Source: Tribonema minus (taxonomy: Eukaryota > Sar > Xanthophyceae > Tribonematales > Tribonemataceae). From it: a stretch of DNA of 64,000 nucleotides. How positions within the stretch are numbered: the first letter of the stretch is position 1; each line of letters starts with the position of its first letter. A program made the translations under genes and the position numbers. This document shows positions 1 to 64,000 of the stretch, in pieces. Below the pieces are notes generated by a model. The model saw nothing but the letters and a program-made list of their open reading frames with translations. It was not told the origin of the DNA and did not search any database. The stretch is from assembly GCA_017506865.1 (NCBI GenBank), contig JAFCMP010000390.1, positions 744,001-808,000 on the forward strand, written 5' to 3'.

Positions 1-179
1 CGCAACCATACAAAAAAACTGTCTTAGACTGGCCAATATGTCAATGGACGAGATGTAGCACGTTGTCGCTGTGTTGGTCACCATACATATGGGAGTGTCC
101 AAACACCACATTGCACATTCATGTGTTGCATCTAGCGCCATATGAGCATAGCGGAAAGTTCAGACTTCAAGTATGACGT

Positions 180-182
180 GCC
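180..182 (-). other. Probable GC splice donor of IFT74 exon 7
   Basis: The exon reading EKLLAK stops being IFT74-like exactly at AAG followed by GCACGT on the minus strand. No GT donor in the right place would keep the family alignment. This makes a GC-AG intron likely, but its acceptor lies outside the window, so this is weaker than the two complete GC-AG introns elsewhere. Confidence 0.45.
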
Positions 183-3100
183 TTGGCAAGAAGCTTTTCG
201 CGTGCTGCCTTGGGCTCCATGGATGCGAGCTCAATGTCAGCTGCCAGGGCGTCGCGCTGCCGCCGTAACCGCCCGACTTCGCGCTCAACATCCTTGTACT
301 CCTGCCGGTACGAGCCGCCCTTGGGCCCCATGCGTGCCTCATGCTCCCTGCAGTAGATCGTGGGGTATGCACAACACCACGAATTGAGATCGCAGCAAAG
401 TGCCTTGAAACCGAGTTGCCTGCGCAGTGATCTACAATGTATCCGCAACTGCTACGCCTTGCAGCTGAAGTGAATCATCAGCCGGCGTGTTCGGTTGTGT
501 CAGCTGCAACGTCTGTCAATGTGCCGCACCACGCTCGCACATCAATCCCTGCAAGGCCAATGCGACTCAATGCGATGCTAGTGTGGCACCATGGTGATGG
601 CCAGCGCCGCAGTACTGCTAACAACCGCTCGTTCGCATGTATGAAGTGATTCCTACGTTGTGCATATCTGTCCACTTTACTGAGGCTCATATGCGTGACC
701 GTGGCTATTATGAGAGCATATGCTGCCATACAGACAGCTTCAAGTAGTGCGATCAAGTCAAGCCTACAACAAATTCAAGTGTGAGTCTCTTCCTTACCCT
801 GCCGCTGCACTCAGAAACCTCAGAGTGTTGCATAACACATGCGACCAAGGACGAGAGCCTGCCATGGACATGACTGACGAGGCAGCAAGGAGAAGCCCGT
901 TGTCTCCCTCGTTGACATACTACTGTACCGACCTGAGAACGCAGGCATTGCAAGCGTGTTCCCGCAAACCTGTGGCAGCATGCAGTGTTTGACTGAGTCG
1001 CTCAGTCACATGAGCACGGGACTGTGCCCCTGCAGTGATGGTTGAGCGTTGCACCCGACGGTACTCACTTGATGCGCGCGGTCATGGCGTCCGTCTCCGC
1101 CTGCACGGACGCGACCTCCGCCTCCAGCTGCTGGCTGCGCTGCACCAGACCTCGGTACTCCTCCAGCTGCAAGCCACGCCGCGCGCGCATGGCGGCGGTG
1201 AGGGTATGTAGGGTACACAACTGCAGTATTGGCGTACATAGTCACTAGAGGCCAGGCCTCGGTACTCCTCCAGCTGCGAGTGACGTTCGCACGCGCATGG
1301 TGGCGGTGAGGGTATGCAGCGTATGCAACTACAGTAGTGGCTTGCATGGGGACTACAGGCAAACAACAATGCCAGGCACTGCCAAGTGCGAGGGTATGCC
1401 GACCCACTGAGCAACCACTTGCAGCAGGCAGCCGGGGGTGATGGCGTGCAGAAAGCTGGCAACAGCAGTGCCGATCATGCATTAGACGCGGGGACATACC
1501 TTTTGCGGGTCCATGGCATTCACTCGGCCTTCCATTTCCCGGTGGACCTGCACGTAAGGAGCGGCAACCATGGACACCGTTGCAGCAATGAGGCACCAGT
1601 GCACAGATGACGTGCAGCACCGCACCTGCAACGTAGGCCAGCCAACGGAGTGCCGCGCATACCATACCAATGAGCACTGCCATATATGCTACTTACTGCA
1701 CTATGGCAGGGCAGCCACCTGCACCGTTGAGTATGCACACAGCTCTTCACAATGCGCCAGCTGCAGTCGCGCTGTATTGCAGAAGGTTCCTACTGTGGCT
1801 TGACCCGTCGTGTAAAGCAGCTAAGGCATGAGCCTGCATTCTCTGACGCACACACCTGCTGCGCTCGAGTCACACGACTGCTACTGGTGAGGCTACTACT
1901 GTACTATGGTAGATGCTGCTGAACAGAGTTTGCATGCCAGGTAATGAATGGCATATGCCAGCAGTCACCGCATCGCTGCATCCACCAATGAAGAAGAAGT
2001 CTGCCATCACTGGCCAGCCGCCAGTCTCCTCAAGTGCGTAACGCACACGAGCTCTGCTGCGCTGACCTGTGCTATGGCCTGCTCCACGTCCGCAACCGCC
2101 CTCTCCCTTTCCTGCTTGGACAGGAATACGTTGTCCAGCTCGCGTGCGTTGCGCCTGCCCACAACAAGCATGCCGTCACAGCATCAGGCGGTGGGATGAC
2201 CACCAAGCCATGCAGCTCGCTTGTTGCAAGCCAGGAAGTCCTGAATTATACGAGTAAGAATGATCTCGTGATGTCTGCAGCAGGTCATGCAACGACACGC
2301 CAGTCCATTCGTGTGCTGCACGATGCTGCGCGAGCGCGGTGGTGATGCGTGACGCACGATTTGCAAACGCATTAGCCTCACTGCACACCAGCCGCCTGCC
2401 TGTTTCTGCCATGCGGATCCCTCGTGCACAGTAACTGAAGCAGTGACGTGCCTCATTCTACGCAATCAATGCAAGCCTGACCTGTTCCTATCCTCCAGCT
2501 CTGACAGGTAGGCCACCACTTCGCCAGGGTCAGCCGTGGTGCGTGCCTTGTCCATAGCCAGGTTGTGGTCCGCCAGAGTGCCCTGGAGACATTAGGTGCA
2601 AGCAAGCGGGCAGATGACGTGACGCGTGTTGCGCATTGCATTTGGACTCGACACTGGCAATATGGCTTGCCATGACGTTGCTGCCTGCCGTAATTGATGA
2701 CAGAAACGCAGTCGAACGGCAGCACGCAAGCCAGCTGCAGAATGATCAGCCGCCAGCACACATATCAGAAGTCTACGCTGTCCGCTGTGTGGATGCACTC
2801 ATGGTAGGCTGCTCCTTATACACCAGCGTGTCAGGCGGCGCCATGTAGTTCGCCTCACCTCTAGGTTCTTGACCTCAGCGAGCAGCGTCTCGTACGTTCG
2901 CTCCAGGCCGCCGTATTGGCTGCTGTCCTTAGTGTGCTGCTCGCCTTCCGCCTTCAGCTTCGCCAGCTCTCGCTGTATGTCCATGATCTGCAGGTGTTCA
3001 CAGCAACGCACACGGGTGTGCCATCAGCAGCGCCTCTACAGCCTCCGTCTCACCCACACTGATGGGTCGTCAGTTGTTGTTGCGATGATGACATATCGTG

Positions 3101-3470
3101 AGCATGTTGCCGTCGGACAAGGCGGCAGGTTCAAAGTGTAGTTGTAAATTTAAGCATGTTGAGGTCGCCGCAGCCATCAGGGCCGCAGAGGGCTGTTGAT
3201 GCCGCCCGTATTAGCAGCAACATGCAGCAGGTTGACAGATCAAACGAGCTTGACCTTCTGTCGCAGTTGTCCGAGGAAAAAGCTGCCATCCTGAACCAGT
3301 CTCCCTGGCCCCGCCCCCTGGCTGGTCCGCATGCCACTCATGCCCTGCTGTGTGACAGGCCGGTTGTCGACATTGACCTCATGCGTCAGGGCAACTCCAT
3401 AGGCAGCTTCCCTGCTGGCAGTGGGAGGGGCAGCCCCTGTCCGCATACGCATGCCTGCAGAGGAGCCCAT
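182..3470 (-). CDS. IFT74: Intraflagellar transport protein 74 (IFT74), 3' end beyond window
   Basis: Core subunit of the IFT-B complex, pairing with IFT81 as a coiled coil to carry tubulin and other cargo along cilia. Seven exons read on the minus strand: 3470(or 3518)-3255, 2987-2859, 2582-2482, 2154-2067, 1547-1500, 1166-1069, 347-182; all phases join. The N-terminus carries the family signature RPVTQQGMSGMRT followed by FFLGQLRQK, then LERTYETLLAEVKNLE, GTLADHNLAMDKARTT (human has GQLADYNMLVDKLNT) and RNARELDNVFLSKQ. The remainder is heptad-rich coiled coil. I chose ATG 3470 (MGSSAG); the frame is open to 3518 but without an upstream ATG. The last visible exon ends in K followed by GCACGT, a probable GC donor. 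The C-terminal half lies left of position 1. The gene faces away from the plastid gene at 3780. Identity is secure; exact start is inferred. Confidence 0.92.
1151..1357 (-). repeat. Tandem duplication of an IFT74 acceptor and exon start
   Basis: Two diverged copies of about 100 bp with a period of 107. The 20-base block starting ctcggtactcctccagc is identical at 1151-1170 and 1258-1277. The first copy contains the real 3' splice site and the first codons (LEEYRG) of the exon ending at 1069. The second copy, in the upstream intron, repeats the acceptor and the same first codons and then diverges. Confidence 0.75.
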
Positions 3471-3779
3471 CGCTCCTCTCTGTCCCGCTGTCAGTTGCAC
3501 GACCGGCAGCAAACGCACATCACGAATGCATGTGAAAAGTTTTTTTGGCTCACTTAGATTTTGAAGTGATGTTGATGTTGTGGTATTGTGCTGTGCTCAC
3601 CTGTCCCCGTTCGCAGGCCCGTGCCGGGAGGCATCTGGCCTGAAGATGTCGGCGGTGCTCGTCTCATGACTACGCCAGTTGGTACAGGCACGCGAGATCT
3701 GCACTCTGCGACGGTTGCAAGGGACTCCAACTACGACTTGAAGTCTTAATGTTCGTGAGAAAAGCCACAAAAAGGAGAC
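3471..3779. promoter_or_regulatory. Divergent intergenic region between IFT74 and the plastid gene
   Basis: About 309 bp separate the inferred starts of two genes read in opposite directions, so the promoters of both must lie here or overlap their first exons. It is less GC-rich than the exons. I see no convincing TATA box or other named element. Confidence 0.45.
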
Positions 3780-5680
3780 ATGAGGTCGTCAGTGTGCGCT
3801 GCATGCTATGCTCTGGCGCTGCTTCAGCAGCAGGCCGCTGCCTTCTGCGTCCCGCCAAGAGGCCAGGGCGTAATCGGCCGGAGCAGCCGTGCATGCAGAC
3901 CGTCCAGGGTGTTCATGTCATCTGAGACAGCGACGGCGGCGACCAACAAGTTCTCGGCTGCTCCGGAGGCGGACCCCATACCTTTCGTGAGATTGCTGGG
4001 CCAGCTGACACCCTCGCCAGCTGAAGACGCCAGCCCAGAGATGGAGGCACAGATGGTGGCGGAGGCTGTGAATCAAAATCTGGACAAGGTATGGCCGCCA
4101 TCTGCTGCCACAGTGCTGTGCTATTGCGACGTCAACCCATTGTTTGCGCTACTGTGAGTGCTCTTACATTGCAGCCTACTGCAGACCGCATTTCACACTT
4201 TGCTCGAGCGTGTCACACAGCTCTGATTTCGTGGTTTCCCAGGTGCTCGATGGACCATTTTTGCGGTGGCTGCAGAAGAAAGTCGCTCTTAGCGAGACCA
4301 TGGGCAATCAGGTGTGTTGACACGGGCTGGCTTACGTCGAATCAATGAAGACATCATGTAAAATTGTTCCAACATAAGCATCAGTGTTGCATCTGATCAC
4401 GCAACTGTTCGGCATGCCAGCAAAAAAAAAATAGTTGCATGCCTGTAAGTCACAACAGCCGAATGTGCACTGCTGTGACGGACAAACAGCCTTCAAAAGT
4501 GCATGCCCGCAAGTTACAACAGCTAGACCTGCGCTCTATATGATGAACAAATTGTCCCCATCAAGTCTCCAGCAGCTGAAGCACTGGCAGCCGTCGTTTA
4601 CGGCGCGCAATACTCACCATGCCGAGCATTGCTTACCACTAACACGGCAGCAATCGCCCTGTTGTTGTCTGTAGTACTGGCTGACTTGCTACCTGCTGGC
4701 CTTTCCCTGCTGCAGTCAGCGCACGCGACACTGCGCACGCTGGAGGGATCCATAGCCACAGCCATCAAGGCCAAGCTGCGCGCGGCAACGGAGCTCGTCA
4801 CAGCCTTGCTGGGGACGGACTGCTCTGGCGCTCGTGGGCAGCTGCTGCGTGAGATCCTGATACTGCCAGGGGGACAAGAGCACCCTTTGTACCTGGCACC
4901 TGACGACCCCAAGCGCCAGGTATGTAGGTACATCTTGAGATTGTGTCAGTGCCTTGCCTGTGCTGTGTGTGGGCCAGCTTGCAGCGAGCAAGTGTCATGC
5001 ATCATTCACAGAGTGAGACACGGAAAGTATCTGCACACACTTACGACGCTCATGTCAGCTGAGGGGCATTCTCTTTTTCTTGATGTAGGACTAGACTCAT
5101 GGGCATTGCGCAACATCAAACGTTCAGTTCGACACAGGACCCCAACTTTAAATTGGATCTTTACATCATCAGTGCATCGGCTTGTGTGCAGTCGTCACGC
5201 TCATCATTACCACGGTGCATTGCAGGCACTCTGCCTTTTGATGAATGCAACTTCAACATGAGTTCTGTAAAGCATGAGCCCGAGGTCCGGGCCTAGAGGG
5301 GTACCAGCTTCAACCACCAGTGACCACGAGAGTGGTTGGACACATCTTGGACCTGTTGCAGTGCCGATCGTCCTCTTGAAAGAAACCAGGTGGCAGGGAT
5401 TGCCAGAGGTCTGACTTCGCTGCATTCACCCTCATGTCATCCTCTCTTGCGCGCTGCCGTGCAGTTCGGCGACGCCGCAGTAGACCCTTACGACTTCAAG
5501 AGGGCATGGGACATACTGGCGGAAGGGCAGCGCCTGCAGGGGGTATGGGAGGACACTGCGGAGACTCCGGGGACGCACGCAATGATGGACACAGTTTTGG
5601 CGGAATGCGCGCGAGTGCTGAACGGGCAGGCGGACGTGAAGAGCGACGAGGAGGTGTCATCATGCAGCAGCAAAATTTAG
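3780..5680 (+). CDS. Plastid-targeted protein of unknown function
   Basis: Four exons, 3780-4088, 4243-4311, 4716-4919 and 5465-5680, all phase 0, giving about 265 residues. Residues 1-20 form a hydrophobic signal peptide ending AAAFCVPP, an ASAFAP-like cleavage site with F at +1, followed by an Arg/Ser-rich stretch. This is the bipartite presequence of proteins entering a secondary plastid through the ER. The mature part is acidic and helical (DPIPFVRLLGQL, FLRWLQKKVALSE, ATLRTLEGSIATAIK, DPYDFKRAWDILAEGQ), with no transmembrane segment and no domain I recognise. It ends in a Ser-rich tail. Every junction has a GT donor and an AG acceptor with in-frame joining, but short extra exons in the 404- and 545-bp introns cannot be excluded. 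Head-to-head with IFT74. Role unknown; a soluble plastid protein is inferred from targeting alone. Confidence 0.65.
4436..4525 (+). repeat. Short diverged direct repeat in an intron
   Basis: The words gcatgcctgtaagtcacaac (near 4438) and gcatgcccgcaagttacaac (near 4502) repeat about 64 bp apart inside the second intron of the plastid gene. No function is visible. Confidence 0.5.
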
Positions 5681-6911
5681 GGCGTAGCGGCTGGGCTAAG
5701 GAAGATGCGAGCCTGTGCCTGCGGAAGTTGAAGATCGCAGCTGACGCACACGCCAGTGGGTTGATTTCATACACGTTATACGTATCCTTGTGTTTGGGCT
5801 GGACGTAAGCTGTTGTCACCGCAGGCAACTACAGAGAGTGCAATTATTGCAGCAGCAGCAGCTGAATCAATGCCACAAATAGCACATCAGAAATTCAGGG
5901 CTGAATGAGTATTTGCGGCTGCGCTGACACAATTGGAGCTTTGCATCCCAGCACCATGTGAGCCTCATGATAATGATGTCAGCTGTTGCTGGCCACCACT
6001 TGTCAGAAGTTGCCGTCTGCTGGCGGCTTCATTGCATTTGGCATCTTTGCATGTGCACAGTGGCGCGTCATCATCACCAGTCAGAAGTGACACTCCATGC
6101 TGTGCATGTACACTTGATTTGCATGTCGACAAGAGCAGCAAGCCATTTGCACTCAGGTTGCCATGGGGTGGGGCACACATTGTGTCACATAGAATGGAAC
6201 CACCACATGCTTTTGCGTACCACTGTTCAGCTGTGTTTTAACAACTGCGTCCAGTGCAGGCAATTGGCCTGCCATGTATTGACATCTCTCAACTACTCCT
6301 CACATGGCGCTACACACGCACAGCTACTTGAAGAAAACAAATCCTCGTGATGGCTATGGACACCCGGCGCAGTGCAGAAAGCTCGTGCTTACCAGCCAGG
6401 CCAGTGTCCAGCTGCCAGAAAAGAAATGGTGGCCACGCAAAACTACCAATGTGGCAGATCACATGCGGCACCTCAGCCAGACACTGGCGCATGTCCCCCT
6501 GTCAGAAAAGAAATGAAACCACCTTTGCCAGGCACATGACCAACATGGCATGCAACGTGCGGCGCCTGCGCAGCGCCGAGCCACAGCAGCGCGTGCAGTC
6601 ACCCCACCGTGCTGAGAACAACTACCCTCGGGTTGCAAGCAGCGCCTCTTGACGGAACCTTATAGACAGTGTGTACAGAGCCAGGGCTGGCACGCGAGCG
6701 GCGGCGAGGTGCGAGGGCGCTGCAACACGCCCTGCAGAGACGCCACGCCCAGCTGCCGCGTGTTCCCGGCTGCGCTGCTGAGATGCGGCTGGCGGCGTGC
6801 AAGCCACACACGTACCGCGCAATGCCACCCACTGTGCCACATGGCAGACGACCGCACAGCGAGGCAGCAAACGCAGCGGCGGCAGAGCAGCAGCCGGCGG
6901 CAATCGCAGCG
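5681..6911. other. Intergenic, no gene seen
   Basis: Convergent spacer between the plastid gene and AMMECR1. No frame shows family resemblance or consistent splice structure. Around 6400-6560 the word cagaaaagaaatg occurs twice about 90 bp apart within related flanks, a weak tandem repeat. The 6600-6900 stretch is GC-rich and gives long but meaningless open frames on both strands. Confidence 0.5.
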
Positions 6912-8981
6912 CTATCGCGCGCTCGTGCGCTCCATGGCTGCGTACACGGCGTGGTGCAAGCTGCACTTGCGGCTGCGGTAGCGCGTGAGCGTGGCGCGCT
7001 GCAGCAGCGTAGTGGTGACAGGCCCCGCGTACCCCGACTTTCGGATCAGCGACTCCAGCGCCTCCGCCTTTGTCCAGCCTGCAGGCGCATGCAGCGCGAC
7101 GAGTGTAGTGATGAGCGGTGTGGTGGCCGTTGAACTGCGACTGTCAAGAATCACTCATGCTGCTCTGTTGGTATAGCAAAGTTACAGGGCTCCAGAGGGT
7201 ACAGAGGGATGATGGATGAGGAACAGCCTGCATCTGCAACGGTGTACCCGGTACGGCAGGTACCAAATGCGATCCGCCCCGCTCCACATTGCAGCACACG
7301 TCTGCATGTGACTGGCAATTGACTTTCATCTCGACCCTTGCTGTCTCAGCACGACACAATTCACACATGCTTGCCCAGACGCGTCAGCTCGCGTCACATC
7401 ATCTAAACCTCTGACCGAGCAGGCGAGGCCAGCAAGGGTGATGCCGTGTGCCGCAAATGCTGTGACAAACAGTGCGCAAGCTGGTGCACCCCCCACACTA
7501 GGTGCGCTACGCTGGACTAGGGCTTGCCTTGGTCTCGCGCAACCTCAGGCAGGTACGTGGCGCTGTACTGGCTGCCCCTGGTGTCCTTGAATGTGATGAC
7601 GATGCCGTGCTCGCTGACCTCCCAGTCGTGAACGTCCTGCACGGCGCAGACGGCAGCTTGATTACCACGCCAGAGCCGCAGCATGCAGCTCAACGTCACA
7701 CTCGTGCTGAGCTGACAACAAGCATGCACCCGGAAACATTGCTGCGTGGGTAGGCAGCACTTGAAGCGTAGGCAGCAGTGCATGATGCAGCATTACCGTC
7801 GCACCGCCAGTGCGTGTAGCTGAACATACTACGTGATCAACATGCGGTGCATGCACAGCGACCTTATGCAGCAGCGGAAGTTGTCGGCTCACCTTGGCGT
7901 CCTCGTACTCCACCAGCAGCGAGACGGAGCACTTCAAGTGCCGCAGCTCGCACTGCGCAATGGGGCTGTCGCACGCGCATCGGAAGGGGGCCACGCAGCA
8001 CAGTGAGAGGGCAGTAGAAGATGAGTGCACGGAGACGCAAAGCAGGCAGCGTGTCTTGTTGTACGTGCCGTAGGATAGCCAAAGCCACGTGCAGCGCACA
8101 TATACCGCGTACACTGCCTTTTGAGCATTGAGCGGCAGCGGCGGCATGGCGTCGCTGGCAGCGACTTCCGGCGTCAAAGCATCACTTGCCGTTTCAGGCA
8201 TAGGCACGTGACACTGCTGTCACTGAGGGGCACAAAGCTGTCACATCAGCGAGGTTGTCATCCTCAATCGTGAGCTCTGTACATACTATCGCAAATGTAA
8301 AGGTTCAGTTGCGCAGCCCCATGATGATCTGGCGTATGCAGACGCATGTTTCCTGCAGTAGCGAACACTGCACGAGCTGATGTGATGAAGCCCACCTGAA
8401 TCGCCTGTCGTCGAAGGCACTGCTACACGCGTAGTCAGCAAGTGCTGTCAGGGGTTGAGCGGATAGCGTGCCTATGCAGCCCCTCAGCTTGAATTCTTCA
8501 GCCCTTCCGCTGCCTTGCTTCTCCCAGGTGACGAAGAAGGGGCACGAGATGCCCTTGGTGAACGGCGGCAGCGGTGGCCTGGTCCTGCCTTCCAGGCCAC
8601 ACGCTATCACGTCTGCGCAACAAGAACATGAATGCATTGCAGGATGATCTGAATGGTGGATGCCAACAGGCGTGCGGTGCTGTCGCACCGGGCGATTTGT
8701 AAGACATTTCATGCTGTTGTTCTTCAGGCAGACCAACATGCAACTTCAACAATAAATCCTGAAGTAGTTGCGTCGCAAAAGCCTCTGCCAGCGGATACAA
8801 GCCCCGTACCAAAGCAGTAGGCACACATTGCCGGCGTAGCTTCAGGCTGCAATGCCGCAAGGGGCACAGGTACCCTCTCTGAGAGATGGTCCTCGTGGTG
8901 CTCGTAGAGGCGCTCAGTTTTTGCTCGCTTCTCCCTCTTCGACTCGAGGTACGAATCATCACCTGTCACAGCTAGGGACAT
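6912..8981 (-). CDS. AMMECR1: AMMECR1 domain protein
   Basis: Conserved single-domain protein found from archaea to humans; its biochemical activity is not settled. Five exons on the minus strand, 8981-8810, 8612-8396, 7965-7893, 7636-7528 and 7078-6912, with all phases matching, give about 245 residues. An acidic and basic N-terminal extension of about 50 residues precedes MCAYCFDVIACGL, which lines up with human CFYCFDVLYCHLYG. The hallmark LRGCIGTLSA follows, then DDRRF, CSVSLLVEYED, WEVSEHGIVI, TYLPEVARDQGW and LTRYRSRKCSL, in the family order to the C-terminus. The intron 7527-7079 has a GC donor. The start was chosen as the first ATG before the conserved domain. The gene is head-to-head with the pseudokinase at 9156, 174 bp away. 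Confidence 0.95.
7079..7527 (-). other. GC-AG intron in AMMECR1
   Basis: On the minus strand the exon ends CAAG and the intron begins GCAAGCC, with acceptor CCTGCAG. Joining there gives PEVARDQ-GW-TKAEAL, which matches human PEVAKEQGWDHIQTI residue for residue. The nearby GT (after LPE) would delete five conserved residues. GC-AG introns are a known minor class whose donor consensus is AG followed by GCAAG. Confidence 0.85.
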
Positions 8982-9155
8982 GATGCAACGCTGAAGCTAC
9001 TACAATGCCTCACTGCTGCCTGGAATTTTCAGCAGATCCTAAGCTCCTGCTGCTGCTGCTGCTGCTGCTGCCAGATCTTCGTTCTCTTCAAGTAGGAGAT
9101 CTTCAAGCCTTGAAGTTGTGGCTGAAATACGCTTGAAAGAAAAAGCAGAGGCGCC
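8982..9155. promoter_or_regulatory. Compact divergent promoter region with a CTG repeat
   Basis: Only 174 bp lie between the inferred start codons of AMMECR1 (minus) and the pseudokinase (plus), so both promoters must overlap. It contains an uninterrupted (CTG)8 at 9047-9070. No TATA element was recognised. Confidence 0.5.
9047..9070 (+). repeat. (CTG)8 microsatellite
   Basis: Eight perfect CTG units in the spacer between two divergent genes. Length variation here would alter the distance between the two promoters. Confidence 0.9.
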
Positions 9156-12100
9156 ATGCGGCATTGGACACGTGCGCCGGCGGTGGTGGTAGTGCTGCTG
9201 CTGCAGCAGCTGCTGCACCATGTCGCTTCTTTCACGGTGCGGTCGCATCTGGGTCATGCGGCGCAAGTGCATGACACACAACTTTGGAGCAGAAGAAAAA
9301 GCAGGCGTGGCAAGCTCAGCATGGAGCTGCAGAACTATGCGCCCAGAGACTTGCAAATAAAACGTTTCGTCGGCGAGATGGGATTTATGGAGGTGTGTGG
9401 GAAAGTACAGCAGAAGAACATTTACGTTAGTACTCGGCTTGGGCTTTGCCACCGCTTCTGAAGCGCGCTTCTCTACATGCCTCTAATAAGCCCTCCATAG
9501 TGCAAGTGCTCGTACAGGCTAGTGCATATGAATGACCTCCGACTCCGTCTCAAAGTCACTCCCAAGCAACGCATCTGCTCGTCTGGTGCAGCGGCCTAGG
9601 CCCAAATACCTTCATCGACTTGAGCTGAGAAACTGCAGCCTATAAACTGTAAGCTCAAATTTGTACACATATGACGGCTATATGTTCATATCGCTTGTAG
9701 ACCCACTTGACACCGCGTAGTTGAGCCTTGGATTGTATGGAATTTCGAGGCCTCGCCAAGTACGCAAGCGCCGTCAGCCAAGCCGAGAGCGCCGAGCACT
9801 GGGAAGTACCAGCTTCCAGCGCCAGTTACATCACAGGGGCGTGCTGGCTTGCATGCATTGCATGCCTTGCGTAGCCAGCGAATTCTCGCACTGCAAGCCA
9901 TCAGTGAATCAACAAGTTTCAGTGGTGTAGAATGCTTGCTCGTGGTTCATGCTGCAGTTTTCAATCCAACACTGGCGTGCACAGTAACCTTTATGTCCCC
10001 ACTAGAGCTCTCACGCTGCAGTTGTCCTTGTCCTTGTTGACTCAGCAGCGCAGTGCTGCTCCCAAATCAACCCCGCCTCTCCATGCCACCAACTCGCACC
10101 CGTGAGCTCGCGCGCATGGCCCACCCCCTTGATGGCACCACACCCTCTCACTCCACGCGTCATGCCACAACTCAACGCCCCACACACGCGCGCGCCATCT
10201 GCCGCCCCCCCCGCCCCCCCCCACTCGCGCCCCCCACGCTGCAGATCACCGACTGGGAGTACTTTGGCGGCGGCCGCAACCCCCTCGACCCCTCCGCGCC
10301 GCAGCGCACCGTCAGCAAGGGCGGCGCCACGGTGCGCCTCTTCGAGGCCAGCACGCCCGCCGCCGAGCGCGTGCTGCTCAAGGAGTTCCCCGCGGCGGTT
10401 GCGCAGCTCGCGGGCAACGAGCTGAGCGTGCACCAGCGGCTGGCGCGCTCGTGGGAGGCGCGCGGGGGCGCGGCGGACGCGGCGCCGTCGTCCGTGCTCA
10501 TGGGGAGCCTCGTCGCGGACGAGACGTTCGACAACCTGCGGTTCATCGAGAGGTGGGCTCTCTCTCTCTCTGTGCGTGTGTGTGTCTCTTGCTCCTGTGC
10601 TGTGAGAGATTTGGTGTGGGGCGACGTTTGCATGCATCGGGCCTGAGCGGCCTTGGCGTTCTTCACGTGCGGATGGGAGCTCGCAGCTGCCGTGCTTTGT
10701 GTCATTGCACGGCTGATGTCAGGCCGCTGTCACCCTTGCTCACTGGGGTGGATGAAGGAGACTGTGAGAACGCGACGAAAGACTTGTTGTGATGCTCAGA
10801 GACCCGATTTTCAACGAGCATTGGGGCTGCGCTTTGGCATCAAGCACATGCATGTGCTTCGAAGTATACATCTATCATTTGCGCAGTGCACAAGTGCAGC
10901 AAGTGTACAGCAATATGTCTCTTGATGTGCTCATATTGCAGAGCAGTGCATGGCAACTTGGCGCGCCTGACTAGATGCTCGCCAGATACGCGCTGGCAGG
11001 CACGGCTCACAAGTTCAGCATGCCGGTCGTGCACAGTGGCCAGTGTTCCGCAGTCACTGCGCGGTCGCTGCATCCACCCCTACCCCTGGTGGTGAGAGTT
11101 GGCGCATCACTGTGAGTGCAACTCGTGTCGCCAAACTTCCTTGCTGCTTCAAGCACACGGTGTGCAGTCATTGGCGCGCTCTGGCTCGTGCGTGTGCGTG
11201 CGTTCCTGCTTTGATCAGCTCTGCTTCAACAAGCAGTGTGCTTGGGGTGGTTTGCTGGCCTGTGCTCCCCAGGCAGAATTCTTTTCGGGTACTCAAGGAT
11301 AGCTGCCCAGCTTAGATGCAAGCACAAGCGGTACATCGTCATCTGGCCGCAGCAGCGCCGAGCAGTGAGGCGCATGTGGCTGATGCATACATGCACATGA
11401 AACGGTGCTGAGCACTGCTACACTGGGCCTCAGCACGTGCTGAGCAGTGAGGTGCACATTGGTGACGCATGGTAGAATGGCACCTCACATTCCATTGCTT
11501 GTGAGCCTGCAATTCACGTTGTGTCTGTCTGAACACAATCTCTATTGTTTGGAAACCATACCGTGAGCATGCTTGATACCAGAACATTGTGGCGGCTCCA
11601 TCATGGCCACAGCATTATCAGCGCTGATCTATCCTGCAATTGGGGCTGCTTTGAGTTGCAGATGGATGACAAAGTTCCCAACGCTGACGCCGCCACGGCA
11701 AGGCAACATGTGGCTGGTGTTCAAGTGGGAGAGCCTCATGAGCTTTGCAAGGTGGGCATGCACGAGCAGTCACTCCCTCGCCCCCAGGGTGCTGGCAGAT
11801 GAGACACAACATGTCATGTATGCTTTGTGTCTCCTTTTGAGATTTGACAGCGCAGCAAGTAACCATTAACCGCTTTGAGCGGAAGCTGGCTGAGCCGTCT
11901 GCGAGTGCTCACTGTTGCTGTACATCGTGTTTTTGCTAGAGTCTAAGGTAGTGTTGCGCGCCATACCGTGTATGTGAGCAGGGACTCCCCTGTGTAGTTT
12001 CAATGCAATTGTTGTGAATTTGACATGCTCTGCCTGCGACGCTATGCGGGAACAGGTTGTTTTCGCACTTGAGCTGCCAATTTGTGTGTGCACGCAGCCC

Positions 12101-15100
12101 TTTTTCGATTGTCCACACTGGCACTTGAAGCATTCACCAACCATGAAAGCATGCTCCACCATATGCCCCGTGGACGTGTGGTCATGACGTCATTATTACA
12201 TGTGTACATCACACTGGGACGCAGGACAACGACACTGGCACAAATGTACCCACGTGTGCTGGCGAACTTTTCGGTTGTGGATGCTGAATTGAGGATGCTC
12301 GCCTTCACAGCCATGCGCACTCGTGTGCTGAGTGCATTATGAACGAGGGGGCATGCGGCAGACATCTCATCATGATCCTGCAATGCAATGCTCAGTTCTC
12401 GGCACACAGAGAAGACGTCACGTTGCAGCCCATCAATCTCATTGACGACTCGCATTGTCACGCAGTGCCCCAGGCACGCAGGCATCACGTTGCAGCGCAT
12501 CTACCATCCATTTCATTGACGCCCCGCCTCCCGCTCACCGCGTGCAGCTTTCCTACCGCGAAGCAAGAAGGGGAGTACCTGCTGGACGTCATCGACCCAA
12601 CGCGGCGGTTGCGCCGGCGCACCGCCTTCCTGCGCGCCATGATGGCGGCCGCCGTGCAGGCGGTTGCGTCCATACACGAGGCGGTGAGCACTGCTGCTGC
12701 ATGCCGCTTGTGTTGACGTTTGCTGTGCTGCTCCGGTGGTGTGCTGGTTCTATGGATGACCGCGGAAAGCGCCTGTCTTGACGACATCTGTACATGTGTC
12801 ACGCTGAATGGGCAGCCAAGATGGTGAGCATGGCTGACATGGAAGATGCTCAACTTAAAGACGTTGCCGCCGCGCGAAGCTGCCGCCGCCGCCTGCCGCC
12901 GCCGCCTGCCGCCGCCGCCTGGCTGCGGCGGCCACAGCGGCAGGTGCGGCCACCGCTGCGTAGCAGCAGGCGCTGCAGCGGCGGTGGCGACAGGTCTGGC
13001 GGCTGCAGCATCTTCCTTCATGTTTTCCGCATCGACCCTTCCTCAACCTCTAGGCCGAGCACAGGTTTTGCTTGCTGTCCCGAGGTCTAGTCAAGGATTC
13101 ACCTATTGGTGATACATGAAGTGGACTAGGAGGCGGTGACGGCGTCGTTGCAGCTAGTAGCTTGCACAGAGGCAGCCTGGGCGCTTTCGACGACAGCGGC
13201 AGCAGCCGCAATACTTATGGTGCCCAGGGGCAGCGGCAGCGGTGTGACTGCTGTCGTGATCGCCGCTGGAAGGGGGGAGATCGCAACGTCGCTGCGTCCG
13301 AAAGCACTGTGTGCGTTCACGTGGGCGCAAGCTCAGCGTGCTAGACAGCTTTGTGCTGCGCACCCTTCTTGTGCTTTTGTTGAGAGGGCCTGCCATGATT
13401 TCCAGGCGCACATAGGCTCTACTGGGTAGCTGCATGCCAAGACCAAGGGCGTTCGCAATTATAGCGCCTTCTGGCTTGCACACAAGGCCATGTGTTTGCT
13501 GACAATGACATGACCGAGAAGCACCGCTCGCGTTCCCGGCGGCGCCGCCGCATGTCGGCGCACGTGAGCGCTGCCATGACACCAGGTGCAGCTCATATGT
13601 GATGTAACGTACTTGATACCGTGCCGCGCTGGCCAGTGAGCGCGCGGCCGCGACCCTCTGCGGCTGCAGCCGCGTTTGGAGCGGCGTGACGTGACGCGAG
13701 CGCCGACAACGAGCGCGCTGTGCTAGTCCCGTTCGGAGAGCCATAACAACTTCTCTGCGCCCGCAACACATTGCGCAGGGCGTCGCGCACCGCTCGCTGG
13801 GACCGTCGAGCTTCCGCATCAACACAGCGGACGAGCGCACGCCAGAAACACTGACGGTGAGTGCATCTGCTGTAGGGAGGCGTGAATCTGGTGTTTCCGT
13901 GGCCGCAGAGGGGCCCGTGCCGCTGACTGCGTTGCATGCTACTGCCGAGGTGCGTGCAGTTTTGAGGCGCGGCGCTGCTCACTTTGCCGCTGAACAAACG
14001 GTTGTCAGGTGGCGGCAGGCTCCTGCACTGCCAGATTCCTCAAGTGCAACACTGACGCTGACCTGTGCACTTAACTGGGGTGCATCGGATGCATGTAGTC
14101 TAATGGCTTCCTGTATGCGGCAAGCCCTCACCCATGTTGTGGGCGCACTTGAGCGTGATTCATCCATGCAATTGGCATGTTTCATCAAGCCACAATTCAT
14201 GATGTGAATGCTCTGCAGTACTCTAATGTTTCAATTGATGCTGGTCCTCACATGCCCGCGGACCGTCGGGGCACGTTGGGATGCAATTTGAGCGGCCTGA
14301 TCTCATTCAGTGCTGCTTGCGGGACAGGGCTGAAATCGATGCGGTTGCCGCAGATGCGGCTGGCACGCTTGCAAGCGTGCCACTTTGATACGCTGCATCA
14401 GCACACGCGAATTCCGCTGCAAAACACTGTCTTCACTTACGCCGATGCTGGTGCGTCACTGGCGCATCTGGTGGACTTCGTGTCTGCATCACCGCTGCAC
14501 TTGATGTATGCAAACATCGACCGTGAACGCTGACTTACTGACGCCAATGCTGGTGCGTCACAGGTGCGGCTGGCGGACTTAGCATTTGCGTCATCGCTGC
14601 AATTGGTGTATGCAAACATCGACTTTGAATGCTGATTTGCTTACGAGTATCGACTGTGTATGCTGACTTGCCTGCGCCAATGCTGGTGCGTCACAGGTGC
14701 GGTTGGCGGACTTCGCATTTGCGTCATCGCTCGGCGACCCCGATGAGGCCACGCTCAGACGAGCGGCGCGCCTGGCCGGCATGCCCGCCAGCGGCAGGGT
14801 CAGCCCGCTGGCGGTGGCGTCGATCCTCGTGCGCGAGGACCTCCAGGTGAACAGCGCCGCCGACCATTGAAGTTGAAGTTGAGGTAATTGTCAAAGCAGA
14901 GAGGGGGGCGCACCGCACTTGCTACGGCGTGAACATCTGACGCGACGACCCAGATGCTGTGCATGCTGAGGGCACGCTTTAACACAATTGCAATGGCAAT
15001 GTGGTGCGCTTGTGCTGCACTGACATGCAGCGAGGGTGTGGCTGGGCTCTTTGGTAGCGTCGTCACTTGTGGCGACATCTTGGCTCCAAATATACGCAGA

Positions 15101-16484
15101 TACTCGGTGGGGGCGCCAAAGCGCGAAGACTGGCGGCCTTGCCAATTCCTTCGCGCAATGTGGTGACGGTTTGGCTTGGTGGCTTGCTCACCGCTTGAGG
15201 TACTGCAACGTTGCCGTGTGCATGCGATAACTGCCAGACTTACAGCAGCGCTGGCGGCACTGCTCACTGTTCTGTGGCTTGATGCTTTGCGACAGCGGTG
15301 CGCACAAGGAGTCAGGTGGAAGTACGCATTCGCGACGATCCACGCGATCTGTCGCTGACACATATGCGGCCAGCGTCATGATTGTCCGCAACTGTCCGCG
15401 ACACCACAGCGTTCACACGGCAAAGCAAGTCCCTGCCCGCTCCTGACGCTTCTCTGCCAAACGCACCGCACCAGACCGTGCACGCTGTGCAAGGCGTGAT
15501 CACCATCTGCTCCGTTCCTCGCATCTGCCGCTCGCAGTGCCTGGGGTACACGTTTCTCGAGCTGCTGCTCAGCTCTCTGTCAGAGGCCAATAGGGACACT
15601 GGCAGCAGCCCCATGGGGGCGGCAGTGGGGCGGCCGCAGCAGGGGGACAAGCCAGCGGGCGAATCGGCACCCGCGCTTACTCGGCCGACTGATCAGGTGG
15701 GGTGCATCAGTGGCAGGTCATGCCGCGGCGTATGGGTATGGAGTGTCTATGGGCGACAATGCCTTGCTGAATTGTGATCTGTAGCACTTGGCTGTTGCTG
15801 AGATGAATAGCAGCGGTGCTTATGTGCAGCTAGACATAGAGCAGCGCGGATGCCGAACCAACTTGCGTCAGTGCTCTCTGCTGGTGGGCAGGCACGCAGA
15901 AAATTCGGCTGCCCATCTGCAATTTGTGGATGCCAGTCAAACCCTGATTACTGATGCAGCCATGCGACGGAGCAGCGCGCCGCTGCGACGCGCTGCGCCC
16001 AGCGCTCCGCGCACATCGCCGCCGCGCCGCAGCCGAGCACGCGCCGCAGCCGAGCACGCGCCGCAGCCGCGCACGCGCCGTCCACGCGCTTCGGGCTCAC
16101 GGCTCCCTCCGACTCGCGTTCGAGTGCCAGCACCGTCATCTCTTACAGCGACGACCGCGCGACCCCCCGTGCTCCTCCGCGCGCGCGCCGCAGACGTCCC
16201 TGCGGCGCCTCGTGGAGGACATCTACAAGCTGGACGTCACCGGCCGCTTTCGCGAGTACGCGGCCGCCGAGGACACGTGGTGCGCGGCGGTGGCGTTCCT
16301 CGACGAGGACGACGGCGCGGGCTGGGCGGTGCTGCAGGCGCTGATCGGCGGCAGCGGCAGCGGCGGCGGCGGCGAGGCAGCGGGGCCGAGCACTGCCGGT
16401 GCTGCCGCGCAGTCGCTGTCGGGCGCGCGCGCGGTGCTGGCGATGCCCTTTTTTGCGGCGGCACGTGCCGCCGCGAGCAGATAG
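9156..16484 (+). CDS. Plastid-targeted protein kinase-like protein, probably catalytically inactive
   Basis: Eight exons, 9156-9392, 10245-10552, 11662-11751, 12548-12683, 13779-13856, 14697-14846, 15538-15696 and 16194-16484, join without a phase conflict into about 482 residues. Residues 1-25 are a signal peptide (VVVVLLLQQLL) ending VASFTV, an ASAFAP-like plastid signal. A kinase-like fold follows: RVLLKEF supplies the ATP-site lysine (K125); GNELSVHQRL fits the C helix; GNMWLVFKWE fits the hinge; VAHRSLGPSS (261-264 HRSL) replaces HRD; VRLADFAFA (288-290 DFA) replaces DFG; and DLQCLGYTFLELL fits helix F. The catalytic Asp is therefore Ser and the DFG Gly is Ala, so phosphotransfer is doubtful. 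The C-terminal part is GRFREYAAAEDTW, FLDEDDGAGW and a low-complexity Gly/Ala stretch. Substrate unknown. One intron carries tandem copies of exon 6's start. Confidence 0.8.
10204..10239 (+). repeat. C-homopolymer polypyrimidine tract before an acceptor
   Basis: Runs of C, broken by single other bases, end a few bases before the AG at 10244 that begins exon 2 of the pseudokinase gene. The same arrangement occurs before at least eight other acceptors in this window. Confidence 0.75.
14441..14735 (+). repeat. Tandem copies of an exon start with its acceptor
   Basis: Three copies begin at 14441 (gccgatgctggtgcgtcac), 14543 and 14676 (both gccaatgctggtgcgtcac), so periods are about 102 and 133 bp. 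The third copy holds the functional acceptor and the exon reading VRLADFAFASSL. The second repeats the same acceptor tcacag and would read VRLADLAFASSL before diverging. The first lacks the AG. An extra 30-bp sub-repeat (atcgactttgaatgctg and atcgactgtgtatgctg) lies between copies two and three. Confidence 0.8.
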
Positions 16485-17552
16485 GCGGCGCGTGGTTCGC
16501 TGATGCTGCTCTCGCGGCAGTCGTAAGTAACGGTAGCGTTGAGGCCGGCGGCCCAGTGCGGAAGCGCACATGGCTGCTGCATGGCGCTTGCAGTGCCCGC
16601 CGAAGCACTGCGAGGTTCGTGTTTTGCTGGAGCGGCGGCGCTGGGTGCATTGCACATACTTGCACGTATGCGGCTTGTGGGGCGCTCGCATATATGGCGG
16701 ACATCACATAACGACGGAGCACATTAAAGCCACACAGCCATTGCTTGCTGCTGGCATGAGACAGCATTCATCAGCTCAAGTACCTCTCCATACTGCAAGT
16801 ACATGGCAAGAGAGGCTGCAACGGTCAGCTCTCGGCCGGGCATCTGCATTGGCTTTCCATTGGTGTACTACAGTAAGTGGTGTCTGCAGTGGGTTGCAGG
16901 CTAGCAAACCTGGTCTCCAGAAACGGGTTGTCATGTGCAGGCTGCATGCATGCTTGCTGCAGCCATGTGCATGTGGACACACGTTGCAGCCATCACACGT
17001 AAACATCATGCAATGCTGTCAGTAAACACCCTCTTGCCACGCTCAAACCTTGCGGCGCCTGTTCTTTACAACACTCTTAGCATGTTCATCGTGCATGTTT
17101 TCACCACTTCAATCTCTAAGCGTGTGTGAGCAGTCTTCTGATGCTCCATAGTCTGTGCCCGTGTTGCCTGTGTGCAAGCAACAACTCAAAAGAGACACTT
17201 GCCAGGTTGCATGTATACCAATGTCTGCATTGTGCTTCGACCATTGTCAGGATGAAATCTCACAAGGCCATCCCATACAGAAGTAGGTGCATTCATCTAG
17301 CGTCTGTTCTTCACACAGCCATAATCACTGTCGAGAACGCCTGCCAACTGATGGTTACAGGAGTTGGCTCTGTGGACCTGGGCTGCACACTGGTTTGAAG
17401 TGGGGTGTAGTAAAAAAGTTCACCAGTTTCCCATTTTGCAATCTTCAACTCAAACTTCTGCAACCGACAACTTCAAGTTGTGAATAAAACTGAAAAAAAA
17501 AAATCACCTCAGGTTAGGTAGCCAACGGCGGTGTCCGCAACAGCAGGCAGCG
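16485..17552. other. Intergenic, no gene seen
   Basis: Spacer between the pseudokinase and the ankyrin gene. No supported coding frame. Near its right end is AATAAA at 17483 followed five bases later by eleven A (17493-17503), the shape of a retroposed mRNA 3' end or an ordinary A-rich tract. Confidence 0.5.
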
Positions 17553-19367
17553 ATGGGATACTGTAGCAGCATCGGTCGTCCTGGTACGACACTAGGAGCG
17601 GGGAAAACCAATACGCCATCGATATCTTCAGTTCAGCATGAGACAGCAATGGATGTCTGGGAGGTCGACAGCGAAGACTGCCCCCCTAGCGCAGCAGATG
17701 TCGACGATGCGTGTGTGGAAAGCATCATCTCCTTCGTTGGTCCAGGACACTACATGCTCCTGGCCTGCTGCAAGCGCTGGCAGCACGCGTATTCAACTTG
17801 CGAGGATCAGCTCAAAATGGAGACCGCAGTCGAGAACGTCACTGGCAGCCTCTCGCTCATTCAGTGGGCTGTCAATGAGCACGGCGGCGGGCTCCGCATG
17901 AGCGCCAATACCTGCGCCATCGCCGCTGGCGGCGGCCATTTCGCCTCACTGCGGTGGCTGCGAGAGCAGGGCTGCGAGATGGACCAGCGGACTTGCGCGG
18001 GGGCAGCAAAGACGGGAGAATTCGCCATGCTGTTCTGGGCTCGCGCTAACAATTGCCCTTGGGACAGCAGCACGGCAGTAGAGGCGCTGCAGAGGCGTGA
18101 CTTTGCGATGCTGGAGTGGGCGGTGAACACCGGTCTCGAGATCAGGAACAAGGAGACAGCCATGGCGGCGGCCAAAGGGGGGCACCTGGGGGTGCTGAGG
18201 TCGCTGCGCATGCGGGGGTGGGTCGCCGGTGTGTCTGAGCAATGCGCAGCCGCCGAAGGGGGGCAGCTCGAGGTCCTGCAGTGGCTGTGGGAGCTGTGCG
18301 CCTTGCACAAGACAGGCGTCAGCACCTGGGCCGCGAGAGGAGGGCACCTGCACGTGATCGAGTGGCTCGATACGATGCCAGGTGTATTCGTGGAGAGAAC
18401 ATGCGCATGCGCCGCGGAAGGCGGTCATCTGCACGTGCTGCGGTTTACACACGAGCACGGGTGTCCGTGGGACAGCAACGTTTGCTATCTGGCAGCGATC
18501 GGTGGTCACCTAGACGTGCTGCGCTACGCCAGAGAGCACGGGTGCCCGTGGGTTGGGGAGGAAGTAGCCAGGTGCGCTGCAGCCGAGGGGCGCCTGGCGG
18601 TCCTGCAGTGGGCCATCGAGAACGGCTGCGAGTGGGACGAGGCGGTTTGCGAAATAGCAGCGCAGGAGGGGCACGTCGACATGCTCGAGTGGGCCGTTGA
18701 CAACGGCGCGCCATACGAGTACTCCAACCTGGCCGTGCACGCCGGCATCGCGGGACAGTTGCCAGTCGCAAAGTGGCTCCGTGCGCGCGGCCAGGACATT
18801 GCCGAGCTGCTGCTCAACGCCGCGCGCTACGGGCACGTCGCCGTCGTCAAATGGGGCGTCTCGACGGGCGCCGCTTCGGACGATGCCGTGCGCCCGCTCG
18901 CGTGCGCCGCGGCGGAGTGCGGGCGCATCGAGGTCCTCGTATGGATGCACGCCGCCGGCCACCTCGCGCCCGATCGTTGTGCGCGGCGGGGCAGCCCCGC
19001 GGGGCACTTCAGCGGCGGCGGCGGTGCCAGCGGCGGTGCCAGCGGCGGCGGCGGCAGCGGCAGCGGCGGCGGCAGCGGCGGCGGCGGCGGCAGCGGCGGC
19101 GGCGGCAGCGGCGGCGGCAGCAGCGTTGGTGGCGGCGGCGCGCAAACTGCAAGCTCAACATGCACGCTCGCGTTGCACGCAGCGCGCAGCGGCCACGTGC
19201 GCATCCTGCAGTGGCTCAAGGCCCACGGCCTCTTTGAGGCGCGGGGCGTGTACGCGCAGGCGGTGGAGCACGATCACGGCGACGTGCTCGTGTGGGCGTT
19301 CGCGAACGGGTGCGAGTGGGAGGAGTCCGCGCGCAGCGCGGCCGCGCTCAAGAGGAAGAGCTGCTAA
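17553..19367 (+). CDS. F-box-like/ankyrin repeat protein
   Basis: One uninterrupted frame of 604 residues. After about 45 variable residues comes an F-box-like helix pair (VESIISFVGPGHYMLLACCKRW, broken here as VESIISFVGPGHYML and ACCKRWQHAY, residues 52-82). Next are about a dozen ankyrin-type repeats of 26-33 residues with the unit GHLDVLRYAREHGCPW, residues about 95-480. A Gly/Ser tract (about 483-530) encoded by GGC/AGC triplets interrupts the array before a final repeat and the C-terminus at KRKSC. Ankyrin arrays of this GCPWD type form large families in brown algae and other stramenopiles; with an F-box-like start, a substrate-recognition role in ubiquitin ligases is possible but only inferred. 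The lack of introns contrasts with every multi-exon neighbour and would fit a multicopy or retrocopied family. Confidence 0.9.
   Translation: MGYCSSIGRPGTTLGAGKTNTPSISSVQHETAMDVWEVDSEDCPPSAADVDDACVESIISFVGPGHYMLLACCKRWQHAYSTCEDQLKMETAVENVTGSLSLIQWAVNEHGGGLRMSANTCAIAAGGGHFASLRWLREQGCEMDQRTCAGAAKTGEFAMLFWARANNCPWDSSTAVEALQRRDFAMLEWAVNTGLEIRNKETAMAAAKGGHLGVLRSLRMRGWVAGVSEQCAAAEGGQLEVLQWLWELCALHKTGVSTWAARGGHLHVIEWLDTMPGVFVERTCACAAEGGHLHVLRFTHEHGCPWDSNVCYLAAIGGHLDVLRYAREHGCPWVGEEVARCAAAEGRLAVLQWAIENGCEWDEAVCEIAAQEGHVDMLEWAVDNGAPYEYSNLAVHAGIAGQLPVAKWLRARGQDIAELLLNAARYGHVAVVKWGVSTGAASDDAVRPLACAAAECGRIEVLVWMHAAGHLAPDRCARRGSPAGHFSGGGGASGGASGGGGSGSGGGSGGGGGSGGGGSGGGSSVGGGGAQTASSTCTLALHAARSGHVRILQWLKAHGLFEARGVYAQAVEHDHGDVLVWAFANGCEWEESARSAAALKRKSC
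19010..19140 (+). repeat. GGC/AGC trinucleotide tract inside the ankyrin gene
   Basis: About 130 bp of GGC and AGC triplets encode a Gly/Ser linker between two ankyrin repeats. The reverse strand and the other frames also stay open across it, producing spurious poly-Ala and poly-Arg frames. Confidence 0.9.
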
Positions 19368-22300
19368 AGCGGGCGCTCGCCGTCACGCTCGGAGCTCGGG
19401 TCCGTGCCGGAGAGGAGGACGCGGTGTAGATTGCGCAAGTGAATGCGCAGAGAGCGGGCATGCATGCATATGTAACTGCCGTATACAACATTGATTGATC
19501 CCCCCCGCACATCAGCTTTCAGGTCTGATATGTCACTTACCAAAGTAGAACCTCTAGGGGGGCCCGTCTTACACAACGTACCCCCCGGCTTAGCGTCACG
19601 AAGGCTCTTGGAGGTGCGTCATAGGCGCTGAGTCATGGGACACTAAGCTCTGCGGGACTCAATGAAAGAAACCACAATATCACCATATACACCATGCATG
19701 GGTTGCTGGTAGCGGACGGGGCATGGGCTGAGAGTTGCGTGCGTGCAGTGGCACCTAGACGTGCCCAAAATGGCAGTTCGTTACATAGCAAAGCAACATG
19801 TGTAATTCGTCTTCAGCTTTCAGTCTTTGATCAAATCATGCAATGCGAAAGCACCAGCAACGGCACCACAGCACATGCTCGTTCATGCACTGCAGGTGGC
19901 CAGATACGCATTGTCAAGGCCACCATGAACTTGAAGTACTCGTTGACGACACTCAGTCGTGGAGCATGATCGAGATAACACCATATATCATAGTCAATCA
20001 GCCCCGTGGCTCATTGCAAGGCAGACGGGGCAAACGCCCGCTCATCATAACAGGGGGGGCGTGAGCAGCCTGCAGCATAAGCGGATTTGTCTGGCCCCAC
20101 ACCTCCTTGCTGAGCGCTGCTCACTCCATGGCTGACCTGGGACTCCGTGAGCACATCCTGACTTTTCTCATCACCACGATCTGATCACCTCTACAATGGC
20201 GTGTATGAGGGTGTGGCATACTTCTATAATGACCACGTTTGCAAGCAAAAACACGAAGACAGCCACCCAAGAGATTCACGAGTGCCTTGAAGTTGAAGTG
20301 TGATATTCAGCTGAATCACGGGCAGCCAGTTGCCGCCATGACCCCGCCCGTAGGACCAGTGTGTATGCGTGCTGCCAAGTACGTGGGCACACAAAAACTA
20401 CCCCCCCCCCCCCGCCACTGCAATGCATCACCCAGTCTCCCTTTCTATGTGCAATGCTCAGATCTTCGGGCTTCAAGCCAGGCAGGCAACATGTCAGTTC
20501 TGCTCTGTACGCGCGCTTCACTGGCCGCTGCACTGCAGCCATCGCAGTCACCGAGACCACTTCGCTAGCTGTCCAGCTGCAGCCGGCAGCCCTGTTACCG
20601 CCGCGGCTGCCGCCGCCGCTGCCGCTGCTGAGAGCCGCCCGTCTCTGCCGCTGCTGCTGCGGTACCGCCGCTGCTGCGCCCTAGCGCGCGTTCTCTCTTC
20701 CGTGCGGCGCAAAGACATTACCGTAGTCCAGCTTCGTCGCCAACACCTGCTGCGCGTCAACGTCCGTGTAGTGTACTCCACGCCCTGCTGCAGATCGCAC
20801 GGCTGCTTGTTCTCGTGCTTGACAGCCGGCGCCGCTGCCGCCGCCGCGCCCTGGCCATGCGCACGTGGTAATACGCCTGGCCATCATGCTGCCGTCGCGC
20901 GACCAGTGTGGCCCTGCGCTCATGTACATGGCACAGGGCCGCCGTGCATGTGCGAGACACGTTGAACGCGCCACGCGGTGGCAGCAGCCCATAGCTGCCG
21001 CCGCAGCCGCCACTGCAGCGCTGGTCAGATGGAGATGCGTAGCGGTGGTCACCAGGCATTGCGTAGCAGTGGTCCCATGGCAGCAGCTCGCGCAGCAGGC
21101 GTGGCGCCCAGCTGCCGCCCGTCAAACTTTATTTAACCTCAGTTGTGAACTTGGCTAAGAAGGGAAGTTCAACTCCAGATTGAAGTATGAAAAGTGCGCC
21201 TACCGCAGTGCAGAGTTTTCAACATCGTCCCTGCGCCGCAGAAGAGGTGCAAAGCTGTGCGAAGATAGCACAGGGTGTTCGTCTCCTGACAGTGACTGCT
21301 ATCGCAGCCAATTCGCCATAATGTTCTGCATAATCAGTGCTCTTGCACTGCCAACAGATGCCATTGCCGGTGGTGTATGTGTCGCCAGAGCCGTCACCGC
21401 AGCGGCCATCCACGTCGCGGGAGCGTCGCCGTTGAAGACATGTAGGGAAGGGAATGACAGCAGCAGCATGGCAGTGTGAGAACCAAGCATGCATGCGCAG
21501 CATACCACAATCACAACACTAGTGAGCACTGCATAAGCAACTAATAGCGCTGAACTCAGAAATTCTGTGCAAAATGGCTCATGATCACCGATTCGGGTGT
21601 GAACTGGGAGAGGCCTTTCCCAGTGTGAAGTATTCAAGCGCAATGATGCAGTGACAGCAGCAGATACGCTCAGACGTAACTTTTCGTTGCGATGGCCCTC
21701 AGCCAGCCCTCACCACACCTCCTCCCGGCAAGGCGCACCTTTATCGACCACCGCTAGGGCAGCGATATGGGGAGGAGGTTGGAAAGGGCTTGGCAGCGAG
21801 GCGCAAAGAACCAGCAGCCCAGCACCGCACCCTGGCAGGAGCCGCACCCTTGATCATGAACGACGTGGAGTGCGAGAGGAAGGGTGGCAGCGTGACTAGC
21901 GCTCTCGCCGTCGTGGATTGAGTGCCCTGGCGACCTGGCTCCAAGGAGCGCAATTGGCCACTGGGAACTTGCTAACTTAGGGTTAAGAGCGGGTCCCAAG
22001 GGATGCCCGCTGACGAGGCCAGGGGCGGGGCTTCGGGCTTGCTGTGAGGATGTCATCATTGCGCGCTGCTGCTGCTGCCATATCTAACTGCCCTATTTAC
22101 TGCAAGTCGACGGCTTCTCCTCTGTCTTACCTTCATGAACATGGACTGAGCCATTGCTTGAGGGCAGCAGGCCAGCCTGGCTTGCTTGAAGGCCGGAAGA
22201 CTTGCTGCGTCCAGCACGACGAATGGGCTGTGATTCCATTCGTCACTTCACTTCCCGGGAGAGGACTCGCAAAGGGACTCCAGGAAACTGCACGAGTTTC

Positions 22301-23018
22301 TTCTCGAGTCAGAGGATTTGATTGATTTGATTGTCCTCTGCTTGGACCACAGCTTACAGTAATTGAGCTGCCAACCTGCTTTGGCGCAACATCTTATTTG
22401 GACGCGGTTTCTCTCTGCGGCAATCGCACCAGACCTAGTGCAGCAGTGACATCGGGATTAGGCAACTTCGACACCGGGACTCGCCAATATGCTTGTCTGC
22501 AGAGCCAGAGGAGCCAGGTACGCCTAGCCGCATGCGCCTGCGATGCGCTTACCAACAGTATCCGATGCTTCATCATCGATCTATGCTATTCCAAAATAAT
22601 TGCTGCGATACTCAGACCTGTGATTGATTGCCTGCGACGCGCAGGTCAGCGTTGCAGCTGGCGCAGCGACATCGGTGCAGATCGCTGAGCCAGAATACAG
22701 GTGACCGAATCATAATCGTATCTGCATGACAAGCACAGGTGGTTTCGATTGCAAACACTGCGGTGCATTTTCGAAGTCAACAGCATGCTGGTCGACATGT
22801 CATTTGACATCTTCTAGACCTGCACATCGTACTGCAGCAGCAAAACGGTATTGCGTGCTGGTCATAATCATACCGCGTTTCACACAGAATTTGACACTTT
22901 CAGTGACGCTGTCACAACCTAGAGCTCACCGTTTGTGCCCTGAGCTTCTACTCCTCTGTTCACACCCTTCAGCTGCATGTAATACAGCATGCCATCCCTT
23001 GCGCGCTGGGCCATGCAG
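19368..23018. other. Intergenic plus unresolved 5' end of TIM50
   Basis: No complete gene was recognised in 3.6 kb. It holds a 13-C run at 20401, GCC/GGC-rich stretches around 20590-20690 and 20820-21030, and short repeats. On the minus strand 20787-20720 reads GVHYTDVDAQQVLATKLDY before a GT donor, which could be a lone exon, but no partner exon was found. The first TIM50 exon should lie in the right part. Candidates are ATG 22050 (MSSLRAAAAAISN, presequence-like) and ATG 22398; neither has a clear phase-1 donor. Confidence 0.4.
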
Positions 23019-26000
23019 GTCCTTCGCAACCTCCGCCACCGCCACCCATTGGCAAACCCGCTGCTGAGCTCAGCAAGGAGGAGCTGCTAGCGTTGCGCCA
23101 GCAGCGGCGCGAAGCGCTAGCCTCCGCGGAAGCAGCGGGCGCAGGCGGCGGCGGCGGCGCTGGTGCCGCCACAGCGCACAAGCTGGCAGCGCCGCGCCCG
23201 CACCCGCGCAGCCGCTACCTGTGGCCCACAGTCACGCTCGCGGTGATCGGCGGAGGCGCGCTCGCGTGGCGCCTCTGGCACGACGACATCGCGGCGCTGT
23301 ACCGGCGCAGCCCGCTGCACGCGGCGGGGAGGTGGGTGAACGCGCAGCTCGCGGAGATCGCGCGCCCCTTCACGGAGCCCAGCAGCGACAAGCTGCTGCC
23401 CGACTGGCCGCCGAGCGAGCTGCCGCCGGACACGCCGTGCCCGCCGACGCTCGTCCTGGACCTGGAGAACACGCTGGTGCACATGGACTGGCACCGGCGC
23501 ACGGGGTGGCGCGTCGCGCGGCGCCCGGGCGTGGAGGAGTTCCTGCGCGAGATGAGCATGTACTACGAGATCGTCATCTTCACGTCGGCGCACGTGGGGT
23601 CCGCGGAGCCCATCGTGACGAGCCTGGACCCCGCGGTGAGCCGCGCGCGCGGGGTCGAGGTGTCGAGCGTCAGGATTAGGGTTAGGGTTAGGCCGCTGCG
23701 GGTGCCGTTGATTGGACGCCGCGTGCCTCATTAGAAAATGTGTGAGCTTTTCTTGGCGTCGTGTCAGCCCTCGCAATGCTGCCGCGCAAGGTTACAACTG
23801 ATGAGACGAGGGCTATAGCCGCGGTACCTGTTGGGCCATGCGCTGCACCTTACATGGAGCCCAGGTGAGTGCAAGGGACCCAGGCGCTGCACTGCCAGAT
23901 GTGTTGGCTTGACAGTGCGTCACAACACAAGTCGCGTTGCGGCAGCAATCGGCACCATGCTGTTGTCCCCACTGCAAAACTAAAGTAGCTGCACTGACTG
24001 GACTGCACGACGACGAACCTAGACTAAGCGTACATATGTTGCATGAGGGGGGGTGGAAGTGGGGGTATGCTGCGTACGGTGAGAGGGCTGCACACAGTTT
24101 GCAACTACAGCACCATGCTACGCTGCAGGCAAAATGGAACGCGCAGCGAAGTTGGGATGCTGTACAGAAGGGAATACAGCAGGCGCAGGCGCTGCGGCTC
24201 CCGTTGCAGCTCGCAGAGGCATTGCAGGCGCGTCTTGGTGATCAGTAAGAGCATGACCGGGTATTGACACCAACCCAAGCCGTGGGGTACTCATACGATC
24301 AAGATGCTGCTTGCAGCTCAAGTTTGCTGCAGGGAAGTGGATTGAAATGATTGGTTGTCTACATGAATTACAAAGCACAGCTTTGAAGAGACATGCATGT
24401 TTGCAGGTTCACGACATGAACTTCAACTTGATGATCGTATCGAGTTTGCAACTGGCATGCCACCACCGTCGTGGATGGCGATGTCTGGCACACGGCTCAG
24501 GCGACACGTGTCGCCTGCATTCCTTCCCGACGAGGTGCGGCGTGATGCGCTGCGCACCGGCAGCATGATAAATCCGACAAGGCATCGCCTGCCATCCCGT
24601 GTCATGTGTCATGACGGCTGCGCGCTGGTGACGATCAGCTCGTTGCACCTGATCGTCAGTGTCCGCGCACCACACCTCAGCGGCACGCATGCGCGCAACG
24701 ACCATCGCCCCATCCTCACCTATTGAACTTCGCTAATTGTACATCATGCCCAATCCGCTGAAGCATTTGATTACGCACATGTAGCGATGCTCAACTGCAG
24801 TGCGCCTGGTCCACTCACCCAGACTTTCGACTGTGCGCACTGCTGCAGGGGTACACGTCACATCGCCTGTACCGCGATGCGACACTGTTCAGCAATGGCA
24901 CCCACGTCAAGGATCTCAGCAAGATCAACAGGGATATGAAGTGCGTGTCCGCTTTGTCATGTAGTATTTGTGTCATGACTCATGAGCGTTGGGTACAAAG
25001 GCAACTGAAGTGCGCGTGAATGAATGAGTATGCTATGTCGTTCACGACCTAGTGGCGTGCCGGTGCCGCCTTACATCGGAACCAACGATATGTCATTTTC
25101 GTGGTTGCAGAGGCGTTTCTGCAGGCGCGTGATGTCATAGCTCCCTTGCTGTAGGTCAGTCGATCGACACAGGTCTGTTTCGCGACCGAGTCGCTGGAAC
25201 TGGCTCGCGCGTGCAGGAGAGCAGTATCAGGATCTCTGCTCACTGTTAATGCATACATTTAGCAGTGTGCATACGCGATGTCTGCAGCGCCACCTGTAGG
25301 TAGCTGGCCACGCATCTGTGAAAGCTGTGCCTGAAATGAATGCGCACGCGTAGCTGCTGACTGCGCTTGGGCGTGCGCCATCAGCACGGGAGCGCGCGGA
25401 GGGCGGTCACGCTGCGCTCCGAGCGCGCGCGCGCACGCCATTCGCGCACGCGCATCGCTGCACGTTCTCGTGCAAGCTCGCGCGTATTCAGGCGCGCGCC
25501 GCCGCCCAAAGGAACAAGAGAGAAAGAGGCAGAGAGGGACAGGTGCAGCACACCAGTATACTCGTCATGCTGACAGCTGTAAGTGTGGTACACGCGCGCA
25601 GGCACGTGATCATCATCGACGACGAGCCGGAGGCGTTCCAGCTGCAGCCCGACAACGGCATCAGGATCAAGCCGTACGAGATCAAGCCCGGCGAGGACCC
25701 GCACGCGGACACGGCGCTGACGGACCTCATACCCTTCCTGCGCGCGCTCGCGATGGAGGGCGTGCGCGACTACAGGAACGTCCTGCGGCCGTTCCGCGGC
25801 CAGGACAGCGACGCCGTGGTGGCGGAGTACCGGAGAAGGGTGCGTGCGTGCGTGCGTGCGTGCGTGTGTGCGTGCGTGCGGCGCGCGCGTGTGGCGGGGG
25901 GGGGGTGCGCGCTGTCTCGCTGCGGTTAAGCGCGCTCGCCGCCGTGTCGTTCACCATTTACTTGCGGGGTCGGGCGCTGCAGCGTGGTGGGCGCGTGCGC

Positions 26001-27931
26001 TCTGCGGCGGAGACGGCGCATGCGCGGCGCGCGCTTTAGGTGTCACCGCGGTGCCGTCCGCAGATGCAGTTGCGTCGACGCCACCCTGCACGCGCAGCGG
26101 AAAGGCGCATCAAGTCGCTGCATGCAAATCGTTGTTGAGGCGCTGTCAGAAAGATCCGCTGTTGTCAGCTGCAACGTAGCGCGGAGGCACCAGCGCACAT
26201 GGCGCAACGCGTTTGCCCCGGCGGCACGTGTGCGCTACTGCCCATTGAACCTGACACTGCCCGTGCCCGGAAGTTGCTTTATTCTCCGCTGACGCGTTGC
26301 AGCCTGTCGGCTGCTGACCCGCCAGCCTGTCGTCCTCCAGCGTGGTGAAAACGGCGTATCGTATCTCACAACCGTGCTCGTCCTGTGGCCGAGCAGGTGG
26401 ACGCGGCAAACGCGGCGCAGCGCGAGCGGGACAACAGCGGGCTGGGCGGCCTGCTCAGGGGGGCGAAGCGCGGCCACCTCGTGCCCGATGCGCAGCCGAC
26501 GCGGCGCAGCGCCATTCCGTCCAGCAGGGTGAGCGTGCCTGCGCTGCGCGACGTGGGGGGCCTTACGTGTGGCATACGCTTTATTCGCTGCTCTTGCTGC
26601 TGTATGCACTGCTGCATGCACTTGCCAGCTGGCACTCCCCATCAGGCTTGTACGCAACTGCAGGTCTGCCGACTCGCTGCCGCTGCGTCAGGCCCGACCG
26701 CCCGATGTGCGTCTGTCACTGTTATGCGTGTCATGGAGCGTGTGTGCCCTTCGCCAAGCGCGGGCTCTCGTTGGGCAGCGCTGGCCATGCGCACGCAACG
26801 TCGCGCTTGCAGCATAGCAGCGTAGACACCTCCACAGCAGCTCCACATCCAAGCACGCACTCGGCGGCCTGCTGCTGCCTGCCTGCTGCCTGCGCGGTAC
26901 GCCGGCCAGCGCCGCCGAGCGCGATACAGTACAGCTGCTGCGGCGTGCATCCCACAAGCTCACTCACGCATCGCCCCCAGCCGTGCCGCCATTGCCGCGC
27001 CCACAGCACCCACAACACCACACTGTGCAGGCGACGCCACGTCGACGATATGTCGTCGCAACCAAGGCGCGCCGCGCTCGAAGCGCTCTCGGAGCCACGA
27101 CACACCGCTCCCGTTCGTTCACGCTGCGACGCCGCGCTGCATCTGCTCACTGCTCTCTCTCACTTACTCTCTCTTGCGGCGCGCGCCGCCGTGCAGGACC
27201 TGGTAGGCGCCGCGCCCGCAGACGCGTCGGCGAGGCCCGCGGGCCGCAGCGCCGCCGTCCCCGCCGTCGCGGTGCCCGACGTTAAGGCGCCGTCGACGGG
27301 AGTGGCGCCGCCGCCGCCGGAGAAGCAGGTGAGCGTGCCCCGCGCGCGCGCCGCCCGCAGCATCGTCTCTAGGCGTTCCGCAACAGTGCGCATGGTGTCG
27401 CGCAGGGGGTGCAACTGCGCGGCCGACTGTGCCGGGACGCATGCGGCGATTGTGAATTCGCTGGCTTGGAAGCAAACGGGAGCTGCTGTCGATTGCAGTG
27501 CTTGGCAGATGGGCAGCACCTGACAAGACTGACTTGCCAATGGTGTGACGGCAAGTCAAGTCCCTCATCGCCGCCGTTTTTCCTACTCATTTAAGGTGCC
27601 ACAGCTGCATCAGGTTCAAGTGTGAACATGACATTTGGTACGCAAGCGAATTTGCTTCCGCTGTCAAAAGCGGTGGTTGGCGCAGGCAGGATACCCCAAT
27701 AACTCACTCAGATGACGCTCACCATTGGCTGGTCTTATGTTGAACCTCACCATTGATCACTGCCCCCCCCCCCCCCCCCCCCCCCTTCCCCCCCAAATAC
27801 CTCAGGGGTCGCTCTTGCGCTGGTACCGCAACCACTCGCAGGAGATCATTGAGGAGCGGTCCCGCAAGCTTGAGAAGTGGCAAGAGACCACGGCCAAGAA
27901 GCAGAAGGAGGCTAGCGGCAGCTCGCAATGA
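23019..27931 (+). CDS. TIM50: TIM50, mitochondrial inner-membrane translocase subunit (5' exon not placed)
   Basis: Receptor subunit of the TIM23 complex that takes presequence proteins from the TOM complex. Exons 23019-23635, 24849-24940, 25602-25839, 26397-26528, 27197-27328 and 27806-27931 join in frame for about 445 residues; exon 23019 enters in phase 1, so an upstream exon with the presequence is missing. A Pro-rich and charged segment comes first, then a membrane helix (YLWPTVTLAVIGGGALAW), then the FCP1/HAD-like core: LVLDLENTLVHMDW, RRPGVEEFLREM, YEIVIFTSA, SHRLYRDATLF, THVKDLSKINRD, HVIIIDDEPEAF and DLIPFLRALA. DLEN replaces the DxDx phosphatase motif, as in other TIM50 proteins, so it is a binding rather than catalytic domain. 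The C-terminus is Pro/Ala-rich and ends with a charged helix (RWYRNHSQEIIEE). The first visible intron carries a telomere-type repeat. Confidence 0.92.
23675..23692 (+). repeat. Interstitial telomere-type repeat, about three TTAGGG units
   Basis: The sequence attagggttagggttagg lies 39 bp inside the TIM50 intron that starts at 23636. TTAGGG is the telomere unit reported from several stramenopiles, unlike TTTAGGG of land plants. Three units are too few to be a telomere. Confidence 0.8.
27763..27798 (+). repeat. 23-C homopolymer before the last TIM50 acceptor
   Basis: An uninterrupted run of 23 C, two T, then a further C run ends eight bases before the acceptor AG at 27805. It plainly serves as the polypyrimidine tract. 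Length is likely unstable. Confidence 0.85.
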
Positions 27932-28429
27932 AGCGCCACTTGTTGCACCCAACCCCAAATTCAACGCAGTACTCACCGTCCCCGCTGAAGAGATTGGTCG
28001 TCCGCCTCCGCGCTGCACCCGATGGGGAACCTTGACTTGCTCTCTGAGCGCCTGCAAGCCGCCGCGGATTGGTGGCATCGGCGGCGCGCAGGACTGGCGC
28101 TCGCTGGTGTTGCCGTTCAGTGCGGGGGAGGGTATGCGCGAGGCACACGCCCAAGCGACGCCGCGGCTGCTCCTTCGTGTGCCGCAGTACTAAGCTGCCG
28201 GACATGATGCTTGGCACAGGCTACAGCACAGGTTGCATGGTCCGTGTTCGCGCCAGTCAATGCAAGGATTTGCCATATTATTACTGCAGCGCCAATTGAT
28301 ATCCTGTGCTGGCTGTTGTTGTTTTCTTGGACTGGCCGCACACTGTTGGCACAGGGCCCGCTTTGAGTGATCAGTTACTCAGCATGGTCCATATGCCTTC
28401 TGGTAGACAACGATGCCTCAAGTCTGGGA

Positions 28430-28910
28430 CTGGGTGCCGCATGCCTGCATGGCCTGACAATGTCTATGCATGGCATGACAGTCTTGAGCACAGTGGTGCA
28501 TGAATGCAATGATGAAGTCTCTATGCAGGCGTTACGGCAGACAAAAAGCATGGTGACGACGGGGTCCCACTGGCAATGGTGCTTATGTTGTATGCAAAAT
28601 GCAGGAGCATGGGCGCAGCAACCCTTGTAATCATGCGCACGCTGCTTCCCGGGTTTGAAGCGCAGCATGCCACCGTTTGCATGGCCTGACAATTCCCATG
28701 CAAGACATGACAGTCAAGACACTCTTGAGCACAGTGGTGAATGACTGCAACCAAGACATCTAGCAGGGGACATGGCAGACAAGAATGCAAGGTGACGACA
28801 AGGTTTCACTAACAACAGAGCGCGTGTTTCATTGCGAAGTGCACAGGCACAGACTCACTTGAGCCAGCAACCCCTGTAACCGTGCGCGTGCTTGTGCCGC
28901 ACTCCAGCCT
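28430..28910. repeat. Diverged tandem duplication, period about 232-248 bp
   Basis: Blocks recur in the same order in both halves: gcatggcctgacaa at 28447 and 28679, cttgagcacagtggtg near 28483 and 28724, and cagcaaccc near 28617 and 28865. The offset grows from 232 to 248, showing indels after duplication. It has no coding potential that I can support. Confidence 0.75.
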
Positions 28911-29058
28911 GCGACCACTGTGCTCCTAGACCATGCTGCATTCTCCCGCATGTCGCGGTAGCAGCAGAGTTGGCCATGCATGGCGTTCGCGTTCGCACTG
29001 CTGTGCTGTACTTCGCAGTCAGCACAGCGCCATCGGCATGGCGCACACAATGCGCGGC

Positions 29059-29244
29059 TCAGTGACGCCTGCCCATCGAGCCACGTCGCGGCAGCTGGAA
29101 GTCCACAGCGGCCTGTGACTCGCTGAAGCCTGGAGGCACAAAGACGGGCAGCTGCGAGCATTGCGCTGCTGCCGTCGTGCTGAGCGCCACCGCTGCACGC
29201 CACAGCCCTTCAGCAATGCTGCCCAGGCGCGTGGGGCGCAGTCG
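29059..29244 (-). CDS. Possible isolated exon, unknown protein
   Basis: From an acceptor (CCACCAG) at 29245 the minus strand reads 61 codons to a stop: RLRPTRLGSIAEGLWRAAV, then CSQLPVFVPPGFSESQ, ending RGSMGRRH. Composition and the acceptor look coding, but the frame upstream is not supported and no family was recognised. It could be a 3' exon of an alternative transcript of the coiled-coil gene, or chance in GC-rich DNA. Confidence 0.25.
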   Translation of the reverse strand, partial: RLRPTRLGSIAEGLWRAAVALSTTAAAQCSQLPVFVPPGFSESQAAVDFQLPRRGSMGRRH

Positions 29245-29441
29245 CTGGTGGCAACGGTGCAAGGCTCCGCAGGCTGACGTTGCGCGTGGCCAGCATTGCT
29301 CGTAGCACACGCTCGTGGCACACACTCGTGGCACACACTCGTGGCGGCGCGCTGCTGCGCATGCGTAGTGCGCATCGCATTCGTTCCTGGCGCGCGCCGT
29401 TCCTGACGGCGCCGGCGGCCAGCGCCGCCGCTGCACGCCCC

Positions 29442-30839
29442 CTAGCGCGCCGCCGCGCCCCCCGACGTGTCGCTCTCGATGAGCCTGTTGAGCTCCCGCA
29501 GCAGCGCGAGCGCCTCGCGCCGCGCCGCCGCCTCCTGGTCAAGCGCCTTGGGCTCCGCCGCCGCGGCGCCGACGCGCTCCGCCGTCTGCAGCGACAGCAG
29601 GTCCGCGCGCAGCCCCGTCACGCGCATGCGCTTCGCGGCGAGCTCCGCCTCCAGGCGCGGCAGCAGGGTGTCGCCGGCGCCCGCGCTAAGTGGCGACGGT
29701 GCCTGATGGGGGGGGCGGGGGAGGGGGTGGGGAGGGGGGGGAGTTGCGGGAGGGTGGGGGGGGGGGGGGTTGGAAGGAGGGCTTGCGTGTGTGAACACGT
29801 GTCATCGAAGCGGCACGCATTGGGGGGATGGCTGCCGCGGGGGGACAACAACAGAAGTGCACCAGGAACGAACACGTGTGTATGCATATGCTCGAGCACG
29901 TCCGCTAGAGCACGATTGACAGCACGGGCGAGCTCTCGCGTGTGCTCATGCTCGGCAGGACGGCGTCACGCGAGATGTGACGTGCCTACACAATTGAGTG
30001 TACCGCTGGGGCGCACGCGTTGACCGGAAGGATCAGGATCAGCGCTGTTCGCACATGTTGAGAGCTGGCGCGTCTGATATAGGCTACTGCTGGTGGCGAG
30101 TGCCGTGTCGTGGCAAGCGTGTGTGGAAGTGTCGAGGGAGATGCAGGCACAGCATCTATTCGCATTTACACCCAATCATAGTTCTACATCCTTATCATTC
30201 GTACGAGCAGCCAATTGGTGTTCTTGCAACAGAATGGGGCCCTGCAGTGCAGCTCCAGCATCGCTTCCGCATGTGAGAAGTCTGTTGCAAGAGAGTGGTT
30301 TTTCAATGGCGCTAAAGACATGCATCCTTGATCATCATGCAACACCAGGTGTCAGCCATACAGGAACAGCTCAGCCTGATTGCTTGTATTGGCACGGACG
30401 CAAGGCTCAACTGTCTTTCACCACACTGGACCTGCCGTTTTGCCTTGCTCATGGCCAGAGCAAGAAACTGTCAGCTTAGCACACCAAGACTGCATTTGCC
30501 TCTGCAAAGTGGTTTTGCAAATCAGCGCCTCTGCCCACGCATTTGCTCGGGACGTCCGCAGTCGAAGCACTTGAGTGCGGGTGCTGAGTCCCTGCAATGT
30601 CTCGGAGCACCGCATTGCTGCAGATCTAGCTGACACACACATCAGCAGGCATCAGCACGCAGGCGGCCATCACCTGCGCGCTCTCAATCATATCCAGCAC
30701 TTGCACCACCAGCTTCCTCAGCACGTCTGGGGTCCACTGATCGTCCAGCAACACACCATGTGTCTGGAAAAAGCTGGCAATCACCTCTCTCTGCTGTGCT
30801 TCGTACTGGTCCATCTGCTTGCAACTGGCGTCCCGGATC
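29442..30839 (-). CDS. Small coiled-coil protein, unidentified (5' end not placed)
   Basis: Two minus-strand exons, 30839-30674 and 29702-29442, join in phase 0 across a 971-bp intron with GT and AG ends. The first reads SCKQMDQYEAQQREVIASFF, then LDDQWTPDVLRKLVVQVLDMIESAQ (here split as LDDQWTPDVLRKL and VVQVLDMIESAQ). The second reads LLPRLEAELAAKRMRVTGLR, LSLQTAERVG and ALALLRELNRLIESD before the stop. The sequence is almost wholly helical with heptads, with no transmembrane segment. The first exon enters in phase 2, so at least one upstream exon is missing; a candidate start near 31112 (MAAYLGNWPLEVQQAV) is not proven. A subunit of a coiled-coil assembly such as a kinetochore or ciliary complex would fit, but no family was identified. 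The acceptor of exon 2 follows a long G run on the plus strand, i.e. C on the sense strand. Confidence 0.5.
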
Positions 30840-30846
30840 CTGCACA

Positions 30847-30912
30847 CTCTGTATTAGTGTTGTTCTAGATTCCAAAATTCCTTTGCTGTATTAGTGTTGT
30901 TCTTGATTCTAC
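30847..30912 (-). repeat. Direct repeat spanning a candidate branch point
   Basis: The word ctgtattagtgttgttct occurs twice 40 bp apart. On the minus strand each copy reads aacactaatacag, containing CTAAT, a fair branch-point match, just upstream of the acceptor at 30840 of the coiled-coil gene. Confidence 0.55.
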
Positions 30913-31284
30913 AGTAAACCCGGCATCGCCGCTGGCTGGAGCCTGCTGTATTGAACTGAAGCCTGCGTCATATGGCGATGCGGTGCATCTCTGAGACACT
31001 GCAGAGACCAGTGTATTACTAGTACGTAGCGAGCACTGAATTATTTCAAGTGGGAGCGTCACTGCCTGCTGCACTTCAAGCGGCCAGTTGCCAAGATATG
31101 CAGCCATAGCCATGTCACAGGACTGTGATGAACTGTCACAAAGCACAACAAGCGAAGCAAAACACTGAGAAAAATCATGAAAAGCAGCAAAACCACAGAG
31201 AAAATCATGCGGCAAGTTGGCAACAACACATTAATCCGTTCTTACAGCAGCCTCCCTGCCTCAGAGTGTCACGGGCAAACACAG
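30913..31284. other. Spacer left of the retrotransposon
   Basis: Probably contains the missing 5' exon of the minus-strand coiled-coil gene; the frame at 31112-30996 (minus) reads MAAYLGNWPLEVQQAV and then LEIIQCSLRTSN. No donor in the required phase could be fixed. Confidence 0.3.
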
Positions 31285-31295
31285 GTACACACCGC
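31285..31295 (+). repeat. Left target-site duplication
   Basis: gtacacaccgc, identical to 36793-36803. It sits immediately before the first bases of the retrotransposon. Confidence 0.75.
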
Positions 31296-31364
31296 GAGTA
31301 CGTGATATAGAGATGCGGACAGGTATGTAGCTGTAGCATGTAGCACCATGGCGTAGCAGAGATC

Positions 31365-33385
31365 ATGAAAAGGATATCATGGCGGCGGCGGGAGGCCCGT
31401 ATTGCCAACTCTGAATCAGCGCAGAAATGCAAGGAATCCGATCTAGCGTGCGCACAAGCGCAGGACATTAGCACCAGTGCTGCAGATGGCAATGGCGCTT
31501 GTCAACAGGACGATGGCACGAGTGGCAGCAGCAGAGCAACTGGAGACGGACGCGCAGCGCACAAACGCAAGAGGGTACAGAATGACGGTTGGTCAATTTC
31601 CGATCAAACAGGCGAAGGGGAGCACACGGGCGGGCAAAGTGCAGTCAAGCGCTCTTGAACAGGTCACAACAGTCTGGAACAGCAACGTCTGATGCTAGAC
31701 GACGAAGCTGGAGGTGGAGGCAGTGCGGACCCGGAGTACAAGTGCAACTTATGCGACCTCGTGGTGACGAAGGGCATGTCGCTGCTCTCGTTACAGTAGA
31801 GGTTAAACGCCCACATCGCGGCGAAGCACCAGCGCGAACACCACAGTGGGACAGCAGCAACGTTCCTGGAGCGCTCCGACCTCAGCACCTCGCACTTGCA
31901 AACCATCTACACCGAGTGTGCCTTGTGCAAAAACCTGTTTCATGCCAACAAGACATTCGGGGTGGACAGCAGCGATCCCAGCGCGGGCAAGCGCTGCCGC
32001 AAATGCAGGCCTATCACTTCACCCGCTGCAGTGGCGGCAACATTGTCAACAACAGCATCAGCAGCACCGCTAGCACCTGATACATCGACGGCAACAGCTA
32101 CCACGTCGCTGCCACAGCAGCAACCGGCGTGCACACCCATCGGCAACCCCTACGCAAAGGGACCAGCGCACGCGCAGCAGGCACCTGCTGCTCAGGCTGG
32201 TGGCAGCAGCTCCTCCGGCAGCTCAACGAGGCCGGAACGCGGGGGCAGCAGTGCTACACGAGGGGGTCGGGGTCGCAGTGGAGGGCGCGGACGTGGCAAT
32301 GGAGGACGTGTTCGCAGCGGCAGCAATGATGCAGACATCAGCAGTAGCAGAGCGACTAGCGGCAGCAGAACCGGAGGCGGCAGCAGCAGCGGTGCCGGCG
32401 GCGGCAGTGCAGCCGGTACTAAGGACAGCGGCGCTGGCAACGGCCGCAGCAGTGATGCCAGCAGCCGCAGCGGCGGTGCTAGCAACAGCGGCAGTGGCGC
32501 GCGAACTCAAAACGGCCGCGGTGGCCGTGGCAGCGGTCGCAGCAGCGACAGCGGTGGACGAGGCTGTGGTCGTGGCGGCCGCGGCGGCGGCGGAGGGGGC
32601 CCCCGAGCGGCAGGTGCGGCGACAGCAGCGGCAGCGCCTGCAGGCGCAGCAAGTGGGGCAGGTGGGCTTTTCACGTGGACCATCTCAACCCCTGCAGTCG
32701 CAGCAGTGCTTGACAGCATCAGCCTCGATGAGCTGTGCAAGCTGCAGTTCGCGACAACTAGAAGCCTTGCTAGACCACGCAATCGCCGCTATGTAGGAGC
32801 TGCACTGGAGAACGCAGCAACACATCTGTTGGCACACACAATGACGATGTTCGTCAATGCGGCGCGGGAGCCAGATTCCGCAGGGCGGGTGCAGCGACTG
32901 CAAAGATCCACGATTCTACACCACCTCATGCCATCACTCATCACCTCCACCGATGGCGCACCTGGCATCACTCACTCCAACAGAATCAGAATGTTGGCAC
33001 GCGGTGAGCTTGACCGGTTGGTGCCAGCGCTCCTCGCACACGCGCGTGCGCACCGGCGCTGGCGCGCGCGCCAGCAAACGGAGGCAGCGATCAACGCCTA
33101 CGTCCTACAGTGCATGGGCACACGGGGGGGGCTACAGCAGGCAGCGTGTTTCCTTCAGCCCAAAACGGTGGCGATACCTGATGATGACTGCTTTGCCGCC
33201 ATGCAGTCCAAACACCCCCCCGCTGCGCCAGGGGAACAACTCCATGAGCTATCTGGCATGGTTGATCAGCTTGTGGCGAAAGCAGCCGACATGCCAGCAG
33301 AACTCAGCCTGTTACAAGGGGAGGGAATTGAGCCAGAGACGGTTGCCAAGCTCATCCAGCGAGCAAGCCCTTACAGCGCAGCCCA
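31365..33385 (+). pseudogene. Retrotransposon N-terminal part: zinc fingers and Gly/Ser/Arg-rich region, interrupted
   Basis: One frame runs from 31365 to 33385 and contains two stops, TGA at 31656 and TAG at 31797. The TAG falls inside a zinc finger: EYKCNLCDLVV before it and RLNAHIAAKHQREH after it give C-x2-C then H-x4-H, of C2H2 or BED type. A second pair of metal-binding motifs (CALCKNLF and CRKC) follows at about 31910-32010. Then come about 230 residues of Gly, Ser, Arg and Ala repeats (32180-32680) with RG/RGG motifs suited to RNA binding. The end of this frame (ETVAKLIQRASPYSAA) runs straight into the start of the reverse transcriptase after a shift of one base. Translation could begin at ATG 31692. 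Nucleic-acid binding and target recognition are inferred from related elements. Confidence 0.75.
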
Positions 33386-36300
33386 TCGGGGCTGCGCTAC
33401 AGCCACCTGCAGGATGCGCTACGCACAAGCTGGGGACGGCATGAGTTTGCTGCTGTCCTCACACGGTGGCTTCAGGCCGTTATGCGGGAGGCTGCGCGGC
33501 TGCCGGATGCCTTCTGGCAGTTGCATGGCGCGGGGCGCCTGACGCCACTTGCAGAACAACAGGAAGATGGTACAGCTAAGCAGCGGCCCATCGTTTGCGG
33601 CGAGGTGCTGCAGCGACTATGCACTTCGGTGTACGTGGCAGATCGCAAAGACTTCCTGGCGGAGCTCCTTGAGCCAGACGGGCAGTATGGGGTAGCCGTC
33701 TCAGCAGGAGCGGAGAAAGCGGCCATGGCCGGCAAACTCGCGTATGAGCTTGGTCACTGGCAGTTCATGCTGGACCTCAAGAATGCCTTCAACATGGTGT
33801 TCGTCCTGGCGGCAGCGGAATGGGTAGCAGCACAGCTGCCGGACTTCCTCGACTACTTCATCGGCACATACGTTCGCACTCGGCCACGCCTGCTGTTCCA
33901 GCACGTCGACGGCTCCACGCGCATCATCATGTCTCAGCGCGGGTTTAAGCAGGGGGACCCCGCGGCACCGATGCTCTTCTGCGGCGCCATTGCTCAGTGC
34001 TTGAAACGGTTCAATGAGGCGGCGGCCGCGCAGCGCGCGCGGAGGCGGATGGGCGCCTACATGGACGATGCCAACGTCCGAACAGGCGCTTGCACGCTGA
34101 CTCAGGATGACATACAGGCGGTGGCGCAGCTCAAACAACACTTTGCGGAGGTGGGGCTGGAGCTAAACCTCACCAAGTCACGCGCGCTGCCTGGCAGGGG
34201 GCATGTGGTGACAGACCACGAGCGGCAACTGCTGCAGCAGCTGGGCGTTCAGCTAGTGGGGGATACGGATGAAAATCAGAACCGCGGAGCTGTGTTGCTG
34301 GGGGTGCCGGTGGGCCACAGCAGCTTTGTGGACGCATGGCTGCGCAGGGAAGCGGGTGCAGGCGGGGCAGGGGCTCGATTCGCAGAGCGATGCGCGCGCC
34401 TGACATCTCCGAGGGCTATGTTCAGGTTACTGCGCTACTGCGTGGTGCCTCGCATGACGTACTGCCTGCGCACCATTCCCACTACGCAGACAGCGCCAGC
34501 CGCCAAGGAGTGGGATCGCGTCACGCAGTGGGTGCTTGAGCACTCAATGGGCCTGCAGCCACCAGGCCAGACCTGGCACCAGTTTGAGCAAAGTGGGGCC
34601 CACTTCCATCTGGCAGCGCACGGCCCAGCCTTACAGCAAGCGCGACTCCCAACACGGCATGGCGGCCTTGGCATTACCAGCGCCTGCGACATCGCTGATG
34701 CTGCGTATGTGGCGGGCACGTTGCAAGCGCTGCAACCAGCACTCTCTGGATGGGCGGGGGTGCTGCAGCAGGCGGCTCCTCAAGCGGCTGCAGACGACGC
34801 TGCTGAGGATGCGGCAACACAAGCGGCACCGGCAGCAGCGGCAGCAGCACCAGCACCAGCAGCATCAGCAGCGGCAACTGTTACAGCGGCAGCGGCGGTT
34901 GCCAGTGGAGGCGCGACCGCTCCGGCAGCGGCAACTGCATCAGCGGCAGGCCGCGCTTATGGTGCAGCCATTCCGGCAACACACGACGCAGCTGCCGCTG
35001 GATCAGGGGCCGCGGCGGCAGCACAGGCGGCACCAGCGGCAGCAGCAGCGGCGGCGCACGGCGCACCTACTCCGGCGGCAGCAGCGGTGGCGGCAGCAGC
35101 AGCTGCTCCAGCATCAGAAGCTGCTGCAGCAGCTGCAGCACATGTTGCACCTCAATTGGCCTCGGCGGCATCACTAACTGCAGCATCAACAGCAGCTGCT
35201 GCGGGCATAGGCAACACAGCTGCTCCAGGCCCTACTAGGGCTGCTGCAGCACCTGCAACAGGAGCAGCGTCGGCAGGCGGCGCCGCAATCATGCCGGCTG
35301 CGACAGCGGCAATGGCGGTGGCAACGGCCAATGCGGCAGGTGCTGCACCAACACCTGCGGCAGGAGCAACACCATTGGCAGCAGCAGCAACGGCAGGCGG
35401 CGCAGCTGCAGCACCAGCGCACGCACCAGCGGCAGCCGTCAATGCAGGCGCTGCGCGTTCCACACCAGCAATGCTACAAGGCGCAGCAGCAGCAGAGGTG
35501 GCGCGCCTGCCCCTCATGCGGACGATCGCCACAGCTGCCGCATCCCTACGTGCAGCAACAGGTGACAAGCTGGAACATACACTGCCACCAGCGCTAACGC
35601 CTTTGCAGCAGCAACCACCTACGCAGCAGCCGCCGCTGCGGCCGACAGCAGGTGGTGGCACTGGTGCGGAGGCTGTTTGCGTACTTGACGCCAGTGCTCT
35701 GCAGTTGCAGTGTAGCCTGAAGCGCCCCAATCAGAGTGAGCTTGCAGATGCCGTCGCAACCGAGCTTGCAGATAAGGTGGAGGCGGACCTGCAACAGCTG
35801 CCGCAGGGCACGCAACGCACGCAAGCACTTGCTCGATTCCGGTCGCAGCGCCACATGCACTCTATCGGCATGGCATTCCTCAACGAGCCCATGTACTCCA
35901 CGACGGCTTCGTTCGACGGCCTATCCTGGCAACTGGCCGTCAAACGCGCCATCGGAGTAGAGGAACAGACGACAGGCTGCAAGCTGTGCGGGAAGTCGCC
36001 GGGCGGCACCCTGCATGCACGGCTATGTCAAGCGCCACGCGTCAAGGCGCACGACACCATCGTCCATAATAGCGTCAAGAGGGCCACGCAGCGCATCCTG
36101 CGGCAATACCTCAAAACGGGACTGGTTGACGAGGACTACACGCCGTTTCTGGGGTCCGCCGGGCCGCCGGGGAGTCGCAGGATGGACATCGTGCTGCCTG
36201 CCGACGCCTTCCCGGTGACCGGCTACGACGACCCGACACGCCACCTACCGCTCATGGTGGACGTTACCTGCTTCGAGGCACAGGTGGCGTCGCGGGCGGC

Positions 36301-36684
36301 AAAGACTGCAGCAGACCCTGAGCGATGCTGCCGCGACCAGGAGGCCGCCAAGACTACCCACTATTCTGGTCATTATATCAGAATTGCTACAAACTTGCCA
36401 CTTTGGCAATAGGGTCATTTGGCAGCATCGGGGAGCAGGGGCGGAAGCTGCTGGAGGCTGTGGCGACGGAGTATGCCAGCAGGATGTCAGTGCCCGGAGG
36501 AGCGCGCCCTAAAGCTCTCAAGGGCATCGCCCTGGCGCGCTTACGCTCGGCACTGTCGGCAGCGCTCCACATGGCGTACTCTGGCCGTGTCATGACACAC
36601 ATGGCAGAATCCAGGGGGGGGGGGCACATGGAGGAGGACGTAGGGGAGGACCCCGAGATGCCATTTGGCGGCGGTGGCGTTTGA
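33386..36684 (+). pseudogene. Retrotransposon reverse transcriptase and restriction-like endonuclease, frameshifted at both ends
   Basis: The main frame (open 33390-36412) reads PSGLRYSHLQDALR, then RPIVCGEVLQRL, motif A LDLKNAFNMV, motif B SQRGFKQGDPAAPMLF and motif C AYMDDAN, giving the catalytic aspartates of a reverse transcriptase. RHGGLGITSACDIADAAYVA marks the thumb. An Ala-rich tract spans about 34780-35500. CKLCGKSPGGTLHARLC is C-x2-C-x8-H-x3-C, the knuckle that precedes the endonuclease in R2-type elements. RRMDIVLPADAF and LPLMVDVTCFEAQV supply its acidic residues. At about 36390 the sequence leaves frame; the likely C-terminus continues one frame over as KLATLAIGSFGSIGEQG to 36684. 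At 33385 the upstream frame would continue if one C were restored. Both breaks are one missing base in a short homopolymer, so decay and assembly error both fit. Confidence 0.88.
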
Positions 36685-36792
36685 GTGGTTGTCGTTGCGA
36701 CACTTTCAGACTGTCATACGACATGTAGATTCCTTACAGCTAGATGCCAATCATCTGGGCTTTTTCGCGCCCTGAGCGAGAATTAATAAAAA

Positions 36793-36803
36793 GTACACAC
36801 CGC
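36793..36803 (+). repeat. Right target-site duplication
   Basis: gtacacaccgc, identical to 31285-31295, directly after the A-rich end of the element. It is followed by two copies of a ctcaacctcaaccg-type repeat that belongs to the flank. Confidence 0.75.
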
Positions 36804-38210
36804 CTCAACCTCAACCGCCTCAACCTCAAGTACGGACGAGCTTGAGGAGGACCCAGAGGCGCACCTCCAGTCGAAAGGCACACCGTGGAGGGACTGAATC
36901 AGCGACTCTCAGAGCAGTGTCTAGATGCTGTGATCATGCTGTCTCATTGCTGCCGCCTTATTTGTAAATAGTGCATTATCCATGTCAAAGCATAGCTGGC
37001 AAGATGATGTGTTGAGATTTGTCAACATTTTGCTTGTACGGCAGAGGAAATGAGTGAACGCCCAGTTGTCATTAGATGGTGCCTGTCCAGCAGCATTGCT
37101 TTACCACCAAAGTGCTGTGTACGGCTGCAGTAGATGTCAAAGCATCCTGAATGGTGTATTTGTTTAGACTGTCTGTCAACATCGAATCTGCCTACATGTG
37201 TTGATGAGTTCATGATCATGCAATTGCAAGACACTGTTCGAGTGTGCTGTGTCCGCAAGAGACCCCTTGCAGAGCGCAATGCAATGTTGTGCGACCCTGG
37301 TCTTGGACCGCAAGCGCATTAACTACGCTGCCACCGTCTCGTCAGAGGCCACCGCGGGATCGATGTAGCATGGCTGTGCACGGTTGACGTAGCCTACAAG
37401 TCTTGGTAAAAGATTTTGAGCATGCGCGCACAGCATGTGACCACATCATCAGTGGCTGGCAAGAAGCGACGTTTGTACAGCGCAGCAGGGACCAAACATG
37501 CTTATAGGATAGCGCCACGAGTCCTACCCCTTCATTCACACAGCAGAGAGTGGGGCCAAGCATGGTGCAGGTACCAATGCAGGGCAGGGTACAGTGTACT
37601 GTTACAGTGTACCACACAATGTTAATGGTATGACCAGCACCAGCGGGTCCACTGGCCGTTCACGCACACAGAGGACCACCAGATCACACACAAACAAGAG
37701 AAGTCGCAAAACACGCACACGTCCAATCACACGCTGAAAACCATATGTGCATTTGATGTGCGACAAAAAACACACAACATACAGGTATGCGATCCCAAGC
37801 GGCCTGCGGTGCATCTGAAAACCAGACCCACGTGGCGGCGTCTACATGAAGGTATGGTGTGCTGCAGTCATTGCTGCACTAAACTCGGGGGGTGGGCCGC
37901 CTGGTGGGGTGCCTCGACAACAGACTTTGATGTTTGTGGCGCACTTGTTAGCGGCGATAAAGGCGTGCATCAAGCGGTAAGAAGAACGTCGCTCGGCGCG
38001 TCCGCCAAGTGCAGGAGCGGGAGGTGCGCGCGCGCTGGCGCGCGCATCATGCTGCTGTTTGGTGGCGGCCGAAGGAGCGGGGAACTGGTGACTGGTGAAC
38101 GCATCGACATCGTGACCACATGCGCATCGAGCATTACGCTACAGCTACATATCGCTGGCTGACATACACGTCGCTACTCACCACCGGCGTCGCGTCGCGA
38201 CTAACTAACA
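36804..38210. other. Intergenic, no gene seen
   Basis: Relatively AT-rich spacer between the retrotransposon and TCP11. Begins with a short tandem repeat of cctcaacctcaa. No frame with splice sites or family resemblance was found. Confidence 0.5.
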
Positions 38211-41200
38211 TTACCGCAGCTGCGCGACCGCCTCCGCCGTGAACACGGCGTACGCGCCGCCGTAAACGCGCACGCTGTGCCGCGCGATCGCGAGCAGTGA
38301 CGCCGCCGCGCGCTGCGACAGGAAGTCGCCGAGCCCCGGCAGGCCGCGCGCGGCGGCTGCGGCGACCGCGGCGGCGCCGCCTTTGGTGGCGCGCGCCGCC
38401 ACCATGTCGCCGACCGCCATGAGGCAGCGCCTCAGGCAGAGGTCGCGCAGCGGAGAGCGGCGCTCGCAGACAGCGCGCGCCGCGCCCTCGACCTCCGCCG
38501 CCGCCGCCGCGCGCGCGCCGCCGGGGGCGACGGCGGCGGCAGCCCAGCGCGACACCTGCGCGACGACGTGCTCCGTCGTCAGCTCCTCCGCCTCGAGCAG
38601 CGTGAGCAGCTGCGTGGTGCGCTCGGCGCCGAGGCCGCCGGGCGCGCCGCGCGCGGCAATCGCTGCCAGAGCCGCCGCCGCAGCTGCCGTCTCAACCGCC
38701 GCCGCGGACTGCTGCAGGCGCGGGCCGTCGAGGAGCAGTGTCTCGGGTGCCTCGCACAGCGGCATGTGCGCGCCGCCGCGCGCAGCCGCCGTCGCCGCGA
38801 GCGCGCCCGCCAGCACGCCGCGCACCAGCAGGTCAGCGGCGGCCTCCGGGGACGGCGGCGCCGCCGCCGCCGCGGCCGCCGCGCCGGCCTCGCGCCGCAG
38901 CGCATCGAGCAGGGCGCACGCCTGCGCGCGCGTGGCGGCGTCGTCCCACGTGCAGGCGGCGACGTCCGCGCACACGCTGCTGCAGCCGCCGCGGGACTGG
39001 TCCGCGGAGAGGCGCACGGCGCGGTGCACGAAAGCGCGCGTCGCGCGCAGGGGATCCGCGTGAGCCGCGAGGCGGCGCAGCGCGAGGCCGCGCTCGTGGC
39101 AGTGGCCGTCCGTGCGGAGGTAGGCGGTCACCGCGCGCAGCTGCTCGTTGAGGCTGTCGGTGTGCGCCTGCGGTGGGGACAGGGGCGGGGGGGAGAAGCA
39201 GGAGCCGGATGCGAGTGAGCGAGCGTACGTGGCTTTTTGACAGCAGTGGTACACGATGGCAAGCGAGACGGCATGAACGCAGTCACGCGGCGCTTGGCGC
39301 AAAGCGTGCTGGAGGACCACAGCTTGCTCTCTCGCTGAGACCTCATGCCAAGCACATCCCATGCCCGTGGCGCGCGTGGCGCAACGCAAATCTGCTTGCG
39401 GCCGCTGAGAGCGCATCGCCTCGCACCGCGTCTCCCCGCCTCACCTCCTCGATCTTGTTGAGCAGCCACTCGAGCGCCTGCCGCGCCGTCGCCAGGCGGC
39501 CTGCGTCGTCCAGCGCCACACCGCTCCGCACACCCTCGGCCTCGCGCAGCAGCGCCGCCAGCTCGGCGCGCTCGGCGCCGCGGCGGTCCTCCCGAACGTG
39601 CTCCAGCGTGCGCTCCGCGACGGCGCGGAACGCGCGGACGAAGCGCGCCACGTCGAGCGGCGCGGCGGCGGCGGGGGCCGGCGGCGCTGCTGCTGCTGCC
39701 GCGGCGGCGGCGCACGCGGCGGGCGCGCACCGCACGACCGCCGGCGGCGCGTCGCACGCGCACGTGCGCGCGAACTCGGCCAGGCGCGCCTCGGCGGCGC
39801 TGAGGATGCGCTGCAGCGGCGCCGTGTCGCCGCGGAGCGCTGCCTGCTGGACCGGCGCCCAGCGGCGGTCGCAGAGGAGCGGGCCCTGCATGCACCAAGG
39901 GGGGGGTGGCAGTGATGAGAGGGGGGTCGAGCGAGGCAGGGCGTGTGAATGGTGTTGCAACAACCAGCGACTGAAGTCAGCAGGGCGTGAGGCAGTGTTG
40001 CCTTCGTCGATGTGGCTGCAGACGTGGTAGTGTTGTGCAAATCGGTCCATGCGATGGGAAGAGGCTGAGCGTGACATTGCGTGCTAGGTGCCGACCGCTG
40101 ATGTGATGATCAACTCCACAACTGGCACCACATGCACCTCTATGTTCGACCGCAGCAGCAAGCACAGTTACGCCCAACCTGCATGCCACAGCGGTGCACA
40201 CCTCCTGGAAGCGCACACCATCGCAATACGCACCTGCACACGAGCTGATGGCACGTCGTTGTCGTCCATCTTGACCTGCAAGGTCCCCTCCGTCACGCCC
40301 ACTTCGTGGACCACCGCCTCATTTCTGAGAATGTCCAGGCTTGCTTGGCACGCGAGCGGTCGGTGGCATGACTGGCAGACCACCTGCAGAACGCTCGGCG
40401 CTGCAGCCGCCGCCGAAGCAGCAACAGCGGCGCCGGCGCGCACCCTCTTCGCACTCGGCAAACGGCTGGGTGCGCTGCCCCGTCGACATGGCGAGTTGGA
40501 CTCCAACGCCTTGTGCGGCGACAGCGGGTGCAGACGAGCACACCGCTGCTGCTGCTCGTTAGACTCGGCGTGTGCGTGACATGCGGCAGCACGCGCACGG
40601 GTGGCGTCTGTCTGGGCAGCAGCGTGTCCATTGCGAATCGCCAGCGCCGTGATGATAAATTTGATGGACAGAAGCAGGTTGGGGCGCACGTTCGCGTCAG
40701 CGTCGACGTTCTGCTCGCTGCACGAGACGCGCCGGTAAGCTTCCTCCAGGGCTGCGGAAATGGCATGGTCACCTCGTGGAGGCAGTGGTGCACTGGACAC
40801 AGCCAAGAGGCTGCCCAGACGCCTCATGAACACACCACGCGCGACAGTAAGCTGCCTTGCCACGTGAAGGCATGAGGCTTCGGTATGACAGCGATCGGGT
40901 TCGTGGCCGCCCCCGCTCACATCCCCGCCGAGCGGCTGTGATCCCAGGCGCAGAAGAAGACGCACGACAGTGGATGCCGCACGGGCGAGCGTCAGGCCAA
41001 TTGTGCAGCCGAGCATTCTGGCCGTATGCTGGTGCAGAAGCAGTGATGCCAATTGCGAGGCGTCCGCGTGTAGCTGCTTCTGGTCTGAGGCTCGTGCGCG
41101 CAGGTGCAGTGGGCCGGCGGCCTGGCCAAGCCGGGCCGTAGCAGCCAACATGGCTGCAGCTGCCGCCCGCTTCACGACGACTTCGTTGTCGCTGGGCTTA

Positions 41201-41740
41201 CGCGCTAGCGGGTGCAGTCCCGAGTCAGTCGATCTGCAATGTAGAGCAGCAAAAGGCGCGCAAGATTGATTAGCCTGCCGCCGTTGTGTGATCAAGCACA
41301 CAAACTCTTTCAGGCACGCCGTCCTGTTGTACTCACCTCTTCGCCTTACTGCGAGTGCCGGACTGCGATGTGTGGCGTGCTGGAGCTCTTGACCTTGGTG
41401 TTGCTGGCGCACCTTGACGCGACGCTGGTGCTGCTAGTGGTACGGCTACCGGCGCTGTGTGCCTTCGCAAGGAGAGTGGAGTGTCAACTGCATTGAACTC
41501 AACAGGACACAGCACGGCGGAGCCTGTGCTATGGCGCTGCAGGCACATGGCTGCGAGTGCAATAGAACCACTACGAAGGGCAGTGCTGCACCACCGCCGT
41601 GTCGCTATAGCGACACATTCAACCTTTCCGCTTTTTGCGGGGATTTGAAGGGGTTTGATGATGCATTTGAAGAGGTGCGCACCAGGCCTTTTCGTAGGCG
41701 GTGAAAAACGCCGATGCATGGAGGAATATGCCTCACTCAT
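38211..41740 (-). CDS. TCP11 (T-complex protein 11) family protein
   Basis: Four minus-strand exons: first exon ending at 41337, then 41233-40234, 39885-39445 and 39167-38211. The last three join in phase 0 and the first in phase 2, for roughly 800 residues plus the N-terminus. The identifying stretch is near the C-terminus: APETLLLDGPRLQQ corresponds to human TCP11 FPETLLMDRTRLQE, with LCLRRCLMAVGDMV and HSVRVYGGAYAVF where human has FLKCCLVLGVQ and QQVFGPYYTEI. The remainder is Ala-rich helix, longer than animal TCP11. TCP11 proteins act in sperm motility and cAMP signalling in mammals; in algae the role is not established. The start at ATG 41740 is uncertain because the first exon is Ser/Pro/Arg-rich and unconserved. 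Acceptors on this strand also carry C-rich tracts. Confidence 0.82.
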
Positions 41741-42490
41741 ACTTCATCCATCTTGATGGTCAACTGTCCTCATACTTGTGGGCTTGAACTCATTACTCAT
41801 ACTCATGGGGTGTCCGCTGATGACGCCCCAACACTCAAGCGTACACGAAGGTTCATGTCTATGAGATGGGATGTCATTGCTGACACAGCAAGGGGGTCTA
41901 GACCCCCTAGACAGCAAGGGGGTCAGCAAGGGGGTTCAGACAGCAAAGGGGGTCTAGACAGCAAGAGTCAGAGCAGCGGTGCCTCTGACTCTCGGGGTGT
42001 AGTTCGTTGAACCAGACGCGCCAAGACTCAGCAGGGCCATCGCTGGGCTGACTACACGGCCCAATGACTGGTCAGCACATGGAGGGCCAGCACAAAGCCG
42101 CACGTATGATACCATTGATATGGCATCGGCTATAGATGCATTGCGAGCATCAAGACACCTCACTTGAACCCACGTGCGTCCAGCATCACACCCACGTGCT
42201 CCAAAGCACGGCCTCACACCAGTACACACCACATCCGGGTCATGGTGTTGACACCCCGTCGCGATGTATTCTGGCTGCGCGAGAGCAACTGGGCCATCCG
42301 CCATAAGGTCTTAAGCCCATGCAACAAAGAAGACCATACCAGTGCACCATGGCATGCAGCGACAGCAACGTGAATGATCATGCGGTTGGGCATAATGTAG
42401 ACCACAAACTTGACATTGGGATTATACCGCCCTCCGCGCTGCCCCCATAGCCCCCCCCCCGCTCCTTCTGCGCATACCCAGATCCCGCCA
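41741..42490. other. Spacer between TCP11 and the signal peptidase
   Basis: No gene seen. It holds the cluster of palindromes and short repeats at 41890-41992 described separately. Confidence 0.5.
41890..41992. repeat. Palindrome and hairpin cluster
   Basis: agggggtctagaccccct at 41891-41908 is a perfect 18-bp palindrome. Four imperfect units of gacagcaaggggg follow within 60 bp. The cluster ends in a perfect 10-bp inverted repeat, agagtcagag (41964-41973) and ctctgactct (41983-41992), with a 9-base loop. There is no T run, and the position is between the 5' side of TCP11 and the 3' end of the signal peptidase gene. Confidence 0.8.
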
Positions 42491-44678
42491 TCAGCGCACC
42501 AAACCTGCGCGGTCCAAGGGAAACACGCGCAGCAGCGGCCGCCCGACGATATTCGAGTACGGCAGATCGCCCCACACGCGCGAGTCCACGGAGTGCAGCG
42601 GGTTGTCTCCCAGCACAAACGCGCTGCCGGCCGCCACCACAGGCGGCGCTGCCCCGCCGCCGCCCACCCCCTCAGCGCCCCCCTCAACCGCTGCTGCCGG
42701 CGTCGCCGCCGCCTCACGCAGCAGCAGCCGCGACCGCGCCGCCCGCGGCAGGTCGCCCGCACCGCGCACAAGCGCGCCGCGCACGCGCGTCTCGCCGTCG
42801 CGCGCGACCGCCACGTCGTCGCCTGTGAGCGCCGCCACGCGCTTCACAAAGAGGTCGCCGCCGCGCAGCGGCGCGCCGCCGGCGTCGGCGACGGCCGCGC
42901 GCAGCGCCGGCGGCGGCGCGAAGAAGACGACCTCGCCGCGCCGCAGCAGCGCTCCGCGCGAGACCTTCTCCACGAGCACGACGTCGCCCGGGCGCAGCAC
43001 CGGCTCCATGCTGCGGCTGGGGATGAAGGACAGGGTGAGCGTCGCGGCGAGGGCGGCGCCGGCGGCGGCCAGCGCGGCGCTCGCCGTGAGCGCCGCCCAC
43101 GCCGTCGCGACATTGTACGCGAACGCGGTGAGCGCGATGGGCACGTCGCGCGCAGCGACCGTCACGGGCCACGCGCGCTCGAGGCGCGGTATGAGCGGGT
43201 AGATGGGGCGCAGCTGGAGGAGGAGGTCGCCGGCCTCAAAGGCATTGGGAGGCGCGTCCGCGACACTGTCCAGCGGTGCGCCGCCGCACGTGATGCCCAG
43301 GCAGCGGTACTCGACGCCTGAGCGAGGACGGATGGGGGGGGGTTCACAGGAGCGATGGGCTGCGGAGCCATTTAGCGCATTGGCATCAGTGGCGGCGTGT
43401 AGCGCCTATGGAGTTACTGCTGAAGGCATATCGCACAGGTTAACGTCCGCTTTACAGGCGATGTTGTCTGCAGGTAGGATCGCTGCAATTGCGCTGCAGC
43501 CATCTCATTTGCCACTGATGATAAGCTAAGGCACAGGATCACAGCTGGTGACCGATGTCCAACATGGTCGACAATGGATGTGTGCTCAATGTTGAAGTAT
43601 GTGGTATGGTAAGCGGACGGCGTGTAGTGCAGCTGCGCTTGCCGCATCTGGGGCAGTAGCCCACAAAGACAAAATGAACAATCAGATGAGAAGGGCATGT
43701 GTGATGGGACTCTGTCGCGCCTGTCTCAATGATGCAGACATAGTTGTGTGTCCTTGACGCCACCAGTCTACGTTGATGCTGTGACAATCATGCAACTGTA
43801 GAACCCTGTCGCCTTGCTCTCTGGCTGCATACTTTTGTGTGTTGTCACCTTAGATCATGCACAGACAGGAGGGTACCGCAGGCACAGTGCATGCCAAGCA
43901 ATACCAAGACGGACGCAGCTAGATTTTACCTGGATATATGCCGTCGTTCACCAGGCTCTGGCGAATGCCACTCCACCCATCTCTCGCTCCTATAACTGGC
44001 ACAAACACATCGCCAACTGCAGCCAACATGCGATGATGCAAGAAAGAGGACATTGCGTCATTTGTAGGTACCCATGTGCAGACATGTACATGTTCAGTGT
44101 GCAGGCAAGCGCCTGGACAAGCTCCTGCACAGAACCATACAACAGTTGCAGCTTGAGCCTGCAGACTGCACAACAGTAAACTTTGTGTGCAGCCACAACA
44201 TGCCACTTGGTCTGTTGAGTCGCCAAGAGCGAAGAAAGAGAGGAAGGCTAGATGGTTGACACCAGGAGGTTTCCAAGAAGAAGGGGTTCTCAGGCAGTGA
44301 GGTCCAAGAGCAGATGGCTGCAGCCTACGAGCGATCTAACAGGCGTAAGTGGCTGCACTCACCGCACAGGTTTCTTCGCACGTTTCTGGGCTTGAGGGTA
44401 AGTTGTTGAAAGAAGTTCTGCGCTGTCCGATGCTTGTGTGTCCCGGCATCCTCGGGTGCCATCAGATCACCTAGCGCGACCTCTTCTGGCCGTTTTTGAA
44501 ACATCATATTGACTTGTCTACATCTGCTGCAGCTATGCTGACTGCGGGCAGCACAGAGGGTATTTCCAGGCGACCCGGATTGGCTACGTACCAATGCAGT
44601 GCTGTGCGAGAAGGCTACAGTCTGACGTGCAAGCACGGGGAGCAAAAAGGACACCAAAGCATGCTGTCTGTGCCGCAT
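42491..44678 (-). CDS. Plastid type I signal peptidase
   Basis: Membrane serine protease that removes signal or thylakoid-transfer peptides. Two minus-strand exons, 44678-44363 and 43317-42491, join in phase 1 to about 380 residues. The N-terminus is a signal peptide (VSFLLPVLARQ) ending TVAFSHST, an ASAFAP-like plastid signal. A hydrophobic segment (ATAWAALTASAALAAAGAAL, about 176-195) anchors it. The protease core shows SRSMEPVLRPGD (catalytic Ser 208), DLFVKRVAALTGD (Lys 264 of the Ser/Lys dyad) and GDNPLHSVDSRVWG, then a short C-terminus. A 60-residue Gly/Ala insertion lies between boxes D and E. The intron acceptor follows a C-rich tract on the sense strand. Thylakoid processing peptidase is the likely role; an envelope location is the alternative. 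Start codons of this gene and the APH-HAD gene are only 188 bp apart. Confidence 0.87.
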
Positions 44679-44866
44679 CTTATGCTCGTTGGCTCTGTAA
44701 TCTGCAGCACTGAAAGCCTAGCACGTGCAGCTGCTGACACACACATCTCGGGAGAGTGGCGGTGACGCGCACTTCAACTGAAAACTTGAAGAGAGAGTTT
44801 GCATTCGATTCCTTGTGTATTGTGCATCACGTTGCGTTCCACTTGCTGCGCTGCTGCCGCGGCAGG
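44679..44866. promoter_or_regulatory. Compact divergent promoter region
   Basis: 188 bp between the start codons of the plastid signal peptidase (minus) and the APH-HAD fusion (plus). Both promoters must be here. It contains acttcaactgaaaacttgaag at about 44770, an imperfect inverted repeat. No TATA box was recognised. Confidence 0.5.
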
Positions 44867-47800
44867 ATGGATGCGCAGGCTGATGGCGTAGATTTCGACG
44901 TAGAGAAGTTGCGGCGATATCTGTGGGACTATCTGGTGCCAATCTTGCCTGCGGATGGCGGAGTTGCCTCCGGCGAGGGGGTCAGCGCCACTTGGCTGAG
45001 CGGCGGGGGATACGAGGGATTTGATGGTTTTAGCATCAAACTCAAGAAGTTCAAGGTGTGCATGTATGCTGCATTGATCACTGTACACTTGTGAGCACAA
45101 CGCCTGGATTTATGATGGGGCACCGTCGACATGAAGTTGACGAATCGGCCTTGGCACTGCAAGTTGACAGGCTCTAGCGGTTCCAGGGAGAAGAAAGACC
45201 GCTCGAAGCCAATCGTATCAGGGTCATTGTGCATGTTTTGCATGCGCGATGCCTTGCAATACCCGTCTGCTACAAGCCTATGAGCTCAGCAATCGAGCAA
45301 CTCGTACTTCTACATTCGTAGGATGTCGACACTGAGTCACCACATCTGCCTGGATCTGGCATATCATGTCAGCAGATTGCTAGGCTGCGGTGACGCAGGA
45401 CATGGTGCCCCTCGATGCAAGTTTGCTTTGCCACTCACTATGGAGACTAAGCTTCAGCCAGGATTACCTGCATAAGCTGGTTTTCGTAATTGATGTACGC
45501 AGACTGTCAGGCAATCCGCGTGTGCATATTGAAACATGTGCTGGTGAGTCATTGATGCAGTCGTGCAGGCTCGAAGAAATCGATGTTGAGGAGCACAAAC
45601 TGCATAAAAGCCTTGCGCCTTTGTACGGCACGACATGCAGAGTCGTCCACCCGGAGCACTGCGACCTCAGTCTGCAACACTCTTATTGACCAACTGGCCC
45701 AATAATGCTAGCGTCTGGCCTACATCTACCGCTCGCCTCACCTGCTCCCACCGCGGCTGAATGGTACATCTGTCGCCCCGTTGGTGTCCTCATACGCGCC
45801 CCATGCGCAGCGCAGACACCACTGCCTCTTCCCCCCCCCCCCCTCCCACCCCCCACCCCCCCTCCCCCCTCCACCGCGCCCCTCCGCCCCGCAGGGCGGC
45901 CAGAGTAACCCCACCTTCCTGCTCACCCTCAGCCTCACCCCGCCGCTGGGGCCCGGCGGCGGCTACCTGCTCGCCCCGCGCGCCACAGAGTCGCGCGCCG
46001 TCGTCCTGCGCAAGAAGCCCGCGCGCACCGCGATCGCGTCGGCGCACGCCGTTGAGCGCGAGTTCCGCGCGCTGCGCGCGCTGCGCGGCAGCGCCGTGCC
46101 CGTGCCCGCCGCGCACGTGCTGTGCGAGGACGCGCAAGTCATCGGCACGCCGTTCTACGTCATGGAGCTCGTGGCGGGGCGCGGCTTCGACGACCCCGCG
46201 CTGCCGGGCGTCGCGCGCGCGGAGCGGCGGGCGATCTACGCGTCCGCGGTGCGCGCGCTGGCGCGGCTGCACCAGGTGCGCGCGCGCGCGGTTCTGCGTG
46301 CGTTTGTACATGCGCGCGGGGGCTCTGGTGGCGGGGCGTGCCGTGGCGTTGTGTCGAGCGTTGCGGTGCGGAGCGCTGCGCTGGGGGGGGGGGGCATGTC
46401 GAGAGACGTGTGCATTAGTGCTGCTGCTAGGCGCGGCCGAGTGCGCCGTCGAGAGAGCGGCCGGACGCAACGCCTTATGGCGTGCGGCGCGTCGCCTCTG
46501 GGCTAGTAGCGCATCGGTGCGGGAGCAGAGGAGTTCCGTTGGGCTGTTTTTGGGCGGCGCGCCACGCTGCAGCACTCGCTCAAGAAACGGTTTGTGCGGC
46601 ACCTCATGGTGGCATCAGAGTTCTGACCATCCACCATCGCCGCCCCATCTGCAAACAAGTGCCTAACGCAGGCATGCCAGAAGGAAATTTGGCCACATAT
46701 GCACTAGTGCTAAACGGCGGGCACTTGCGCCCATGAGCCTTCCCCTTGTCCTACTGCCGTAAATCGGCCACACCAACGCCCCTCGTACCCCCCGCTGTCC
46801 TGCCGCTTGCCGCGCATCAACGCTCAGGTCGACTTCGCAGCCGTGGGCCTGGCCGACTTTGGGCGCGCCGGCGCCGGCTTCTTTGCGCGCCAGCTGCGCA
46901 CGCTCACGCGCGTGGCAGCCGCGCAGGCGCAGCACGCGGGCCCGCTGCACGGTCTCGACGGCCTCGCGGAGCGGCTCGCGGGGGCCTTAAAGGCGGTGCC
47001 AGATGCGGTGGCGCTCATGCACGGCGACTACCGGCTCGACAACCTCATGTACCACGCTTCAGGTGAGGGCGCGGGCAGGGGCGATGGCGGTGGCGGTGGC
47101 TGCAGCGATCGGGTTGCTACGTGTGCGTGTTGTGTGGCGGCGCGTGGTGGTAGGTAGTGACGGGCTTGTGTAACCGCTGCAGCTCAAGTGCCGGCTACAT
47201 GCAAGAGTCGAGTCGAGATGGCGTTGGTAAATGCTCAGTAGCATTGGTGGAATAGATCTGGCGCGGAGCGCTGCTCGAGATGTCATCTCGAAGCCATCTC
47301 ATACGTACAGGCTGGTAGCACCCAGCAGACTGAGGCTCGCCATTCGTCGACTGCACATGCCACCATGCGCCAAGGCAGACGTTTGTGTGATGATCGCGTG
47401 TGCTTGCCGCTCATCTCAATGCCACGTGATCTGCGTTAGTGCACGCTGGCCGCGACCCCCGCTGCAGACCAGCCGCGCCATGCGCAGCGCACACTGTGCC
47501 GCCACCACGAGCACACAGCCATTTCATCCCGCGTGCTCGCACCCCACACACCCCGCACTGCGCCCCCCCCCCCCGCTCCCCCTCCAGAGCCGCGCGTCGT
47601 CGCCGTCCTGGACTGGGAGCTGTCCACCCTCGGCCACCCGATGGCGGACCTGGCGTCCCTCGTGGGCAGCCACTTCATCTGGGGGCCGCCGCGCCAGCCC
47701 CCTGCTGCGCGCGCGGAGGGCACAGCCCCCTCCCCCCCCCCCCCCGCGCTCCCCCTGCTGTCGGGCCTCGCGGGCGTCGACCTGGCTGCCGAGGGCCTCC

Positions 47801-49557
47801 CTACCGCGGACGAGCTGGTGGCGCAGTACGTCGCGGAGGCGGGCGGGCGCGCCGCGGAGCTCGCGTGGCACCTGCACTTCTACCTGGCGTTCATGTTCTT
47901 CAAGGCGAGCGCGCGCGCGGCGGTGATCAGGGCGGCGGCGCTGTGTGCGGCGCGGCGCGTGTCGCTGCGGAGGCGTCGGTGGTGTGTGCGTGTTGTCGCC
48001 GGGTGGCGGCCGCGTGGGGGGGGCGTGGGGGGGGCGTTGTGCCGTGTCATTTGTGCGACGGCTGCAGTCGCTGCTGCCACATTGCACTGCGACGTCAGCA
48101 GCCAGCGCGGCTGCTGCTGCGCAAGTTCACGAGGAAGACTCAGAGTCTTGTGCGTTTTGCAAGCCGCTGCACCCCGACATTGGACATGCCTTCATTTCCC
48201 AGTAGCAGTGCAAGTTGCATGCAGCACAGCCCGACGCACACTCACGTGGCTCCATGTACAGCTGTCACGCTTTGGGGGGGGCAGTGACAGTTGCAACGTC
48301 AATATGCACGGTATGTCGGCATCACACCTGCACTGCGGCCACCGTGCTGCTGCCCCATGACATCAATTCGCACAAAGCGGCGGCGCATCGACCCCGTGAC
48401 GCCTGTGCCTGCTGTCCCCAGCAGCACACCCTAGCGCCACTCCCAAGCTGACCCGCTCACCACCTTGAACCTCCCGCGGGGTGTCACAGAACGCAGTTAT
48501 TGCGCACGGCGTGGCGGCGCGGCTCGCGCGCGGCGTGGCCTCCTCGCAGCACGCCTCCGCCGTCGCCAGCGCTGTGCCGCGCCTCGTGGAGCTCGCCGGC
48601 GACCACCTCGCGCGCTACGCTGCCGCCGCCCCCGCCGCTGCCGCCGCTGCGCCAGCGCCGCCGGCGCCGCGTTGCAGACGCGCGCTGCTGCTGGACGTCG
48701 GCGGCGTCCTCACGGCGTCGCCGCTGGCGGCCATCGCGCGCTATGAGCGCGAGATAGGCGCGCCGCAGGGCTACATCGGGTTCGCGCTGTCGGGCGCCTG
48801 GGACGGCGGCGGCGGCGACGACAGCCCGTTCCACAGACTGGAGCGCGGCCAGGAGATGTTGGACGACGCGTTTCTGGAGCTGCTGGAGAGCAGCGTCAAC
48901 GCGCCGCCGTGCCGCGCCGCGTTCGCGGCACGCAGCGCGAGCAAAGGCGACGGCGGCAACCACCACGGTACTGGTGGCGGCCGTGACAGTGGCGGCACCG
49001 GCGGCGACGGCGGCGGTGGCACAGAGCACTTCCACGTGAGCGCCAGGGAGCTCATGACGCGCATCGCCGCGGCGTCGCGTGCGGCCGTGCTGGAGATGCG
49101 GCGCGCCGCCGAAGCCGCGCGCTCTCGCGGCGTGCTCATTGGCATCGTGTCCAATGACTTTAAGGCGCGGGCCGGGTTCAGTCTGCGAGGCGGCGGCGGA
49201 AGCGGCGGCAGCGGCAGCAGCAGCGGCGGCGGCGGCGGCGACGCCGCGCGGGGCATCGACATCTACGCGACGCTGCACGAGTTCGCTGACGCCGTCGTGC
49301 GGTCGAGCGACGTGGGCGCGCGCAAGCCGGAGGCGCGCATCTACGAGCTGGCGTGTGCGCGGCTGCGCGTGCGCCCCGTGGAGGCGGTGTTCGTGGACGA
49401 CCTGCGCGCGAACGTGCGCGCGGCGGAGGCGCTGGGCATGCGCGGCGTCCACGCGCGCGTGGGTACGCCCGCGCGCGACGTGATCGCCGCGGTGCAGGAC
49501 GCGCTGGGGCTGAGCCCGGGCGTCGCCGCCGCCGCCGCTCTGCCCAGCAAGTTGTGA
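44867..49557 (+). CDS. APH-type kinase fused to a HAD-family phosphatase (ACAD10/11-related)
   Basis: Five exons, 44867-45055, 45895-46275, 46828-47062, 47588-47922 and 48490-49557, all in phase, give about 735 residues. Residues 1-380 are an aminoglycoside-phosphotransferase-type kinase: FKGGQSNPTFLL is the glycine loop, VVLRKKP the ATP lysine, LMHGDYRLDN the catalytic loop (D257, N262) and VLDWELSTLGHPMADLA the metal-binding motif. Residues 441-725 are a HAD hydrolase: LLLDVGGVL (D449), GIVSND, GARKPEARIY and VFVDDLRANV. Two Gly/Ser tracts are inserted in it. The same two domains occur in animal ACAD10, but there HAD precedes the kinase and an acyl-CoA dehydrogenase follows. Animal ACAD10/11 act on 4-hydroxyacyl-CoA, the kinase phosphorylating the hydroxyl. 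Here the order is reversed and no dehydrogenase is present. Substrate inferred, not shown. Confidence 0.9.
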
Positions 49558-49930
49558 TGTGCATTCGGAAGACCCCGCTCCTGCAAGTTATGATTTGTGC
49601 GGAAGTGGAGTCTCGTGTGCAAGTATACGCCAGTAATAGTGATTCCGAACAGAATTATCATCAAAATACACCTGTGAGTCCTCTCACACAAAAGAGATCA
49701 ACGAATTCTTTTCAGGAACGTTCCCGGGCTGTGTCTCCTTTTCCCGGGAAAGATCTCATATCTAAAATCCGCAGAACTGCGTCAGCTTTGGCTTTGCTGC
49801 GATCGTGTGGAGCCAGCAGGTGCCTCTACAAGTAGCCCCGCCCCAAGGCTCCTTGTGATTCTGACATGTCAACTGCGGTACATACGTTGCAGGGCCCTCA
49901 TCGCCGTCGTGATTGCACTCTCAGGCTGAC

Positions 49931-52900
49931 ATGGTGTTTGGCGGCAGGCTCGCAAGTCACCGTGCGCTGTGCACGCACAGGATCCTTGTTGCAGGCGGGC
50001 GCATCAGCAGCAGCAGTGCAGCAAGATGTACACGGCTTGCAGCTTTCCACACTGGACGCGGGGACCTCGCAGCCAGTGCATCGAGGCGCCTTCAACAGTG
50101 CAGCCGCCGCCAACTGTCAGCCGTGGTTGACGAGTATCCGTCGGATGCAGATACTAGTGACCAGATCCTGGTCAAAGAGGTACAGCTTTCGCAGGGCACG
50201 CTCTTCGTGGGTATGTCAGCAACGAGTTGTGTCGAGATTCCCGGCAACGGAGGTCTCCGCATAGGCACCTACGCGAGTCCCGCTCACGCTCGAGACGAGA
50301 CGATCAAGCTGACAGAAGCCATGTACTTGAAGCACAGGCAAGCTACAACTGCACAGCAGCACAACCTGTGTTGCTGAATGGCTACAACACTGCACTGCTT
50401 TGCATTTGTCTTAGCTGTGCTGCTTGGTGTTCTGCAGGGTCAGAGCAGCAGCGGTTCGCATCCTTGTGTCAACATGACATTTGCCTTGGACGCCTTTGCA
50501 CTGCAGAAGTGTCACAAAAAGTCTCATTGGTTGCTACCAAGTGCCTTGCATTGTTGAAGTTGATGTAGCCAAATCTTCCTTACAGGTAGACCACTTTTGC
50601 ACCTGCAAGATGACAACGTGGTTGAAACCATTGCCTGCTAACGCCAACACCACTGCATGCCTTTCTTCAAGTTTCTTGTCAAGCTGGCAAGAGGCCAGCC
50701 GGCTTTACTCAACAACAGCGCATGCGCTGCTGCTCATTTGAGATTGTGCACTCCAGACCGGCTGGTACCAGCAGGACCATCAGTGCACAACTGCTTGGCT
50801 TATTCTTTGATTGTGGGGCAAGCATTGCAGAGTGTATGGCATGCGCCTGCACCCTCCCCGCCACATGGCTAAATGCAAGACATGGCCGTCGACGACCTTC
50901 AGCAAGCAATGATATGCAGCAGCCATGCTGGCTTGCGGGGCGGTGTTTTCATGTTGTTTCAAGCGAGCACCTCGAGTCGCCTGCCATCCCTCAGTCACCA
51001 TTAATGCGAGATACGAACCCAGTGCCCGCCGCCATGGCGCCACCCCTGTTGCCACGCCGCTGAGCAACAGCACGCCCCCCCCCCCCCCCCCTTCCCCCCT
51101 CTCCCCCTCCAGAATGTACAACACGGGGTTCACCGGCGCCAAGCTCGTCTTCGCCGCGCACGCGCCGCCGCCGCTGTCGCCGCCGCGCGCCCTGTGCAAG
51201 CGCGCGCTGATGGACGAGGTCGCCGCCGTCCTCAACTCCATGCGCGGTGCCGTCTATACCGGGTGCGATATGGGCACCACGCACGCCGACATGGAGCGGC
51301 TCAGCGCGGCGTCGCCGTACGTGCTCGCGGGCATCGGCTCGGACATCGACCCGAACGCAGCGACGGCGGCGGGCGCGTTCGCCGCGGTCGCGCGCGCCGC
51401 GGAGCGCCTCGGGCTCGGCAGGGGCTTCAGCGTGCTGGTGCAGGTGATGCGCGACGCGCGGCGCGAGTTGGTGGTGGCATGCACGCGGCGTGTATGGCAC
51501 GAGCAGTGTGCTGGTGGGTGGCCGAGTGAGAGCGTTGGGTCTGGGACGGCCAGTGAGCACGCTGTGCCTCGCTCGCAGTGCCGCTGCGCATGCGTGGCGT
51601 GTGGCACTGTGCAGCGAGGCCTCTGCGGAGCACGCCGCTGCTCACAACCCTCGCCACCCGCTGTCCATCGGCTCCCCGCATGCACCGTGCATACCTCATT
51701 GACACCTCATCGAGGCCATGACACACATGCGTCATCTGCGCGCGTCCCCTCACTGCCACACCACACCAGGGCGCCGGCAACGTGGGCACGGACCTCGCGC
51801 GGCGCCTCGTCCAGCACGGCGCCACCGTGTACGCCACCGACATTGACGTGCGGCGCGCCGACATCCGCGGCGTCACCAACGTCTCGCACGTGCGCGACCT
51901 GAGCACCATAGACGTCGACGTCTTCTCGCCCAACGCCGCCGCCGGCGTCATCACGGAGGACCTGGCGCGCCGGCTGCGGTGCAGGTGCGGCTGCAGCAAC
52001 GCTCAGACTTAGGATGAGGCGTGTACGCAAGTAGAGTCTTCCGGGGCTGCTGCGCTGCGCGCGTACGCTGCGGTGGAGGGCGTCGACGCAGCGGGCGCGC
52101 TGCGCGGTGTGAGCGCGCCCTGTGCTGGGCGCTGACCCGACGGCGCTGATGCCTCTCTTGCTGTATGCGTTGCGGGGCGGACGAGCGCCGGTGTGGGGCG
52201 CGTTGCGCGCGCGCAGGAAATGCCATGTTCATCTGTGTCGCACCTTCATCTGTGACTTGCCTGCCCTGTGCTGGCTCAGAGCGTGATTCGGCCGCGCTGA
52301 TGTACATGCATGCGGCCAGCAGAGAACAAGCTTAGGCTGAATCCATCGCCACCAGACGATACGTCCCCACTGCTCCTTGCAACTATGGGTGCTGGCGCAT
52401 GCCATGTCTGCATCAGCTTAAGATGTCAGCTTTAGATGGCCCAACTGGCGGCACGTCGTGCCTATCATTCCCATCTCACACCGTGCCTATCATTCCCATC
52501 CGCCACGCAATACCCGCACGTGCTCCTGCATCATCCTTAAAATGCGCTCCAATGACTTGCAAACCCCCATCGCCATCGGTCGCTCCGTACACTGGCAGGG
52601 CCATCGTGGGCGCCGCCAACATCCCCTTTGCCTCCGAGGCAGCGCGGTCCATCGCGATACGCCGCGGCATCGTCGCCGTGCCCGATCACATCGTCAGCGC
52701 CGGCGCCATCATCGTGGACTCTCTGGAGTGGAAGCACGAGGGCTACGCAGCGCTGCGGCCATCGCTGGCGTATGCCTTCATCATGGATCAGGTACGGTCG
52801 TTGATTGCAAGGATGGGGCAGCGCTGGGGGCTTGAGACGGGCCAACAGCGAGGGAGCGCGTCTGCGCCCTGCACCTGACTGTGCGCGCAATATGTGTAGC

Positions 52901-55900
52901 TGTCGGGCGGCGTTTGCGTTTCGCGCCGCACGATCAATACGCACGACGGCCAACCTGGTGGTTGCAAACATGCATGACCTTGAGTCACTCAAGGCTGTGC
53001 TGTCGGTGCTGTCATTTGCAGGTCGCCACCAAGACGGACGCGTGGCTGGCATTAGCAACGCCGCTTCTGAGCGCCGCCCAGCAGCAGCAGCCGTCTCACG
53101 CCACGGCACCAGCAGCAGCTGCCCCACATCCGCAGCGCAGCGGCGGCAAGCTGCAGCCGGCGTCTGACGGCAGACGAGTAGAGCGCGCGCAGGCGGTCCT
53201 CGCTGCTGCCGCGAACGCCAGCAGCATCGTCATCAGCACCAGCAGCAGGGCCGCTCTCCGCGCAGGCGGCAGCGCGCCGCTGACCAACAGCAGCGCCGCC
53301 GCTGCGCGGCGCCACCACTCCACGCGCAGCGGCGCCCTGCACACCTCCGCCGCAGCCAGCAGCAGCAGCAGCGCGCAGCGCCACGCGGCGCTCTCCAGCG
53401 CCGTCGCCGCGGACCCTGCGTCCGCGCCCGTCGGCGCGCGCCTCGTGCCGTGGCTCGCAGGCGCCGCCGAGGAGCGCGACGTGCTGGTGGTGGGCGCGGG
53501 GATGGCGGGGACGGCGGCGGCGTACCAGCTGGCCGCGCGCGCGCCGCGGCTGCGCGGCGTCGTGCTGGAGGCAGGCGAGGGCGTCGCGCCGCCGCGCGGC
53601 TCGTCGCACGGCGACTCGCGCATGTTCCGCCGCATGTACAGCGACCCGTACTTCAGGTGCGCGGCGCACGGAAGGGGGGGGGGGGGGGGGGGGATCGTTG
53701 GGGGGGGGTTGGTTTGCTGGCAGTGCTGGTGGTGTCACAGGTAGAAGGGGGGCGGGGCCAGTCGGCAGCGGTGTTCTGTCTGTGCATGCGCTGCAGTGCT
53801 AGCTACCCTGTCACTCCACGCATGGAATAGCAGGTGCCAGGCTGTCTTGCTTGCTTGTGGAATCAGAACTTTACGGTGCGATCCGCGCCTGAGGCTCGTC
53901 AGCGCGTGCCCCTGGTCACGCATCACACACATGAGGGCAGCTGTCCAGCGCCGCTGCTGATCCCGCAGCAGGCAAGCAGTCAATGCCTCGTCACCGTCTG
54001 CGGCGGCAACCGCGCTGCAGCCGCGCCGCACCAGCACCATTCCCCGCAAGCGATGCCACCACCGCCTCAACACCCCCCTTCCCCCCCCCCCATACACCCA
54101 CCGCAGCGACCTGCAGGACCGCGCGCTCGACATGTGGCGCGCCCTCGAGGCGGAGGCGCGCACGCCGCTGCTCGCGCCGCACGGCCTCCTGTTCTACGGC
54201 GACGCCGACACGGGCGAGACCGTCGAGGGCTCCATCCCCGGCTGCGCGGACGTCATGCGGCGCCGCGGCGTGCCGCACGAGTACTTCGCCAGCGGCGCGG
54301 CGCTCGCGGCGCGCTTCGGCTGCGCGCCGCGCCCCCCCGCCGGCGGCGCCGCGCATGTGGGGCTGTTCGAGCCCGCGGCGGGGTCCGTGGACGCGGGCGC
54401 CGCGTGCCGCGCGATGATGGCGCGCGCGGCGGACGGCGGGCGCTGGGAGCTGCGCACGCACGCCGCCGTCGCGGACATCTGGCGCGAGGACGGGGGGGAC
54501 AAGTGAGTCAGCGGCGTCGCATGATGTGCGCACAGAGTGCGTGTGTGGTGTGAGGGCGCTGGGGGATGCGCGGCGCGGCGCGGCGCGGCGGCAGTGTCGT
54601 CGTCCGGCTCGCCGTGCTGCACTGCTGTCGCTCTGCAGCGCGAGTGAGCAGTGGGCGCGGCGCCTGGGGCGTGGGCTTCGCAGCTGGTGATGGCGCAGCG
54701 GACCGCGTGCAGGACGTCCGCGGCTGGCATGCCTGGCAAGGACAGATTCAGGAGCCTGAGCTGTGATCGCTTTGAGATCATCTGCTTGTCGGTGGTGTTA
54801 TAGCTCATGTTCAGTACTGACACTAGGGCTCATGTTGAGCACTGGCACTGAGGCTGAGGGCGGTGGAGAAGGGGGGGGGAGGGGTCGGGGGTGCTTGGCC
54901 TTTTACCAGCATACACCCCATTGGGGGCTTGCCTTGCACACAAATGGCCTTTGATGCTAGCATCCAGCCGCGAATCAACATGGTCTGAATGCGGCGCACA
55001 AGTCGAGATGAGGCAAGTGCCACCACGGCAATGGCAAGCTCATTGCGGCAATGCCAGCGGCACCATGCATCTCGCACACGTGCCGGCAAATGACAACACG
55101 CCAGCGACGTGCCAGTGCGCCTTGACGCGCCGGCGCGCGTACGCTGCTGCCATCCTGCGCGGTCTTGCCCTCGCTCATTGCACGCTGCTGCACCATGCAT
55201 TCACTTCACCGATGCATCTGCTGCGCGCTCAGGTACAATGTGGTCACCAGCGACGGCCAGGTGTTTGTGGTGGACAGCATTGTTATCGCGGCAGGCGCGT
55301 GGACCAACGAGTTGCTCAAGCACTTTGGCATAGAGCTGGACCTGGAGATCTGGGGCGTGCACTGGTGAGTACAATGCTGCCCACGCGCGCGTGTTGCACG
55401 CCGCACAGAATTGCAGGGGAGCGTGCACGATGAGAGTTTGCAGCAGCATGGCTAGTGGCGGTCGCAGAGGTGTCAGCATGCAGCCAGCCAGCATGGTGCT
55501 TGGCGCTGTGTACATTGCGACAAGCCAGGAGCCCTGACTGGGCATATGCGTGCATCAGAGCAGTCCACAATGTACATTGTCTTCAAGCAAGCGCGTTGCG
55601 ACTGCGGTGTTGCGTCAGGCGCTCGAAGCTGCACGGAATGCAGCCATGTCAATGACCACAAAACGCGTATGCCAACAGAGCACTGCCCGCCGCGCCATCA
55701 CTCACCACAACATGTGCTGCCACTTGTCAACATGCCAGCGTGCATCCGTAAGCAGTGAGCGAAGCACTGTTCGCCCGCCAGCAAAGCGACCAGAATTGCG
55801 GTCGCAGCAAGTGACCAGCACACGGGTCCTATCTTCAACTTCAACATTGCCGCAGCAGTGTGCGCCGTCGTGCGCTCACCGTCACATTCACACCAGCCCA

Positions 55901-58900
55901 CAGCATTGCCGACACCGCTACAGCGCCATCGTGCCACCGCCCCATTTTGCAGCCGCAACATCTGTGCTGCCACCGCGCCTTACATACAAGCTCACGACGC
56001 CGCCGCCACTGCCCCCTCTGCGTCGCTGCGCCGCGCGCAGGGGGCACTACAAGCTGGCGGAGGGCGCCCAGTCGCCGCAGTGGTTCCACTTCGGCAAGGA
56101 CGACGAGCTCGTGTACGGCTTCCCGGGGCGCGACGGCGTGGGCAAAGTGGGCGCCGATTTCTCGCCGCAGCGGCACCGCTACAAGAGCATGGACGACTTT
56201 GAGTATGCGCCCGATGCGGAGGTGTCGTCGCAAATCACGGAGTTCGTCCAGGGGCAGGTGTGTAGCCATGTAGTTGACTTGCTGCGGTAGTGATGTGTAG
56301 GAGCGTGCATGGTGGGGCTGCGTGTGTGTGCGTTGCCGTAGACCGCGTCTCGGAGCTGCGTGGCTGTTTCAACGGTTGACAGGGGGGCGTCTGCAATGTG
56401 GCTTTAAAGCACATAGGTTGCACATGGAAGCAAGACAGCTACCAAGTGGGACTAACGTGGCGAGACAGCCATTGCGACCAACGCCTGTAACAATCAGACA
56501 TCCAACTCGCTGCATATGTTCAAGCAGAGCAGTTCACACCACGTCGCCATCCACCCGTACTGCGTACTCACCGGCCCGGCGTCCTCTCTTGCCTTCATGA
56601 CAGTGGGGCGCCCTGTACAAGGAGCCAGTCAACATGGTCACCAGCCCCTACACGATGACCAAGGACTCCATGTTCATCCTCGACACGCTCCCCGGGCACC
56701 CCAAGGTGTCCCTCTTCTCGGGCGGCAACGGGCGTGCCTTCAAGTTCGCTCCGATACTGGGGCGTGCGCTTGCAGATCTGGTGAGTGAGGGTTGCCATTA
56801 GGATCTGGTTACCATTACAGTAGGGTTTGATATGTGGCAGTGCTATCCTCGTCTTTGTCGATGGTCAGTCTTGGCGCACTGTAGATGGTCCATATGCGTT
56901 TTTGCACAGGCACAGCTGCCGCTGCTTCACTTTGCGCGGGCTTGCCGGCAAGGCCTTCTGTGCGTCGACTGTGTGTCATCAAACAAATGGTACTTGTGTC
57001 CCGATACCTGGCCGTATGTATGCACGTATTGCACAATGCATGATGCAGGGCACTCTACGAAGTCATGGTACGAAAATGAGCATTGTGTGGTTGTCAACGT
57101 TCTTGAGCCTGCCAGTCGTACTGGCAACTCTGCCACCACCCATTTGGCCAGCTATGACTGCCACACTCGCACTTGTGTTGTGCGGGAGGCCGTGTCACCA
57201 GATCTTGTGTGTAGACACTCAAGCTGGTCAAGCACCCCCTGATATCATATGCTGCCCTCTGGAAGAGGATGCCCTAGGTGGAAACCCGAATTTGCGTGCA
57301 ATGATGACGTGTGCAGCATGTGCCTCCCTCGCACTCGACCACGCGGCACGTCATGCCATCAAGCGCACTCAAGCGATGCACATGCGTGATGTATGTGCTT
57401 GTTTTAAGGCAGTGGCTTGCACCTTGCGCATTTGGCTAAAGCCAGCCGCGCGCGGATCCCTTGAGTGCAAGCCTGCGTGTGTGCTGTAGCACCGCGTGGC
57501 TGCACCTTTGACCATGCTATGAGATAAGCTTGCTTTTGACAGGACACCACACAGGTCGTTGTGATTGCCCAGCTCGCTCGCTTACATGATGGCGCTTGAG
57601 TTGCTTGCTGCATGTTGTCATTGCAGTCGCAGCAACTCAACTTCAACTCAACTTCAATTGCAGGTGCTGGGCGATGAGCCCGTGTTCGACATAGAGCGCA
57701 TGCGCATGACGCGGCCAGGGCTCCTGGCAAAGTCTGGAGCCCCCGCCGCGAGCAGCGCCGCCGCCAGCAGCAGCAGCAGCACTGCCAGCACAGCCGGCAG
57801 CGGCAGCATCACAGGCACCAGCGGCGCAGGCAGCAGCGGCGGTGCCGCGAGCGGCGGCGCCAGCGACGACAGCGACCACGTCAGCAATGGCAACGGCAGC
57901 AGCAGCGGCAGCACGTCCGCCTTCGGGCGCGCTCATGTGCCGTACGGCAGCGAGGGCGCTGCCACCTACTCCAACCTCACTCTCGGCTGCTTCGACGTGG
58001 TGATGAACGCCAGAGACCTCGCGGAGGACTGCGTGGCAGCGCTCAGGTTGGGCGAGGGTAATGGCGGCGCGCGCCGCGTGCGCATCGCGGACTACGGCAG
58101 CGCCGACGGCGGCCCGCTCATGCCGCTCATCGCGCACCTGCGGAGCGCCATCCCCGAGAGCTGTGAGATGGAGGTGAGGAGAGCGCTGCGCAATGCGAGT
58201 GATGGTTCTTTGAAAGGCATCGTGTCAACAAGGCCCCTATATCATCCGCAATAGCAGTCATTTCAACTTTGCTTGGAGGGCTGCAAGGGGTGCGTTTGAT
58301 CACGTGTCTCAGTGTGCCCCAATGGCATAGTCTACACCGACTCCCATGCAGCATTCGCAACATATTAGCGGCCTGGGATTTCATAGTATTGTGCCACAAT
58401 GTCATGGCCATGAAAAAACAATGTCCAGCCGCCCTCTGCATTGCTGACCCGGCTGCCCTCGCGGCCTGACACACGCTGGCGCCGCCGCAACTCCTTTCCA
58501 CCGCGCGTCTGCATACACCACGCCATCGCTCACGCAACCACCCCTGGCAACGCCGTCTTGTCTTGCAACGCGTCCACGACCCAGGTGTGCTTCGAGGACC
58601 AGCCCAACAACGACTTCAAGTCCCTCTTCTACCTGGCCAACGGCATTGCTCCGCTGCCCGTCGCCGCGCCGGCGCTGCGCGACGTGCCCGGCGTCTTCTG
58701 GAGCGCCACCGGCCGCTCCTTCTTCGAGCAGTGCTTCCCCGCGGCGTCCGTCGACATGGGCACGTCCTTCACGGCGCTGCACTGGCTCAGCGCCATGCCG
58801 TGCGGCATCCCGGACGCTGCTCACCACACGCAGAGCGGAGACGCCGATGCGGGCGCGCGGTTTGAGGCGCAGGTGCGTCACCACTTGCGGTTGAGGGGTT

Positions 58901-59957
58901 TGCGGGTATGGTGCGGTGCTGAGATGCGTGAAGTGCGCGACAGGCATTGGCGTTGGCGCGGGAGGGCATGTGATGGATGTCTTGGGGTGCTGGAGTGCTC
59001 GAAATACAACGAAACGCCATGCATAACACGGAGAGGTGCGCGCGAGCCTGAGGTAGACAACGCCCGTTAACAACCTACTACCTAGCCCGCGGTCCACCTG
59101 CAGCAATTGCACGATTAACAGAGGTACAGTCACGCCTGTGTGCCATGTGAAATGCGCATATTACGGTGGGCTGTAGCATGTGCAGGAGCCAGCGGCATGC
59201 GTGACTCTAGATCAGCGCAGGCGCACTTGAACTTGTTGAACATGTGCTTCATCTGTACCCGCTGACCCTGTGGCTCTGCCCAGCTCTACACCTATGACAG
59301 CGCAGCGGCGGTCGAACTCAACAGCGCCCCCCTTTGTCACTTGCCCACGAGCACACCATACCCCCCCTCCCCTCTCCCCCTCTGTAACTTGCCCCACACC
59401 AGGCCGCAGCGGACTGGCACACGATCCTCACGCACCGCGCGCGCGAGCTGCGCCCAGGCGGCCAGATGGTCGTCGCCACGCTCGCGCGTTCGCCGGAGGG
59501 GCGCTACCTCGGCCACAGCGGCGCCGCCGGCGAGGCCAACATGTACGCAGTGCTCGACGCGTGCTGGGCGCGCATGCGCGACGAGGGCGCCATCACCGCC
59601 GCCGAGTGCGCGGCGGCGTCCTTTTGCAACTACTACCGCGGTGAGCGCGAGCTGCGCGCGCCCTTCGAGGACAGCGACGGCGGCGCCGCCCTAGGCCTCG
59701 CGCTGCGCAGGCTCGAGTGGCGCGAGATCGCGTGCCCGTTCGGGCGCGGCGCGGGGACCCCGGAGCAGCTGGTCGGCACCGTCCGCACGTGGTCCAACAG
59801 CACGTTCCTGTCGGCGCTCGACGAGGGGCGCGGGCGCGAGGCGCGCGCGGCGCTCGTGGACGAGCTGTTTGCGCGCTACCGCGACGCCATCGCGGCGGAC
59901 CCCAGCGCGCACCACATGGACTATACGCACGCGTACCTGCACTTTGAGAGGGTGTAG
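49931..59957 (+). CDS. Three-enzyme fusion: amino-acid dehydrogenase, sarcosine-oxidase-type flavoenzyme, SABATH methyltransferase
   Basis: Twelve exons: 49931-50337, 51113-51443, 51770-51984, 52599-52791, 53022-53656, 54107-54502, 55233-55364, 56041-56257, 56604-56780, 57664-58173, 58585-58872, 59403-59957. They sum to 4056 bases with every phase consistent, or 1351 residues. An Arg-rich presequence (MVFGGRLASHRALCTHRIL) suggests mitochondria. Residues about 80-400 are a Leu/Val/Phe dehydrogenase: FTGAKLVFAA (K146), TGCDMGTTHADM (D188), GAGNVGTDLA (247, NAD site), GIVAVPDHIVSAGAI. A linker follows. Residues 533-925 resemble monomeric sarcosine or pipecolate oxidase: DVLVVGAGMAGTAAAY (FAD), SSHGDSRMFRRMY, SIVIAAGAWTNELL, SGGNGRAFKF and MTRPGL. 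After a Ser/Gly linker, residues 990-1351 form a SABATH SAM-dependent methyltransferase: VRIADYGSADGGPLMPL, DQPNNDFKSLF, ARELRPGGQMVVATLA. The first intron has a GC donor. Substrates unknown. Two adjacent genes remain possible for the first junction only. Confidence 0.82.
50338..51112 (+). other. GC-AG intron in the three-enzyme gene
   Basis: The exon ends AAGCACAG and the intron begins GCAAGC; the acceptor CTCCAG at 51112 follows 17 C. Joining gives LKHRMYNTGFTGAK, which fits the dehydrogenase family. No GT in the region gives an in-frame join. Confidence 0.8.
51075..51112 (+). repeat. 17-C polypyrimidine tract before an acceptor
   Basis: Seventeen uninterrupted C, then mixed C and T, end at the acceptor AG of exon 2 of the three-enzyme gene. 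Confidence 0.85.
53674..53693 (+). repeat. 20-G homopolymer just inside an intron
   Basis: Twenty G begin 17 bases after the donor that follows the FAD-motif exon, with a further G run at 53701. Unlike the C tracts this one is G on the sense strand and lies at the 5' end of the intron; it could fold as a G-quadruplex in the RNA. Confidence 0.85.
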
Positions 59958-62138
59958 GGGCGTGCGCGCCCCCGCGGGAGCTGAGCGCTGAGCCATGAGC
60001 GCGTGCGCGTGGCCTCGGGTAAGATCGTCAACACGTTGGGGCGGCGGCGGCGTGATGCAGCTGCGGCCTGTTGTCGGCGGCTAGCACAGAGAGCAGCGCG
60101 CCGCGTCTGCATGTACAGTGGTGCTGCTAGAGCGGCGTAGAGGGTGCACGCCTGTGTGCGCTCAGAGGTGAATGTCTTCACAGCTGGTGCCACGCGCTTG
60201 GTCTCAGGGTTCGCCTTCAATGAGGCTGCAGAGTATCTGCAAAGCGTCGCAGTGCTTGCCGTTGCCACGAGGTAGCCATATCTGAATTTTGTACCATGAC
60301 GCATCTTCCGGTTTGAATCTCTCATGCGATTCCTGGCATGGATTCGATTCAAACAGACAACATTTTACAGGCTTCGGCGCAAGGTATCACACTGGCAGGC
60401 TCAGTTGTCCTCACTCTTATCGCCCGATGGCGTGCCATGACATCGAGTTAGCACCTTACCACATCTTCGATTATTGGCAGAAAATAACATTTTGAAGGAC
60501 CGATTGTCATTGGGGTGCCATGCATGCATGTCACTGCCTGTCCTAGGCGCTTACCAAATGATTGCGCTTCAAGTTGTAGCCTGTTTATTTATCCTGAAAT
60601 TTCATGCGTCTTCTGCCTGCACTGTGTTGTGACATCTTGAGAATGTGCTGCCATCATGAGTCATCTTTGCTGGCACAACAGATTGCCAAGTGGCATTGCC
60701 ATACACGTGGCTGACAGACACCATCTTAGCGAGGTGCAAATGACCGGACAAGAGTTGGATACTGCAGTCGGCAATCGCAAACGGGCAGCAGCTTACGGCC
60801 TGCTAGTTGTACTGTAGTACACGCTCAACATAGCCGATTCAAAATGCAAGCTACTTCTTGCGCTGTTCACATTGCCATGCAGACCTGTTCCACCATCAAT
60901 GGCATCGCACTGCAGGAGACACATACTAAAGTGTGTAAGCTCCTGAGGTTGAGGTTGCGGCTTGGCAATCGGCCATGACATGCATGTTGTCTGCGTATCG
61001 CCGCTGAACATGACCACCACTCCTCTTCAGGATCATTACATGTCGTATTTGTTGATGCCCAGAACACCGAAATGATGAAAATCAAGGTTGCCACCAAGTC
61101 TATACATAGGTGCCGCAAAGCGTCTCAATGCTCATCAACAATCACACGAAATTATCACAATGACATGACATGTTGCCAATTGGCTTCCGCCACTCACTGC
61201 ATTCTCGAAATCGTTGGAATACTTGGCTGCTCCCTTCGCACAATGTGTGTCTCATCCGATGAGTCACCCTAACTATACGCATGTGGAGAGTTGCTGGCAG
61301 GGCGGGGTGCATGTGCGCAAGTACTACGCCCTTCTAAGCTAGAGGGCTGGCTGCTGTTCCAGGCAGAACACGTATATTTGCCATGTCATATATGGTCCAT
61401 ACTTCTATATGCCGATGTCATTCAAGGTGATTGTCAATGTACGTTGAGATTCTGGGTGCACACGTGTTTGGAGTACTACTAGTAGACTGTGCAAGTGGTC
61501 ACGAAGTGGTCACAAGACTGATGCTGTGTTGGGGCGATTCGCGCCCTAGTGCTGACTAGGTAAGTGCAAACACAGCGCATACAATGTAGACATGATTTGC
61601 TGATGTGCTGAGCAGCATTGGAACTGCTTCAAATACTGGTTCAATCACGTGACGTATACTGATGTGAGAGACATGGATTCAGGATTGCCATGTTGCTGTG
61701 CCTTTGCTTGGCAGGCTCAGGGGAATGTCGTGCCACCTTATGCGCCAACACTAGCATAGCATCCGGTTGTTTTGGCCCAGTGGGTTGCATGCATCAGAGC
61801 GCTATGTTGAAACTGAAAACGTTGTTGCTTTAACACACACAGGAAGGCATATTGCATGTGCGTTTTCAGGGCCCGATCGTGTGCACATGCTTATTGACAG
61901 GCAGGTGCATGCTGGCTGGAGGACGTGATGCGCGGCACCATGCACCATGTTTTTCTTCTCGCCGTCCATGCATATGTAGTGCAGATCTGGCGACTGCCAA
62001 CAAGCAGAGAGCGTCGTGCCCCCCCCCCGCAGTACCTCCGAAGCCAACCCCCAGCAAAGCAAAGTTCCAGCAAGGCATGTTGTGATGAGTCAAGCGCTGG
62101 CCCGACGGCTCGTCTGATTTACTGCCGGGACTCTACTA

Positions 62139-62225
62139 CCCGACAGCCTACACAGCAGCAGAGGGATGACAAAACTGCCTCGGGTTGGAGTGCCCGGGGG
62201 ACTGCCCGACAGCCTACACAGCAGC
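62139..62225 (+). repeat. 21-bp direct repeat, 66 bp apart
   Basis: cccgacagcctacacagcag plus one further c is identical at 62139-62159 and 62205-62225, within a zone rich in actgcccg words. Confidence 0.8.
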
Positions 62226-62379
62226 TGGAGGCCAACTGCCCGTCAAACTGCCCGTTGCCGACTGCCCTTGCCCGATTGCCCACCACGAGGGTATTGTGTG
62301 TCAGTGTTGCGCGTTGCGCTAAACGAGGGGCAAGATCTTGCAAGGATCCATGCGATGGAGACACATATCTTGGTGCACC

Positions 62380-62434
62380 TTGTGTGTACCTTGTGTGTGT
62401 TGTGTGTGCACACCTTGTGTGTGTGTGTGTGTGT
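62380..62434 (+). repeat. TG microsatellite
   Basis: Three blocks of alternating TG separated by short interruptions, the longest about 20 bases ending at 62434. Confidence 0.85.
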
Positions 62435-63142
62435 AGTCATGTCACAGTCATGATATCATCTGTCGGTGACGATCCGGTGCATTGACGTTCCGCCGCATTA
62501 AATAGATTGCGTTCCGCGGGAAGCTTAAAAGCTTCGGCGGCGGAGACCCTAACCCGAGAGCACACGTCAACCGTCGTCAACAGCACAAACAGCCCGACTG
62601 CCGATGCGATGCGCTGCCCGATGCCCGACGCGATGCCTGATGTGATGCCTGATGTGACGTTCGGGTTCCACCCGACCGGCTTGGCTTGGCTCATGCACTG
62701 CACTGCACATTGCAACAACCAGCTTAGTAATAACACCAGCACTGCATGCACATCCATGTAGTTACTCTATGTAGTTGACCTCAATATGACCTCGATGTGC
62801 CACATGTCAAGATCTTGCGATCTTTCAACAACTCGTTTACGAACATTTAATACACAGGTAACACGTGCGTCTATACACACACCGCATACACACCGCATGC
62901 AATGGTGCAGCATGCAAAAAATGGTGCCATGTGGTGTAATAGTCATGCAATCACGCAATCAGCGCCAGTGATGATCGCCTAGTGATGATCGCGCCGAATC
63001 GCCGCGAGGTTCAGGCTTCTGGAAGGTGTCACTAGCCAGTTTGCCTTCTCTGTCGGCATTCACATAGTCACCCCCCGAGCGAACAGAGGAGCAAGCTAGC
63101 GAGGTTCACTCTCACGACGCACACACCTCTCTACACGACATC

Positions 63143-63640
63143 ATGCACGTCCTACCCAGTTGGGATGCTCTCAAGCTCAAGGTGGCACTGCCCTCGGGCA
63201 AGCGCCTTCGCCGCCATCTCAGCAACAGCTCTTGCGCCTCGACAGAGAGCAGCAGCAGCAGGACCCGCGAGCTCTCCGAATCCGAGTGCAGCAGCGACAG
63301 CGAGACGCCCAGGAAGGCCAAGAGCGTTAGCTTCAAGGAGAGGGTGGGCGTGATTCTCATCCCCTCGAAGGAGGAGCTCGACGCTCGCAGCATCTGGTGG
63401 TCCGCTCGTGAACTTCAGGGCATCCGCAAGGCGTTCTACGCTCACGTCAACCACCTCATGCAGCAGCAGCAGCAGCAGCAGCAGCAGAGGGACTTCAAGC
63501 TCGACCTGCCCCGCCTTCTCGCAGCCTCGCAGCTCTCGTCCATCGACGGCCCCATCAGGATTCCAGAAGCCAAATTCACATCAGCCAGATCCCCTGAGGT
63601 TGCACAGCGAGCGGCGGCAATCCGGGTGAAGGTTCGGTGA
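63143..63640 (+). CDS. Small polyglutamine protein with a stramenopile-type VSF/WW motif, unknown function
   Basis: Single exon of 165 residues from ATG 63143. A basic N-terminus (KVALPSGKRLRRHLS) leads into a Ser/Glu-rich stretch, then KSVSFKERVGVILIPSKEEL and ARSIWWSARELQGIRKAF. A VSF...IPS..EL...WW...E...IR block of this kind recurs, from memory, in uncharacterised stramenopile proteins. Nine CAG codons encode polyglutamine at residues 107-115. No signal peptide, membrane helix or catalytic motif is visible. The stop is TGA at 63640. Coding status rests on codon-like composition, the motif and the complete start-to-stop frame. Confidence 0.68.
   Translation: MHVLPSWDALKLKVALPSGKRLRRHLSNSSCASTESSSSRTRELSESECSSDSETPRKAKSVSFKERVGVILIPSKEELDARSIWWSARELQGIRKAFYAHVNHLMQQQQQQQQQRDFKLDLPRLLAASQLSSIDGPIRIPEAKFTSARSPEVAQRAAAIRVKVR
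63461..63487 (+). repeat. (CAG)9 encoding polyglutamine
   Basis: Nine perfect CAG triplets in frame inside the small protein at 63143. Confidence 0.95.
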
Positions 63641-64000
63641 GGTGGCTAAGGGAGATCGGCGAGCCTGCGTTAATGGCGCCAGTCTGCGCCGCTTGCAGGT
63701 TGGCCATTTCAAAACAAACAGGGACCCTACGTGGGTCCGCAGCCTTGCCAAGGCGGAGCTTCGAGGCGCACACCAGAGGCGGGGCTTTGCCCTACAAGCG
63801 GCTTCACTGCAGCCCAGGACATACGCACAGCCCTTCAGGGTCGCCTCGCAAGGTGTCCTGCCTGAGGTCTTGCATGCTCCCAAGCCAAGTTCAGCATCGC
63901 AACATGCGCCCAAAGCAATATTCAAAAGGGATCGATTCAGGTTCAGGTTCAGCCACCTGCCATGCCTCAGCAGCCCACATGTTACCCTCTCAGTGCCAGC
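63641..64000. other. Right edge, no gene seen
   Basis: 360 bp after the polyglutamine gene. Contains attcaggttcaggttcag at about 63936, a short hexamer repeat. No supported coding frame within the window. Confidence 0.45.

What the first reader, a model, noticed from the sequence alone, without database searches (positions are those of the whole stretch)
49931..59957. A single gene joins an amino-acid dehydrogenase, a sarcosine-oxidase-type flavoenzyme and a SABATH methyltransferase
Twelve exons add up to 1352 codons with no phase conflict. The exon 53022-53656 contains both the dehydrogenase C-terminal helix (VATKTDAWLALATPLL) and the FAD-binding site (VVGAGMAGTAAAY). The exon 57664-58173 contains both the oxidase C-terminus (FDIERMRMTRPGLL) and the SAM-binding motif (IADYGSADGG). 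I know of no described enzyme combining these three families. Inference: N-methyl or cyclic amino acids could be oxidised by the middle domain and the resulting amino acid deaminated by the first, with the third methylating a carboxyl or amine, a self-contained pathway in mitochondria.
Basis: partly seen in the sequence, partly recalled or inferred. Interest (0 to 1): 0.92.

Follow-up and report, generated by a model that had tools for sequence, protein, structure and literature searches.

The report
Three-enzyme fusion, likely homarine synthase
One algal gene really does join three enzymes in one protein; the same three are neighbouring genes in ocean cyanobacteria, mostly beside a betaine transporter, and residue evidence suggests that together they turn lysine into the sea osmolyte homarine, for which we found no biosynthesis genes in the papers we could search.

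Summary
Twelve exons (49931-59957) encode 1351 residues: a Leu/Phe-dehydrogenase-type domain, a nikD/sarcosine-oxidase-type flavoprotein and a SABATH methyltransferase; both joins lie inside single exons. The gene belongs to the yellow-green alga Tribonema minus. Relatives with all three domains, 50-56% identical, occur in a green alga and in metagenomes, and as one frame in the bacterium Shewanella surugensis. In marine Synechococcus the three are adjacent genes: all 53 genomes with the oxidase, of 300 searched, have both others beside it. A BCCT betaine transporter follows in 30 of 31 Synechococcus-type loci, in none of 14 Prochlorococcus loci. The oxidases keep nikD's Asp276, where sarcosine oxidase has His; the dehydrogenases have Asp and Asn in the side-chain pocket, as a lysine binder might; the methyltransferases lack the carboxylate-binding Gln. 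Best reading: lysine, piperideine-2-carboxylate, picolinate, homarine, an osmolyte measured in Synechococcus, diatoms and other algae. No activity has been shown; N- versus O-methylation is the weakest step.

The parts
49931..50337 (+). Exon 1: putative organelle presequence and start of the dehydrogenase; pocket Asn (LeuDH L40 position) at 50246-50248, substrate Lys (K68 position) at 50330-50332; GC donor
51113..51443 (+). Exon 2: dehydrogenase; catalytic Lys (K80 position) 51141-51143, catalytic Asp (D115 position) 51267-51269
51770..51984 (+). Exon 3: dehydrogenase, NAD-binding GAGNVG
52599..52791 (+). Exon 4: dehydrogenase; pocket Asp at the LeuDH V294 position 52717-52719
53022..53656 (+). 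Exon 5 (join 1): dehydrogenase C-terminal helix, low-complexity linker, PVG..W motif, oxidase FAD-binding site (53478 on)
54107..54502 (+). Exon 6: oxidase; nikD Glu101 position at 54225-54227
55233..55364 (+). Exon 7: oxidase
56041..56257 (+). Exon 8: oxidase; nikD Tyr258 position 56114-56116 and Asp276 position 56156-56158
56604..56780 (+). Exon 9: oxidase; Ser at the covalent-flavin Cys position 56643-56645, Arg at the nikD W355 position 56733-56735, Lys358 position 56742-56744
57664..58173 (+). Exon 10 (join 2): oxidase C-terminus, Ser/Gly linker, methyltransferase start FGRAHVP (57922 on), Cys at the SABATH Gln25 position 57988-57990, SAM motif IADYGSADGG (58084 on)
58585..58872 (+). Exon 11: methyltransferase, HWLS motif 58780 on
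59403..59957 (+). Exon 12: methyltransferase C-terminus and stop

Best explanation
A single-chain, three-step biosynthetic enzyme for homarine (N-methylpicolinate). Step 1: the dehydrogenase domain removes the alpha-amino group of L-lysine with NAD(P)+; 2-oxo-6-aminohexanoate closes by itself to piperideine-2-carboxylate (P2C). Step 2: the nikD-type FAD domain oxidises P2C by four electrons to picolinate. Step 3: the SABATH domain methylates the ring nitrogen with SAM, giving the zwitterionic osmolyte homarine. Shown: the gene, its three domains, the conserved fusion, the bacterial operon, its tie to betaine transporters in Synechococcus, and the residue patterns. Inferred: all substrates, the N-methylation and any channelling between domains.
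For: Gene and fusion; Shewanella surugensis one-frame fusion, 1170 aa. Operon: MT-LDH-oxidase-BCCT in Synechococcus WH7803; tblastn finds LDH in 52 and MT in 48 of the 59 oxidase loci, which reach at most 6 kb to each side. In 300 genomes of the WH7803 family the oxidase is in 53, LDH in 54, SABATH in 56; all 53 have all three, adjacent (Fisher p 1.6e-58 and 8e-56, nominal because the genomes are related). Betaine link: BCCT directly downstream in 30 of 31 Synechococcus-type loci (L070 is cut; L044 and L070 come from one MAG) and downstream in a Myxococcales locus; OpuAC (glycine-betaine ABC binding protein) in Okeania. Oxidase: in 136 rows (135 of the 136 proteins, P0013 dropped, plus the Shewanella fusion; one search listed 120 of 343) nikD D276 is D in 133 (2 N, 1 gap) and E101 is E in 132 (Q in 4); MSOX has His at the first. 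nikD is the best PDB match by sequence and by Foldseek. Dehydrogenase: D at V294 in 85 of 85 rows, N at L40 in 61 of 62 rows read, K68, K80, D115 kept (V294 numbering checked on 6acf). MT: A (125) or C (17) in 142 rows, some sequences twice, at the SABATH Gln25 position. Streptomyces mashuensis and griseocarneus: LDH-oxidase followed by a stand-alone AMP-binding ligase, like nikkomycin's lysine-P2C-picolinate-picolinyl-CoA route (PMC4021061, passages). Producers: homarine in both Synechococcus strains tested, WH7803 among them, 4 of 6 diatoms and one E. huxleyi strain (PMC8269262 passages; corrected values PMC10134881, whole text); dominant with glycine betaine in axenic Thalassiosira weissflogii, known from the prasinophyte Platymonas (PMC7024275 passages).
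Against: No activity, metabolite or transcript from Tribonema itself; I saw no report of homarine there (not searched for), and Tribonema is, as I recall, largely freshwater. E101 is a weak discriminator: MSOX has a shorter loop with no clear equivalent (K, S, with a Glu one place on), and four relatives have Gln. The covalent-flavin Cys of MSOX is Ser here and C in only 19 of 136 rows; nikD Trp355 is Arg, Gln or His. nikD leads MSOX by only about 6 bits. The diatom relatives seen (P0073, P0089 and the dehydrogenase-oxidase proteins that group with them) have no methyltransferase domain, and no diatom methyltransferase was found; whether those species make homarine I did not check. BCCT is absent from 28 of 59 loci, including 14 of 14 Prochlorococcus. 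Strain WH8102, the richer Synechococcus producer, could not be identified among the genomes; in one Synechococcus genus 6 of 34 genomes lack the oxidase. Seven of 59 oxidase loci show neither partner, one of them (L044) because it is cut. Loss of Gln25 argues against carboxyl methylation but does not prove N-methylation. Heal et al. derive homarine from tryptophan via quinolinate.
Confidence: 0.67

Rival explanations
1. Same first two steps, but the methyltransferase esterifies picolinate to volatile methyl picolinate (a signal or defence compound) instead of making homarine.
For: The closest SABATH structure is a carboxyl methyltransferase (fatty acid O-methyltransferase 5f2k); Pfam names the family carboxyl methyltransferase.
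Against: The carboxylate-binding Gln25 position is Ala or Cys in all 142 rows; betaine transporters beside the Synechococcus operon fit a zwitterion, not an ester.
Confidence: 0.11
2. Ornithine instead of lysine: deamination gives pyrroline-2-carboxylate, oxidation pyrrole-2-carboxylate, then methylation.
For: The pocket Asp and Asn would fit either basic side chain.
Against: The nikD route is known for the six-ring substrate P2C (PMC4021061 passages); no N-methylpyrrole-carboxylate osmolyte is known to me in these taxa.
Confidence: 0.06
3. A two-carboxylate substrate such as diaminopimelate, leading to dipicolinate and its methyl derivative; the Arg at the nikD Trp355 place would bind the second carboxylate.
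For: Arg at that place in 64 of 136 rows, including all 17 fusion proteins checked.
Against: 60 of 136 rows have Gln instead, Synechococcus SYN20 among them; no such osmolyte is known to me.
Confidence: 0.04
4. One reading: the flavoenzyme oxidises N-methyl or cyclic amino acids, the dehydrogenase deaminates the product, the third domain methylates.
For: The oxidase belongs to the broad MSOX/MTOX family (NCBIfam MTOX 176-187 bits for three of its members, cut-off 257).
Against: Below the MTOX and soxA cut-offs; Asp in place of the MSOX His (MTOX by eye); betaine transporter context; basic-side-chain pocket in the dehydrogenase.
Confidence: 0.06
5. Two or three separate genes mis-joined on paper.
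For: No Tribonema RNA read was examined; in-frame ATGs lie upstream of both downstream domains.
Against: Joins inside exons; three-domain relatives in transcript collections (P0005, P0008); one uninterrupted bacterial frame.
Confidence: 0.02

Closest known systems
Nikkomycin NikC-NikD-NikE (SanL and homologues): lysine to P2C to picolinate to picolinyl-CoA
   Same: Lysine-to-picolinate logic; oxidase homologous to NikD with R53, E101, Y258, D276, K358 kept; two Streptomyces relatives carry a ligase next door.
   Different: Step 1 is a dehydrogenase, not an aminotransferase; methyltransferase instead of CoA ligase; fused in one chain; no Cys at the flavin position; Trp355 replaced.
Monomeric sarcosine oxidase / N-methyltryptophan oxidase
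   Same: Fold, FAD site, R and K of the active site.
   Different: Asp in place of the MSOX His; flavin Cys mostly Ser; below NCBIfam cut-offs.
Leu/Phe/Trp dehydrogenases (ELFV)
   Same: Fold, catalytic Lys/Lys/Asp.
   Different: Polar pocket: Asn for L40, Asp for V294; below the ScyB cut-off.
SABATH methyltransferases (mycobacterial fatty acid OMT, plant SAMT, caffeine and trigonelline synthases)
   Same: Fold, SAM motif, HWLS motif; some plant members N-methylate ring nitrogens (caffeine-type structures in the list; trigonelline synthase recalled).
   Different: Gln25 position Ala/Cys; no NCBIfam model matches the Synechococcus enzyme.
Glycine betaine and ectoine pathways (recalled)
   Same: Small-molecule osmolyte made by a few enzymes and served by BCCT/Opu transporters.
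   Different: Different chemistry and enzymes.

Membership tests
ELFV amino-acid dehydrogenase | Family profile match | tested here: met
   PF00208 3.9e-17; PheDH 1bxg 1.1e-28
ELFV amino-acid dehydrogenase | Catalytic K68, K80, D115 equivalents | tested here: met
   63/63, 64/64, 74/74 rows read of 85
Leucine/phenylalanine dehydrogenase proper | Apolar side-chain pocket (L40, V291, V294; roles recalled) | tested here: not met
   N at 40 (61/62 read), V or I at 291, D at 294 (85/85)
nikD-type P2C oxidase | R53, E101, Y258, D276, K358 | tested here: met
   (functional roles recalled; E101 a weak discriminator)
nikD-type P2C oxidase | Covalent-flavin Cys321 and mobile Trp355 | tested here: not met
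   Ser and Arg in Tribonema; family counts
nikD-type P2C oxidase | Four-electron oxidation of P2C | not testable with these tools
   needs enzyme assay
Monomeric sarcosine / N-methyltryptophan oxidase | MSOX His269 equivalent; NCBIfam cut-off | tested here: not met
   Asp instead of His; bits below cut-off
SABATH methyltransferase | Family profile and SAM motif | tested here: met
   PF03492 6.1e-26
SABATH carboxyl methyltransferase | Carboxylate-binding Gln25 (role recalled) | tested here: not met
   A 125, C 17 of 142 rows; Q in 8wwq and 6c8r, the 5f2k row was a gap
SABATH N-methyltransferase | Transfer to ring nitrogen | not testable with these tools
   needs assay
Homarine biosynthesis | Found in producers, linked to betaine transport | tested here: inconclusive
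   WH7803 operon and transporter link; WH8102 and T. pseudonana not checked by name
Homarine biosynthesis | Loss of the genes abolishes homarine | not tested
   experiment proposed

The most novel reading that the evidence does not exclude
The missing biosynthesis of homarine starts from lysine, not from tryptophan/quinolinate, in both ocean cyanobacteria and algae; some algae and at least one bacterium run all three steps in one polypeptide that may pass the unstable intermediates from site to site.
Probability: 0.58. Interest if true: 0.93.

Novelty: new variant of a known kind. Interest (0 to 1): 0.86.

Why it matters
Homarine is a marine osmolyte and a substrate that bacteria draw down fast (PMC12817926, passages). 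Heal et al. 2021 write that it had no characterised biosynthetic or degradation pathway, so gene-based techniques could not see it (PMC8269262, passages). If the reading is right, a three-gene marker (or one fusion gene) lets its producers be counted in ocean metagenomes and gives a testable lysine-to-homarine route shared by cyanobacteria and algae. Even without the product, a conserved three-enzyme fusion mirrored by a tight bacterial operon is a strong case for one undescribed pathway.

Tried and rejected
Separate-gene reading: rejected (joins within exons, relatives, Shewanella frame). MSOX/MTOX-type substrate: disfavoured on Asp276 and cut-offs. Structure: the single-sequence model of the Shewanella protein was useless (pLDDT 32); the Tribonema model with 23 sequences was good (pLDDT 80.7, pTM 0.64, Ser/Gly linker 774-847 below 50). 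The methyltransferase search listed 120 of 924 matches, all but one 78-97% identical to the WH7803 enzyme, so a diatom methyltransferase could not be seen. The covalent-Cys column was two positions off and was read again at the MSOX Cys. A BCCT search of the Tribonema genome did not complete.
Full report
OBSERVATION. The window lies in a 158-Mb assembly. Rebuilding the gene gave 12 exons, 4056 nt and a 1351-residue product without phase conflict. Pfam finds the three domains in order: ELFV dehydrogenase (best stretch 288-364), DAO (535-901), Methyltransf_7 (1066-1339). The same protein is deposited for Tribonema minus as P0002, 1197 aa. That model differs in the presequence and in the first linker.

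THE FUSION IS CONSERVED. A search with the oxidase-methyltransferase part listed 17 proteins, only the 8000 best candidates being scored. By their precomputed Pfam domains ten of the 17 (P0002-P0009, P0011, P0012) hold all three; P0004, P0006 and P0009 look truncated. They include MMETSP/EukProt entries, one named Nephroselmis pyriformis, a green alga (P0008; taxid look-up). Porphyridium purpureum (P0010) has oxidase-methyltransferase; Dunaliella salina (P0015) and four others have dehydrogenase-oxidase; one transcript (P0013) has dehydrogenase and methyltransferase with most of the oxidase missing. A wider oxidase search (343 matches, 120 listed) added diatoms (Thalassiothrix antarctica by taxid; Pseudo-nitzschia multiseries by its label, recalled), trebouxiophytes, Synechococcus, Myxococcota and Streptomyces. 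Shared motifs mark the joins: P(V/I)G...W before the oxidase in most of the 17 rows printed, FGRAHVP at the methyltransferase start in the nine algal rows for which that join was printed, two of them the Tribonema gene. Trees were built with six of the ten three-domain proteins plus relatives. The algal fusions form one clade in each domain (DAO 100/100, LDH 100/100, MT 98/99); the DAO and MT clades include the dehydrogenase-less Porphyridium protein, the LDH and MT clades P0013. Shewanella surugensis (L071, 4879-8388) encodes all three in one 1170-residue frame; it falls on the algal side for DAO (100/99) and MT (100/100) but is unresolved for LDH, and its branches are long.

THE BACTERIAL OPERON. 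One scan of species genomes gave 59 loci with the oxidase. tblastn found the dehydrogenase in 52 and the methyltransferase in 48 of the 59; some misses are cut contigs, seven show neither partner. In Synechococcus WH7803 (L020) the order is methyltransferase, dehydrogenase, oxidase, BCCT transporter. BCCT follows in 30 of 31 Synechococcus-type loci and in a Myxococcales locus, in none of 14 Prochlorococcus loci nor in the other 13. Okeania has the trio in another arrangement with an OpuAC protein. In 300 genomes drawn from the WH7803 family the oxidase occurs in 53, the dehydrogenase in 54, any SABATH protein in 56; all 53 hold the three side by side. WH7803 has a single PF03492 match, the operon's own. 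In two Streptomyces the pair dehydrogenase-oxidase is followed by a stand-alone AMP-binding ligase, with no SABATH hit in the loci and none in the S. mashuensis genome; the ligase's substrate is not told by profiles.

RESIDUES. nikD numbering was checked letter by letter; that these residues line its active site is recalled. Over 136 rows (135 proteins plus Shewanella) D276 is D in 133 (N in 2, one gap), E101 is E in 132 (Q in 4), R53 and K358 invariant where read, Y258 in 135. MSOX has His at D276, and the MTOX sequence shows a His there by eye. The MSOX flavin Cys position is S in 94, C in 19, H in 11. nikD W355 is R in 64, Q in 60, H in 8. In the dehydrogenases the catalytic Lys, Lys and Asp remain where read, while L40 becomes Asn in 61 of 62 rows read and V294 Asp in 85 of 85. 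An acid and an amide in the pocket suit an amino-bearing side chain; that is inference. The methyltransferases have Ala or Cys where the carboxylate-binding Gln sits (role recalled from SAMT).

STRUCTURE. The model of P0002 with 23 aligned sequences has mean pLDDT 80.7 and pTM 0.64. Foldseek against the PDB ranks four nikD entries first, then sarcosine oxidases, with phenylalanine dehydrogenase from rank 32 (the 50 rows shown contain no methyltransferase).

FUNCTION. The order of the domains, the pocket, the nikD-like Asp and the transporters agree on lysine, P2C, picolinate, homarine. The lysine-P2C-picolinate part is known chemistry in nikkomycin formation (PMC4021061, passages). Homarine is reported in Synechococcus WH8102 and WH7803, 4 of 6 diatoms and one E. 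huxleyi strain (PMC8269262 passages; corrected values in PMC10134881, whole text: up to 18 mM, about 0.2 mM in WH7803), in Thalassiosira weissflogii and Platymonas (PMC7024275 passages) and in the eight species of the part of a table seen in PMC8703288 (passages). Heal et al. derive homarine from tryptophan via quinolinate, with an uncharacterised enzyme, and write that no pathway was characterised. Searches that named homarine showed, in their listings of titles and abstract openings, no paper naming these genes; some searches listed only 25 of 162, 15 of 1,241 and 20 of 116. The library holds no preprints and few subscription papers.

LIMITS. No enzyme was assayed. The diatom methyltransferase, WH8102 and named producers such as T. 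pseudonana were not checked. Tribonema is not known to me as a homarine producer.

Noticed in passing
window 33332-36409 (+): A 1026-codon open frame with a reverse transcriptase domain (RVT_1, E 9e-11): a likely retroelement upstream of the gene.
   Followed up: no
window 17484-19364 (+): 627-codon open frame with ankyrin repeats.
   Followed up: no
window 48469-49554 (+): HAD-like hydrolase frame just upstream of the fusion gene.
   Followed up: no
L071:4879-8388: Shewanella surugensis, a bacterium, carries the same three-domain fusion in one frame; on the DAO and MT trees it joins the algal side, so transfer between algae and bacteria is possible.
   Followed up: partly
P0013 (865 aa, jgi/mmetsp/eukprot): Transcript-derived protein with dehydrogenase and methyltransferase but most of the oxidase missing: exon skipping or a decayed middle domain.
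   Followed up: no
L063 and L075 (Streptomyces mashuensis, S. griseocarneus): Possible natural-product cluster: dehydrogenase-oxidase pair, AMP-binding ligase, aminotransferase, glutamine-synthetase-like ligase, epimerase, gamma-glutamyltranspeptidase; perhaps a picolinate-derived compound.
   Followed up: partly
window intron 50338-51112: GC-AG intron (donor AG|GCAAGC) in an otherwise GT-AG gene.
   Followed up: no
G035:C23:76575-77579: One genome of 300 has the dehydrogenase (61% identity) without a match to the oxidase or a SABATH gene.
   Followed up: no
P0022, P0024, P0025, P0026 (Myrmecia, Apatococcus, Trebouxia and one unnamed): Four relatives, three of them named trebouxiophyte algae, have Gln at the nikD Glu101 position: perhaps a changed substrate or activity.
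   Followed up: no
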